NCBI GenBank assembly: GCA_022393335.1
Contig: JAJEKB010021263.1
Span: 1,571,227-1,635,226 of the forward strand
DNA: 64,000 nucleotides
Direction: 5' to 3'
Source: Macrotrachela quadricornifera
Lineage: Eukaryota > Rotifera > Eurotatoria > Philodinida > Philodinidae
The position numbers and the translations under genes are program-made. Positions 1 through 64,000 of this stretch are shown in pieces. Each line of letters begins with the position of its first letter. The first letter of the stretch is position 1. The notes under the pieces are model-generated. The model did not search any database, was not told the DNA's origin, and saw only the letters and a program-made list of their open reading frames with translations.

Positions 1-48
1 AAATTCGGCATAAGATTTGATCATAAATTCGGCATAAGATTTGATCAC
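1..48. repeat. 24-bp tandem duplication, two copies
   Basis: Bases 1-24 and 25-48 are the same 24-mer apart from the last base. The unit length is a multiple of three, so the F-box reading frame is kept. It may extend beyond the window edge. Confidence 0.8.
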
Positions 49-277
49 ATATTCTTGAAAGAATTTTATCATCTATTGAATATGTCTGATCATATACTGA
101 TTCAAAAATTTTGATAGTCATATCAATATTACGAATAGTACGAGAATGAAGTACTAATCGATCAAATCGTTGATTAACATCCGTAAGTGAATATAGAACA
201 TCAACTATATTCATTTTATTAAAAATAATAAGTAAAATTTCATCAGGTAAATCGAGTATATTCAAGCATTTGTTCCT
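1..277 (-). CDS. F-box protein gene, 5' part only (runs off window)
   Basis: The minus strand is open and encodes an F-box start (core LDLPDEILLIIFNKM, then VDVLYSLTDVNQRFDRLV), as in the two complete F-box genes here. F-box proteins usually link substrates to the SCF ubiquitin ligase through Skp1. The frame stays open up to an in-frame TAG near 344 without any ATG, so the start is probably in an upstream exon or has been lost; several AG dinucleotides near 278-286 could be the acceptor. The 3' part lies outside the window. A 24-bp direct repeat at the edge is in frame and duplicates DQILCRIY-like residues. I cannot tell whether the gene is intact. Confidence 0.6.
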
Positions 278-2945
278 CTTTAACTCATACAATGTGTTTA
301 TGTCAATGTATATATATATATATTTGCCTTTTCTTCTTTCAGCCTATATGAGAACAATGAAGGGACAGCGAATATTGACGTCGTCATGTTACTTTATAAT
401 GAATACACGATGGCATTTTTCTTTCTATCTAATATTTTTCGTTATAATTGCTTAGGCCACAAACAGACTGAAAGAATTAATTACCGTTGAAGATGAATTA
501 AGCAATGTCATTGGTTAATTCAACTTCTTTTTCGTTTGATTGAAGTCTTAGCGTTCAATTGCTCGTGTCATTCTGCCTTTGGCTTAGATATATGAGTTTT
601 GATAAGAATCCGTGAGAAAGAGATAACTTTTTGTTCAAAAAAATTTTGTAAAGAAATATTGGTGTTAAGTTCATTTAAAATGTGAAAAGTTTAGTGTTAT
701 GACACTTCGAGATTTCTTGTCGAAAAATCATGATTCTCAAATTTATCGAAATATAAAAATGTTGTTGTTACTATTTTGAAATGTCTTAAATATTTCCTAC
801 AAATTCTTGTTTTTTGTCAGCTGGAATACGATAGCTTAAACTGTGGCATAGCCAAAAGTTTTTGAGTTATAGACCGTTTTCTAGCTAAAATATTTTGAAA
901 AGTGGATACCTATAGGCAATTAAAAACCAATTGGACTATAATCTTTTAAAATTGACTACTCTCATGAAACCAATGTTTGGGCATCACTAGTTATTTTTCA
1001 ACATTGGGCAATTGATATCGTTGTCAAAAAATGCGTGGACAATAACTTTTGGATTATTGGGCAATTGTCCAATGACTCTACTCAGGACTACACCAGTGAG
1101 CATCAAATAACAACTGTTTTTGTTTTTTTTTTTGAATAGTTGTTCGGTAGAATGTAATTGCAGATAGTGACAGGTAAGGAGAAAGAAGAAAAACAATCTC
1201 ATAAATAATTAAAATAGTTAAATGAAATAGATTTCCAGAACGCTAGAAAATTTAAAATAGAATACAACGCTAACCCTATGAGGACGGAATTTTTGTTCAA
1301 TCGAAAATTTGTTATTTTTTTAGTCACTCTTTATTTGACTGAAAATGATTACATAAAAATCCCATGTTTATGATAATCAAAAAAAAACATTTTGATCTGT
1401 GATGTTTACCCCAAACTAGAAATTCATTGAAGTCACTCATTGATGTCATCACTGATTTACGAATCATAATATTCGTCGTTGACTTGGTTATTTCCATAGA
1501 ATTCCATGTATTTTAGTTTTAAGTATTAATGAAACACACAGAAATGAGGAATATAAGTAGTTTTGTTTCCTATAGAGTAGTAAAGTAAAAAAAGTTTGTT
1601 GAAAAATTCATCATCTAAAGAAAAACAATAACTGCTTTCAAACCAAAAATAACGTTATTTTGTCAATGAGAACGGTAGCATGTATATACCTAAGTGCAAT
1701 AAAGAGCGAAAATGTCCTTGAATTTTCTCAAAAGGTTATTATTCGGGTACTTCTTCAGAATATATACACTTCTTGGAGCCTTCGCATTAGCGGGGGATGG
1801 GAGGAGATTGCTCCTGCCAAAAATCGAAAACATGTTCGACTTTCTATGAAGATTTCTAATACATTCTGCCAAATTTTTTGAAACCTCATTGTAAATTCTA
1901 ATAGAAATTTGATTGTTTTGTGTTCTTCGTTCTTTTTCTGGCAGAAAGTTGAATCAATGTGGTTGGAGTGAAATGTGAAGGACTCATTATCAATACACAT
2001 AAACATGTTAACCGATGGATTTTTCGATGGCATTGGTAGACGATTTATACCGAAATTAGAGGAACCGACAACTAAAATGTTCAGATGAAGTACATTTGTT
2101 TTCAAAAAATTTGAATGAAATATTTCAACAATACTCATTTGTCTTCTTTTTATTCAAGGGGATTAATTCCTTTATGATAGATGAAAATGATACATATGTG
2201 ATTGATCTTCTCTCAGAAAATAAATCAATAATACAATATGCAATAGTCGACAATATAACTTTCTCATAACTTCTATAATAACAAAATTTCTATAGTCGAC
2301 ATTCTTCTAAAAGAAATGAAGGTAAATTCGCTTAAAATATGTTACGATTGTGCATATGCAAAACCTTCTCCACCAATTATATGATTGTTTAGTATAATCT
2401 CTTTAAAATATTACTTTAAGAAATGTATTTCTGGCCTATATATCATAAATCTTGTAATAATTCATAAGAATTCTCTCGAAATAAATAAACATCTGCCCTA
2501 AATTCATATTTTGTTGAAACAGAAATCTAATAAATCTATTCAACGTTAAAATTTTCGATTACATACCATAAAAAAGACAAAATAAGCCTAATCATGCAAC
2601 TAAAATTGCTCCCAATTCGGTATCCTTTAGTGACAATATACTAGATACGAACAACATGATTTACAGAAAAAAGTATCAAAATAAATGAGTCTCAAACCTA
2701 TATTAGCTACTGCTGAATATCAACAGTTATTGTCTAACTGTTTCAAGATTTCTCTCAGAAACTGTCATTGAATCACATAGTTCCACTTATAACTACCAAA
2801 CAGTAATATAATACGAATAAGTTTCGAATGAAAAAATATCTGTTTACATACCAGCATTTTATGATAAATAATTCTTATTTCTTCTAAAAATACAAAACTG
2901 TTCATATGATTTAGTTTTATTAGAATCAGCAAAACATAACTGAAT
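278..2945. other. Intergenic, no supported gene
   Basis: AT-rich sequence between two F-box loci. The open frames here are short and show no recognisable domain or codon pattern. No inverted repeat with clear target duplications was seen. Confidence 0.5.
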
Positions 2946-5299
2946 TTACAATAAACAAAAATATTCATAAAATTCTTTTGGAATAACTGTTGGAGCTTGT
3001 AAAAGTATCAATCGTTTCACGTTAGAACAATTGCATCGTGTTTCATCTCTTGTAAAGTTCTTTGTTACAGTTTGTAAATGGTTATAATTGATTTTTAATT
3101 CAGTTAGACAAGGTAAATGTGTCCTTGTTTCAAGTAAAAATTGTAAAACACAAATAATATTTACATTGGCTATATCAAGTAAAGTAAGATGAGGATATTC
3201 AATAATTGAATAAGATGAATTCGCAAAAGATCTCAATTCATCAATTTCATATGACCATAACCATATTATACTATTTGTTATAGTCAACACTTTAAGCATA
3301 GGAAAATCTTTGCTAATTTTTACAAAGAATTCATGTTCCATTGCAAACATATCATGAGCATACAAATGAGTTACATTATCGAATCCAATAGTTGGAAAAC
3401 CTTTCGTGATCTTTTCCAGACGACTAAATTTGAATGGAAGCGAATATATATGACATATAGCATTGCCATTGAAATAATCCATACTACAAGCTATTGGTCC
3501 ATATTTTATATTTGTAAATGTTCGTTGAATATCATCATTAGATGGACAAATTGAATTAGAAATGCTATTTTCGGTACTGATATAAAAGATAAATGTATGA
3601 AGTTGAGGCATATGAACCAGAATTTCATTTTGAAGATTTGTACCATCTATGAATTCATGTCGATCAATAACACGAACATACAAAGTTAATTTTTCGAGAT
3701 GTGTCATACGATGAAGAAGTGGTACCACCAATGAATCATAACTCTTAGTAACATTATAACTTGTCAATGAGAAACATTTCAAATTATATATCTCACTCTA
3801 CAAAACAAAAAAAAATCTCTTTGGAATAGATGTTTATTAGTTCATATATAATGAAGAATTTAAATGATATATTATTTGAAGATTTGATTTATTTTCCACT
3901 TTTTTCAATATTTCCAGCGTTTCATCTGATTTCTAACATGTAACATTGACATATAAAACTAATAGTAACCATATCTGAACTTTAGATATATTCAAAACAC
4001 TACATACTTTAGAAATTCGTTTTCAAATGGAGAGGATTAACAATATATTTTTACAAGCGTATAACAGGTTTTCAAAGTCTGAATATTATCATATTTTTAA
4101 GTCTGCATGAGATGTTTCACTAGAATAATTGCAAAAGTGAAAACATTCAGACAACCAAACGCATACAGTTAGAAATATGGAAAATGGAAGTAGAAATCAT
4201 CTTCATTCTAGCTCGTACCCCAAGCCTTTCATCATCATTTTCCTGTTACAATATTATATTCAAATTAATTCAGATTAACCGAAACTATTAAAATGTTTAA
4301 ATAAAATCCTCTTCCTTCATTGTCGAGTAATACGAAACCAAGAACAACTGTATTTATTTCTAACACTTTCACAATAATCTCCATTATCGCGTTCTATTCA
4401 CTATCTTAGTATAATCAGGCGATGTATTCACATGAAAATCCTTTCATATGCAAAAGTCTGAATTATATTCGAAGAATAACAAGACAGCATGAACTTACCT
4501 TATTCTCAGGGACCAATCTCATATGGATATAAGGAACTTGAACGATAAGCGTCGTTAAGTGTTTAAGTCGACCATCAAGTAAACAGATACAATCTTCAAA
4601 TTCAAGCACATTGATATTTAATACCGTAACAGTCGCAGAAAAATAAGTGGTTGAGGGTAAATCATTAATTGATAAAGATGGATATTCGTTTAGAGATGAT
4701 GAAACAATTGTGAAATGTTTTATATTTTTGAAAAGAACCAAGATAGGTGCATATACATTTTTAGTATACGTACGGCACCGCATTCCAGTAATAGATTCAT
4801 CATCATTATGAAGAATAAGATCTGTTATTTGATATTGAAAAATATGTCGAAAGATGCAATCATCTAAGTAAAGAAAAATGAAATATTGTAATCCAATTCT
4901 TCTGTATTTGAATACTTCAAAGCGTGCTAAATACTCACCTCTAAAATGAGAGGTTTGCTCTTGATTGAAATTGAACAGTTCTAGAAAAGTCAAATTTGGA
5001 TAATCACCAGCAAGGAGAATACGTTCCATAGATATTGATTCGAGAACGAGTTTTTTTATACAATGGTGAGTTCGAGGTAATATATAACTGCAAAATCGAT
5101 CAACCTGATTATCAGTGATGGATGACGTTTGTGCAAAATTGAGAGTGTTAGTAAATATATCTTGTTGTACTAAATTATCAAGTCGTTCATTATTAATTCC
5201 AAATAGAGAATAAAGAATATCAATATTATTAAGTTTCTTTAAGATGGTGAGCAATATTTCATTGGGTAGATTAAGAAGATGAATTTTGAATTGACTCAT
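2946..5299 (-). CDS. F-box protein with divergent LRR-like tail, two exons
   Basis: Exon 1 is 5299-4500 and exon 2 is 3798-2946. Exon 1 starts with ATG and an F-box in the first 40 residues (LLNLPNEILLTILKKLNNIDILYSL). It ends PENK at a consensus donor (AAG|GTAAGT, minus strand). The acceptor TTTTGTAG at 3799 joins in phase 0 to SEIYNLKCFSL. Exon 2 has the conserved middle of this family (MTHLEKLTLYVR, NEILVHMPQLHTF) and ends at TAA 2946. The product would be about 550 aa, a probable substrate adaptor of an SCF-type ubiquitin ligase with an unknown substrate. The intron is 701 bp, about ten times longer than most introns here, so a missed internal exon is possible. A foldback transposon ends only 37 bp upstream of the ATG and must sit in or replace the promoter. 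Confidence 0.75.
3799..4499 (-). other. Long intron of the F-box gene
   Basis: The 701-bp interval lies between the donor at 4499 and the acceptor at 3799. I see no convincing coding segment or transposon inside it. Confidence 0.55.
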
Positions 5300-5336
5300 G
5301 TTCTCTTACTTCTATCGTTTTCTTCTAAAAAAAATA

Positions 5337-6547
5337 AATATATATGTCGTATCAAAGTTACACCGGTGAACGAAGTTATAACTTTGAAAGAGAAAATTGA
5401 CGAAGTTATAATGTCGTCATATATTTCTGTCCAAGTTATAACTTTGACGGTAATGTTTAACGAAGTTATAACTTCGTCAATAAAATTTTGTCGAAGTTAT
5501 TTTAGATCAACTAAATATCAAATAACTGATGATATTTAAGTAAAAACGTACACTTATAGTTAATTTTACATTTTAAAATTACAGATATCATTTTTATGAA
5601 CAAATAAAACAAATCATGCACAAAAATCAGACAATACGTTTTGTCGGTACTGCGCATGATCATAGATTTTTTTCAAATAGTGTTAAGTTTTCCAGCTAAT
5701 GAAATACATCGCCAGGACAATTAGTCTTGATTCCGATAGTTCCTATCATATAACTAGAATAACTTCCACTATTGATCATATTTAGAATTTTTGTTTTCCC
5801 ATGAATCTCGGCCTTCATTTTGACATTAAATATTAACACCACTTATAGAAATAAAGTGACCATCTAACAAAAGTTGACATAAAAGATGAAATCAATATAA
5901 AAAACGGTAGCTCAGGATGCAAACAAACCACCGGAATACGGTTTTCTTCTAGTAAAAGCAAAATATATTGTGTACTCCGAAAGATCAATTCAACTGTTTT
6001 AATACATTCAATAAATGTAATTGATATTGGGCTGATACATTATCATCCTCAATATGGTAAACAAAAAAGATTCGCAGACCCATTCTTTAAATTGAATTAA
6101 TCTGGTTCTAAGTCTACTAAGCATTTAACTTGTTCCTACATAGAATATTTTTCTTACTAATGTAAAGTTAAGATATTGTTTATAACAGAGCCTAACTTTC
6201 TAGAGATTCATTCCATTAGCTGGAAAACTTAACACTATTTGAAAAAAATCTATGATCATGCGCAGTACCGACAAAACGTATTGTCTGATCTTTGTGCATG
6301 ATTTGTTTTATTTGTTCATAAAAATGATATCTGTAATTTTAAAAAGTAAAATTAACTATAAGTGTACGTTTTTACTTAAATATCATCAGTTATTTGATAT
6401 TTAGTTGATCTAAAATAACTTCGACAAAATTTTATTGACGAAGTTATAACTTCGTTAAACATTACCGTCAAAGTTATAACTTCGTCAAAATTGTTGACGA
6501 AGTTATAACTTCGTTCACCGGTGTAACTTTGATACGACATATATATT
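5337..6547. mobile_element. Non-autonomous foldback element with about 350-bp inverted arms
   Basis: The left arm 5337-5701 and right arm 6214-6547 are nearly perfect inverted copies; the left arm has about 31 extra bases. Outer ends read AATATATATGTCG. Each arm carries several copies of the palindrome GAAGTTATAACTTC, best seen near 5460-5476, 6441-6456 and 6498-6514. The 512-bp centre (5702-6213) has no coding frame. No transposase is present, so it would have to be mobilised in trans. The target duplication is ambiguous because the flanks are TA-rich. Short open frames inside the arms are mirror images of one another and not genes. Confidence 0.85.
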
Positions 6548-8086
6548 GTTCGCTTTCTTTTTTTTTGCATTTCTTCCCGTCAACGAAGAAGACGAGAAGA
6601 TGTGACCGCTAAGGAAATGAAATACAATGTTGATCGATATGTCGTCCACTATGATCATGAAGTAATGTTCTCCTCATTGCAATATTCTTTTTTATTTTCT
6701 TGTGATCGTTCGACAATGTACATTTATATTCGAATAGACCAAGTCATGGTCAGCAGAGAAAAATAAATACGTTTATTACTGTACAAGTTGATTGAGTTGT
6801 AATCATTACGGAAGGATGCAAGGATTTATGAAAGGAAAATGATCAGTATAATCATGGAAACGGGCAGCAGTGGCCCGACCTCTCTTTCGCCTGCTGTTGA
6901 TATATCGCTGGTTCTCATCTGTAGACGTGTGACAGTTCATACTCTACCATTACTATTGAATATCTGTATTGAAGTATTCATTTGGAATAGAATGTGTCTG
7001 TCGAAGGTGCGTTTCTGTATTCATAATTATATTGAAATAGTACCTAATGCCTTTGATTAATCAATGTTTTAAAATTTTCGTTAATGAAGAATAGATTTAC
7101 GAAAGGTTTGTTAATGTATTATAAATGAGTGTTTGAGTAAATGTAATTGATGTAAAAAAATTTCGACTCGTCGTGAAATAATATTACATATTTATACACC
7201 ATTAGAAGAAAAATTAGCCTATACGAAGATCGTCAAAATAGTATGTTCTTACTTAAATAGAGATATCATTTCTTAAAAATTGTCTAGTAAAAAACAATTA
7301 TCTTTTTGTTTTTGTTGAGAGACAAGCAATTGTCTGTTAATTTTCATGGTTACATTATTTGAAATCGAGAGTTGTTGAAAAAGCAATCAAAAAATTGATC
7401 TATGATAATCTTATTGAAGGGAAAAATATCTAAAAACTGCTGTTATAATTTGAAGTTATTTTGTTTTTCAATAAAATCTTTTCATCGTCATATATGTTGA
7501 ATAACAACAGATAAAGAATTCAATTTCTCCTATGGAATTTCCATAATATCAGACAGTTTCTTTAATCTTATCTGTTTGTTTTAGTCAAACGACTTTTATA
7601 TAATATATATATTGATTATCTTCAAATAATAAATTGTTATTTAAATTGTCAGCATAGAAGATTCAAATATATTCTTTTATGTCACATGACTATTGGATTT
7701 TTATAATAATGAATCTGTAAACTTAATTGTTGAAATATAAAAGAAGATTCTATTTAGAAAATTAGAAATGAAGTTTAATTTATTTAGATTTTATTGAAAA
7801 TAAAATAAAAAAGAACAATAAAAAAGAAAAACCTTATTTTTTCCAGTTCTTTTATTAAAATCTATTTCGAAGCATATTTGATGGTGGATTTTTTGTTTCC
7901 AGTTGAATCTATCATATAAAAAAAAATGCCATTATTATTAATAAAGTTTAAATATATACCTTCTTTTTCAATACGAATACATGATTCACTTAAATTTGTA
8001 ATATGATAACGAGCATTGTTTTCAGGCATTAGATTTTGTGTATTATTTGAGCTTATTGTTCTTCCGATAAAAATGATTGAATATTA
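6548..8086. other. Intergenic; right end holds decayed CysRS tail
   Basis: No gene is supported from 6548 to 7860. From 8086 to 7862 on the minus strand the frame of the neighbouring CysRS-like gene stays open after two adjacent stops (TGA TAA). It contains a stretch (ESCIRIEKEG) that can be aligned with the C-terminal region of eukaryotic cysteinyl-tRNA synthetases, so this is probably its decayed end. Confidence 0.4.
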
Positions 8087-9208
8087 TCAATGGCGATGGG
8101 GGGTATCGTTCAAGCCAAATACATTTATAAGACGTGTAATATAAGATGAAATATTAATTAACAATTGACAATTAAGATTATATTTTTTTTCTATATAATT
8201 ACTTGTTGTTAATATCAATTCTTTCATATTTATCATAGCTTTGGGAGTATCTAATGCATTACATAGTGCCAAATTAATATTTTTTACTGCCGTTGTCAAA
8301 GTTTCATTTAATTTTAAATCAGCTTCAGAATATGTATTACAAGCACTTGAATTATTTTTTATATGTAAATGTGTTTTAACATTAAGAAAAAATTCTTTAA
8401 TCATTTTTTTATAATCATCATTTTTTTTTATTTCATGATCACTATATTTCAATGATGTTGACCAAGAATTTAATAAAGATAATAGTCGAAGATTTATTGT
8501 ATCATATTTTTCAAGTACTTGTTCAATTGTTTCAAAGTTTTTAAATGAATTTGACATTTTACAATCAGCTATTTTTAAATGGATACAATGAAGAAAATAA
8601 ATAACCCATGAATCAAGATCCATATAACCTTCTGATTGTACTATATTAGCATCATGTGAACATTTCAATTTAATATCACTTGTATGTATAGCAAATGACA
8701 AACCTGAAGAAAAAAAAGAATAAGAGTTTGTTAGATGAAGAAAATTAAATTGAAAAAGACATTATTTCTTACCAAAAAATTTAGTTGCTAAAATGAAACA
8801 TCCAATATGTGAACTAGGCTGACCATCACTCCAAGGTGAACACCAAGATGGTTGACCTGGTTCACTTTTCTTCCAAAGGACAAAGTCATATGAATTTTTT
8901 TTCTCTTGATTTGTATCTTGAGTTGATAATGCAGCCATAGAACCTTGACTAAATTGAACTATATCACCTAATTGTTCTTTTTGTTGTAATTCAGCATCCG
9001 AATGTTGTTTTCTCAAAATATTCATTGAATCAAAATAAATCGACGAATATAAATCATACGCATATTTATTCTTAATAATTTTTTCAATAAATGGAACAAT
9101 ATCAGGAATATATTCACTAACATATTTTACTAAATTTGGTGGTAAAATATTTAAACGTACCATTGTTCCACATAATTTTGTTTCGTATTCACGATCCATA
9201 AACTTCAA
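8087..9208 (-). pseudogene. Degenerate cysteinyl-tRNA synthetase paralogue
   Basis: Two exons (9208-8773, 8703-8087) are separated by a 69-bp intron with GTAAG and TTCTTCAG borders. The translation follows the eukaryotic cytosolic CysRS: LNILPPNLVKYVSEYIPDIV, then SYDFVLWKKSEPGQPSW, then WVIYFLHCIHLKIADCKMSNS, then the anticodon-side helices (EFFLNVKTHL, ALCNALDTP). Key residues are lost. The ATP-binding KMSKS is KMSNS. The zinc/substrate segment normally rich in His (FPHHDNE) reads CSHDANI. HIEC reads HIGC. The Rossmann half with the HIGH motif was not found upstream. There is no convincing ATG before residue MDREYE at 9199, and the frame ends early in TGA TAA with coding-like sequence beyond. 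Aminoacylation is therefore very unlikely. A neofunctionalised fragment is possible, since most of the frame is open, but a pseudogene is the better call. Confidence 0.75.
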
Positions 9209-10442
9209 AATATAAAATATAAAAATTTAATAATAATTTTTACTTTATTATGTATATTGTGAATATTCATTATGTAGATAATTTTATAGTTAAAGTATAG
9301 TTGGAGAATTCTTCGAATACTATCAACGGATAAAAAATAACTGAAAATCAAAGATAAAATATAAATTATAAGGATTTAATAAAGGAAGTGGTCACTATAC
9401 CCTCTCCCGCAAAATTCTCGTTCTTTTAACAATAAAAATTACGAAATACTTCATATTTTCTAGTATTTTTCTACGTAAATGATTCTATTTTAAAAAATTG
9501 ATTTTTTCGCTGATAATAAAATGGGCCACAAAACGATTTCGTATTCCTATATTCTCATGTCAATTTCATTAAAAAAAATAATTGAAAAAACAAGAATCTA
9601 TCTGGAGGCATAGGCTATGGACAAAACCTATTTTTCTTACCGTAAATGATTAATATTTTGTAAATCAACATCAACTATACAATCACACCAACTGATGTTT
9701 TGGTTTTTTGAGGTACGTAATTGCTGCAAAGAAATTCATTAGCTCATTTAGAATTTGTTAATTTTTATTACCTTTTGTTTTTTTATGAAAGAATCATATA
9801 AGCAAACTGTTCCAGTTAATTTTTCCATTAATGTATAATTGGCTTATTAATATACAGAAATTAATATATATGCAATATATGATCCCTTCTTTTCCAATAG
9901 AGTACAATTTTTTTTTCTTTTATTCGTTAAGATACAGATAAAAATAACTAATGAAAGAAAATTTTTCGTTTTTTAAAGAAAAATAATCTCACTATACAAG
10001 TAACGTTCGTGGTTTCGACTCATTTAACCTTCGACTGTGGATGCCGGAACTCATTTTTTTACATGCACGAATGTAGGAAAAATTCACCTAGTATCTTTCC
10101 ACGAACAAGCCATTCAAATCGCTTTGCCTAACTCGTAACATTCCAACAAAAAGTACTCCATCTTTTTAAAAAATTATTTGGGATGAAACATATTTTTTGG
10201 CACAAGCTTGTACAATTCAAAACGCAGCTATATTTTTATTAATAGTTTATCCAGCATTTCAATTTAGGCGAGTTAAGATTCGCTTGACTTCATTGAAAAA
10301 ACATACTAATCAAAATATCTGCAAAACGTTTATTCACTCATAACATTCACGCATGACAGCTCTATCTGCGTTGCGGTAATATCATCAGTTCCATTCAGCA
10401 CTTTCAAATCAATCGCAACACTTGGAAATCTATACTATAAGA
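9209..10442. other. Intergenic apart from the possible orphan exon
   Basis: AT-rich. I looked here for the missing HIGH-containing exons of the CysRS-like gene and found none. Confidence 0.45.
9641..9723 (-). other. Possible orphan exon
   Basis: On the minus strand an 83-bp stretch is bounded by a strong acceptor (TTTCTTTGCAG) and donor (ACG|GTAAGA). It is open in one frame, giving QLRTSKNQNISWCDCIVDVD and then LQNINHL. It does not match CysRS, and its phase does not fit the exon at 9208. No partner exon was found. Confidence 0.3.
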
Positions 10443-10577
10443 CCTCAGGACCTATGAGCATCCTCATAATATAAAACTGGAGAACCTATGGTTACCCGCT
10501 GATATAAGACTCGCGGACCTATCGATAGTAACATAATATACCACTTGAGGACGTATGAGTACCCACATAATATCGGT
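10443..10577. repeat. Minisatellite, four degenerate units of about 33-34 bp
   Basis: Units begin near 10443, 10476, 10509 and 10543. Each has the pattern GGACCTATGAGTACCC followed by CATAATATA, with a few substitutions. The array abuts the left end of the hAT-like element at 10586. Confidence 0.7.
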
Positions 10578-10585
10578 GCGGCCAG

Positions 10586-11729
10586 TAGTGGCGTAACCAG
10601 AAAAAAATTACAGAGGAGGAAATGCCCCTTCAAGCGTTTTATGCACTAAGCGAAAAATTTCTCATCGAAGCGGGAGTGTTCAAAGTCGACAAGCTCGGCG
10701 AGAATGGAGAAAGGAGAGTTACAAATTTCCGTATTACTAATGTTCTTTTCGAAGCGCACCTTCTTCTGATTACTTATTGCCAAAGGTCTTCCTAGCCTTT
10801 CTCTACTACAATAATTACCTATCAGTGCAGTGCTAATAGATGATATATATTCTATAATACTAATATTACTATTAGAAAGATGCCTATAATAGATAAAAGA
10901 ATTTACCAATGACAGCAAGGAAATGAAAAAATATTCTTATAAACTTGAAAAAGGAATCTATTGGTCGTGGTCGATCTATATTGTTTCTTAATGCATGTTC
11001 ATCAAAATAATTGAAAGAAGTACAGAAACTTGAGTTGTCAACTTTCCATTCTCCCCTATCATCCTTTGAATTTTGGTTTTATTCTTTGATTAATGAATCA
11101 TTATCTTCAGAACTACTACTTTCAAATTCATGAGAACTAATTGTATTTTCATTTTCATTGGATAAGATTTCGTCAGAATCTCAATCCATTATATTTTAGA
11201 AAACAGTTAGGTTCCATCACGACACAATGAGTCAAAACACAAATTTTTCAAAAATTTAGATTTTCAAAGAAACTTTCTGTAATCAAATGAACATACCTCA
11301 GTACACTTTTCGATATTGTTTATTCATATGGATGTCTATACAATCTTGCATAAATATGTCTTAGCCACGAACATTTGTTGAAAAGATTCCTTCTAGATCT
11401 TAAAAACCACAAACATATTTGAAATTTTCGCTAGGTGGGACATATGTCCTATCGGGGTTCAAAGCACTAATGGGACAAACTCTCAGAATCGGTTCCAGGA
11501 ATCTGTAGTTTCAATAGTTTTGCCGCCGAAGGCGGCTACGCTCACAACAATTATTTAAAAAAAGTTGTTATCTCCCGTGCGCGTAAAATTAAATGTTCTC
11601 TACGGTCATAAACATACCATTTTACAGTGGATAAATAGGGAACTTCGCCTTATTTCGATGAAAATTTGCAGGGAGGGGGGCAAAGCCATTTACAGAGGGG
11701 ACATTGCATCTCCGATGGTTACGCCACTA
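10586..11729. mobile_element. Deleted hAT-like DNA transposon
   Basis: The ends are inverted repeats: TAGTGGCGTAACCA at 10586-10599 and its complement at 11716-11729. Partly matching subterminal stretches follow (ACAGAGG and TCATCGAA blocks on both sides). A transposase C-terminus lies just inside the left end on the minus strand, as expected for a hAT element read from right to left. TA is the only duplication I can see; a clear 8-bp duplication was not found, so the family call is tentative. The middle holds an acidic stretch interrupted by a stop near 11100-11190 and a GC-rich hairpin at 11522-11536 (GCCGCCGAAGGCGGC). Confidence 0.5.
10646..10918 (-). pseudogene. hAT-type transposase C-terminal remnant
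   Basis: The frame ends 60 bp inside the left inverted repeat. It carries a weak hAT dimerisation-like pattern (STALIGNYCSRERLGRPLAI, then VRFEK and FDEKFFA) comparable to the STM..ERL..LAIL block near the end of hAT transposases. The catalytic region is absent. The similarity is by eye only. Confidence 0.35.
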
Positions 11730-12340
11730 AATGGCTATATAAGTCAAAAACTGCTAGCGATTGACACAAAAAAAGACGTTACAACATGGTAAGTTATAAT
11801 TGTATATAAGTTCACTAATAAAATCATGCTCTTAAAATAATGCAGATTCGGAAAAATCAGAAGAAAGCAACAATATAAAAAAAATTGTAGAAGATGGGAA
11901 AATGGTCAAGAACATCTTCAAATATCAGAAACTTTTCTAATTTTTCAAAACGCGCTTGACATCCATATTGCCAATATACTTTAGAATCTATTATTTGCTG
12001 TATTGCAAGTAAATACAAAAAGAAAGAGTGAAAGAATAGTAGTAAGATGCATAATTAGTGTAATTCAAAAAAGACTTCAATAACTTGTTCCGAATGTTTA
12101 ATGAAAAGCACACGGGTAGATTTTGTATGTTTGTATACGTCATATGTAACAGATTTGGCAAGTCAATATCTTATTTGTTTGAATCTTAAGAAAAATCAAT
12201 GGTTTAACTTAAAAAGATGACAAAAATAACGGTAAGGTGCTGAATTGCGTACAGACTTCATCTCTGATTATGAGACATGTAGTACCAATATCGAACTTTA
12301 TCAAACAATTTCTTTTGTATGATAGGTAATACCATTAACA
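11730..12340. other. Intergenic, nothing recognised
   Basis: AT-rich sequence between the hAT-like element and a hairpin; no supported coding region. Confidence 0.45.
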
Positions 12341-12451
12341 AGGGAACGGCTCCAACTGTTTACTAGCTTTTGGGTTTCCTTAGTCTCGCTGAGGCCTACT
12401 TATAGCCAAAAGATAAACCCGTAAGGTCGTAAATAGTTTCAGTAGTTCCCT
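12341..12451. repeat. Imperfect 37-bp inverted repeat (hairpin)
   Basis: Arm 12341-12377 (AGGGAACGGCTCC... ending GGGTTT) pairs at about 70 percent with arm 12415-12451 (AAACCC... ending TTCCCT), around a 37-base loop that itself has short pairing (CCTTA / TGAGG). It is GC-richer than its surroundings. It could be a small MITE or a structured RNA; no tRNA fold was found. Confidence 0.5.
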
Positions 12452-12874
12452 CGTAAGTATTCGTTTCTACGAATAAACTTCTATGAATTTTATAACTCGA
12501 CAAAGTTAATATGAATATTAGTTCTCCCGATAAAATTTAATTAGATACTCAACTATTGAGAATTTTATTATTATGAATATTCTTATGATTTATTTTTTAT
12601 TTATGGTCAAAAAGCTCAAATAGAAAAAAGTGCATTTTATTTAATGTATTTCACATATGAATATTTATAATGATTTAATTATCTTATTAAAATCATGCGG
12701 AAAGAACTTGTATCTTTATCGTAAAATTAAATTGATTTTGTAACTTATCAGAGAATAACGATGCAATAGATTTAATTTAATTAGAAAATTGTAAATTAGT
12801 TCTGGATTATATCATTTGATTCTATAGTTTTGGAGTCATGTTAGTAAGACAATAAATATAGTAGTAAAGATATA
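12452..12874. other. Intergenic, nothing recognised
   Basis: Strongly AT-rich; no coding frame or repeat of note. Confidence 0.45.
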
Positions 12875-13231
12875 TTAAGCACGTGATCGTGGATCCTTCC
12901 AGACATCTCCCAATGGTTTTGCTGTCTGATCAAAATCTGTGCATTTGCGATCCCCACTTCCCATAAACCCACCTGAAGGAGCACATATACGATTGCATTT
13001 CTCATCGTAAAGTAAATTGGATTGATCACAACAGTCGCTACTAACCAAATACGTCACTTTGCCACGATATAAATATTTCGAAATAGTAGCAGGTGGATTC
13101 CATACAGGTTGGCTAAGAATAAAATCAATCTATTCCTTTATGCATGGTGGAATTTCAGATTTAGCTGATGTTGATGATTTTGATAGAAGAACAATAGCAA
13201 TTAGAACAGAACAAATAATGGTAATCTTCAT
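12875..13231 (-). pseudogene. Small secreted Cys-rich protein (DUF6970-like) with one stop codon
   Basis: From ATG at 13231 the minus strand encodes a clear signal peptide (MKITIICSVLIAIVLLSKSS), then PPCIKE, an in-frame TAG at 13130-13132, then about 85 residues in the same frame to TAA at 12875. The downstream part has a conserved look: QPVWNPPATISKYLYRGKV, SDCCDQSNLLYDEKCNRICA, PSGGFMGSGDRKCTDF, WKDPR. This resembles small secreted proteins of bacteria and some eukaryotes with a DUF6970-type Cys pattern; function unknown. Everything except the one stop looks intact, so it is a recent pseudogene, a null allele, a sequence error or a readthrough gene. The family name is from memory and unchecked. 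Confidence 0.6.
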
Positions 13232-15083
13232 GTTTTAGTTATTAATCTAAAAGTAAAAGTTTTTTTAAATAGTTCGATACATGAAATCGTTATGATATAC
13301 AATATTAAGTTAATTTTGTCTACTACCACCTCTGTGTGTGTGTGTCTCTCAGTGCAAATCGAAAAATAACGATGTATTCAATACATTACAATGTATATTA
13401 ATATCATGATATTTATAGTTGGGATTATAGTGTGTGTGTGATAGTAATGTATCCTTTACCGTTTCATACCTATCAAATAAAACTACGTGGCAATTATGCT
13501 GTTTTCTATTACTGATCGTATAATACAGAAAAAAGAATATGATTTAATCCCACTTTTTCGTAATATTGGTTGTATATATTTCATCAATCTACATCTATCA
13601 CAAATGCCCTCTCATTTTTTCAGTTTTGTCATCTATGCTATTAGCTTATTATCTTTTTTTTTCAAATAAAATGTTTTCAAAAATTTATTTTCTGTTTCAT
13701 TTTGTTTCCTTTCTCAAAATCATACATTCGAAATTCCTTAACTGAAACACATAAAGTTCTACAAGCAATATTAACAAGAAGAGTACAAAACGAAATATTG
13801 AAAATGATATGTATTGGTTAATTTTGGTTTGCATATTCATCTAATTGTAAATTTTAAGTTTTAATAAAAGTTTGAAATGAAAATTACATGGTGTTCGAAA
13901 CAGTGTTCATATGTTCTTTTCTCTCAGAAATATTCAATGATTCACTAGTTTTTAATTCTAACATATATTTCACATCGTTATGACTACCTAGACTTACTTC
14001 TCTTCATTTTTGAAGGACTCGTCTAGCCAATAATATTTGAGGTTGAAACTCTTTCCATTATAGTATTTCATTATCTCAGAGATTAATGCCATCTACTGTC
14101 AGTATTATGAATACATTGAAACACGAGAGTCACAAATAGGTTCTATATAATTATCATTGTGTTGAGACGTTTCTATACCCGTTACGATCTTCTGATAAAA
14201 ATCATTTTTGAATATCCAGACATATCGAATGTTCAGAATATACATATAGTTTTCATTACTTAATAATATTTATAATTATCTCAATGAAAGTGAGATCATC
14301 AGCCATTTATTAATCGATAATTTATTTGAATTGATCACTTTATATCGTCTATTGATAAAGATGAAGAATAGAAGAAGAAAATGATTTTTATGTTCTAAAT
14401 AACATTTTTTTGTTTTAGGCAATGCACTTATCTCTAAACTGAAACAATGTGACAATTATTAAATAATCAAAAGATATCTTTTGAAATTCTCTACAAAAAC
14501 ATATTTGACTATATCAAAAAATTGATCTAGATATATTTGAAAAACGATGAAAACTAACGAGTTGAACATAATGAATTGTCACTCTTTGCGGAAATATACC
14601 AAACGGTGCGGCATGAAAAGTTTTACAAATAATAAAAATGAATCTATCTTATATAAAAAAATATTATTTTCACATGATCGAAATTTGATGCCTTAAAATT
14701 TTATCTATTATATTTTGTATTTTTTAATTTAATTTAAAAATAATATTTTCATTTATTCAGTAATGGAAAATTTTCAACAGATGCCGTAATATTATTTAAG
14801 AATAAATTAATTTCAATACAGTACCCCATATTTTGTCTAGTAATGCAAAGTTCTGAATGAAATCTATTACATTGAATATATTTTTAATACATCTGATGCA
14901 AGATTTGTCCTTCAAATTTTTTTCTTGTATTGGTTGTTAGAGTGATATACGCAAAAATGACACATTTAATATGAGTCATATGATATACGCATGTACAAGG
15001 AAAAAATTACAGCTTGTCTTCTATAATTTTTTCTATCCTATATTTGTCTCGTGACAATATATTTCATAAAGATAATATTAACG
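13232..15083. other. Intergenic with short GT microsatellites
   Basis: Short GT runs occur near 13327-13341 and 13429-13440. The last 150 bp (about 14935-15083) recur upstream of the decayed gene copy at 16231, so they belong to the duplicated unit. No other feature was seen. Confidence 0.5.
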
Positions 15084-15470
15084 ATGAAATCAGCATCTAA
15101 ATCTGAACAACCTATTATTTCAAATGAATTCGTCACATGTTATTCAGATCATTTAGTTATACATTTATATTATTTTCCATATGGAAATAAAACGATTAAA
15201 TATAGTGATATTAAATCATGTGAATTACTTAAAATACATGATATAAGTATGTTTCAACGAAAAATCTGGGGAATGGCATTATCACCTGTTTGGTGGCATT
15301 CAGATTTGCGTCGTCATTGGCGTGAGTATTATATTCTTTTAGATGCAAATCAATGGCCTAAAATAGGTATTACAATGGATGATGTCGATATTATTAATGT
15401 ATATAAATTAATCAAACAAAATATCGTTACAAATCAATCAGAGAATAAATCATTTGATCATATTGAATAA
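15084..15470 (+). CDS. Small uncharacterised protein, 128 aa, intact copy of a tandem pair
   Basis: ATG at 15084 (MKSASKSEQPIISNEFVTCY) runs to TAA at 15470 without introns. The pattern is of alternating beta-strand-like stretches: LVIHLYYFPYGNKTIKYSD, then a Trp-rich middle (KIWGMALSPVWWHSDLRRHW), then REYYILLDANQWPKIGITM and a C-terminal helix (DIINVYKLIKQNI). This might be a small PH-like beta fold, but I do not recognise the family. There is no signal peptide or membrane segment. A decayed copy lies 1.1 kb downstream in the same orientation. Conservation of the frame here against decay there suggests this copy is or was under selection. Confidence 0.65.
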   Translation: MKSASKSEQPIISNEFVTCYSDHLVIHLYYFPYGNKTIKYSDIKSCELLKIHDISMFQRKIWGMALSPVWWHSDLRRHWREYYILLDANQWPKIGITMDDVDIINVYKLIKQNIVTNQSENKSFDHIE

Positions 15471-16230
15471 AGAAATTTGAATATCAAAAGAGACTTTGAA
15501 AATATATATATATAGATTGGCAATGATATTTAAAAAAAATGAATAAAAAGTAATAATGAATGAAAATCTGTTTTCTCTTATTAGTTTTTAATATTGTTAT
15601 TCTTTTATTTTAAATAATAAAAACAATTCGAATGAATTTAATTGAAATATTGAACTCATAGTTGACACTTGATCTCTAAAGGTCAACATATTAGAATCAA
15701 TAAAACTGAAAGTATGCAATGTCTCAGAAACGTGTTAAAAAAGTAAACATAAATATCTTCTATAAGATTTAAGTAATTTTATGTTTTTTTTAAACAATAT
15801 GATGAAAAGAAGAAGAACTCTAGAGACTAGAATAATCTTCAAAGAATTTGTGCTAACACTAATATTTGACAGTGATATTTCATGTTTCATAAATTCTTCT
15901 TATAGAACCTTCTCGAGAGACGAATTTTTTTAAAATTAAGTATGATTTTCATCTTTTAATACCAATAATTTATACTGAATAATTTTTATACACCTATCAT
16001 AACTGTATAAGAAACAAAACGATATGAATAAAAAAAAATAGAACATATCAAAATTAACTTTTTGGTCGTTTGAATTATGTATGCAAAAAAAAATGGCGCA
16101 TTTAATTTGAGTCATATAAAATAAATCTTTAGAGTAAAAGATTGAAGTTTATCTTTCATTCTTTTTTATTGATAGATAAGAATAGTATTTATTTCTTTTA
16201 TCTGAGTAGATGACATAAAGATAATATTAA
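15471..16230. other. Intergenic spacer of the tandem duplication
   Basis: AT-rich. The part from about 16075 to 16230 is similar to the region upstream of the intact copy (the motif around GCACATTTAATNTGAGTCATAT and GACATAAAGATAATATTAAC is shared). Confidence 0.55.
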
Positions 16231-16499
16231 CAATTAAATCTGAACAACTTATTATATCATATGAATTTGTCACATGTTATTCAGATTGTTTAGTTATACA
16301 TTTAATAGAATATATATTTCTATGTGGTGGCATTCAGATCTGCGTCGTTTTTGCTGAAAATATTAGATTCTTTTAGATACAAATTATTGGCCTAAAATAG
16401 TTATTACAATGAATGATAGTGATATTATTAATGTATATAAATTAATCAAACAAAATATGGTTACAAATCAATCAGAGAAGAAATCATTTGATCATATGA
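16231..16499 (+). pseudogene. Decayed tandem copy of the 15084-15470 gene
   Basis: The DNA matches the intact copy closely (TTTGTCACATGTTATTCAGA, TGGTGGCATTCAGATCTGCG, ATTATTAATGTATATAAATT). It has lost the ATG, about 120 bp from the middle that encodes the YYFPYGNK...SPV region, and has stops (for example TGA after the CGTCGTTTTTGC stretch). The end is intact up to FDHM. Confidence 0.85.
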
Positions 16500-17090
16500 A
16501 GAAATTTGATACTAATATGATTGCCTGAATATCAGAAAAGGAACTTGAATATTAAAAGTCTTTGAAAAGTAATAGAGCGAAATATATGAATTGATAATGA
16601 TATTAAAATTGAACAAAACTTATTAAAGACTATAAGTTTATTTTTTATAATTTCCGTTAATAAAAAATCATTTCTTTTATTTGATTTGAATTCGTATGTG
16701 TGCAACAAAGAAAGTTAAATTTTGGAAATATAGAATTTTTCATGTATTTATATTAATAAAATCTTCGATTTAAATAGCTTTATAATGTATCTTTATAATA
16801 ATATTCAGATGAGTTTAGAACTAATAAACATTAAAATACGACGATCAAAATATTTGCTCATATTAACATAAATACATATGGATGAAACGAATTATTGTAA
16901 TGATAATATAAACTAGTCGATACATTACCTTGTGATTTATCTGCTTTCTCAAATCTGTCGAATACTTGATTAATTCGACCATGTAGAACACTTCTTTTTC
17001 TTTTGATACAAAACTAAAATCGAGAAAATGATTTCCGTGTACAAGTTTCTATCTGCATATTTTGATGACGAAATTACCGGGTGAAGCTTA
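16500..17090. other. Intergenic, nothing recognised
   Basis: AT-rich sequence between the decayed gene copy and the next inverted-repeat element. Confidence 0.45.
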
Positions 17091-17798
17091 AGGCCCACCC
17101 CCCTCTCAAAAAAAAGGAATTTTCGACAAAAATATCGATTTTTAGATTTATACATAGTTAGATAGCCCATCATCTCTACTTTCGAATGCACTATAATTTA
17201 TTGGTTTTACGACTGTTTTTAAGGGTTTTACAACGGTTTTTCTGGAACGCTTAACGCAGAAAAATGGCTAAAATCAAAATTTGTTTTGCTCTTTTCTCGA
17301 AACTGTTTTTTTGTGTTTTTTCTGTCAGTGTGACAAAGATTTTTCCGCCATTTTAAATGTTAGAAAGCTCGGGAAGGTTTTAGAATGAAGATAAATATCA
17401 GCGCTACAACCTAACAAAGCCGGAATTTTTGTTTTCAATTTATTTGTTTACGAAAAAGTCGACTTTTCTAAAAAATTAATCTAGGTTTTTCGAAAAACCT
17501 GTCTAAAAAAAAAATATTTTTTTTTTTCAAAAATCCGGCTTTGTTAGGTTGTAGGGGCAGGTCTTCTCTACATTTTGACACCATCCCGAGGTCCATATCA
17601 CTAAAACTGAAAAAAAAATCTTTGACACACGGACACCTACTTTTTGACCCTTTATGTTACAATAACTCGCGAAAAACTCAATATTATGAGCTCAAATTTT
17701 AACTGAGAACTATCAAGGGTCAGATACATATTCGATAGAAATTTCAGTAAGATTGGATGTTCTGGGAAAAAAAAAATTTTAGAGGGGGGGGTGGGCCT
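17091..17798. mobile_element. 708-bp MITE-like element with TA duplication
   Basis: The ends are inverted: AGGCCCACCCCCC at 17091-17103 and its complement ending at 17798, flanked on both sides by TA. A second, internal inverted pair occurs at 17404-17430 and 17529-17554 (CTACAACCTAACAAAGCCGG and complement, one indel). Its loop contains the palindrome AGGTTTTTCGAAAAACCT. The element has no open frame of note. The TA duplication suggests Tc1/mariner-type mobilisation. The GC-rich ends contrast with the AT-rich flanks. Confidence 0.65.
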
Positions 17799-18659
17799 TA
17801 ATAAATTGCCCACATTTGTCTTTCATTTCTTCACCACTTGATATATTATATTAAAAAAGAGAAGCAAATATACATAAAATTATCAACAACTAAATTCTCC
17901 GTATTGGGAAAAATAATCATACAGAATTTTGCCCTTCTTGAAAATAAAAGAAAGTACACAATTAGGATAAGTTGTAGAGTTTTTCATGGTATCTCCTATG
18001 GTATATTTTACTTGATAAATACTACGTATAACATTACTTTTTTGTATTTTAATTTTCGTTTATAAATATTCATATTTTGTCGACTGAATCATTTTTTCGT
18101 GTTAGTATATATAAAAATCACTTACGCACTATATCAACATTCACATATCGGCATTTTTTTTGGTTTATTTGACTGTAATTATAGAAGAAAAGGAAAAGGA
18201 AGTGAATGTTGTTTTTAATAAAACTATTTTCAATTATTTAAAAGAATGTCAATCTTCGAGAATAGATGTCTCTTTCTTACAAGTCTTTTTTAAATCTTTA
18301 TTATCAGAAATAAGAAAATATGGATTGTAAAATAAAATTTTTTTTTTTTTGATTATAATCATTACTTATATATTATGTCACTATGTAAATATAATGTTAA
18401 TTATTATCGTATAATGAAAAAACGATTTTCTCATGATATTTTTCGTTCTTTCGTTTATATTCGTCATATAATAACGAAATAAACGAGGCACCGTACTATT
18501 GGGTACTTTTATTTATTCTTTTTCTCCACCATAATATATAATAAACTTTAGATAGTATGTTTTATCAGTAAACGAATATGGTTATATATCGTTTGCCGTC
18601 TTTTCATATTTATTATAAATATTTGAATCTTTTTTTTTTTTAGATAAAAAGTGAAAACA
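17799..18659. other. Intergenic and 5' UTR of the peroxiredoxin
   Basis: AT-rich. A polypyrimidine tract followed by AG (TTTTTTTTTTTTAG at about 18630-18643) lies 16 bp before the ATG at 18660 and probably marks an acceptor, either of a 5'-UTR intron or of spliced-leader trans-splicing, which is known in bdelloids. Confidence 0.45.
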
Positions 18660-19139
18660 ATGCCAGTTGAAGTTGGACAACAAGCACCTGATTTTAGTTT
18701 ATATAATACTGAAAAAAAAGAAGTTTCATTAAAAGATTTAACATCAAAATCAAATGTTGTTATGTTATTTTTTCCATTAGCATTTACACCAACTTGTACA
18801 AAAGAATTATGTTCAGCACGAGATGATATAAGTAAATATGAAAAATTAAATGCAACTGTTATTGGTATTTCAGTTGATTCACTTTTTGCTTTGGAAAAAT
18901 TTCGTGAAGAACAAAAACTTCCATATGATTTATTATCAGATTTTAATAAAGATGTTTCACGTCAATATGATTCACTTTATGAAGATTTTCCTAAATTTGG
19001 TCTTAAAGGTGTTACTAAACGAAGTGCATTTGTTATTAATAAACAAGGAATTATTAAATATGCTGAAATATTAGCTGATCCAACTAAAGTACCTGATTTT
19101 GATAAAATTAAAGAAGCTTTAGAAAATTGTGATAAATGA
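18660..19139 (+). CDS. Peroxiredoxin, bacterial AhpE/thioredoxin-like type
   Basis: A thiol peroxidase of the AhpC/TSA family that reduces H2O2 and organic hydroperoxides; 159 aa, no introns in the coding part, no targeting signal seen, so probably cytosolic. The N-terminal strand is MPVEVGQQAPDFSLYNTEKK. The peroxidatic motif FFPLAFTPTCTKELCSARDD has Cys46 as the attacking thiol, with Cys51 and a C-terminal Cys157 as possible resolving thiols. ISVDSLFALEKF, LLSDFNKDVSRQY, LYEDFPKFGLKGVTKRSAF and FVINKQGIIKYAE follow the family. The wording of the conserved blocks is closer to Bacteroidetes redoxins than to animal Prx1-6, which suggests horizontal acquisition; this is from memory and needs a tree. 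The ATG at 18660 is preferred to an upstream GTG at 18651. AATAAA occurs about 75 bp after the stop. Confidence 0.9.
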   Translation: MPVEVGQQAPDFSLYNTEKKEVSLKDLTSKSNVVMLFFPLAFTPTCTKELCSARDDISKYEKLNATVIGISVDSLFALEKFREEQKLPYDLLSDFNKDVSRQYDSLYEDFPKFGLKGVTKRSAFVINKQGIIKYAEILADPTKVPDFDKIKEALENCDK

Positions 19140-20336
19140 AGAACATACATTATCATTTCTAAAAACAATTAGGACTTAATTTTATGCCATTTTTTTTCAT
19201 CTTTCATTATAAAAATTAATAAATAAAATTTTAATACGACATATTTCATAAGTATTTTACCACATATCTTTACCATCTTATCAATATAAAAATTTAGAAT
19301 CTTTTCTATCTATAGAAATTTTTGTAATTGTTTCGATTTCTTGATTTAATTTCATCTTTCATAGTTGTTTTATAGATATTAGTTTTGATATGTCCTAATC
19401 AGGAGAAATACAAGGCTATTAAATGTAATGATCGTAAAACTCATGTGATCGATCTATCTCTTTGAAATTATTGATCAGTTAAAAGTTAAGAAAAATTGAT
19501 TGATAAAGCTGCATCAGATAGTAAAGATATACGACAGAACTCCTGGAATATATTGTATAACATTTAGGCTCTCAAATTAAAGAAATATTTTGTTGCAAAG
19601 AATATAATATACTTATCGAAAATGAGGACTACAGATTGACAATTTCAAAATAAATGAAATCGAAAACAGAACCACAACAATTAAATTAAGTTTTGATTCT
19701 TGAAGTCTTAAAATTAACGATTTCAATATTTTTTTTGTCATCTCTATTACTCTCAATTGCAGGTCCAATTTTGTTTCTGAGTAATTTTTAATATCGGCGG
19801 ATTCTAGCAAGGATAAGCTTGAAGTATTATATATGTCACATCAAGCTAAATACATTGATTATTAAGAGTCTAAAACTGACCTATTAACATTTTTGATATT
19901 GAAATACAAATAAATAATGTCCAATTAAGCCTTGAAGGATCGATAGGTCATTCTTAATTCATCTATTTTTCGGTAAAGAAAAAGGTGTTTAGTATTCAAC
20001 TTCATTAAGATCATAAACAACTGCATTTGTCATCTTACATTTTTCTCTTCTTCTTTTCTCATAAATTCTTTTCAAATATCCTTTATTCTTGTTGTTAGAG
20101 TACAGTGACGTCATAATTGCTCTCTTCTCCTATGATTTATTGTTTTCTTGACTATATTTTCATTCTCTGTTGCGTATATATACGTGTCTGGTTTACCTTG
20201 CCAATGGGCATCGTTCCATTGTGCTTTTTAAACATGACAGACTTTCTCTTTAAGTGCGCACCTGTCTCTTAAATAACAAAATATTTTCTAATTTTTTGAA
20301 TGTTTATTTTCTAAATAGAAAAAAGTACACACTTCA
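19140..20336. other. Intergenic, nothing recognised
   Basis: Between convergent genes (peroxiredoxin plus, ART-TPR minus). AT-rich with short unsupported frames. Confidence 0.45.
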
Positions 20337-23199
20337 TTACAATTGTTTCTTTATATTTTCCAAGTTATTCGTACATATTTGTAGATGTGGGTGATTCTCA
20401 GGTAGTAGACATCGCCCTATATTCAGAGCGTGTTTACAAAATGAAAGTGCTTTCTTATAGTCCTCCTTTTTGAAATACATACGACCGATATTATTGTAAC
20501 AACTAACAAAATCAGGATAACTTTGGGGAAGAGTTTCTGTCGAATTTCAAGTGCTTTTTCATAATATAAAAGTACTTTAGAATAATCCCCATGTTTTTAT
20601 ACACCAAACCGATATTATTGTAAGAAGTAGCCAAATCAGGATGACTTTGAGGAAGCGTTTTCTGTCGTATTTCAAGTGCTTTTTCATAATATGAAAGTGC
20701 TTTTGAATAATCACCCATGTTGTCATATACCAAACCAATATTATTGTATGAAGTAGCCAATTCAGGATGATTTTGAGGAAGAGTTTTTTGGCAGATTTCA
20801 TGTGCTTTATCATAATATGAAAGTGCTTTCGAATAATCATTCATTTTGTGATAGGACAAACTAATATTACTGTAACATTCAGCAAAATGAGGATGATTTT
20901 GAGGAAGATGCTTTTCGTACATTTCATGTGCTTTTTCATAATATGAAAGTGCTTTTGAATAAACACCCATGCTGTAATACACCAAACCAATGTTATTGTA
21001 AGAAGTAGCCAAATCAGGATGATTTTGAGGAAGCGTTTTCTGTCGTATTTCAAGTGCTTTTTCATAATATGAAAGTGCTTTTGAATAATCACCCATGTCG
21101 TAATACAAACCGCCAACATTACCGTAAGAAGTAGCCAAATGAGGATGATTTTGAGGAAGAGTCTTTTGACAGATTTCAAGTGCTTTTTCATAAAATGAAA
21201 GTGCTTTTGAATAATCACCCATTTTGTGATATGCCAAACTAATATTATTATAAGACGTAGCCAAATGAGGATGATTTTGAGGTAGAGTTTTTCGGTAGAT
21301 TTCTAGTGCTTTTTCATGAGATGAAAGTGCTTTTATATAATCACCCATGTTGTCATATACCAAACCAATATTATTGTATGAAGTAGCTAAATCAGGATGA
21401 TTTTGAGGAAGAATTTTGCGTCGTATTTCAAGTGCTTTTTCATAATATGAAAGTGCGTTTGAATAATCACCCATGTTGTCATATACCAAACCAATATTAG
21501 TGTAACATTCAGCCAAATGAGGATGATTTTGAGGAAGAACATTTTGGTCGATTTCACGCGCTTTTTCATAATATGAAAGGGCTTGTGAATAATCGCCCAT
21601 GCTGTAATATACCTCACCTATATCATTGTAAGATACCGCTAAATCAGAGTGTGTTGGAGGGAGAATCTTGTGACGAATTTGAATGGACTTTTCACAGTAT
21701 TTAATTGCTTCCACATATTCTCCTTGGGCATTCTTGACTTTTCCGAGCATATGAAAAATATTTGCTTCTTCAAGTTCATTAGGTTTTTGATCAAGCATAA
21801 TCTCAAACACCTGCTGAGCTTTATTGAACTTTCCAACTTTAATTAATAGATTACCCATACGATACCATCCTTTTAGATGCGGATATGTGTCTTTTCGTAT
21901 TTGTTCAGTTAAATTATGTAAATCCGGATCATTATCACTGGTTAGTGCTAATTTCACTTCCCACAGACGATTGTTGTTGTTGTCGATTTGTTCTATATTT
22001 GTAATTCGAAATACGGAATGCATGGAGAATAGAATTTCTTCTTCACCTTCAAAGAAACTAACGTCACGAATATTGGCAAAAGGTGTTGATGGTATCGACG
22101 TATCTATATTTATTTCAAAGAGAACGCCTATGAGATCAAAATTGCTTGTATTACTGTCAGCAAAAGCAAGAGATACTTGTCTATTCGTACTGGTAGATAA
22201 AAAATTATTAAAAGATAATAAACCACCTTTTGTGTTGAATAATTTATCGAAATCTTTTTGTGAAACACCTTGACCACGGTATACGATAAATTCGTTAGAA
22301 TGCGTATGACCAATAATTTGTTCGGAGTGAAGTTTTTCAATGTCCTTATGAAGATCTTTAACGAAGAAGCTCATATTCACAATGAGGTCTGCTTCCATCA
22401 TTCACAAAGCACGATTTAACATCGAATAAAGAAAACATGGGTAAGTATACCACCAGATTGGACGATGTTCGTGGTATTTGTTTTCTAGTTTATCAACATT
22501 TTTTAATTCGCTTGGATTACCAGCGAATTGTTCACGATAGTAGACAATGAAGTCGTTGATGTGCTGTTGTTCAAAATCAATTGTTAAAAGAATTTCCTTT
22601 TGTATCTGAGTATACATAAAGGATTGATCGAGTTGGTCAAGATTTATATTTTTTGCATCATCATTCGTGGCTACGAAGCTCATTGAAATGGTGCTTTGAT
22701 CACATCCGCAGATGGTCTGCTTTAGTGCTTCACATATTGGTTGGATATCTGTGAAGACACCCTTCATCTTTGCCCAACTATTCATCCATTGTTCATAGCG
22801 GACTTTGTTTTCACAAAAAATATAGATCGTACTGATCTGTGGCATTTCATGAACAATGGGTACTGTTGTTTGTCCAAGTATGTCCGATGAAATCATAAAT
22901 ATTTTTTCGTCTTTAATGTTACTGATAAAATTAATACATTCATCTGCAGTAGTGAATGTATGTACGGTGTTAATAACTTTTCTTAATTTGGACATTGTAT
23001 TGATACAATCGGCATTTTTCGCTTCATCGATACTGCTGTCGAGCCAAACTAGTATGTAATTTTGAACAGTACGATTATTTGTACGTTGTAATGGTTTTGT
23101 ACTTGTATTAGTGTTTTTAGATGGATTGTGCGTTTCTTTGGTCGTCTTGCTATCAATGAAACCACCAATTATTTCATTCGATTCGTCCATATTATTCAT
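20337..23199 (-). pseudogene. ADP-ribosyltransferase-TPR gene interrupted by one TGA and two 1-bp deletions
   Basis: From ATG at 23199 the frame encodes an N-terminal region (response-regulator-like strand pattern: NYILVWLDSS, IFMISSDILGQ, TIYIFCENKV), then a linker (HRPIWWYTYPCFLYSMLNRA). A TGA at 22402-22404 is codon 266. The frame then continues for 629 codons. It holds a mono-ADP-ribosyltransferase domain: FIVYRGQG (Arg308), SFNNFLSTSTNRQVSLAF, and FFEGEEEILFSMHSVFRI with the E-x-E. After it come about ten kinesin-light-chain-type TPRs of 42 residues. The last repeats need two 1-bp shifts (in the KNMG segment near 20587, and near 20535) to reach a natural end at TAA 20337. The paralogue at 55370 has Arg at the TGA position, so a CGA to TGA change is the simple explanation. 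ART-TPR proteins would transfer ADP-ribose from NAD+ to protein arginines; targets unknown. Confidence 0.85.
20560..21660 (-). repeat. Tandem 126-bp TPR-coding array
   Basis: Nine near-identical units encode LPQNHPDLATSYNNIGLVYD followed by a NMGDYSKALSYYEKALEIRQ-type helix pair. Units differ by few bases, pointing to recent unequal exchange or gene conversion within the array. Confidence 0.9.
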
Positions 23200-24053
23200 T
23201 CGATTTAAAGGATAATTTTTAAATTGTATATGTCGTCGAACTGAAATAGTTCTTAAAGTTAAAATAAAAAGTTTGATCTTTTCTTTAGATTTTTTTCTCC
23301 ATTACTACCTGTTTAAATACTGTATTGATTTTATACCGCATACATTGTTATTGCGAAATACCACTTCCTTTCATCATTTCTTTACTGTTATGCTTCACTA
23401 ACCAAGCAACATTTTTTCAATTAACTTATAAAAAATCATGCATGTACGACATGACACACTATACGTATGTTTTTTTTTCTTTCTTTCTAACTAAAAGAAA
23501 TGACGTGGGATGTACACCTTGATGATATTGTACAAAATAAAAACAAGGCAATTATTTCGCAAAGAAAGATAACATTATTGATAAAAAAAAACGAAAAGAT
23601 GAAAACTATGCTTATTAATTATTGTTTTAAAATCACGAGTTCTTATATGAAAATGAAATTTTTTTCGAAATATTAGTTCAAAATCATATTTGTTATGACA
23701 CATTCTTATGTCAACATTTATTATTATTAATCAATGTTATAAGAAAATTTTATTTCACTTCGACCATATATAATAGAAGTCTGCAAATTACTTTTTAAAC
23801 ATGAACATATATGGAATATTTAAAAATTAGCTAAAACATTATTTATAAATTTTGAATAAATTATTTTTCATTAACTCAACAACTATCTTTGTAGAAGATT
23901 ATCTTGCTTTATTTTCTGTATTAAATACAATTATTTAATCAAAAATTTATGTTCAATCAAAATTAAATAAAAGTGTCTGTTTTCTTTTATTTTCATTAAT
24001 AAAAATTCTCAACCATTGAATGAATTCGATATCAAATTGTATCGTAGAGTTTT
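23200..24053. other. Intergenic, nothing recognised
   Basis: Upstream region of the ART-TPR pseudogene; AT-rich, T-rich runs, no supported gene. Confidence 0.45.
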
Positions 24054-24057
24054 TTAA

Positions 24058-26600
24058 CTCTCATACTACCACCTGGGATCTTTTCGAACCTCAGACCACT
24101 TCCATTGTACTTAATTCTCATAGCATAATAGATTAATACCTCCACTTTTAGATATGCATTGATAGATGTTAGTTTTACTCATTGATGATATTTGTTTGTA
24201 CTTTTCGAGTATTGTTAATACAATAAAATATATTGAAATACGTATCAACGTATTTTTATCGATTCGGGTCTTAATAGATCCCAGAGAGTAGAGTTGATTA
24301 CACATAAATTATTGATGTGAGGTTATTAGCAGTGAATCGTTGATGGACTTATTTACTCATATAATGAATTTTATATCACTTCGATAGAATTTTTTGTAAG
24401 AGTTCGTGTCATCTTAAAATGTGTACTTGAAATTGCTTTATAATTTTAAATGTAGATTGTTCTATCCAATTATCAGAAACTGATGCACCCATTTTGCAAC
24501 TGATATATATCTCATATATGTATATTTATCATTTCTATGCAAGCTGTCATTCATATATGTGTATATTTTTCCTTCTGTTATTCAGTGTACATGTCGGGGA
24601 TATTCCCTTGATAGCCTTTATATCTCTCTGATGATGTAATATGTTTGTTAAGTTTTTACACTTCACTTCATCTGGAATATAATCCTAAAAATTTCCATTG
24701 GATGTTGATCCAATAACTATATAAATAGCTGATACTTTTCTATGAATAATTATTACGTGAAACAATCATTCCATCTCTTTGACAGACTTCTGATTACCAG
24801 ACTGGCATTAACATCTATAATTTTTTTGATACAATCTTTGCTGGAACCAAACCGATTGAAATCTTTATCCAATGGCTTCAAAGAGACCTTTCAACGAAGA
24901 TTGTGATGAAATTTCCGATGAAGACTATTCAGATAACGCCAATAGTCCCACCGACGATGAAAGTGATGATGAAGATTCGGAAATACTAAAGGATCTACAA
25001 AGTAATTCGGAAGGATCTGAAGAAACTTCCACAGATGAAGATGATTGGTAAGAAAAAGCTGGTATAAGTTCCGCGGAAAGTGAAAGTGAAGATGATAGTC
25101 ATGAAGAACCATCAACATACCGTTCCAAACTCGAATCTACGAGCCAACATGTTATAGCAATGAAATAGCATTGGACATTCAGCTGTTAAAATACAGACAG
25201 TGAAAGGCACTTTTCAACTATTATTTACAGAAGACACGGTATCTATCATTGTTAGAGAGACCAATAGACGTGCACAAACGATTGCTGCCGCATGGTCTGA
25301 ACGAAATTCCGAAAAAAAAGGGCAATGGGAGGATACCAATAGTAAAGAAATTTAGGCATTCATTGGATTATTGTTACTTACAAGTGTCCAACTATCTCAA
25401 AACGAACATATTGATGAATTATGGTCGACAAATACTGGCAGACCCATATTTCGAGCAACTTTATCAAAAAACCGTATGAACAGCTTAATTCGGTTTTGCA
25501 GATTTGATCATGCAACCACACGAGATACAAGCATCAAAACATATAAGCTAGCTCCAATCAGTGAATTTTGGACTCTCTTTTTAGCACAGCTGCAGATATG
25601 CTATATTTCTGGTGGTGAAATGATAAATGATGATTAACTTATACCTACCTCTAGCCAATGTATTATGCGCAACAAGCCTACGAAGTATGGAATAAAAATA
25701 TTTTGGTGCTGCGCACTTTTTTGACCCCGAATGGTGAACGTTCAGAAAAATCATCCATATTCTGTTTCGATAGAAATCGTAAACTAGTGATCTATGTGAC
25801 AAAGAAAAACCAAGCGGTGATTCTTGTTTCATTGATACATTACGACACGGCAGTTAGTGAAGATATACACAAGAAGCCGGAAATAATCTTATATTACAAT
25901 CAAACAAAAAGTGGTGTAGACCACATGGATCGAATGGTCCAAACTTATTCGTGTAAACGACAAATCAATAGATGGCCGATGATATTTTTTTTAATATGCT
26001 TGATGTAGCGAGTATTGTAGCCTTTATTATATGGACCACGAAAAATTTTCAGTGAAGCCATGACAAGTTGTTTCGTCGACGATTATTTCTTCAACAACTA
26101 GGCCAGAGCCTTGTTGATGTTCATCTCAATCAACGTTACCAGAATCCGAAAGCAGTTCATCAAGGTATTCGATTAGCTGTGCAGAGTCTCGGTCTTTCAA
26201 TAACCCATCCGACAACTCCTGGATCGAAAACAGGTAGAAGATGATGTTGTTGACTCTGTTCAAGATCACATGATAAAAAAGTCGCTATGCAATGCTCAAC
26301 CTGTTACTTTTCTTATTGTTCGAATCATCGTAAAATAATTTGTGATATGTGCTTAGGATCTTTTAATGAAGATAAGAAAAAAAAGAAGAAATAAAGAAAA
26401 GAGACTGCTAGAAAATGGCACGATAAGATCTTTTTCTTTTGATTTACGTTAGTCTGTAATGCTCTTTCATATGTAATCATCATACTTACTCTACAGCTTG
26501 ATAGAAATATTACTCTTTTTCCCTAATTCAAAATTGAGATGGGATCCGTAACGATCCCAATCAAGAAAAAGTTTAGTGTTGGCAGGTGATAGTAAGAGGG
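24058..26600 (+). mobile_element. Dead piggyBac transposon, 2.5 kb
   Basis: The element is flanked by the piggyBac-typical TTAA on both sides (24054-24057 and 26601-26604). The terminal inverted repeats are CTCTCATACTACCACCTG at the left and CCCTCTTACTATCACCTG (complement) at the right, 15 of 18 identical. A broken transposase reads left to right inside. Confidence 0.9.
24872..26394 (+). pseudogene. piggyBac transposase, broken
   Basis: An acidic N-terminus (MASKRPFNEDCDEISDEDYS) stops at TAA 25049. The DDE_Tnp_1_7-like part follows in several frames: AFIGLLLLTSVQLSQNEHID, then LWSTNTGRPIFRATLSKNRM, then NSLIRFCRFDHATTRD. Next come fragments of the catalytic core (NKPTKYGIKIF) with part of the core deleted, then KPEIILYYNQTKSGVDHMDR and YSCKRQINRWPMIFF. 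A C-terminal Cys-rich domain (CSTCYFSYCSNHRKIICDMC) ends at TAA 26394. Several stops, frameshifts and an internal deletion show that it cannot encode an active enzyme. Confidence 0.85.
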
Positions 26601-26604
26601 TTAA

Positions 26605-27620
26605 AACTTGGTGAAATTATATCATAAAAAATATGTGGGACAAACGAACATAAAACCTTGAAACTCGATTATTTAACTTTGTCATAATGTTAATTGAATC
26701 CGAATATTTATCATTTCAGATCAATATGTTGATTTTATCAACATATATATCTTTTTTAACAAGATTTTGTTCAACAATTTCTTTCTATTATTGAAAACAT
26801 TACTCAATTTGACTTAATCTAATTATATATTTGCAATAATCGATTCAAATATGAGCTATTTTTCCAAGAGATATGCAAGAACTTCGAAGAAAAATCTACA
26901 TGTTACTTGTGTGTTCATGGTGCTTTCTTGTCAAATAGCCTTCTTTGACATCTTAACTAACTTTAAATTCAAACGCAAACAGTACATCTTGTAGTCCTGA
27001 GTGAGCTCTATAAAACAGTATATCTCGATATTGTGAAACGGATATACCATTGACAGATGAATTCGAAGTGTGATATCTTAAGTGTGGGCAAACATGACTA
27101 TGAAAACTCCTTTCTTTTCCGAAAAAGACGATGAAGTAATTAGGTGAAAATTGGTGTACCATCCTAAATATCGACACTCTTGTAGTAAAAGGGTAATTGC
27201 ACGAACTTTCCGGACAACCTAATATTAAATCATGCCAATTACTTTAACATAATGATCTAATTTTTTTTTCGAATACAATGCTGAAGAATGCCTTTATTAC
27301 TTATGTGGTGATATGTAGATATACGTCATCAATGGTGTAAATATTACATCATTTTAGATATAAAACAATGGATGATAATGATATATTTAATGCTAATAAT
27401 GAAGTCGCAATTATACCGAATAAGATTCTTTAAATATAAAGATAACTGATAAAATAGTCATAACGTAGTCAAATAATGGAATGATAAACGAGATTAAATG
27501 AAAGTTTTTTTAACAGGTGAATGTCACGCCACATCGTACGATATTTTAAATAGAAAAAAAAAAAAGTTTTCAAAGTTGATAAGAGATTTATTTGATATTT
27601 TATTTATAAATAAAATTTAA
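26605..27620. other. Intergenic, nothing recognised
   Basis: AT-rich sequence between the piggyBac element and the 3' end of the FAD monooxygenase gene. Short frames on the minus strand lack any recognisable domain. Confidence 0.45.
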
Positions 27621-29270
27621 TTAAAAAGTTTTTTTTATTATATTTAAATAATTTTTAATAAATGAATAAAAAATTTTAAAGAAAAATTTTGGTTTTAATA
27701 ATGTATATGGAGATTTTTCTTGAAAAACAACATGTATAAAAGCTGTTGTTAATTCTCCTGATTGTTCTGCACATTTAATTAACCAATATGTATACCATTG
27801 TAAAAATTTCATAAATAATGGTATTTTTGGTTGAAAATGACTTGATAGTAAATTATTTTGATTTCTTTGATAAGTTTTTATTAAACCATATTTATCTATT
27901 TTAATAAATTTTAATGTTGGTACAGCCCAATCATTTGTTATTGAAGTAAGCCAACATTCTTCAGTAATTAATGAAGCTTGTTTATTATAAATAAATGATA
28001 TATTTTTTAAAGAAATTTTTTTTTTAAATATTTTATTTAATTGTTTTGCTTGTCGACATGCATGTGTCATACCTTGACCATTTTTAGGATTAAATACACA
28101 CATTGAATCACCTAATAAAATAAAATTTTTTGGCCATTTTTTACCTAATAATTCAACATATTTTCTATGATCAAATGCACGTCTATATGGTAATAATGGA
28201 CTTAAAATTTTTGTTGATTTTAATATTAAATAATAATCAATAGGTAAATATTCTTTAATCCATTCTAAAAGATTTTCATATGAATCATTTGGTGGATATT
28301 CACCATTTACACAATAAACAGCAAAATTTGATATTAATCCTAATGAATTTATATCAGAAGTTTTTATTTTACGAATTGGTATTGTAAGAAAACCTTTATT
28401 ATAATGTGGAGCATGAGCGGCATTTCCACCAATATGTATTGAATCTAATAATAAATTTCCTGTTTTAAATCTTTCACCAACAAATGAAACATAACCTGTT
28501 CCAACATGTAATTGTTCAGTTGGAATAATTAAATTAAAATTTTGTTTTAACCATTTAATAGATGATGTATATCTTCCAGTACAATCAATTATAAAATCTC
28601 CATATAAATCATTTTGTAAATCGAAATTTAATTTTGAACGATATTTAATACCAAGAACAGAATTATTTGATTGATTAACAATTAATTGTATTACTTTAGT
28701 ATTACATATCCATTGAATTTGTTGATTATTATATTGTAAACATAATTCTTTTCTTAAAACAGTTTCTAATGTAAAACGATCAATACAAAACCAATAAAGA
28801 TCTTCAGTTAAATTTTTATTTAATAAACTATCACCAATTATAAAACGAAATTGATTTTTTAATGATGATATATGAGCACCATATTCATTAATTAATTTAT
28901 TTTTTAAATTTGGAAATAATTCAAATAAAATTTTACTTCCTTCACCTTGTAAAACATGTATTTGATAATTTTGATTAACACCTGAACGTCCTAATGAATT
29001 TGAATTTTTTAAATTACATCGATAATTTAATAATTCTTCAGGTGTTGATTTCATTAATATATCATTTAAAACATCATCACTTTCTATTATTGTTATTCGT
29101 TTAAAATATTTTGTTAAATAAGCAGCAGTTGTCATACCAGCAATACTTCCACCCATAATTATAGCATGGTCATATTTGATATCTAAATTATCTTTTATTA
29201 ATTTATTTCTATGAATTTTGTACAAAATTATTCCGATAATAATAATAATAAATAATATAATCCAATACAT
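27621..29270 (-). CDS. Membrane-anchored FAD-dependent monooxygenase (epoxidase-like)
   Basis: 549 aa, intronless. Residues 2-17 form an N-terminal membrane anchor (MYWIILFIIIIIGIILYKIH). The FAD dinucleotide-binding strand is DHAIIMGGSIAGMTTAAYL (GGSIAG at 40-45), followed by an acidic ribose-binding end (TIIESDD). NQNYQIHVLQGEGSKILFEL corresponds to the PQGRH.H.L..G....E.L.P block of bacterial FAD epoxidases and oxidoreductases. The second FAD motif is FILLGDSMCVFNPKNGQGM (GD and the GQGM loop). It is not a standard animal squalene monooxygenase, whose C-terminal motif differs. The start is the first ATG, at 29270. It lies 265 bp downstream of the oxidosqualene cyclase on the same strand, and I infer that it could epoxidise squalene or modify the cyclised product. 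Bacterial ancestry is likely but untested. Base composition matches the neighbours. Confidence 0.75.
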   Translation of the reverse strand: MYWIILFIIIIIGIILYKIHRNKLIKDNLDIKYDHAIIMGGSIAGMTTAAYLTKYFKRITIIESDDVLNDILMKSTPEELLNYRCNLKNSNSLGRSGVNQNYQIHVLQGEGSKILFELFPNLKNKLINEYGAHISSLKNQFRFIIGDSLLNKNLTEDLYWFCIDRFTLETVLRKELCLQYNNQQIQWICNTKVIQLIVNQSNNSVLGIKYRSKLNFDLQNDLYGDFIIDCTGRYTSSIKWLKQNFNLIIPTEQLHVGTGYVSFVGERFKTGNLLLDSIHIGGNAAHAPHYNKGFLTIPIRKIKTSDINSLGLISNFAVYCVNGEYPPNDSYENLLEWIKEYLPIDYYLILKSTKILSPLLPYRRAFDHRKYVELLGKKWPKNFILLGDSMCVFNPKNGQGMTHACRQAKQLNKIFKKKISLKNISFIYNKQASLITEECWLTSITNDWAVPTLKFIKIDKYGLIKTYQRNQNNLLSSHFQPKIPLFMKFLQWYTYWLIKCAEQSGELTTAFIHVVFQEKSPYTLLKPKFFFKIFYSFIKNYLNIIKKTF

Positions 29271-29535
29271 TATTAATAGAAAATAATATTATGAATAAAG
29301 AAAAACATTTTATATCGTTTTTTAGAATAGATAGGATGATTTTTTTACAAACATCTGGTGATATACTTTTCTCGTGTATTCATTGGATATATATATATTT
29401 TTTTTTTGTTATTTAAGATCATGCCATAATGATGAGTTTTACTCATATCATTTATCTTATAACTATATTTAACTATTATAAACTTTTTTTTTTCTTTATT
29501 AAAACAAATGAAAATATGTTATAAAAAAAAACAAA
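29271..29535. other. 265-bp spacer between the two triterpene genes
   Basis: AT-rich spacer between stop of the cyclase (29536) and start of the monooxygenase (29270). It is long enough for an independent promoter, and contains the sequence ATCATGCCATAAT at 29419-29431. Confidence 0.6.
29418..29433 (-). promoter_or_regulatory. Candidate upstream element, copy 1
   Basis: ATCATGCCATAAT (plus-strand reading) lies about 150 bp upstream of the monooxygenase ATG. A copy with one difference, ATCACGCCATAAT, lies at 31828-31840 about 135 bp upstream of the cyclase ATG, in the same orientation. Shared position and sequence suggest a common regulator; chance is not excluded. Confidence 0.35.
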
Positions 29536-31695
29536 TTATTGTTGTTTAATAAATCTTCCTAAAGCCCAAATAGGAAAAATATTTCTATAATTAGTATAAC
29601 TAATCATACAATTTCCATTAAAAACTCCACTAATACCATCTTGATTCCATTCTCCATTTGAAGATTGTTTATTAATTATAAATTGAATACCTTTACGAAT
29701 AATATTTATATCTGCTTTTGCAGATATTAATGATAAAATAGCCCAAGCTGTATTTATAACTTGAGATTGTTTATGATGAATATATGTTTTATAAACACAA
29801 CTTAAATAAGATTCTCCCCAACCACCATCTTGATTTTGTTTTGAAAGTAAAAATTCAACAGCTTTTGTAATTATTTTTGATTTTGGTGATTCACCAACTG
29901 TAATTAATGCTTCAATAGCAAACCATGTACCATATGTAAAACATACAGCCCAACTTCCATACCAACTTCCATCTGATTGTTGTTTTTTTTTAATAAATTC
30001 AATTCCACATTGAATTGCAATATCAATTTCTTTATATCTATAATTTAAAAATTGTTTTGATAAACGAAATTTCCATAATGCTTGTATACAAGCTGAAGTA
30101 CATTCTATATATGAATAATCAATCATTATTCCTTGAAATACTTCAGCAGGATTTAACCATTCTATCCAAATTCCTGAACGTTGAAGTTCATATGATGCCC
30201 AACCCCCATCTTTATTTTGTGTACTAAGAATAAAATCAATTGAATATTCTAAACGATCAGATGTTATTGTATGTGGACAATTAAATATTTGTTCATGTAA
30301 TAATAATGTTGTTTTAAGTCCTTCGGCAGTACAATCTGTTATTGGCCAACCATGATCACGTGTTGAAAAAGGCCATCCACCTTTTGATATATGACGATAA
30401 AATTTTTTATAATCTTTAACATCTTCTAAAACTTGACTTATATCTATATAATTATAAGCTAAATTTATAGAATTTGAAAATAAATGTGCTAATCCTGTTT
30501 CTAAAATAGCTTGAACTGAAAAAACAGTATCCCATAATTGTGAACCATTATAACCTTGAATTTTCATACCATCTTCACTTAACCATAAATAATCATTAAC
30601 ACGATTTAAATGTAATTGAAATTGTTTACTATGATGTCCTTTTGAATACCATATTGATAACATATTTATAAATTTATTAACAGGACCAATATTAATATAA
30701 TTTGTATGTTCATCTTCAGCTTCAATATAATTAATTAAAAATTCACTTGCTTTTTTACGTATATATTGATTATAAATAGTTTCATAAGTATTTGTAAAAA
30801 AATTTAATATTTTTAATAAATTTGTTTGAGGTGTATATAAATCTAATGAACTAATTGAATTTTTATATTGAGTAAAATCAATATTTTCATATTTTTCAAT
30901 ATATAATTCATTTCTTAATTGTAAAATAAGTGGAGTGATTTCTCCAACAATTTTTTCAGCATAAACATAACTCATTGGTAAATAAACCATTCTACAATGA
31001 CACCAATATCGAGAAGGATGAAATGGTAACCATTCAGGTAATAACCATAATTCAGGAAATAATGAATTAACACCTTCCCATGGCATTACACCTAAAACAC
31101 ATAACCAAAATTTTGCCCAACTTGGTGCATACATAGCGCCACCTTCTAGTTGAATAAAGTTATAAGCATTTTGTATTTTTTCATGTTGAAATGGTATTCC
31201 TAATAATCTTAATGATATATAATTTAATACAGTACCAAACATAGTTGATTTATTTTCAATATGAGTACCCCAACCACCATCAATTAATTGATGATTAAAT
31301 AAATATTTAATCATTTCAGATTTTTGTTCTTCTGTAAATTCAAATTTAGTTATATATGATGTTATTATTGCACCAGGTAATAAAAACATTGGTCCACCAT
31401 AATCTCCTGGCCAATGACCATCATCAACTTGTAATGATGAATAATGATTTATTCCATTTAATAGACATTTTATTACTGATGATGATAATTCATCGTTAAA
31501 TAAAGGAATTTTTAATTTTTCATATTGATTTTCATCAATATTTAATGGTTTATAATTTTGTTCAATTGCATATTGACGAAAAATTTTATCATTACTATTT
31601 GGATTTTCTTTATTAAAATCAATTGAAATTGAATTTTCATTTTTAAAATATTTCCATATTTGTTGACCACGATCACAAATTAATCGCCATGCCAT
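29536..31695 (-). CDS. Oxidosqualene cyclase, cycloartenol-synthase type
   Basis: 719 aa, intronless, ATG at 31695 (MAWRLICDRGQQIWKYF). Full-length for the family. It would cyclise 2,3-oxidosqualene to a protosterol. The catalytic motif is GWPITDCTAEGLK with Asp454 as the proton donor in DCTAE, the hallmark of oxidosqualene rather than squalene-hopene cyclases (DXDDTA). Other blocks are DDGHWPGDYGGPMFLLPG, WCHCRMVYLPMSYVYAEK, MKIQGYNGSQLWDTVFSVQ and several QW repeats (QDG/QNKDGGW, QSDGSWYGSW, QNQDGGWGESY). Two product-determining positions read Tyr382 (GYNGSQ) and Ile452 (PITDC). This is the cycloartenol-synthase state; animal and fungal lanosterol synthases have Thr and Val there. Together with the plant/protist-like wording, this points to a non-metazoan origin. 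A co-oriented FAD monooxygenase follows. Confidence 0.92.
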   Translation of the reverse strand: MAWRLICDRGQQIWKYFKNENSISIDFNKENPNSNDKIFRQYAIEQNYKPLNIDENQYEKLKIPLFNDELSSSVIKCLLNGINHYSSLQVDDGHWPGDYGGPMFLLPGAIITSYITKFEFTEEQKSEMIKYLFNHQLIDGGWGTHIENKSTMFGTVLNYISLRLLGIPFQHEKIQNAYNFIQLEGGAMYAPSWAKFWLCVLGVMPWEGVNSLFPELWLLPEWLPFHPSRYWCHCRMVYLPMSYVYAEKIVGEITPLILQLRNELYIEKYENIDFTQYKNSISSLDLYTPQTNLLKILNFFTNTYETIYNQYIRKKASEFLINYIEAEDEHTNYINIGPVNKFINMLSIWYSKGHHSKQFQLHLNRVNDYLWLSEDGMKIQGYNGSQLWDTVFSVQAILETGLAHLFSNSINLAYNYIDISQVLEDVKDYKKFYRHISKGGWPFSTRDHGWPITDCTAEGLKTTLLLHEQIFNCPHTITSDRLEYSIDFILSTQNKDGGWASYELQRSGIWIEWLNPAEVFQGIMIDYSYIECTSACIQALWKFRLSKQFLNYRYKEIDIAIQCGIEFIKKKQQSDGSWYGSWAVCFTYGTWFAIEALITVGESPKSKIITKAVEFLLSKQNQDGGWGESYLSCVYKTYIHHKQSQVINTAWAILSLISAKADINIIRKGIQFIINKQSSNGEWNQDGISGVFNGNCMISYTNYRNIFPIWALGRFIKQQ

Positions 31696-31827
31696 TTTAA
31701 TATTAAAACGTTTTAAAGTACTTTATGAATATGAGTATGAAAATGATATATTATTTATATGATGTAAGAATAAGATAAGAATTCGTTTTATTTGTTTTAT
31801 TTATCTGTATATCTTTATTATATTTTA

Positions 31828-31843
31828 TCACGCCATAATTGTT
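31828..31843 (-). promoter_or_regulatory. Candidate upstream element, copy 2
   Basis: ATCACGCCATAAT (plus-strand reading) lies about 135 bp upstream of the cyclase ATG; partner of the copy at 29418-29433. Confidence 0.35.
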
Positions 31844-33476
31844 CGATTGATTAGACTTTTAATGATTATTCTAGAAAACTTAATAAGATTTTATCAGTTT
31901 TTGTCAACATTTGTTGAATTATTATTTGAAATATTTTTGATAGAGACACTATTAAGAAAAATGTTGAAAGTTTCATTTCAACTTCAGTTTGATTATTAAT
32001 TAATTTTTCACTTGTTGATGACTGTATATTTTGTTCGAATATGATTGCATTTGATCATACGTCTAAGCAATAGAAGCAACGAAATAGTAGCTATTCCTAT
32101 CTTCCAGTCATAGTTTTTAATATTTATTAGAATCTCTTGAATATATCTGTTGTAGAATCTGCATATTTTTCATGACTATGATCTTGACTATACTACGAGC
32201 ATGATCAACATGGAAACAGCTTGCATTTTTTTCGAATCCAACGAGATTGAATTGAAGTTCAGTATTTTTCCTCTGGAAAAGTTACTTGTACAAAGTTTCT
32301 ATTGAAAAATGACGAGTATATGATTTTAAATCACATATATATCTTTAAAAAACAGTACATTATATACATAAAGATCTCGATTATAAGTATGATCAAATTA
32401 CTCTTTTAGGTGATGATAAATCAACGGATAGAAGAAAAACAAGTAAAATTTATCACACAGTCTCGCTTGGTCCTTTACCGTCAATTAAATTTTTCATATA
32501 GGTAATGCTACATCCAGTTCGAACTTCAATCTTCCATATTTTGTGATTTACGAAGCCAGATTATTAATTTCAAACTCGAAAGTTATAATGTACTCGCCGT
32601 TCTCTCATAATAGATCACATCGTTTCTATTTTATAGAATATTAATAAATTGTTGAAATCAGTAATGCGATTAGAATTCGTACTTCATTGAAGCATTCAAA
32701 AAAGAAACCCTAATCGACTCGTCTCCAGAGAATCGCCAAGAAATTCATTCAAAACTTCACCATTCCTGATGAATCTTGAGGAAGCCACCATATAGAGACT
32801 CCTCAAAGAGTTTTCTTTTTCTGGATTTAATTCTGTTAAGTGCATAAATGTTTCGAAAAGATATTAATATATATATTTTTAAATACAATCATATGATTAA
32901 CTGTAGACACTTCCGACTGGTATAAAAAGAAGAAAGAAGCTGAAGTCAAAGTATTAGACATTTTTTTTAAGCTAGAAAGTAAAATAAAAACACATTTATT
33001 TTGAAAGACAATGTATGTACAAACTGTAGATTAAAGTTTCATTATTAAAACAACGTTTTTTCATAGAAGTAAATTATCGTCTAATATTTTTAGAGTTCAT
33101 GGCATTTTTCAATGACACTATCATTGAAATTTTTCTTCAGTACAGTACATCGATATATATATATCGGCAGATAGATTATCTATCTATCTATCAGTATACT
33201 TTAGTGGAAGCAAAATTTCAGTCATAATATCACTGAAATATGTCATGTATTGGGTCATAATAACTTATTCTTCACATTTCAAGCCATTCCTGAAACAATT
33301 CCTGGAGATTCCTTAGAAACTTCCTCTGAAATCCCACAGAAGTTCATGTCAAGAAGTCCCGGAAAATTTTAGTGGGGATTCTTCTTGGATTAAACAAGGG
33401 CGGCTAATATCAATCTTGCAAGTCAATCATTAGTCATTTACGAGAGTGAGGGTGGCCTCAAAAATTTTCGATAAAT
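31844..33476. other. Intergenic; a small TATC microsatellite
   Basis: AT-rich. A short run of TATC repeats occurs near 33176-33193. No gene recognised. Confidence 0.45.
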
Positions 33477-33481
33477 GCCGA

Positions 33482-33839
33482 TATTAGAGGATGACATATA
33501 TCATCCTCTCGTTCTTCATATATGTCTTTTCTTTCTGTTCTTCATATGTCACATATGTTCACATCTCTTATCTGTTCTGTTAACATATGTGAATATACGA
33601 TGATGTATGTTCTACATTTCATCATCTATATTTTTGTCCATCTTCATTTCATCATCTTTTCGCATTGTCCATCCTCATTTCATCATTTTTCTTATTGTCC
33701 ATCTTCATTTCATCATCTTTTCTTTGTTGGATTTCGTCATATCTTTCTCTTGGTTCATCCCAGTATTTATAGTTCTGATTTATTTGCAATAAATCATTCA
33801 CTCACCAGTCATCTTCTATCATCGATCAACCCGCTCACA
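33482..33839 (+). repeat. 5' LTR, 358 bp
   Basis: It matches 38678-39045 almost throughout and ends CCCGCTCACA. The first bases are TATTAGAGG where the 3' LTR has TGTTAGAGG, so the canonical TG start is mutated here. It is rich in pyrimidines with repeated TTTCATCATC stretches. A TATTTATAG near 33764-33772 could be the promoter TATA region. Confidence 0.92.
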
Positions 33840-33841
33840 TT

Positions 33842-33859
33842 TGGTGCCGTGACCTGATT
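33842..33859 (+). other. Primer-binding site
   Basis: TGGTGCCGTGACCTGATT begins two bases after the 5' LTR; TGG is the expected complement of a tRNA CCA end. The tRNA species was not determined. Confidence 0.6.
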
Positions 33860-33947
33860 CGACGACATTCAACAACACGACGAACAACATCGAAGAAACC
33901 AGCGTTTCCCAACGACTATCTCGTGCTGTGTGGTTTATCCAGACTGA

Positions 33948-35153
33948 ATGCCAAGTCGAGTCCTTCGTAGCAATCCAGAGAGAACAGATCGACTACTAGA
34001 GTTTTCACGTGATATAGAAGAGAGCGGCATATCACCACAACAACATACATCTGGTGAATTGGAACGAGACGTTACGGATCAAACAATGGAGTCAAAAACA
34101 CTGGAACAAACAGTAAGTGCTACAATGGATCTCCAGATGGTGATGAAAATGCTACAGAAAATGCAAGCTGAGTCTAGCGAGGGATTTAAAGAGATAAAGG
34201 AGTTCAAGGAGGAGGTTCGGTATCGCGTTGAACAAGTGGATTCAAAAATGGAACATCTGGCTGCGAGAATGGTACAAGGCGAAAATCACCGAACACAAGA
34301 GATGAAGAACATACAGGATCAGAACAATGCTATAAAACTGACCAACTCAACAAGTTTGGCATCTACCGATCAATTGGTATCATCAGGTAAGGGTTACAAT
34401 TTAACATCGTCAAGTCAAAATCTTCTTCGAATGGCACTTGACAAACAAATCGACGAGTTGAAGCCATACTATGGCAAGAAGCAAGAGAATGTTGAGCTAT
34501 GGATTAAAAAGATCGACAAACTGGCAGACATCGCGAAGATGCCGGATGATGAAGTGTTTTTGTTAGCCCAATTAAAACTGCAAGGAGATGCCGAGATGTG
34601 GTGGGAGAATAAGAGGAAAGAAGTGGCTTCATGGCGGACACTAAAGAGTAAGTTACTGGACACCTTCGGACCGCTCGGTAAATCAAACAGACTGGAGCTA
34701 GAAGCGCTTCTTCATCGTCGACAACAAAACCTGAACGAACCAGCAACCAAATATTGGAATGATATGATGAGCCTATGTTCAGTATATGATGAAAACATGC
34801 CTACACAAGATCGGGTATGGCGAATCGTCAGTGGGGCGTTGCCAGAGTTCCGGTACAAGTACGAAAACAAGACCTTCGATGATGTTGATCAACTTCTCAA
34901 AGTATTGATCCAACATGAAGAAGGTAGACTGCGAGCTTCATATGACGAGCAAGAACATCATGGGCAGATGACCAACGCCGTACAAGGTTCTCACAATGTG
35001 GCATGGAAGCATCAGCAATTCTCCGAAGCTGTTGATCAAGCAGCAAACAGACAACAACGACCACAGTGGAACAATCGATCGGGGAACATGCAGCAGTACA
35101 AGAACCGATCTGATGGCAACAAAGACCACCAAACTTCCAAGTACCCAAACTAG
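33948..35153 (+). CDS. gag: Retrotransposon gag polyprotein
   Basis: 401 aa from ATG 33948 to TAG 35151-35153. The N-terminal part is charged and coiled-coil-like (MVMKMLQKMQAESSEGFKEI). The central capsid-like region has the retrotransposon-gag pattern (LLAQLKLQGDAEMWWENKRK, SWRTLKSKLLDTFGPLG, ALLHRRQQNLNEPATKYWND). The C-terminus is Gln/Asn/Arg-rich, likely nucleic-acid-binding, without a CCHC zinc knuckle. Gag would assemble the particle that packages the element RNA. The last codons form the frameshift site into pol. Confidence 0.9.
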   Translation: MPSRVLRSNPERTDRLLEFSRDIEESGISPQQHTSGELERDVTDQTMESKTLEQTVSATMDLQMVMKMLQKMQAESSEGFKEIKEFKEEVRYRVEQVDSKMEHLAARMVQGENHRTQEMKNIQDQNNAIKLTNSTSLASTDQLVSSGKGYNLTSSSQNLLRMALDKQIDELKPYYGKKQENVELWIKKIDKLADIAKMPDDEVFLLAQLKLQGDAEMWWENKRKEVASWRTLKSKLLDTFGPLGKSNRLELEALLHRRQQNLNEPATKYWNDMMSLCSVYDENMPTQDRVWRIVSGALPEFRYKYENKTFDDVDQLLKVLIQHEEGRLRASYDEQEHHGQMTNAVQGSHNVAWKHQQFSEAVDQAANRQQRPQWNNRSGNMQQYKNRSDGNKDHQTSKYPN

Positions 35154-35188
35154 ATCTGGGGCCGTCGAAGGATGGCGACGACCCCAGA
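35144..35188 (+). promoter_or_regulatory. -1 ribosomal frameshift signal at gag/pol junction
   Basis: The heptamer C CCA AAC (35144-35150) is in the correct phase of gag and is followed directly by the gag stop TAG. After 4 bases comes a hairpin. TCTGGGG (35155-35161) pairs with CCCCAGA (35182-35188). One C/A mismatch follows. CGTCG (35163-35167) then pairs with CGACG (35176-35180) around an 8-base loop. Pol is in the -1 frame and has no start codon of its own; its frame is open only from 35114, after a TGA at 35111. All parts of a canonical signal are present. Confidence 0.85.
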
Positions 35189-38100
35189 AACACGAACATC
35201 AAACATCCATCCTTGTTTTATATCACTGCCCTAGTCAATCAACAACCCTTACAAGTCCTTGTGGATACTGGCGCTCATCAAACCTTCATCTCAAACAAAA
35301 TAGTTCAACGACTTGGTCTACAACTGGTACATGGTCATAAGCAGAACCACTGGCTTGCTGATGGCATCACACCATTTGTAACTAACGGTGAAGTGAACTT
35401 GTCTATGAAATTGGGAAGAGTAGAAACAACGGTTCTGGCATCTGTGGCTCAAACGCTGTCATGTTCCTGCATTTTAGGTGTGGACTGGATCCGGGACAAC
35501 AATGTTTCAATACTTACACATGAAAGTCGGATTGCCATGTTCAATAAACAAGGGAACGAGACTGCATCAGTGGCGATGGAATTGGGTGGAGATGGCAGTA
35601 AAACAAACCTGGCTATTGGTACTTTCTCTATCCAGCCCAAGTCCAATGTAACGCAGATGATTGAGGACCTGTCGGCTCATCTGGAACTTATGCCGCAACA
35701 ACAGCAAGTGAAGAGTCTTCTAGGTAATTTTGAGGCAATCTTCGATGTCTCTATTCCTACAAAAGCTACGACGGCGATGTTTCACACGATCGATACTGGA
35801 GAAGTGCAGCCCATCGTCGAGCGAACTCGAATCCAATCAAAGTTTCAAAAGGGAGAAACGAAGAAACATGTGGAGATCATGCTAGCAGCTGGGCAAATTG
35901 TTCATTCAAATTCACCGTGGGCAGCACCTGTGCACATCGTCAAGAAACCAGATGGTTCAACAAGGTTTACAGTGGATTATCGCAAGCTCAACAGTGCGAC
36001 GATCAAGGACAACTATCCCCTGCCGTCAATCTCTGAAACAATCAATCAACTGCAGGGTCATGGCTACTACACCAAGATGGATCTAAAGAGTGGTTACCTG
36101 CAGATTCCGATCTTGGAGCGGGATCAATCCAAAACAGCCTTCATTACTAGAGATGGCTTGTACCACTTCAAAGTTCTGCCTGCTGGATTGAAGAATGCTC
36201 CGCCGACGTTTCAGCGGATCATGAATACCATTGTTGTGCAAGGTCGTGAACAGTACTGTTTGGTCTATCTGGACGATATTATAGTATTCTCAAAGTCGTT
36301 CAATGATCACCTTGGACACGTGAGAGAAGTCCTTGCAGCACTACACAAGCACCAGTTCCAGCTCAACCCACCGAAATGTGAGTTTTTTAAATCTAGGATG
36401 AAGTATCTGGGGCATATGGTTGATGCAAATGGGATGAGGCCGTTGGATGACAAGATCGAGACCATTCAACAGCTACCGATGCCAACTACACTCCGCGAAG
36501 CAAACTACTTTATTGGAGCTCTAGGGTTTTATCGTAAGTTTATTAAGAACTTCGCGCAAATGGCAGCGCCAATACATCGCACCACCAACTTACACAAGCG
36601 GCATCATCGTGAGTTTACCTGGGGACCAGAGCAAGTTAACGCATTCAACCAGTTAAAAGTGGCTATTTCAACAACACCACTGGTGCTCGATTTTCCTGAT
36701 GATAACTCACCACTGATCTTGTCGACTGATGCTTCAGACATTGGAATTGGTGGAGTCCTCAAGCAAATAACACCCGATGGTGTTCGAGTCATCTACTATC
36801 ATTCCCAACTGCTTAACTCTGCTCAAAAGCAATATGCAACTATTGAGAAGGAAGCCTTGCCAGTGTTCAAATGTGTGGAAAAGCTTCGTCCTTACTTGCT
36901 TGGCCGTGACTTCATCATCGAGACAGATCACTGCACCTTATGCAACTTTCACAAAAAGGGATCCAAGAACCGACGAGTGGACAGCTGGTCATTAATTCTC
37001 TCAGAGTACAACATCCAAGAAGTGCGTTACAAGAAGGGCAAGCGCAATTGTGATGCTGATCTTGCATCTAGATTCCCAATTGGAACACCAGATACAGTGG
37101 TAAAAGAAGATCAGCTTATAACACCAAGGCGGACTTGTATTAATGTGGTGACTCAGGCTGCTGCAGCACGCATCAAGTCTTTGGAATCTGATACTCAATT
37201 ACCATCTACAAACTTATCAAAATGCTCACCTGACTGGAAACGTAATGGTATGGATTCTGAAGAAATCGATAACAATGACGCATCGACTATGCTATTATCA
37301 ACTTCAAAAGATGGACGCTCACCATTGGATCTGGTACGAATCAAGGAAGCACAACAACAGGATAGAACCATACGAGAACACATTAAGAAACCACCTGAAG
37401 GTATGGTAATCAATGATGGCATCTTATATCAACTATGCAGCAGCAGAAGGGGTAAACAAATGGTTCCATATATTCCTAAATCTCTGGTTCCAGAAGTTCT
37501 GGCTGTGGCTCATACTCATCAATTTTCAGCACATTTTGGACGAGACAAGACTTTTGGAAAACTTAAAGGTCGATGCTTTTGGCCTGGGATGTGTGCAGCA
37601 ATTCAAACTTACGTAAAAGAGTGTCAAGCATGTACAAGATTCAACACCAGACGGCAAAAACCACCTGGACATCTACACTCAATCGAGCCTCCTTCTGAAA
37701 TCTTCAACCTGGTGGGATTGGATTTCTAGGGACCAGTTCAAGAATCAAATAACGGAAACAAATACGTCATTGTCCTCACAGATTATCTATCAAAATTCGT
37801 TGTAGCAAAAGCTCTTCTAACATGTACGGCACAACTGACAGCGGAATTTATAGTGGAAACGGCTTTAACTTTCGGAGTCCCAAGTCAACTTCTCACAGAT
37901 AACGGCACACATTTTAAAAATGAACTGTTCCAATGTCTGAACAAGCTTCTGGGTTTTAAACATATACTGTCAACGCCTTACCATCCGCAAACCAACGGCC
38001 AAACGGAAAGATGGAATGCAACGATGAGACCGAAGTTGGCGATGCTGTGTGAAAACAATGAATCCAATTGGGATGATTTTCTACCTGGAGTGGTGCACGC

Positions 38101-38521
38101 ATACAATACCAGCGTTCATGCTACAACTGGCTACTCGCCATCATTCCTGATGTTTGGGCGTGAGATTCCTTTGGCTTTTGATGCAGCTAGACCGGTCCTA
38201 CAGATGCCTAAGATCTCAGATTATGCTGAACATCTATCGAGATATCGGAAGGTAGTGTTGGACGCAACTAAAAACAATGTTCGACGGTACCAGCAAATGG
38301 CAAAACAGCGGTATGATCATAATCGACAAGCACCAATCTATGAAATTGGTCAACTAGTCTTCGCAAAACGGCGTGGTAGTCGAAACAAGTTCGAAGAAAG
38401 ACACTCGGGGCCCTTCCGAATCATCGATAAGTTGGATAACAATCATTTAACTTATGTAATCAAAAGTGACCATGAAGCAAGTCAATACCAAGTACACGTC
38501 AACGACCTGGTGTCTTGCTAG
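35150..38521 (+). CDS. pol: Retrotransposon pol polyprotein, one in-frame stop
   Basis: Read by -1 frameshift from gag. In order: aspartic protease (VLVDTGAHQTFIS, near 35255), reverse transcriptase (DYRKLNSATIKDNYPLPSI, LVYLDDIIVFSKS near 36265), RNase H (LILSTDASDIGIGGVLKQ near 36715), integrase zinc finger (HTHQFSAHFGRDK...CQAC) and core (LLTDNGTHFKNE; HPQTNGQTERWN near 37983). The C-terminus reads HSGPFRIIDKL and VHVNDLVSC. A TAG at 37727-37729 interrupts the frame at the start of the integrase core, where the family usually has Trp. The frame then continues without other breaks to TAG 38521. The single nonsense codon should remove a functional integrase from this copy. Confidence 0.9.
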
Positions 38522-38663
38522 ATGGTTTATTCACTAAACCACGAACATAGTTAATTAACATTCATCGAGTTGCACATCAACGTACTGTGTCCACAAATAC
38601 CAACCATCTGTGGCTCTCTTCTGATCTTGCAAAATTTGGACATTCGCGTGGACGCTCATCTCA

Positions 38664-38677
38664 TGGAAACGGGGAGG
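38664..38677 (+). other. Polypurine tract
   Basis: TGGAAACGGGGAGG directly precedes the 3' LTR, as expected for the plus-strand primer. Confidence 0.8.
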
Positions 38678-39045
38678 TGTTAGAGGATGACATATATCAT
38701 CCTCTCGTTCTTCATATATGTCTTTTCTTTCTGTTCTTCATATGTCACATATGTTCACATCTCTTATCTGTTCTGTTAACATATGTGAATATACGATGAT
38801 GTATGTTCTACATTTCATCATCTATATTTTTGTCCATCTTCATTTCATCATCTTTTCGCATTGTCCATCCTCATTTCATCATTTTTCTTATTGTCCATCT
38901 TCGTTTCATCATCTTTTCTTTGTTGGATTTCGTCATATCTTTCTCTTGGTTCATCCCAGTATTTATAGTTCTGATTTCTTTGCAATAAATCATTCACTCA
39001 CTAGTCATCTTCTCTCATCTTCTATCATCGAGCAACCCGCTCACA
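38678..39045 (+). repeat. 3' LTR, 368 bp
   Basis: Begins TGTTAGAGG and ends CTCACA, with TG..CA termini. It is 10 bp longer than the 5' LTR because of a short duplication of a TCTCATCT-type stretch near 39010-39020. Confidence 0.92.
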
Positions 39046-39050
39046 GCCGA

Positions 39051-39686
39051 GTAGCAGAATCCATTGATAACTATTAGTTACAATTACAATTTCCTACTCT
39101 ATCTAAAAACACCGTGTCTTACTGAAATGTCTATACACCGAGCTACTTATGGAATATTCTCGCAATACATACGACATATGCTACAGATTTCATGTGAAAG
39201 TAAATCTCACAAACTTAAGACTATTCGCTCGTCGGGGAGCCACTCACAGTAAAATGCTTGTATAGCTCAGTCTACTTCATTGACAGGTCATCTTTTGCTA
39301 TTTACAATCTAGTCGGCTTGCATTTACCTTTCTCAAAGAGAGGATCATGCTTATAACAGAAGAATTCAGAGTACGCGATTCCAAATATCATATATTGTTG
39401 CCAGAAAATCGACGCTACAATAAAACTCCCCATTCGGAACCTTTTTTTAACGAAAAAACGTTGGAAAATTCCTCGAACTTAATGACTCCAATCGATTTCT
39501 TGATCCTGAAAACCTTTGGACAAACTTTATAAGAGATTCACAAGCTGGAAGAATTTGATTGATCAAAAGCACTATATCAAAAATCCGTCGTTGGCTTGGA
39601 TAATGTTGGTTTGGTACCGATAAACACATACACAAACATATCTCAGTTTTTTTCATATGATCCTCTCTTCAGTTGAGAGAATTTAC
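39051..39686. other. Intergenic, nothing recognised
   Basis: No supported coding frame; directly 3' of the retrotransposon. Confidence 0.4.
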
Positions 39687-39923
39687 ATGGTTGACGAATA
39701 CATCAATAATAATTTATATCAATTAATTCACGATTAATATTTATTGAATTCAAAAAATGAAGAAACTGATAAAAGTGTACAATTTAAAACAAGTGATACA
39801 TTACATATACGAAATCAATGTCTAAGATTTTTATTTAAATTAATTTGTTTATTAGCTGACAAATGAACATCAGATTTGTTTGATATTATTAACCATTCTT
39901 TAAAAATCTTTCAAGAAATATAA
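39687..39923 (+). pseudogene. Decayed coding fragment, unknown family
   Basis: A single frame starts at ATG 39687 (MVDEYINNNLYQLIHD), meets TAA, continues with LLNSKNEETDKSVQFKTSDT and LHIRNQCLRFLFKLICLLAD, meets TGA, and ends TSDLFDIINHSLKIFQEI. The helical, coding-like composition carries across two stops. No family recognised. Confidence 0.4.
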
Positions 39924-40610
39924 TATTTAAATTAGGTTCTTGAAGGTTCATTCATTCAAAATAAATTTAAGAATAAAAAATAAGGTATGTTTTAACTACG
40001 CATTGTTATATTCATTTTAAACTTTCTTAATTCTCTAGAGTAGAATTCCAAATTTTTATCATACTCGATATATTTCAGTGGGTTAGAAAAGTAAAAGAAT
40101 ATATTGATGTCATCAGCCTGGACATATAAAAATTTGTCATTCTCCTCTTTTTCTAACTAATAGTCATTTTATTTCCCTAACAGCTATATTGTCATACCAA
40201 CTAAATTCATCGTCACATACGCACATAATATCAGTTTTGTATAAACAAATATACATAGATATACGCATATGAAATTGTTTTATTTGATCCAATAGTTATT
40301 TACTTGCGATGATTATTTTTCATTTCGTCGAGAAATCACACTATTATCGTCGCGGCTGCTTATGAAATGCTTTGAACCCTTCATCATACTCAACTACCTT
40401 TGGCCGTGTTTTCTATAAAATTTCGTCTACAATCTTAGCCACTAGCTGGTGACGTTTAACTCATCATCAACTGTCTTCTTTTTTGTTTGTTATTCGTATC
40501 TTGCTGACAGAACTTCGTAACCAACAAAAAATGTCTGGATTTGTAATATTTTTGAAAGATTTTAGTATCATTTCAAATCATATTTTAGAATTTTATCTTG
40601 TCTGTCTTTT
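39924..40610. other. Intergenic, nothing recognised
   Basis: AT-rich; no supported gene. Confidence 0.4.
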
Positions 40611-40991
40611 ATGCGAGACAGTTTTAGAAAAACTGATCTCTATATGTCTGACAGAATGTGCCCACAAGAATATGTTGATTTAAAGAAAGCAGGTACCGTC
40701 TACTTTGTCAAACACAACATGTCAAGTGACATCCTACGCAATGAGATCTCGAAAAAAGCACACTACGATCTTAATGTTGACATTACAGATAACTTCATAG
40801 AAATAGAATTTTTCTATCTATTATTTACCTTTTTATTGTTGCACAATCATCACCAAAGTCTTTTTGTTCTATACATTATGTCTTATTTATTGATCATCCA
40901 AATTAACATCTCACGTATGTCGGCTGTATATTTAAAGAACAACCATGGAATTATTTTTCTTTTATTCGAGAAGTTAGAAGAATTTTATTGA
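40611..40991 (+). other. Open frame of 126 codons, doubtful gene or exon remnant
   Basis: The first 60 residues look coding (MCPQEYVDLKKAGTVYFVKH, then SSDILRNEISKKAHYDLNVD). The rest is hydrophobic low-information sequence that reads like non-coding AT-rich DNA. It could be an exon remnant of the transposon-like locus to its right. No family recognised. Confidence 0.25.
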
Positions 40992-41795
40992 ATGAAATCC
41001 AAAACTTTTATATCAGCTTGTACGCCTAACGTGTAACCTCGCTGACTGGCAATTCGAAGTCATCATCTGAGAAAATGATTAATCTCATCTTGTAGAGCAT
41101 AGATTGAACCGTAGGAAAACACATTTTGTTTCATTAATAAGTCTCTTTTTTGGTGTTTTATGGTTGGTAATGAAGATGTCACTAATATAACGAAGACAAT
41201 CGTTTGATTCGAACCATCAATCTGTCTAGCTTATACACAGACAAGCTTTGATATTTATAAAGTTGTTCAAGGCTGATTAGGTCTACACCATGATAAGTGT
41301 CTTTTTACTTAACAAACGATTTTCTTATCTATGATTTTAATTTCGAGCTGGCTCACAGAAAAGTAACATATTTTTAACGTCATCGCGTAACCAAAAAGTC
41401 AATATTGTTTGTCGCTACGTATTGATAAGCATCATTATTTCATGAAACCTAGATATCTACAGCTAACTTTTTATGGGCTATCTGATGCATATAGTTTTGG
41501 TTCGAATCTTTTCTTTTAATAGAAAAATTTAGCGCAACGCGATGACGTTTTTTGATTTTTTTTACTTTGCTTATTTCAAAAAAAAATTCCAAATAGCGAT
41601 TTGACATTCAATGATAGCGATAAGCTATCAAAATCGAATTTCTATGAATGTCTCTTGTTAAATTATTATTAATCCATGATAATTGGTCTTCATTTATACC
41701 ATACAGCTGAACTAGAATCACCAATCCGATTCAATTTTTCTCCCCTAATCAAATTTGAACTAACTATCTTTGATTCTATGAATAATTTAAATCTC
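40992..41795. other. Intergenic with two CATCGCG motifs
   Basis: ACGTCATCGCGTAACC occurs at 41377-41392, and an inverted copy GCAACGCGATGACGT at 41534-41548. These belong to the motif family found around the 42366-44149 gene. Confidence 0.55.
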
Positions 41796-42286
41796 TGTTA
41801 GAAGATGACATACATCATCTTCTCTTCTCACATGGCTACCTTCTATTTCGAGTCTCGACACATATTTTTTTCTATTCTCGACATATATGTATTTTTTCTG
41901 TTCTCTTTACATATGTAATATATGTTTTCTGTTCTCTTCACATATGTTCACATATGTTTCTTGTCTTTGTTCTCTTCACGTTCAGTATTACATCATCTTT
42001 CACCTCTATTTCGTCATCTCTCATTACCCATCTTCTATCTGATTTTCTCTCGCATTGTCCACCATCTATTTCACCATCTTTTCATTGTTGTCATTTCATC
42101 ATCTCTCGAATTGCATCAGTTTCACTTTGTGATACTATGTAGTCATTGTCCACTTTCTCCTGTGTTCATATACGCTATATATAGCACTGATTTCTTTGGA
42201 ATAAACCATCATCACTCTTCTTCTTCCCATTCCCAGAGCTAGCCATCATGAGCAACCCAATCTTAAGATAGGATTGCCCGTTCACA
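41796..42286 (+). repeat. Solo LTR of a relative of the gypsy element
   Basis: Starts TGTTAGAAGATGACATACAT and ends TTGCCCGTTCACA. It has the same start, the same palindrome-like ATGACAT..ATCATC, a CATATGTTCACATATG stretch and a pyrimidine-rich TTTCATCATC body as the LTRs at 33482 and 38678. No second LTR or internal region was found, and no target duplication is evident. Confidence 0.65.
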
Positions 42287-42365
42287 ACTGCTGGTGTTTG
42301 TAAAGCCGTATCGAAATATTTTTCTTTGATAAATTTGGATCACGCTTCGACTTATTATTTATTTA

Positions 42366-44149
42366 ATGGCAAAATCAAATGCGGAAAAACAAAAGATTTA
42401 TCGTATGAACTTATCAAACAATAAAATAAAATTTCAACAAATGAAAGAAAAATCTCGTATCCGAGACAACCATCGACGTCGTAATTTGACAAAAGAATCA
42501 TTAGAACAACTTCGTATTCGACAAAAACAAGCATCAAAACGATACAGAGCAAAAAAAGCTCAACTTTCAAGTGAAAATCAATCCTTATCATTCAAAAACC
42601 GGCGAATGTTCGGAAAAGCTGTTAAACGAGCTATCCAGTCATTACCAAAAGATTCAAACAAACGTGTCAATGTAGTGAAACATATTGCACAAGAATTAAA
42701 CTTAATTTCTAAACCAGTTATTCATCATCAACGTCAACAAAGATCTTTACCTAATGATATAAAGGAAGCAGTAGTGAAATTTTATAATCGTGATGATGTG
42801 TCATACCAGATGCCTGGTAAGCGAGATTACATTACAATTAAAGATAATGGAATTGGAACAACACTGCAAAAACGAATTCTTTTATATAATGTTCGGGAAA
42901 CATATGGCTTATTTTTGACTGAATATGCTAATACAGATGTTACTTTATCATTGACTTCATTTAATGAATTACGTCCACGAAATATTTTAACTCAATCACA
43001 TATGTCTCATCGTAGCTGCCTTTGTACACATCATGAGAATATCAACTTGATATTGAAAGATTTATTTAAATACGTTCGATGTACTCCACTGGAATCATTT
43101 CAACAGTTCTCAGCTACGCTGGTTTGTGCTGAGACGGAAGAAAAGTGTATGTTTAGTTCTTGCTTAACATGTAAAAATTATTTCAAGGAAAGAATCTTGG
43201 ATTTGGTAAAAAATCCAGCACAGCAAATGAAATGGTCTCAATGGGTACAGAGTGCTGGTAAAACGCAAAAAATCGATTATGAAGGTACAATTGAAGAGTG
43301 TTTGACTGTTTTGAAAGAGAAAACTGAACCATTTTTGGCTCATGTTTTCATTAAACGACAACAAGCTAGTTTCTTCGAGACGATGAAAACACTTTCCAGT
43401 GATGAAATAATTTGCTCACAGGTGGACTACAGTGAGAATTTTCGATTAACAATGCAAAATGCTGTACAAAGTTCATATTATTCCCAGAGTGCTGTTTCAT
43501 TATTTACATCATATGTTTGGTGTGCTGGTGGTGTTGATGGCCAATCATACGTTTACGTTTCGAACAATTTAGATCATGATAAATATTGTATTAGTGCATC
43601 ACTTGATAAATTATTTGAAAAGTTAAAACAACAATTCAATAATTTGAAAGAAATTCATATTTTTTCTGATGGAGCAACACAGCAGTTCAAGCAAAAGTTT
43701 CTATTTCGAAATTTATGTCGTTTGTCTGAACAATACAAGGTACATATTTTAGTGTTATTCGTTCTAGAAATTTAGCAATAATGTACATAAAAACTGTTTA
43801 GGTAATCTTAAACTGGCACTTCTTAGCCACATCCCACGGAAAGGGCGTGGTTGACGCCCTTGGTGGAACGGTAAAACGTCTTGTGTATCGTGCAATCTTA
43901 GGTGGACAACAGTGTACATCAGCAGCGGACTTTGTGCGTATTTCTCAATCAAAAACAACGACAATCGAAATTGATGAATTAACTCAATCTGATATAGATG
44001 TATCAAAAATACAAATGGAACCAGTTTTTCAATCATTAAAGACGGTACCAGCAACGAAGAAAGTTCATTCAGTTAAAGTACTGAATAATAATTCGATTGA
44101 ATATCGATTTTATTCTTGTAGTTCGAACAAAAAAATTTTTAATTTTTAA
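42366..44149 (+). CDS. Transposase-like protein of unnamed family, two exons, intact
   Basis: Exons 42366-43739 and 43802-44149 join in phase 0 across a 62-bp intron (AAG|GTACAT ... GTTTAG|GTA), giving about 573 aa. The N-terminal 80 residues are very basic and probably bind DNA (IRDNHRRRNLTKESLEQLRI, KQASKRYRAKKAQ). A Cys/His cluster follows (SHRSCLCTHHENIN, CMFSSCLTCKNYFKE). Possible catalytic acidic blocks are CSQVDYSENFRLT, IHIFSDGATQQFKQK and WHFLATSHGKGVVDALGGTV, which would fit an RNase-H-like DDE fold. Similar proteins occur in scattered copies in other animals (from memory), consistent with a transposon or a domesticated derivative. Repeated CATCGCGTTAC motifs lie on both sides. I cannot name the superfamily. 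Confidence 0.7.
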
Positions 44150-44776
44150 ATCAGAATTATGTATCCTATAGACTATTTGTTTTTTATTCGTTCAATTTAA
44201 TTGAAATTTAGTTATATTCAAGTGATAGTATGACTTTAATTGACGAACACTTAGATGAAAACAGTACTTGCTTATAATTAATGAAACTTTTTTATACTAA
44301 TGTAATAATTTTTTAGATGAAAGAGATTTTTTTTCTTGATTATATGTTTATTGATTGTTATAATGGTTAAAACCATACGTTTATTAATAATTTCTCCATT
44401 GAAATAAAGAATAAATAACACTGATTACTTCCTTACTATAAGTACTCAAAAAATTATTACATTTGCTACATGCAGTTACAAATTAATCAAAAGAAAATAT
44501 AGAGAAAAACTTGGTTATAATACCAAGCGTCATCGCGTTACAGGAGCGTCATCGCGTTACCTCAATCAAATCAATATTTCGTTAGAATAACAGCGCTATT
44601 TAAGTAATCTAATTATTGTTTAGAATACTTTAGAGTGTTCACTATAAGTGGTGTACAGAACGTTTTCTCAAATAATATACACATTCGCAGAAAAACGAAG
44701 AGCAAATACATCACCCTCAACTGCTTGTCCCTTTTTCGTCATCGCGTTGCGGCTTTCATTTTATCAATAATTTTCA
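44150..44776. other. Non-coding 3' flank of the transposase-like gene
   Basis: AT-rich, with three CATCGCGTT motifs and no supported gene. Confidence 0.4.
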
Positions 44777-45004
44777 GACAACTCACTCAAACGAACTGAA
44801 GTTTTGCCAGATTATGCAGAGCACATAGATGCATGTTTTAATGAAGAAATAAAGTCTTCAGCTGACTTTGTTACTCAGAAAAGTTAGAAAAAGTAGTGCC
44901 AAAACATCATCGCGTTACGCTCGTACAAGCCGATATATCAACTTATTTTGCAAAAAATCTGAAACAAAGATTAATAGATGATGTTCATTTTCGTATGTCA
45001 ATAG
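44777..45004 (+). pseudogene. Decayed coding segment downstream of the transposase-like gene
   Basis: After an acceptor-like TTTTCAG the frame reads NSLKRTEVLPDYAEHIDACF and NEEIKSSADFVTQKS to a TAG. In another frame it continues EKVVPKHHRVTLVQADISTY, then FAKNLKQRLIDDVHFRMSID and a TAG at about 45004. One CATCATCGCGTTAC motif is inside and encodes HHRVT. No family recognised. Confidence 0.4.
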
Positions 45005-45326
45005 ATAATAAAGGAACAGATTAGTCGTCATCGCTCAATTGTCAAACATTTACCTGTGCCGCAATACATTATTTAAGTTTTCAATTCCTATCCAACATAA
45101 TTATAGTTAGTAATTGTGTGCCTTCGATGGTCGACATCTACCTTTCGGGTTGACTGACAACTGCACAAGTTATAACAACCAGACAAAAAACTTTAAAACT
45201 GCAATCATTATCATTTTTTTAAATTCTAGATTATTTTTTGATATTGAAATTAATTTGTTGATACTAATCTTTTTTTAAATTAATTAAAATTATTCGATGT
45301 CTAGGGTAGTGTTTTCTATTGACGAT

Positions 45327-45567
45327 CAAGGTTCCCGATTGTTTTTAAAAGTGGGAGGGGCTTAAATTTGGCAGAAAGTCTGCCAGTTTTGCCAGCAAGT
45401 GTTTTTATTGAAATTTCTGCAAGAAAATGGGTATAAGAGCCTACAACCCAAAATTTTTCCAGAGTTTTTCGCAAAACTTTGACAAATTTCGCAGAAAGTC
45501 AGACGTTTTTTCAAATTTTGATGGGACTAAAACCTCTCCCCAGCCCCCCGCCTGATCGGGAACCTTG
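45327..45567. mobile_element. 241-bp MITE with exact 8-bp target duplication
   Basis: Terminal inverted repeats CAAGGTTCCCGAT (45327-45339) and ATCGGGAACCTTG (45555-45567) are perfect over 13 bp. The direct duplication TTGACGAT flanks both sides (45319-45326 and 45568-45575). An 8-bp duplication fits hAT-type mobilisation. The interior is non-coding and GC-richer than its surroundings. Confidence 0.88.
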
Positions 45568-45575
45568 TTGACGAT

Positions 45576-45949
45576 AATGTTTTACTACCTGAAACATAAC
45601 AAAAATAATATCCATTTGGTAATGTGATTCTCATAAGGGAAAAAAGTACTTTGGATTTTAATGATTTCTTTTGAACGTTTCTTTTTCTATAAAGTTAAAC
45701 AGGAAAATAAAATTAACGAAATTTATTATTCATCTGATTCTTTCTATTGAAGCCATTATAAAGGTAGATGATACATTAATCTTACCATTTTACCATTTTA
45801 CTTTGACATTTCTACATTTTATCTTCATACGTACAAGTAATCCACTGAAGAATCTGGCCTATAATTAAAGCATTTATTTCGATGAAGTATTTAAAAAAAA
45901 CAATATAAAAAAATAATCAGGAAATCAAAGAGCAAAGAATGAGTTAAAA
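45576..45949. other. Intergenic, nothing recognised
   Basis: AT-rich; the only frame (about 45671-45868) lacks recognisable features. Confidence 0.4.
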
Positions 45950-46126
45950 CTAAATATTTTTTTCATCAATATAAGCAAGCTGCTTATTCCATAGTGAAAG
46001 TCGATATTGATGATTACCTTCATACACATATAGCTCTCTTTTTATCCAAGAACGCTCGTCTGATACACCACTATTAATCCCATAGTCACGAGCTTCTTGA
46101 CAATGAATATATATTATGTCAATATA
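45950..46126 (-). pseudogene. C-terminal coding fragment, unknown protein
   Basis: An open stretch without ATG on the minus strand reads YIHCQEARDYGINSGVSDER, then SWIKRELYVYEGNHQYRLSL and WNKQLAYIDEKNI, to TAG 45950. The polar, charged composition is coding-like. It is probably the last exon or a fragment of a lost gene; family not recognised. Confidence 0.35.
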
Positions 46127-46531
46127 TTATTAGATTGAATTTATGTTTAAATAAGTTTATGGATTGATATGAGCTCTCAATATCCAGCTAATTTTAAAGC
46201 TAATGATTAGTTTCCGTCGTTTTGACTATTAACCAATCGAATCTTACTCGAGAGTGTAACAGGTTTCATTTTTTTTAATGCTTTACTTTTACTTTCTGCA
46301 TATTTCTCTTTGAAATGGTGAAAATCGCCGATTTTTTGCTGCTTTTATTCTCAAAATATTGAAAAAATATCGTAATTCATTATATTTTGACATAAACAGT
46401 GAAAAAAAAACATTGAATCTAAAATTTTAATTTATTTTTATTCTAATATACACTTAAACAAATAATTCTGGTCTAACATTTCTGTAGACAGTTGTGTTCG
46501 AAAAATGATTAAATAATTAAAAAAAAAAAAA
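46127..46531. other. Intergenic, 3' flank of the nuclear receptor
   Basis: AT-rich; no supported gene. Confidence 0.4.
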
Positions 46532-48202
46532 TTAAGAAATTTGTAAAACAGTTTGCATTAATGGTGCAATTCTATCAATAGTATTTAATGTTATAAGTTG
46601 ATTACGAAAAAAATCTCGACTTCGTTTTGTTGCTGATTGAGTTTTAAAAATGATTGTCATTAATTCAATAAATTGTTTACATGATTTCATTTCACCTTGC
46701 TTATTAACCATATAATTCCAAAGTACTTTTGTATAATGAGATTGAGCCCGATAAACAGCTAATGGGTCTTTAAGTGATGGCTCATCTTTACTCATTGATA
46801 AACCTTGAGAAAATAAAAGAACTATAAGAAGTAGAGATAATAATCCTGGATCTTGTTCAGTTGTCTTAACAAGAGATTGAACCAAATTTACAAATGATTC
46901 ACGAACATCTATTGGTGCTTCGCATAATAGAAAAAATCGACGATGTCTTTCTGCTTCTTCACTGTTTCCATCATTACAACAATCATTTGTTGGTCGATAA
47001 TTATAACATTTGGATATTGGAAAAAGTGGAAGAAGATTATATTTAATTAAAATAAAACGATCATCAAAATGTAAATTTTCAAATTCATCAATATGACGAA
47101 AAAAATTAATAAAACGAAGAGCAATTTGATTTGCAAATTGTGACCAACTTATTAAAGCAGTAGTTCGATCAGATAAATCAATACAACCACATTGTATAGT
47201 TGGAAGTTGAAAAAATGATATAAATGATGATTGAACATTTTGAATTATTACCCAATCTTCAACAGATAATGTTTCGATTATTAAATCTTCAATTTCATTT
47301 GAATCAGCACTTTCATAATGAACAATATTATTATTATCTTTATCCATATCCATTAATAACTAGAAATAAATATATATATATATATTAAAATTTATTAATT
47401 CTTTAATAATAAAAAAGAAAATATAGAACTTACTTGATCGATTTCATCCAATGTTTGTGAAAAAGATTCAGAATTTGGTAAAATATTTAATGAATTTATC
47501 GATTCTGATTTTGATAAATGTTTTAATGTATTATTTCGATTTTCTTCAAGACGTTTTTTTCTTCGCTGTTTTTCTTCTTCACTAAGAATAAAATCTTTTC
47601 TCATGCCCACGGTAAAACATCGATCTAATCGACATCGTTGACATTTACGACGTACTGCATATGAAACTGAACATTGATTTTGACCTGTTAAACATCTTAA
47701 TTTTCCCTATACAAAATTAAAATTAACATAAAATCAAAAAATATATACATATATATATATTAACTAACCGGTTGTTGATGAGCATTACGACGAAAAAAAG
47801 CTTTACATGACGCACAAGAAAGAACATCGTAATTAAATCCAATAGCACGATCACCACAAATACTACAAATTAAATCAATCGATTTCTTTGCTACTTTCAT
47901 TGATTTTGTTCGATTATTTTGAGGTGAATCAAGTACACGTTTATATACATTATCACTATTTGAATTCTACAAATAGATATTTATAATAAAAATCTATTTT
48001 ACTAATATTAAATACGAACAAATTCAGATAATTCAGAAAGAACAGCCAAATTAATAACATTATTTGTATCTTTTTCGATTGATTGTATTTGTTGATTATT
48101 ATCCAAATCAATAATATGTGTATTTATATTTTTATTTAAAGAAAATTGACGAATTAAATCTTCATTCGATGTTATAATTATCATTTTCGTCTCACCAGCC
48201 AT
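46532..48202 (-). CDS. Nuclear hormone receptor, four exons
   Basis: Exons on the minus strand: 48202-48020, 47966-47769, 47706-47434 and 47359-46532, all in phase 0; about 493 aa. A ligand-regulated or orphan transcription factor acting in the nucleus. The first zinc finger is CSICGDRAIGFNYDVLSCAS followed by CKAFFRRNA, with P-box CASCKA. The second finger, split from the first by an intron, is CLTGQNQCSVSYAVRRKCQR followed by CRLDRCFTVGM. A basic hinge (EEEKQRRKKRLEENR) follows. The ligand-binding domain in exon 4 includes the signature-like region RTTALISWSQFANQIALRFI and DRFILIKYNLLPLF, but a weak AF-2 helix. The subfamily is uncertain. The first donor (TTT|GTTCGT) is weak; the others are consensus. 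Confidence 0.88.
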
Positions 48203-48850
48203 AATGTTCTTAATTTTTGTACTTTTGTATTCTTTGAGTTATTATGTAATGACGGCAATACTAAATAATGATCGTAAATATCTTAGTTAAGAAGAAGAAA
48301 AAAACATGCAAAGACGAAAGAGAAATAAAATACGCTTTTTTTTATTGTCATGAGAAGAACAGAAAAAAAAATAAAAGAAGAACGAGAAAAATATATTATT
48401 TATGCATCATCATTTGAATGCCAACTCGACAACTAACTCATAAGTGTGTCACTATTGCAATTTGTTATGATGCAACCATACTTTTCCATTGGTAAACAAA
48501 TATAGTTCTCAATTTATGATGCTTATCTTAACCTATTTGATTTATATCAATAAAAAATTGTGGTAAAGATGTTGAAGAAAAATATTTTTTGTATTATATT
48601 CAAATATTTTAAAGTGAAATGTATGATCTTATTAATGATTGAATAAATTTTTAAAGTTTTCTTTACAAATAATATATTTTTGAATTAACAGAATTAATTA
48701 AAAACTTCATTAATTTAAGAAAAAAAATCTATTCTCTTATTTATATTTTAAATTATTTATGTTTATGACTAAATAAATATACTTATGACCTTTGCAAGCA
48801 TGACTCAGTTTGTGAGTCATATGAATAATTTTATACAAAATGAGTTATAT
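48203..48850. other. Intergenic, promoter side of the nuclear receptor
   Basis: AT-rich; no recognised motif. Confidence 0.4.
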
Positions 48851-49124
48851 GGTACTTCTCAAGATGAACGATATCCTCGTATGATTGGTTAACATTATAA
48901 AGAGGAGAGGAAAAAAATTATATCGACTGACTTTTCTTGAGCAATGAGAATGAAACAATAAGAGATGGCGTAGTGTTGTTTCATAAATAGATTAAGATAA
49001 TAATTATCCAAAAAAAAAAAGAACAATACAATTATACGCTAGTAGGATCAAATTTAGTATAATTAACGATGTTTTGATTTAAATATGATTCCATACTATC
49101 TTTTATATCATTCACAATGTTTTA

Positions 49125-50007
49125 CTTAGGTCTGACCAAAAGTTCGTGCAATATTAAATAAAGATAAAAAGATATTTTTAGTTTTATTTTATCAAATGTT
49201 GAGGATAGTTATCAGTATTATTTATGCCAAGACCAATCATTTCGACACAATCTGTTAAAAGTTTTTTTGAAGTCTTTTTCGAAAGAAGCTTTAGGTATCT
49301 TGGCAACCGCATGAATTAATCGTTTTTGATTTCTTTTAAAAATTCAGCAAAATTTTGTTCGATCATGTCATTTGTGTTCTAGCACTACTAGAGATAGGTC
49401 ATAGATTTTTTTAGGGTGCGTCAGTCATAAGTCATTTGATGCTAGCTGGCTTATTGAGGACAAATCTGCTAACTTTATTGTTCATGAAGACAGGTTTTAA
49501 TCAAAACTTTCTGTGATGTATTCTTTAAATGAAATAATTCTGAATGTAGGTAAAGACAAGATCATAGAGTACAAGTACTGTATCGAAAATTGTTTGAAGT
49601 CCTTTTTTAGTGGAATATGAAAACAAATAGAGATATCAGGTTCAAAATGCACAAAAATGGTTCATACTCATCTAATATTATAAACTATTTGACACAAGAA
49701 AATATCAATATAATGTGTTATCCACTTTATTCCTCAGACATGATACTATGTAATTCGTGACTAACTAATTTTATCAAACGTAGTTTAAGTAATTAAAGAA
49801 GTGAAACTTCGTTAGCTCATGCGGTTTCCAAGATACCTAAAACTTTTTTTTCGAAAAAGACTTCAAAAAAACTTATAACAAATTGTTAGAAATGATTGGT
49901 CTTGGCATAAATAATACTGACAACTATCATCAACATTTGATAAAATAAAACTGAAAATATCTTTTTATCTCTATTTAATGTTGCACGAACTTTTGGTCAG
50001 ACCTAAG
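49125..50007 (+). mobile_element. Mariner element with long terminal inverted repeats, internally deleted
   Basis: Inverted arms 49125-49307 and 49830-50007 begin CTTAGGTCTGACCAAAAGTT and are nearly identical over about 180 bp. TA lies at both ends (49123-49124, 50008-50009). A degenerate mariner transposase C-terminus fills the centre. Confidence 0.9.
49407..49815 (+). pseudogene. Mariner transposase C-terminal remnant
   Basis: Fragments in shifting frames match the mariner catalytic half. FKSKLSVMYS-like and DKIIEYKYCIENCLKSFF segments are followed by a decayed NGS.SSN.INYLTQENINIM and YPLYSSDMILCNS stretch, which corresponds to the HPPYSPDLAPCD block. Stops and frameshifts are present; the N-terminal DNA-binding part is absent. 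Confidence 0.7.
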
Positions 50008-50009
50008 TA

Positions 50010-50294
50010 TTCTCCATTAATGCAATTAGCAATGGAGCCAATGATCCTGATCATTATATTCATGAAATAGTTAACCATTCAATTAATTTTATTGATCTAA
50101 CAACATTAGTACATACACAAAACATCGAAAACATGTGGATGGTGGCAAAAATTAAAAAGCAAAATCAAATGTGTCAACATCGTTCATTATTGAATATGCA
50201 TTTGGCTGAATTTATGTGTCGTTGTCTATTTGGTCAGCGTCCATTCGAGAATCTGATTCGTATTATTCAACAAAAATATCCACTGATCAAGTAG
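50010..50294 (+). pseudogene. Merlin/ISXO2-like transposase C-terminal fragment
   Basis: An open frame to TAG 50292-50294 reads HEIVNHSINFIDLTTLVHTQ, then NIENMWMVAKIKKQ, then HRSLLNMHLAEFMCRCLFGQ and RPFENLIRIIQQKYP. This is the H-T-[QN]-N-I-E-x-x-W block and EFMWR-like end of ISXO2/Merlin transposases. The N-terminal part is missing, cut off by the mariner insertion or lost. Confidence 0.8.
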
Positions 50295-50553
50295 TATATA
50301 GTAAGTTTTTTCTATATGTATTTATTTTTTCTTATTTATGATTCTTGTGTGTTTCTGTTTTTTTTTTTAAATAAATGTATTCATTATTTATTTAAATTAC
50401 TGCTTTATCTAACTAATTTCATTGAAAAAGAAATATACGTCATCTCTCATTGTTTCATTCTCATTGCTCAAGAAAGATCAGCCAATATAATTTCTTTTCC
50501 TCTCTATAACGTTATTCAATCGAACGAGGGTGTTATTCATCTAGAGAAGCACC

Positions 50554-51015
50554 GTTAAAGTCTTTATTTAAAAAAAGACAATTAATTTGTCAATAAATTA
50601 AATTAATAAATCTTCTAAGAAATTAATCTTAATTTCGAAAACTAATTCCTAATTTAATTGGTTAACTAACACTCTCTTGACTGTTATTATTTTTGTGTTT
50701 TATGGTAGAGGTCACTTTAAATATAAAAAAAAAGACAGACTTTTTTCTTATCGAAAATAATCTTAAAGGTTACGACAATATTGTTCATTCCTTTCGCATA
50801 CGAATGATGACAATGCAAAAAAAAACCCATAAACTTGTTGCGTATATATTTAAAATTGTCCAATAAGATTAAATATTACTAAATTTTTTTTTATCAAAAC
50901 AGGTAATTATAGAACGAGTGAATGTGACAGTAAATTGTTTTTGACATAATTTCGTCGTTGCTTTTTTTGTTAATTGAATAACTTCAAAAGAAAATTTTAT
51001 TTAGAAGGAAGAAGA
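50554..51015. other. Intergenic and 5' UTR of the reductase gene
   Basis: AT-rich. TTTTATTTAG ends 13 bp before the ATG at 51016 and is a likely acceptor for a leader intron or trans-splicing. Confidence 0.45.
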
Positions 51016-53640
51016 ATGCCACCAACAAAAGATGCAAAAACCAAAGGAGTTTCTGATCTTATAGACAAATATATCAATGAAAATGATGTTATGATTTTTT
51101 CTATGTCTTGGTGCCCATTTTGTAAAAAAGTTTGTTTTTTTTTAATTTTATTATTATTAATTCATAATGATAATTTCATTTGATAGATTAAAGGAGCATT
51201 AAGATCAGCTAATATTGAATTTTATGCTATTGAATTAGATAAAATGCGTAAGGAAAATTTTTTCTTCACATATCGTTTTATTAAATTAAAATTTTTTATT
51301 TAGCCGAAGGTGACGATATTTTGAATGAATTAATTGAAAAAACAAAACAAGACACTGTTCCGAATATATTTATTAAGCAACAACATATTGGTTTGTTTAA
51401 TACATATATTTGATTTAAATATAAAAATTCTTTCTTTGTATTTAATTAAGGTGGATGTGATAAAACTCTTGAAGCATTGAAAGAAGGACGTGTTGCTGCA
51501 CTTTTATATCCAAATGATTCTGAAATGAAACAAGGAAATATTGATAATGATGCATTAGATTCATATGATTATGATTTAATTGTTATTGGTGGAGGATCAG
51601 GTGGACTTGCTTGTTCAAAAGTAATTTTTTTTAAAGACAAAAATACATTTGTGTTTATTTTTTTAGGAAGCTCGATCATATAATAAAAAAGTTTGTGTAC
51701 TTGATTTTGTTAAACCATCACCAGTTGGAACTACATGGGGTTTGATTTTTTCAAGAAAATATTTCAATATATTTTCTTTCTTTTCTTTTTAGGAATTGGT
51801 GGAACATGTGTTAATGTTGGTGTAAGTTAATTTATTTGAAATTTTTCATTTTATTTTTATTTGTTTTATGAAGTGTATCCCAAAAAAATTAATGCATCAA
51901 GCATCATTAATAGGTGAATATGTTCATGATTCAAGTGATTATGGTTGGTCAAAACTTGAACAAGGTTGTAAAAAAAAGTTTTTTTTAATTATATTCGAGG
52001 TTTTTTTTTTTTCTTTTAAAATAGCTCGTGAACATAATTGGACAAAAATGATTGAATCAATACAAGGATATATACATTCACTTAATTTTAAATATCGAAC
52101 TGATCTTCGTTCAAAAGATATTCTTTATGAAAATTCTTTTGGAGAATTTGTTTCACCACATCGATTAAAAGTTTATATTTATTTTTCATAAAATAAAAAG
52201 AAATTTTTCTTCTTTTATTTTAGTTAACAACTAAGAAAGGGCAAACAAAAGAAATAACTGGAAAATATATAGTTGTAGCTGTAGGTGGAAGACCAAAATA
52301 TCCAAATATTGAAGGCGATCAAAAATATGGAATTACAAGGTTTAATCTATATTTGCAAAATAATATTGAAAAAAAAAGAATCTTTTTTTTTAGTGATGAT
52401 TTATTTTCTCTTAAATATGATCCAGGAAAGACAATAGTTGTTGGTGCATCATATGTTGCACTTGAATGTGCAGGATTTTTACATGGAATTGGTCGAGAAG
52501 TTCATATATTTGTTCGTTCAATACTTCTTCGAGGTTTTGATCAACAAATGGCATCAAAAATAGGAGAATATATGTCAAAAATTGGAATTCATTTTCATTA
52601 TGAAGCTATTCCAACACGTATTGAATGTTTAGAAGAAGGAAAACCAGGAAAATTACGTCTTCATTATCAACAAATACTTGAATCAGGAGAAACTAAAGAA
52701 TTTTATGAAGATTGTAATACAGTTTTATTTGCTATTGGACGTGAAGCTTGTACTAAAGATTTAAATTTGGATAAAATTGGTATTAAAATAAATAAACTTA
52801 ATGGATTTAAAATAAAAACTAAAGAAGAACAATCAATTCAAGTTCCATGGTTATATGCTATTGGAGATTGTATTGATGAACAAACAATGCCATCTGGACA
52901 ACCTTTAGAATTAACACCAGTTGCTATTCAAGCAGGTCAATTATTAGCTAAACGACTTTTTGCACATAGCAAAATAAAGGTTAAATTAAAAAAACAAAAT
53001 TATTTCAAATTTTTATTTCAATTATATATATATATATCTTTAGATGGATTATTATAATGTTCCAACAACAGTTTTTACTCCAATAGAATATGGAGCTATT
53101 GGTTATAATGAAGATGATGCTATATCTAAGTTTGGTGAAGATAGCATTGAAGTAAAAAGAAAAAAAAAATATCTTTATTGATAATATATTATTTTGTTTC
53201 ATAAGGTATATCATAGTGAATTTGTTCCATTAGAATGGTCAATATGTCATCATCGTGAAAATGTTAAAACAATGTCATATTGTAAATTAATTGTAGAAAA
53301 AGAAACTGTTAGTTGATTTTTATTTGAAAACAGAAAACATATTTATTTAATATTCTTCTTGTTTTTTTCTTCAAAGAATCGTGTTATTGGTTTTCATGTC
53401 TTATCACCAAATGCAGGTGAAATAACTCAAGGTTATGCATTAGGAATGAGACTTGGAGCTACAAAACATGATTTTGATATGACTATTGGCATTCATCCAA
53501 CATGTACAGAAGTAATTAAAAAAAAAATTCTTTTTCTATTAAAAAATTTTATTATAATAAATATAATTTAGAATTTAACAACATTATCAGTAACAAAATC
53601 ATCCGGTGCATCAGCAGCACAAGAAGGTTGCTGAGGTTAA
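51016..53640 (+). CDS. TGR: Thioredoxin-glutathione reductase, selenoprotein, 14 exons
   Basis: Exons: 51016-51129, 51187-51247, 51304-51390, 51451-51620, 51667-51739, 51791-51819, 51874-51964, 52025-52170, 52224-52339, 52394-52979, 53044-53151, 53206-53307, 53377-53511, 53572-53640. All introns are GT..AG and short, and the phases agree, giving 628 residues. An N-terminal glutaredoxin domain ([26 protein letters not shown]) is fused to a thioredoxin reductase. The FAD site is [16 protein letters not shown], the redox disulfide CVNVGC is split by an intron, the NADPH site is [15 protein letters not shown], the second FAD site is [11 protein letters not shown], and the His-Glu dyad is in GIHPTCTE. 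The last exon ends AAQEGCUG, with in-frame TGA at 53632-53634 read as selenocysteine and TAA at 53638. It would reduce thioredoxin and glutathione with NADPH. Confidence 0.93.
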
Positions 53641-53645
53641 AGTTC

Positions 53646-53678
53646 CCCTGGCTAAAATAGACCAGGGCTTTTTTTTTT
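53646..53678 (+). other. GC hairpin followed by T tract just after the reductase stop
   Basis: CCCTGG (53646-53651) pairs with CCAGGG (53662-53667), loop of 10, followed by about ten T. It looks like a bacterial terminator but lies in a spliced eukaryotic gene. It might help UGA recoding or 3' processing, or be chance. Confidence 0.35.
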
Positions 53679-53720
53679 GTAAATGTGATAATTAACATAT
53701 AACGATATTGTATTTTTTTA

Positions 53721-53778
53721 ATGATGAATTCGTCTGCCAAAGCTCGTACTCGAATGTCGAGAAGCTTCGAATTCTGAT
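53721..53778 (+). promoter_or_regulatory. Candidate SECIS element in the 3' UTR of the reductase
   Basis: 81 bases after the stop: ATGA (53721-53724) faces TGAT (53775-53778). GAATTCG (53726-53732) pairs with CGAATTC (53768-53774). Unpaired AAA lies at 53739-53741, 14 bases from the core. A small apical pairing (CTCG with CGAG) follows. This is the SECIS layout (NTGAN quartet, helix, AA bulge) expected for selenocysteine insertion at the UGA. The pairing between core helix and apical loop is imperfect by eye. Confidence 0.5.
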
Positions 53779-54343
53779 TGTCTCTATCGTTTATTGTGTT
53801 ATTTAATCATTGTATTCCCTCGTATTTTTTCCATATTTTCTACACAATTATTTTGATATGATATGTGATTTCTGACAAAACTTTTCTCTTTCTTTTTTAT
53901 TTATTTATGAACGCAAAAGTCTTATATTTTTGCAAGGTGTTTTTTTTTTTGCACAAATATATAATAAAACATTTATGCATCAGCACGTAAATCAACATAT
54001 CAAGAAGTAATGATTTGGTTCGCATAGGATCACTAAGAATCGGAACCGTTAAAGTATCAGATATATACGGAATTTTTTTAAAATAAATTCAAATTATTTT
54101 AGTTCTTGACATTAAAGATATGTAATATTTATTGAAAAAATATTTTGTTCAAAACGTATAAGAGAAAGTAAAAAAATAAAGAAATTATTTACAAAACAGT
54201 ATGTTCAAGATATACTTATTTAAATACAAATAATTTCTATAATATATCAGTACTATGATTTTCTTCATTATCATCATCACAAATAACAATATTATCTTGT
54301 TCAATCAGTTTAATTTTCTTTGCTACAACTGTCATCATTTATT
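53779..54343. other. Intergenic, 3' flank of the reductase
   Basis: AT-rich; AATAAA-like signals occur (for example near 53962). No gene. Confidence 0.4.
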
Positions 54344-54560
54344 TCATCTGTTTTTTCTCTTTAATTGAATATCTCTAACTTCATTTTTTGGTATTTTATC
54401 AAAACTTCTTAATATGAATAAATTTTTCTGCAGAAATCGTAACTTGTTTACTCTTTTAGTATCAAGCTGAGCACATCTATCACTTATTGTATTTTTAGAG
54501 GATGAAAAAAGTCTTTCTACTACAATATTCAATGCTAGTATAGCAAATAGTCCTGCAAAA
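54344..54560 (-). pseudogene. hAT transposase C-terminal dimerisation fragment
   Basis: The minus strand reads GLFAILALNIVVERLFSSSK, then NTISDRCAQLDTKRVNKLRF and LQKNLFILRSF, to a stop at 54344. This is the hAT C-terminal pattern (S-x-ERLFS...G..ISDRR..L....V..L.FL..NL). No catalytic part or inverted ends were found nearby. Confidence 0.75.
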
Positions 54561-55369
54561 TTTCAGTTTCTTTCACGATTCGAAATGTTTTTTTTTTACA
54601 ATTCCGGCTCCACTTTTCTTGGAACCGCAGACCTCTAGATAACCAATATTATAAAGACTCGTATATAATACTCTATACGAGCAATTTATTTTTTCGTAAA
54701 TAGTATAATAACAATACAAAATAGAGCATAGATAAAAAACCATTTTACATATAATAGTAGAGAACAAACTAGTAAAATATAGCAGAAAAAGACCTTGAAT
54801 CTATTATCTATTAATGGGAACTATAATAAACTGGACTACTTTTTTTCGTAGTCATGATCGTGTCTTCATAAATAAATGTCAAAAATCTTGATGATTTTAT
54901 CAAACACGATATGATTGTTTGCCTATTGAATAAACATTAATCAATTTTTGAATAAATAACTTTCTTTATTGACATTGAAAAAAAACAATAGTTGATAGAA
55001 ATAAACATATTTAATCATACAACTATCTTTAAGTCTATTAGCCAGATATTTCAATTATCATTTTAAATAAATACGAAATAAGAATATTTATGTCATAGCT
55101 ATCGCATTTTTAATATATGTTAGTCATATTATAATAATTAAACATAATATATTTATTCTAGAGTATTCTTTTTTTCTAATATTGTCGTACACATGTGACA
55201 TAAACGTATATGTTTTTCTTTTTACTAATGAATGTCCCGTTTAGTAATATGTAACAAATATTCGTCGACGTTTATATAATTTTGTTTTTTTTTTTCGTTT
55301 GTGCGTATATAGGATGCAAAACATGGCAATAATATAAAATATTATATTATATATGATTTACTAAATAAA
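54561..55369. other. Intergenic, upstream of the ART-TPR gene
   Basis: Strongly AT-rich; no recognised gene. Confidence 0.4.
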
Positions 55370-57472
55370 ATGGGTAATAAAAGTTTAACATTAAGAAAAT
55401 CGAAAAGTGTTGATTCTTCATCAAATTCAAAAATTTTATTAGATGATATTAATATTATTTGGTTAAATAGTAAAATGTTTGATGATGTAAATATTTTAAA
55501 TGAATTTCGTCAAATAGTTGATTCTGTTCATGTATTTTCCAAGCAAAATATTTGTGAAGAATTTCTTAAAAATGAAGTTAATGAACAACAAATTATATTT
55601 CTAATTGTATCTGATAAATATGCTGCAGATACATTTATTTCTCATATTCATCAATTAACATATATTGATTCAATTTATATATTTAATCAAAATTCATTTG
55701 AAAATGAATCTTGGATAAATAAATATTCAAAATTAAGAGGAAATATTTTTTTAAAAATTTCTGAACTTTGTAAAAAACTTTTAAAAGATATTCGTAATTG
55801 TCAAAATAATCTTATTGAAATTCAAACATTTCATTATGATCAATATAATCAACTTGAACCTGATTTTATGTATTCACAATTATTAAAAGAAATTTTAATT
55901 AATATTGAATATGATGAAAATGCTAAAAATGATTTTATTCAATATTGTATTAATCAATTATATTATAAAAATAATAATTATTTAGATATAATAAATGAAT
56001 TTTCTGATGATTATCAAAAACATTCACCAATATGGTGGTATACACGTGAATGTTTTGTTCATGTAGTACTTAATAAAGCATTTCGAACAAATAATATTGA
56101 TATATTAATTAAAATGGGATTTTTTATACGAGATCTTCATAAACAAATTCAATATTTATATTCTACTCAACAACATTCATTAATAATTGTTTATCGTGGT
56201 CAAGGTGTAACTATAAATCGATTTGAAAAATTATGGAAATGTAAAGGTGGTCTAATATCATTTGATCATTTTCTTTCAACAACTCTTGATAAACAAATTT
56301 CACTTAAATTTGCACGACGTGCAATTGAAAAACCAGGTCTTCGTGGTATTATATTTCGTATGATAATTGATCCTAAAATGACTCATACATCAAGTCCATA
56401 TGCATTATTAAATGATTTAAGTTATTATATAAAAAAGAAATGTGAAAAAGAAATACTTTTTTCTACTCATACTGTTTTTCGTATTGAAGATATTCAACCA
56501 ATGAAAGATGAAAATAAAATTTGGCAAGTTTGTTTAAAATTAACAACATATCAAGATGATCAAAAACTTGAACAATTAACAAAACATTTACGTCAACATA
56601 TACAATCATCATTAAATCCTTGGGAAAATTTAGCAAAATTAATGTTAACTATGAAACAATATGATAAAGCACAAGAACTCTATGAAAATATTTTAAATAA
56701 AACATCATTAAATGATAATGAACAATTAGCTTTTATTTATCATCAACTTGGTTGTGTTCATAATTCAAAACATAATCTTGATAAATCACTTGAATATTTT
56801 CTTAAATCTCTTTATATTAAAGAAAATAATTTATCAAATAATTTTCAACATCCGGATTTAGCTGATACTTATTCAAATATTGGTTCAATTTATCATAGAC
56901 AAGGTGATCTCGATAATGCTTTATTATATTTTCAATGTGCATTAAAAACAAATACAAATGATGAAAAAATTTTAGCATCAATTTATAATAATATTGGAAT
57001 TGTTTTTGCACGACAAGAAGTTTTTTTAAGTGCTTTAGAATATTTTGAAAAAAGTCTTGAAATTGATTTAAAACGTCTTCCATCAACACATCCTGATCTT
57101 GCAACAACATATTCAAATATTGGAAGAGTTTATTTTGCATTAGAAGATTATTCGAATGCATTAATTTATTATAAAAAAACACTTGATATTTGTCGTTTAT
57201 CATTACCACCAAATGATCCATCTTTTTTAAATGCAATAGAACATTATCAACATACAGTTTCATTATTACCAAAAAATCATCCATCTTTATCAAATGCAAT
57301 CGATCATTATCAAAATGTAATTTCTTTATTACCAAAAACGCAATTAAAAGTCATTTTACCATTATCAACACAATATGAACAACAGTATTTACATATGAAA
57401 TTATTAAGATGTTCAGGTAGATTAAATGGTAAAGTTTCAAATCGTTCACGAACAAAAAAAGGAAAACATTAA
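55370..57472 (+). CDS. ADP-ribosyltransferase fused to TPRs, intact
   Basis: 700 aa, intronless, ATG at 55370 (MGNKSLTLRKSKS; Gly2 could be myristoylated but the site is not optimal). The N-terminal 200 residues have a strand/helix pattern shared with the pseudogene at 20337 (IIWLNSKMFDDVNIL, QIIFLIVSDKYAADTF). Next come HSPIWWYTRECFVHVVLNKA and the mono-ADP-ribosyltransferase domain. It has LIIVYRGQGVTINRF with Arg276, SFDHFLSTTLDKQISLKFA with Ser303, and CEKEILFSTHTVFRIEDI with Glu359-Lys-Glu361. This is the complete R-S-ExE signature of arginine-specific enzymes. About five TPRs follow (AFIYHQLGCVHNSKHNLDKS, PDLADTYSNIGSIYHRQGDL, PDLATTYSNIGRVYFALEDY), with a basic C-terminus (SRTKKGKH). 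The TPRs probably select the protein target, which is unknown. Confidence 0.88.
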   Translation: MGNKSLTLRKSKSVDSSSNSKILLDDINIIWLNSKMFDDVNILNEFRQIVDSVHVFSKQNICEEFLKNEVNEQQIIFLIVSDKYAADTFISHIHQLTYIDSIYIFNQNSFENESWINKYSKLRGNIFLKISELCKKLLKDIRNCQNNLIEIQTFHYDQYNQLEPDFMYSQLLKEILINIEYDENAKNDFIQYCINQLYYKNNNYLDIINEFSDDYQKHSPIWWYTRECFVHVVLNKAFRTNNIDILIKMGFFIRDLHKQIQYLYSTQQHSLIIVYRGQGVTINRFEKLWKCKGGLISFDHFLSTTLDKQISLKFARRAIEKPGLRGIIFRMIIDPKMTHTSSPYALLNDLSYYIKKKCEKEILFSTHTVFRIEDIQPMKDENKIWQVCLKLTTYQDDQKLEQLTKHLRQHIQSSLNPWENLAKLMLTMKQYDKAQELYENILNKTSLNDNEQLAFIYHQLGCVHNSKHNLDKSLEYFLKSLYIKENNLSNNFQHPDLADTYSNIGSIYHRQGDLDNALLYFQCALKTNTNDEKILASIYNNIGIVFARQEVFLSALEYFEKSLEIDLKRLPSTHPDLATTYSNIGRVYFALEDYSNALIYYKKTLDICRLSLPPNDPSFLNAIEHYQHTVSLLPKNHPSLSNAIDHYQNVISLLPKTQLKVILPLSTQYEQQYLHMKLLRCSGRLNGKVSNRSRTKKGKH

Positions 57473-57842
57473 TTTTTTGTAAATAAAATTTAAAAAAGTT
57501 TATTCAAACATTTTCTTTTTATTGATTTAATTACAATAACATAGTTCTTTTTAAATAGAATAACTGTTATTAGGATTAACGGGTGACTCATAAATAATCA
57601 TTTTCTTTTCTCTTACATGCTGAACATTAATATTTTTCCTTCGTATGCATGTGATAGAGAATTTTCTGCTCTGCAAGTATATGTGTTCATTTGTAAATGA
57701 ATGAAATCAAAAGACTTACAAATGTTAGTATTGTGTTTTCATGATGAAAACCATAGTGATCATCAAATTTCTAAAATATTGTGAAATGTAGTGTCAAAGT
57801 CAATAATTAACAAAACTGGCTCTCTTCGTCCATGTAAACCTC
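57473..57842. other. Intergenic, nothing recognised
   Basis: AT-rich 3' flank of the ART-TPR gene. Confidence 0.4.
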
Positions 57843-58290
57843 TTATGTCGAAAACATCGAGTTCGTACAAAAAAAATTTCATTTGAATGGTTAAACAGCA
57901 TTGGATTTTAAGAAGCAAGTTAAAACGATTAAATTTTTGTAAATGGTTAGAGAATACATTAGAAAATTAATGTCTATGAAAATCTTAAACGATTTGATAT
58001 TAATGAATTTTACAATAAACAAAATGATAGAATATGAATTTCTTATAATTATCTTGAAGCTGATAAAAACGGTACAATCCATCAGAACACAAAAGTTTCT
58101 CAAGAGGTTATGATATGCTTTCGGGCTTGTTATAATGATATTCCTTGTCCTGTGATTATTGAAGAACGGTACAATAGATCATACAAATTATATTGATCAA
58201 ATACATCCAATCGCATTAAAAGATAAAAAAGAAACTTCTTGGCTCAAAGTGTATATTTCAACAAGATGGTGCATATTCTCGTAAGTTATG
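57843..58290 (+). pseudogene. Tc1/mariner-type transposase remnant
   Basis: Segments in two frames: FEADKNGTIHQ-like, VSQEVMICFRACYNDIPCPV and IIEE, then GTIDHTNYIDQIHPIALKDK, then after a 1-bp shift IFQQDGAYS. This is the MVW.G...G.T.PVI..GT.....YI..ILP......FQQDGA..H block around the second catalytic Asp. Multiple stops; no ends found. Confidence 0.6.
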
Positions 58291-60604
58291 AAGAATATTT
58301 TCCTAATTTTTGATCTAAAATACGGTGATTACTCTATATAGTATGAGTTATGTACACAAATGAACTGGAATAAAATACAGAATAAAGTAGAAAATTCTGT
58401 CTTTTTTGTATTAATCTCATTTTCCTAGGTACAGACTAAAACTCTCACGAAGACAACACAAAAGTAACTGGTTATTTATAGACCACTCGTTAATTTATCT
58501 ATCTCTATACCTCAGTTATGGTAGATTTGTAAGCAAATAAAGAAAAATATTCGTTTGTATATGTAACATGTGCGATTTTGTTTATTTCTTTTTCTCTTTT
58601 ATTTTCGTTCGTATTCTTTTTTACTGTTTAACTCATTTCAATGTTGGAAGAAAAGCATTTGGCGTCATTTTTTTTTCAAGTGTATTTTAATATGTCATAT
58701 GCAGGAATGGCTGACTTCTGCTGTCGAAGGTAAATACTCGCATTTTCTTCTTAAATAGATGCTTATAATTAAAATTATACAAAGCAAAATCATTCATAGA
58801 TCATCAATAAAAATGTAACAAGATCTGATTGAATCGACATATTTTCCAAGCATTTTCTTACATTCGCTGTATAAGATGTAGGAAATGATATAAATCGAAT
58901 TACGTTTTCTAGTTTTTTATACTATCCTCTTCTATTTTATTTATTTCACAGATGTTCGATGAGAATCTAATTGTTTTCAAAAGTTTAATACAAGTTTTTA
59001 TTAAGTATAATTTCTATATAAAAAAAGTCCATTAAATTGTATTTTCAAATTATTGTGCAATATATTTAATGTGCCATTTCATCGTGGATGTCAACAACAG
59101 AACTGAAATAAAAACGACATAATTCATTCACTTTTATTTTTTCTTCTAGTAAAAATTTAAAGGTGAGGGTGAACTTTCAGTATTTGTCCGAAGCGTAATT
59201 TTTTGTTAACCGTTAGAACTTCTCGTGCAAAAATATGACAATTCATGATTAAATTTGACAGACTAATTGATTTTCATGAATTAAATATAAAATAAATCTT
59301 AATTTATTATACACATTCTATCTCAAGAAGTCAATTATTCTGTCAGATTTAATTAGAAATTATGATATTTCTTCAAGTTTTTAGCTTTTTTCTTTTACAT
59401 GTAGCGCTATAAATACAATTTTTTTAAATACTCTATTTAATGTTAAGTCACCAAATAGTTAGCTGACTAGTAAAATGCACATCTAAATTTTATATGTAGC
59501 TTGTAGCGATAACATGTGAAAATTGCTTATATTCCATTTACTGTTGATTAAGGCAAGACAAAACAGATAGCAAGTAATCACAAATGGTCAAGATAGATTA
59601 TAAACGCTTCGAATGATGAATAATTAATTATGTATTGTAAAGTAATCAATTTTAATCGAGTATAATCTGAAAGAAATAAATACAACGGATTTTCTAAAAT
59701 TTAATGAATTTTTTCATATAAGTATGTCATCTCAATTTAATACAATTTATGTAAGAGTTCTAACTTTATCCTCTTTACGTGATTTTAGTTCGGTGATAAT
59801 TTCTTAATTATAGCCATGAACTATTCAAGTAATCATGGAACATTGAAGATATTATGTTCTATTCTTAAAAAAAACGCACTTTTTATGTGTATGATTAAAA
59901 TCTGATTTTTATGAAACATGATTTAACAGGATTCTTGAAGTATATACACATAGATGTTGCTACACACTTTTCCCTCCCACAAATCTAACAGACAATTTTT
60001 TGGGTATTTTTCATGATACCACTGTCATTTTGTGGAACTCATATATTTTACAAAGGAAAGTATACTGTGTAAGTTTTAAGACGAAGTCTTGCGGTTATTC
60101 CCCCGTACAATCCTCCGTTACAGACCTTAGTAATCGGAGTAACGGCTGGCAGTTACATATCTCGAGTAACGGAAATGGAGTTTAGCAAGCGTAAAAAGAT
60201 GAGTTTCTTTAGTAACGAGAGGGGAAGACATGTTTATCAAAGAGTGCATTTTTACAGAAATCAGAAGTAAAGATCAATGAGTACATTTATTTGACCAAAA
60301 AGAAGAAGTTAAGCAAGCATTAAGGAATCTCAATAATGAAAAAAAAATGCTTATTCAGAACGGTTTCCCATAGGAACTGAAACTAAAACGTAGGTTAGTT
60401 GTGTAGATATTGATTAATACTGTCGTTCATATGTCTTTGATATCAATTATATTCATACGCTACTAGCTCTAGTAACTAGAGTAAATATTTTTTTTCAGAT
60501 ATTTGAATAAATTTATAAGATATTAGAAAGAAAAAATCTTGACAATCATCAAGGCTTACTTCCTAGACTTGAAATATCATTATAAAATTGTTCTAGAATT
60601 TAAA
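58291..60604. other. Intergenic, nothing convincing
   Basis: AT-rich. Around 60100-60215 the sequence AGTAACGG or a close variant recurs three times. Short frames have no recognisable domain. Confidence 0.45.
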
Positions 60605-62278
60605 ATGAATAATTACAACAATAATAAAACGATGACTTATTTTATGGACTTACCCGATGAATTGTTAGTTAAAATTCTTTCTTATCTAAACATCACTGAT
60701 ATTCTCCAAGCATTCAACGAACAAAATCAACGTCTTAATCATCTTATATATGACTATGAATGTGTTCGACATGTCACAATGACTAATGAGATGACAAATT
60801 CTTGGCTTGATCAATATATGCCAAAACTCGAACATAATATTGAGATCATATGTCTTAACGAAGATTTTTTGCAATGTGTCTTTGCTGATAAATGGATATT
60901 TCCAAAACTTCACTTAATTAATCTTCAAGGAAAACTATGGAATATGAGTCTAACAATTGATAATAAATCTGCTTCAATTGTCCTAGTATCTTCTTTAAAT
61001 TTTCTTCGTGAACTTGGTCTTCCTACAAAACAATTTTTAATTCATACACAAAATCATATCAATGATGTAAGTAAACAAAACAAATATTAATGTTTATATT
61101 CTATTATACTATATATAAAGTTTCAGAATAAAATCGACAGTTCTAAACCATTTTTATGTCCATTTATCAAACGTCTATTAGTTGACGCATATTTTTCGAA
61201 TGATTTATACGCCATGTGTACTCGTACACCCAATTTAACTCATTTAACAATTAGTAATTTTGTATTTAATTGGGATACATTAAGTTATTCTAATGGAGAT
61301 AATTCCATCAAAGGACCAACGCATTTAGTAGAATTAAATATCATAAGAGCTGCATTGCTGGACTTTGATTTATTAGAATTGTTAATCAAGAGCTGTCAAG
61401 CATCACTTAAGAAACTATTACTTAATGTTAATATTTATGAACCAATTAATGGATGTCGTTTAGAATCATTATTCAAATCATGTGAAAAACTAGAAAAGCT
61501 TGCATTTTTATTTGATTTACCAAGTTTGACAATCGACTTGAACGGCTATCCAAGCACGTTTGAAAGTGAATGGTGGCTTGATGTGCGTCGTCCTACAATT
61601 TACATTCAATGTAACGCTAATCGTAATACAATAATTACCACAATGCCATGTCAATTTTCATTCCCTTTCACGGATGAATTAGAAAATTGGCATTTCAGTA
61701 AAGGAGACCGAAACTCATCATGTGTTCGTTTTACAAATATAAATACAATTAATTTCACTAATAATGTTCATCAATCCATTAGTCTCGAATATTTATATTC
61801 TATTGATCATATATTTACCTCACCTAATCAAACTTTATCTTTTGATTATTGTCATTTGGAATCCGTAGACATTTTATTCTCCATAGTAAGTATAATAATG
61901 ATCTTTAGTAGAATTTATTTTCACATAATATGATCATTATAGCTCATGGATGATACATCAATGACACCGGTATTACCAAATGTTAAACATTTTATTGTTG
62001 GTTCAAAAAGTAAACTTGATTCAATGATGTTATGTGTTTGGATACTTTTGTCACCGAATCTAAAAATATTAGATATATCCAATTTGACAATTTTTGATAA
62101 AATCGAATTGGCAAAAGGATTGAGCGATATGCTTGATAATGATGAACGATTAAAGCCAGCTTTTGATCGAATTAATCAATTGATAATTTTAAAAAATTCG
62201 CACTCTGTTGATATAGAGACAAAAAATGAATTATTAATAGCTTATCAAAAAGTTTTTATAAAAGCGAAGTTAAGCTAA
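60605..62278 (+). CDS. F-box protein, three exons
   Basis: Exons 60605-61066, 61127-61885 and 61943-62278, introns of 60 and 57 bp (GAT|GTAAGT..TTTCAG|AAT; ATA|GTAAGT..TTATAG|CTC), all phase 0; 518 aa. The F-box lies near the start: MTYFMDLPDELLVKILSYLN then ITDILQAFNEQNQRLNHLIY. The rest is a divergent leucine-rich-like C-terminal region (NLTHLTISNFVFNWDTL, LVELNIIRAALLDFDLLELL, LKILDISNLTIFDKIELA). Probably a substrate-recognition subunit of an SCF ubiquitin ligase. The ATG at 60605 is the first in frame that gives a compact N-terminus; a second ATG (MTYFMD) is 9 codons on. Confidence 0.85.
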
Positions 62279-64000
62279 AGAATTTTAACAAGTTCTTTTT
62301 ATATTAATATATACAGTTATGATCAAACAGGCTTTTACATCTTTTTCTACAGATATTGTCTTATATACGCATCCTCTTCGAATTGTTTTTTTATTATGGT
62401 TGATAGCCCACAAAGTATACTATAGTATAACTACCGAACAGTCACTCTAAAAAGAACGATGCTTATAGTTACTTCGAACCATAGGAAAAATATTCTAAGA
62501 TTAAAGAAAAGAATTTTGTGCAAGTTTTTTTTGACTACAGTTGTACACAGAGTGGAGGGCGCATCAATAATAAGCCTTCCATTATTTTGCATATATATAT
62601 ATATTTCAATCCTGTTAGAGATCAAAATGCTTTTTAAAAGATACATCTTCCAATATTTTCTACAATCTTTTCTATTTCAAGTGGTTCGATTGTAATTTGT
62701 TAGTTTATTACTATCTATAAAGCAGATTTATTTAAAAAAAAATCACAACTTTCTAATGAGGAATATTTAGTAAAATTAGCACATCCCAAAATAACAATAT
62801 ATTATAGAGAAATCCACTAAAAGGTCTTGTTTTGTAGAACAAATTTTCATCTACAAAACCCGCTATGTCACAAATTTCTATTATAAAGCTATTCTAAGTC
62901 ATGGTAATTTATCAGAAAAAATTGCATTTCAACCTTGTTTAGTGTTTTGAGTATAACATTGTCATTCTTCACTTAAATTTAAAAACTTTATTTTCTTTGA
63001 ATACTTCATGTTTTTGGTTAACAGAAAAAGTGTAACTCTAAATTTTTTCGAAACGGTACATGATTGAGAGCTGAAATATTTGTCATTTATCGAAATTTTT
63101 ATTTTACATCTATTATAAAAATATCAGCCAAATCAAACTACCTATTGAAAAGTTATAAGACAGATCAAATGAGTATATGAATCTTTTATTTTAAATAGTT
63201 TTGTTATTTTTTCTCTGAAACAAAGCTGATAAGAGAGATCTTTTTCATTACCAGCTTAATCTCTTCTCATATGGTCTGCGTGCTGCCAGTTCTATCACAG
63301 AGAAAGCTAGAGTGAAGTTTGTGATTCCATATAAAAATATGTATAAGTGCGTGTAAAACAATGTGAGCGTTTGATGAAGAGAAAAGGAATGAATAAAATT
63401 CAAATGAATTACATATAACAAAAGAGTGTTGAACGCTGTATGAACAGGCTTATTTATATCCTTTTTCTCTTGTACTATTACAATAAAAAAATATCATCAA
63501 AAACTGATGTTCTTTTTTTGTAACATATTCTTTATAACTTATTGCTACTACAAGCTAGAGAGTTGAAATTTAGTGTAGTTCTAGAACAATTAGAGGGTGG
63601 TAACATATAAAAAACTTGCAATTCACTCATATATATTATTTATTTCGTATGTAATATTATTTTTTATTAAGTCTAATTAATTGTTCATATATGATATTTT
63701 GTGAAATCTTCTTAATAAAAGAAGAATAACTCAAATAATAACTTTTACTAAAGGAAAGGAAATTTTCTATTTGATACTATGAAGTTATTGAAGTATCTAT
63801 ATGACATGCAAACGTAAAAGAAAATTTTCTTATAACTACGTAGAAGGATACTCATTGGTTAATGAAAATATGCAATGTCATTATTTATTTTTTCTATTCT
63901 GTTTCATTCTTATTAATGCGTCATTTTAAATGCTTTTCTCTACATAAATAAATGGGTTTGTATGATGTTATAGTATATTTTCAATTACAAAATATTTTGA
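62279..64000. other. Intergenic to window end, nothing recognised
   Basis: AT-rich; a short (TA)n run occurs near 62591-62604. No gene or element supported. Confidence 0.45.

What the first reader, a model, noticed from the sequence alone, without database searches (positions are those of the whole stretch)
27621..31695. Co-oriented FAD epoxidase-like gene and oxidosqualene cyclase in an animal genome
An intact intronless oxidosqualene cyclase is followed 265 bp later on the same strand by an intact intronless FAD monooxygenase with an N-terminal membrane anchor. Epoxidation and cyclisation are consecutive steps in sterol/triterpene synthesis. The monooxygenase is not a standard squalene monooxygenase, so it may be an alternative squalene epoxidase or a tailoring enzyme. 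Such a pair suggests a transferred two-gene pathway in a bdelloid.
Basis: partly seen in the sequence, partly recalled or inferred. Interest (0 to 1): 0.92.

Follow-up and report, generated by a model that had tools for sequence, protein, structure and literature searches.

The report
Bdelloid sterol cyclase with unusual epoxidase
A bdelloid rotifer carries a probably foreign sterol-forming cyclase next to an oxygen-adding enzyme of a type known from antibiotic synthesis, which may do the job of the standard squalene epoxidase that one search of its genome did not find.

Summary
Two intact, intronless genes lie 265 bp apart on the minus strand: an oxidosqualene cyclase (OSC, 719 aa) and a FAD monooxygenase (549 aa) with an N-terminal helix. 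A syntenic second copy of the region carries the same pair at 98% identity; six further pairs of bdelloid-clade proteins share a contig length, the Adineta vaga pair with consecutive locus tags. The cyclase is placed apart from human lanosterol synthase, keeps the sterol-cyclase catalytic residues and carries the cycloartenol-type Tyr/His/Ile set. The monooxygenase is not PF08491 squalene epoxidase; profile and predicted structure put it with the polyene epoxidases MonCI and Lsd18, which epoxidise farnesyl esters in vitro. Of 10 FAD genes scanned near bacterial OSCs, 9 are canonical squalene epoxidases. One family search found none in this 450-Mb genome, while squalene synthase is present; sensitivity for intron-split genes was not shown. 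Best reading: a squalene-to-cycloartenol module in which a MonCI-type enzyme replaces squalene epoxidase. Activity is inferred. Unlinked paralogues and the unanswered second epoxidase search are the main weaknesses.

The parts
29536..31695 (-). Oxidosqualene cyclase, 719 aa, intronless; DCTAE motif at residues 454-458; cycloartenol-type Tyr, His, Ile at human LSS positions 381, 449, 453
27621..29270 (-). FAD-dependent monooxygenase of MonCI/Lsd18 type, 549 aa, intronless; proposed squalene epoxidase
   Evidence: activity inferred
29199..29267 (-). Codons 2-24 of the monooxygenase: N-terminal hydrophobic helix, possible membrane anchor
   Evidence: helix 2-24 in the model; hydrophobic run read in the ORF; anchoring inferred
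29271..29535 (.). Intergenic spacer, 265 bp, same length in the second copy of the region
29495..29500 (-). AATAAA downstream of the cyclase stop, possible poly(A) signal
   Evidence: read; function inferred
27599..27604 (-). AATAAA downstream of the monooxygenase stop, possible poly(A) signal
   Evidence: read; function inferred

Best explanation
The two genes encode consecutive steps of a sterol entry pathway that bdelloid rotifers acquired at least partly by horizontal transfer. Squalene is made by the rotifer's own squalene synthase. The FAD protein, a MonCI/Lsd18-type polyene epoxidase, forms a C4a-hydroperoxyflavin and epoxidises a terminal double bond of squalene to 2,3-oxidosqualene, taking the place of the canonical squalene epoxidase, which was not found. 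The neighbouring cyclase protonates the epoxide through the Asp of DCTAE and folds it into a protosterol-type product, most likely cycloartenol. Shown by computation: the gene pair, its recurrence, family membership, intact catalytic residues, presence of squalene synthase, no PF08491 hit in one search. Inferred: substrate, product, order of steps, membrane anchoring, true absence of squalene epoxidase.
Against: No activity data. About ten unlinked copies of the monooxygenase family (54-67% identity, counting haplotype copies and some with stops) lie in the same genome without the cyclase in the flanks fetched, so the family also has another role. PF08491 absence rests on one six-frame, exon-by-exon search; its control rings in E. 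coli and Caulobacter, yet nothing at all rings here, so an intron-split gene could have been missed; the second query did not complete. No bacterial OSC locus seen pairs with this FAD family. Identity to Lsd18/MonCI is only about 19%. Human squalene epoxidase is not among the 50 entries listed, and in Foldseek (3.2e-17) it is barely ahead of halogenases and hydroxylases (1.7e-16), so beyond the MonCI family nothing points to squalene in particular. AltSQE was not tested. Between the two copies of the region dN/dS is 0.41 and 0.66, from few sites.
Confidence: 0.55

Rival explanations
1. The FAD protein is a tailoring epoxidase or hydroxylase acting on the triterpenol made by the cyclase, or it adds a second epoxide (2,3;22,23-dioxidosqualene); the first epoxide comes from an enzyme we did not detect.
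For: MonCI and Lsd18 epoxidise one molecule several times, so dioxidosqualene would be a natural product of such an enzyme. The family is not PF08491, and may have missed an intron-split squalene epoxidase.
Against: No canonical squalene epoxidase was found, and an oxidosqualene cyclase needs oxidosqualene. The substrates reported for MonCI and Lsd18 are linear polyenes.
Confidence: 0.23
2. Adjacency without a shared pathway: two genes of foreign look sit side by side in a transposon-rich region, and the FAD protein has an unrelated role shared with its unlinked bdelloid paralogues.
For: Many unlinked family members; mobile elements on both sides; no bacterial precedent seen for this FAD family next to an OSC.
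Against: The 7 linked copies known fall in one clade, stay linked across 65-84% OSC identity and diverge in step.
Confidence: 0.18
3. Contamination or a bacterial contig rather than an animal gene pair.
For: Both genes are intronless, and no close relative from another animal group was listed.
Against: The window sits at 1.57-1.64 Mb of a contig in a 450-Mb genome, with a nuclear receptor domain and an F-box frame nearby; a second copy of the region has the pair; the Adineta vaga pair lies on a contig of 18 Mb.
Confidence: 0.01

Closest known systems
Bacterial OSC with a squalene epoxidase neighbour (mainly Methylococcaceae, and Bacteroidota; loci)
   Same: Epoxidase and cyclase genes close together; in 40 of 70 loci a FAD gene follows the OSC on the same strand within 128 bp.
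   Different: There the epoxidase is PF08491 (9 of 10 FAD genes scanned; 2 of those 10 from the 40 loci); in the bdelloid it is MonCI-type and the genome is animal.
MonCI and Lsd18 (LasC), polyether polyketide epoxidases of Streptomyces
   Same: Fold and profile match, glycine-rich FAD motif, and a conserved His that probably matches the flavin-stacking His of Lsd18.
   Different: N-terminal helix, about 19% identity, a triterpene cyclase as neighbour, no polyketide gene among the window frames scanned.
Eukaryotic squalene monooxygenase (SQLE/ERG1, PF08491)
   Same: Proposed reaction; class A flavin monooxygenase fold.
   Different: No PF08491 match; GDSMCVFNPKNGQGM stands where 8 bacterial squalene epoxidases have a GD-x-LNMRHP-x-TGGG block.
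AltSQE of diatoms (recalled, no call)
   Same: Would also replace canonical squalene epoxidase in a eukaryote.
   Different: A fatty-acid-hydroxylase-type protein, not a flavoenzyme (recalled).
Cycloartenol synthase of plants and some bacteria
   Same: Tyr/His/Ile set and catalytic residues (that Ile at 453 marks this enzyme is in a figure legend of PMC4919349, passage).
   Different: Found in an animal; product untested.

Membership tests
Oxidosqualene cyclase (sterol type) | TIGR01787 match above its cut-off | tested here: met
   701.1 bits against 322.7; TIGR03463 is below its own cut-off (687.5 of 851)
Oxidosqualene cyclase (sterol type) | Asp455, Cys456, Cys533, His232, Tyr503, Phe696 (human numbering; residue roles recalled) | tested here: met
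   kept in 18 of 18 bdelloid-clade rows; of the other positions checked Phe444 has one gap
Cycloartenol synthase subtype | Tyr381, His449, Ile453 (human numbering) | tested here: met
   window has all three; Tyr and His 18 of 18, Ile 17 of 18, the Val row being P0016
Cycloartenol synthase subtype | Makes cycloartenol | not testable with these tools
   needs expression
Animal lanosterol synthase | Groups with animal lanosterol synthase | tested here: not met
   AU p 0.0154 against a clade with human LSS; one animal row only, on a long branch, bootstrap not settled
Squalene monooxygenase (PF08491) | PF08491 match | tested here: not met
   only PF04820 listed at E 0.001 or better
Squalene monooxygenase (PF08491) | Epoxidises squalene | not testable with these tools
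   needs an assay
MonCI/Lsd18 epoxidase family | Full-length profile similarity | tested here: met
   4e-64 and 1.8e-63 with a profile that includes 5 bacterial rows; single sequence 3.3e-13
MonCI/Lsd18 epoxidase family | Same fold, closer than other class A monooxygenases listed | tested here: met
MonCI/Lsd18 epoxidase family | His stacking on the flavin (Lsd18 His71) | tested here: inconclusive
   His105 is invariant in 36 rows and aligns with a MonCI His; an alignment to Lsd18 itself was not printed
MonCI/Lsd18 epoxidase family | Epoxidises a linear polyene | not testable with these tools
   needs an assay
AltSQE | Fatty-acid-hydroxylase-type squalene epoxidase elsewhere in the genome | not tested
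   no reference sequence at hand and no genome search made for it

The most novel reading that the evidence does not exclude
Bdelloid rotifers use a third class of squalene epoxidase, recruited from the MonCI/Lsd18 polyene epoxidases, to feed a horizontally acquired cycloartenol-type cyclase, giving an animal a plant-like route into sterols (bdelloids are also reported to carry many sterol methyltransferase genes: PMC10692144, passages).
Probability: 0.47. Interest if true: 0.9.

Novelty: new variant of a known kind. Interest (0 to 1): 0.78.

Why it matters
From established knowledge, animals either run squalene epoxidase and lanosterol synthase or have lost sterol synthesis. Here the cyclase looks foreign and its partner belongs to an enzyme class not known for squalene. 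If true, it makes testable how bdelloids obtain sterols, why they keep sterol methyltransferases, and how a committed pathway step can be replaced. It would also bear on reading cycloartenol-derived steranes as plant or algal markers.

Tried and rejected
Contamination was considered and rejected. Joint transfer from a sterol-making bacterium: tblastn of the FAD protein and seven relatives against 80 bacterial OSC loci gave four weak hits, all from relatives (21-23% identity); the window protein had none. The hit in L021 falls on a PF08491 frame, that in L026 on a GAGMAG frame not scanned, those in L012 and L018 were not followed. Of the 70 loci with an OSC frame, 52 show a FAD-motif frame within 6 kb and 18 none; only 10 of the 54 frames were scanned. 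Viral contigs gave nothing for either gene. The FAD gene as canonical squalene epoxidase: rejected. Donor of the cyclase: not identified; the nearest rows outside the bdelloid clade (P0019, P0023, P0024, P0030) name no organism, and two protist transcriptome rows (P0073, P0074) fall in the same larger clade, so a eukaryotic donor is not excluded. Human squalene epoxidase as the special structural neighbour: not upheld, since one search does not list it and one search has it barely ahead of others.

Dropped rows: one search used 116 of 120 listed proteins (600 aa or more) and 70 of 80 loci (ten had no OSC frame), plus window, human and one plant row; one search used 48 of those 189 rows and its bootstrap had not settled. 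The FAD tree used 76 of 99 proteins (98 hits plus window; others left out by length, and P0212 and P0218 by hand).

Literature: searches listed no paper whose title or abstract deals with a bdelloid oxidosqualene cyclase or a MonCI-type squalene epoxidase. I judged by listings; PMC2837639, the one hit, was not opened. Subscription papers are not covered.

Full report
What is there. Two open frames stand on the minus strand: a 719-aa oxidosqualene cyclase at 29536-31695 and a 549-aa FAD monooxygenase at 27621-29270, 265 bp downstream. Each is one frame without introns. AATAAA follows each stop, so the genes need not share a transcript. The window lies at 1571227-1635226 of contig C4609 in a genome of 450,031,034 bases. 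Among the frames scanned nearby are a cysteinyl-tRNA synthetase piece, a nuclear receptor ligand domain, TPR proteins, a peroxiredoxin, a pyridine-nucleotide oxidoreductase piece and an F-box, and mobile elements: a retrotransposon upstream and a piggyBac-like transposase piece downstream.

Conservation. A second copy of the region on contig C4522, which I take for the other haplotype, carries the pair in synteny: window 20.2-33.0 kb aligns in blocks of 89-98% identity, and both proteins are full length at 98%; the spacer is 265 bp there too. Between the copies dN/dS is 0.41 for the monooxygenase and 0.66 for cyclase residues 310-719, from 19 and 15 differences, so it says little. In the protein collection the nearest cyclases are 17 rows (P0001-P0017) at 66-84% identity; those that name an organism are Adineta or Rotaria. 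The nearest monooxygenases are 92 rows at 47-83%; those that name an organism are Adineta, Rotaria or Didymodactylos; the next six rows are bacterial or unnamed, five of them at 22-26% over most of the protein. Six of 20 cyclase rows and six of 24 monooxygenase rows compared have matching contig lengths, including Adineta vaga with consecutive tags I4U23_003469 and 003470. Contig length is a proxy; adjacency is seen directly only in the window's genome and, by tags, in A. vaga. Distances of the two proteins correlate at 0.94 over 21 non-independent comparisons of 7 pairs.

The cyclase. It scores 701 bits with TIGR01787 and aligns to human lanosterol synthase over residues 75-716. Of 17 positions checked, the 14 that do not tell cycloartenol from lanosterol synthase are as in human LSS in the window and in the bdelloid-clade rows (18 of 18; Phe444 17 of 18 with one gap). 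The cycloartenol-type Tyr, His, Ile is complete in the window and in 17 of 18 rows. PMC4919349 says in a figure legend that Ile at 453 marks cycloartenol synthase (passage). In trees rooted on plant rows it sits in a clade with unnamed metagenome proteins, bacterial cyclases and two protist transcriptome rows, while human LSS stands outside. Holding it with human LSS is rejected at p 0.0154. Only one animal row was available, on a long branch, and the donor is unresolved.

Context test. The window monooxygenase has no tblastn match in 80 bacterial cyclase loci. Of 70 loci with an intact cyclase frame, 40 have a FAD frame with a GAGMAG motif on the same strand within 128 bp downstream, ten Bacteroidota loci have one 1.2-1.75 kb away on the other strand, and 18 have no such frame within 6 kb. 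Ten of the 54 FAD frames were scanned and 9 are PF08491 squalene epoxidases. So in the bacteria sampled the place near the cyclase is often held by squalene epoxidase; in bdelloids by a different epoxidase type.

Genome test. PF08491 has no match in the own genome at E 0.001 (two candidates scored). The control rings in E. coli and Caulobacter, presumably through related FAD hydroxylases, and no eukaryote is among the controls named, so sensitivity for an intron-split gene is not shown. In the same kind of search squalene synthase appears as a 455-aa frame in two copies, and another SQS_PSY gene in two pieces; I did not check whether an intron parts them. The 455-aa protein matches human squalene synthase at 1e-91. 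The monooxygenase has 20 matches: the window, its 98% copy, about ten further copies at 54-67% (some with stops, one in two pieces), and shorter or broken pieces. The cyclase is found in the fetched flanks (up to 1.5 kb, some cut by contig ends) of the first two only.

Judgement. The reading that explains most is a squalene-to-cycloartenol module with a replaced epoxidase. A canonical squalene epoxidase missed would weaken it most. Searches for it with a second query, and for cyclase copies, sterol methyltransferase and sterol reductase, did not complete. PMC10692144 (passages) reports a large number of sterol methyltransferase genes in Adineta, Rotaria and Didymodactylos and prefers vertical descent for them; that plant methyltransferase 1 acts on cycloartenol is recalled. 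PMC12220480 (passage) lists an expressed Adineta vaga gene with PF00432, a family shared with protein prenyltransferases, so it need not be this cyclase. Joint transfer of the two genes is not supported by any locus seen.

Noticed in passing
window 33500-38950: LTR retrotransposon, Ty3/gypsy-like by my reading (gag 33948-35153, pol 35114-37729, integrase 37730-38521), with the same 30-bp repeat array near both ends; homology to the 20 kb fetched from the other copy stops at 33016, so it may be absent there.
   Followed up: partly
window 25658-26008: Piece of a piggyBac-like transposase (DDE_Tnp_1_7) downstream of the pair.
   Followed up: no
L083-L096: This genome carries a multi-copy family of MonCI-type monooxygenases without the cyclase in the flanks fetched, several with stops; their role is unknown.
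   Followed up: partly
L099:1141-2508: Squalene synthase is a single open frame with an N-terminal extension that holds a hydrophobic stretch.
   Followed up: partly
P0019, P0023, P0024, P0030: Cyclases that name no organism are the nearest relatives outside the bdelloid clade and may hold the donor or another animal group.
   Followed up: partly
window 20484-21633: TPR gene with a 126-bp tandem repeat of about nine copies.
   Followed up: no
L021:8556-9851: A Bacteroidales OSC locus has, besides its squalene epoxidase, another FAD gene (best NCBIfam match geranylgeranyl reductase family, below cut-off) directly upstream of the cyclase.
   Followed up: no
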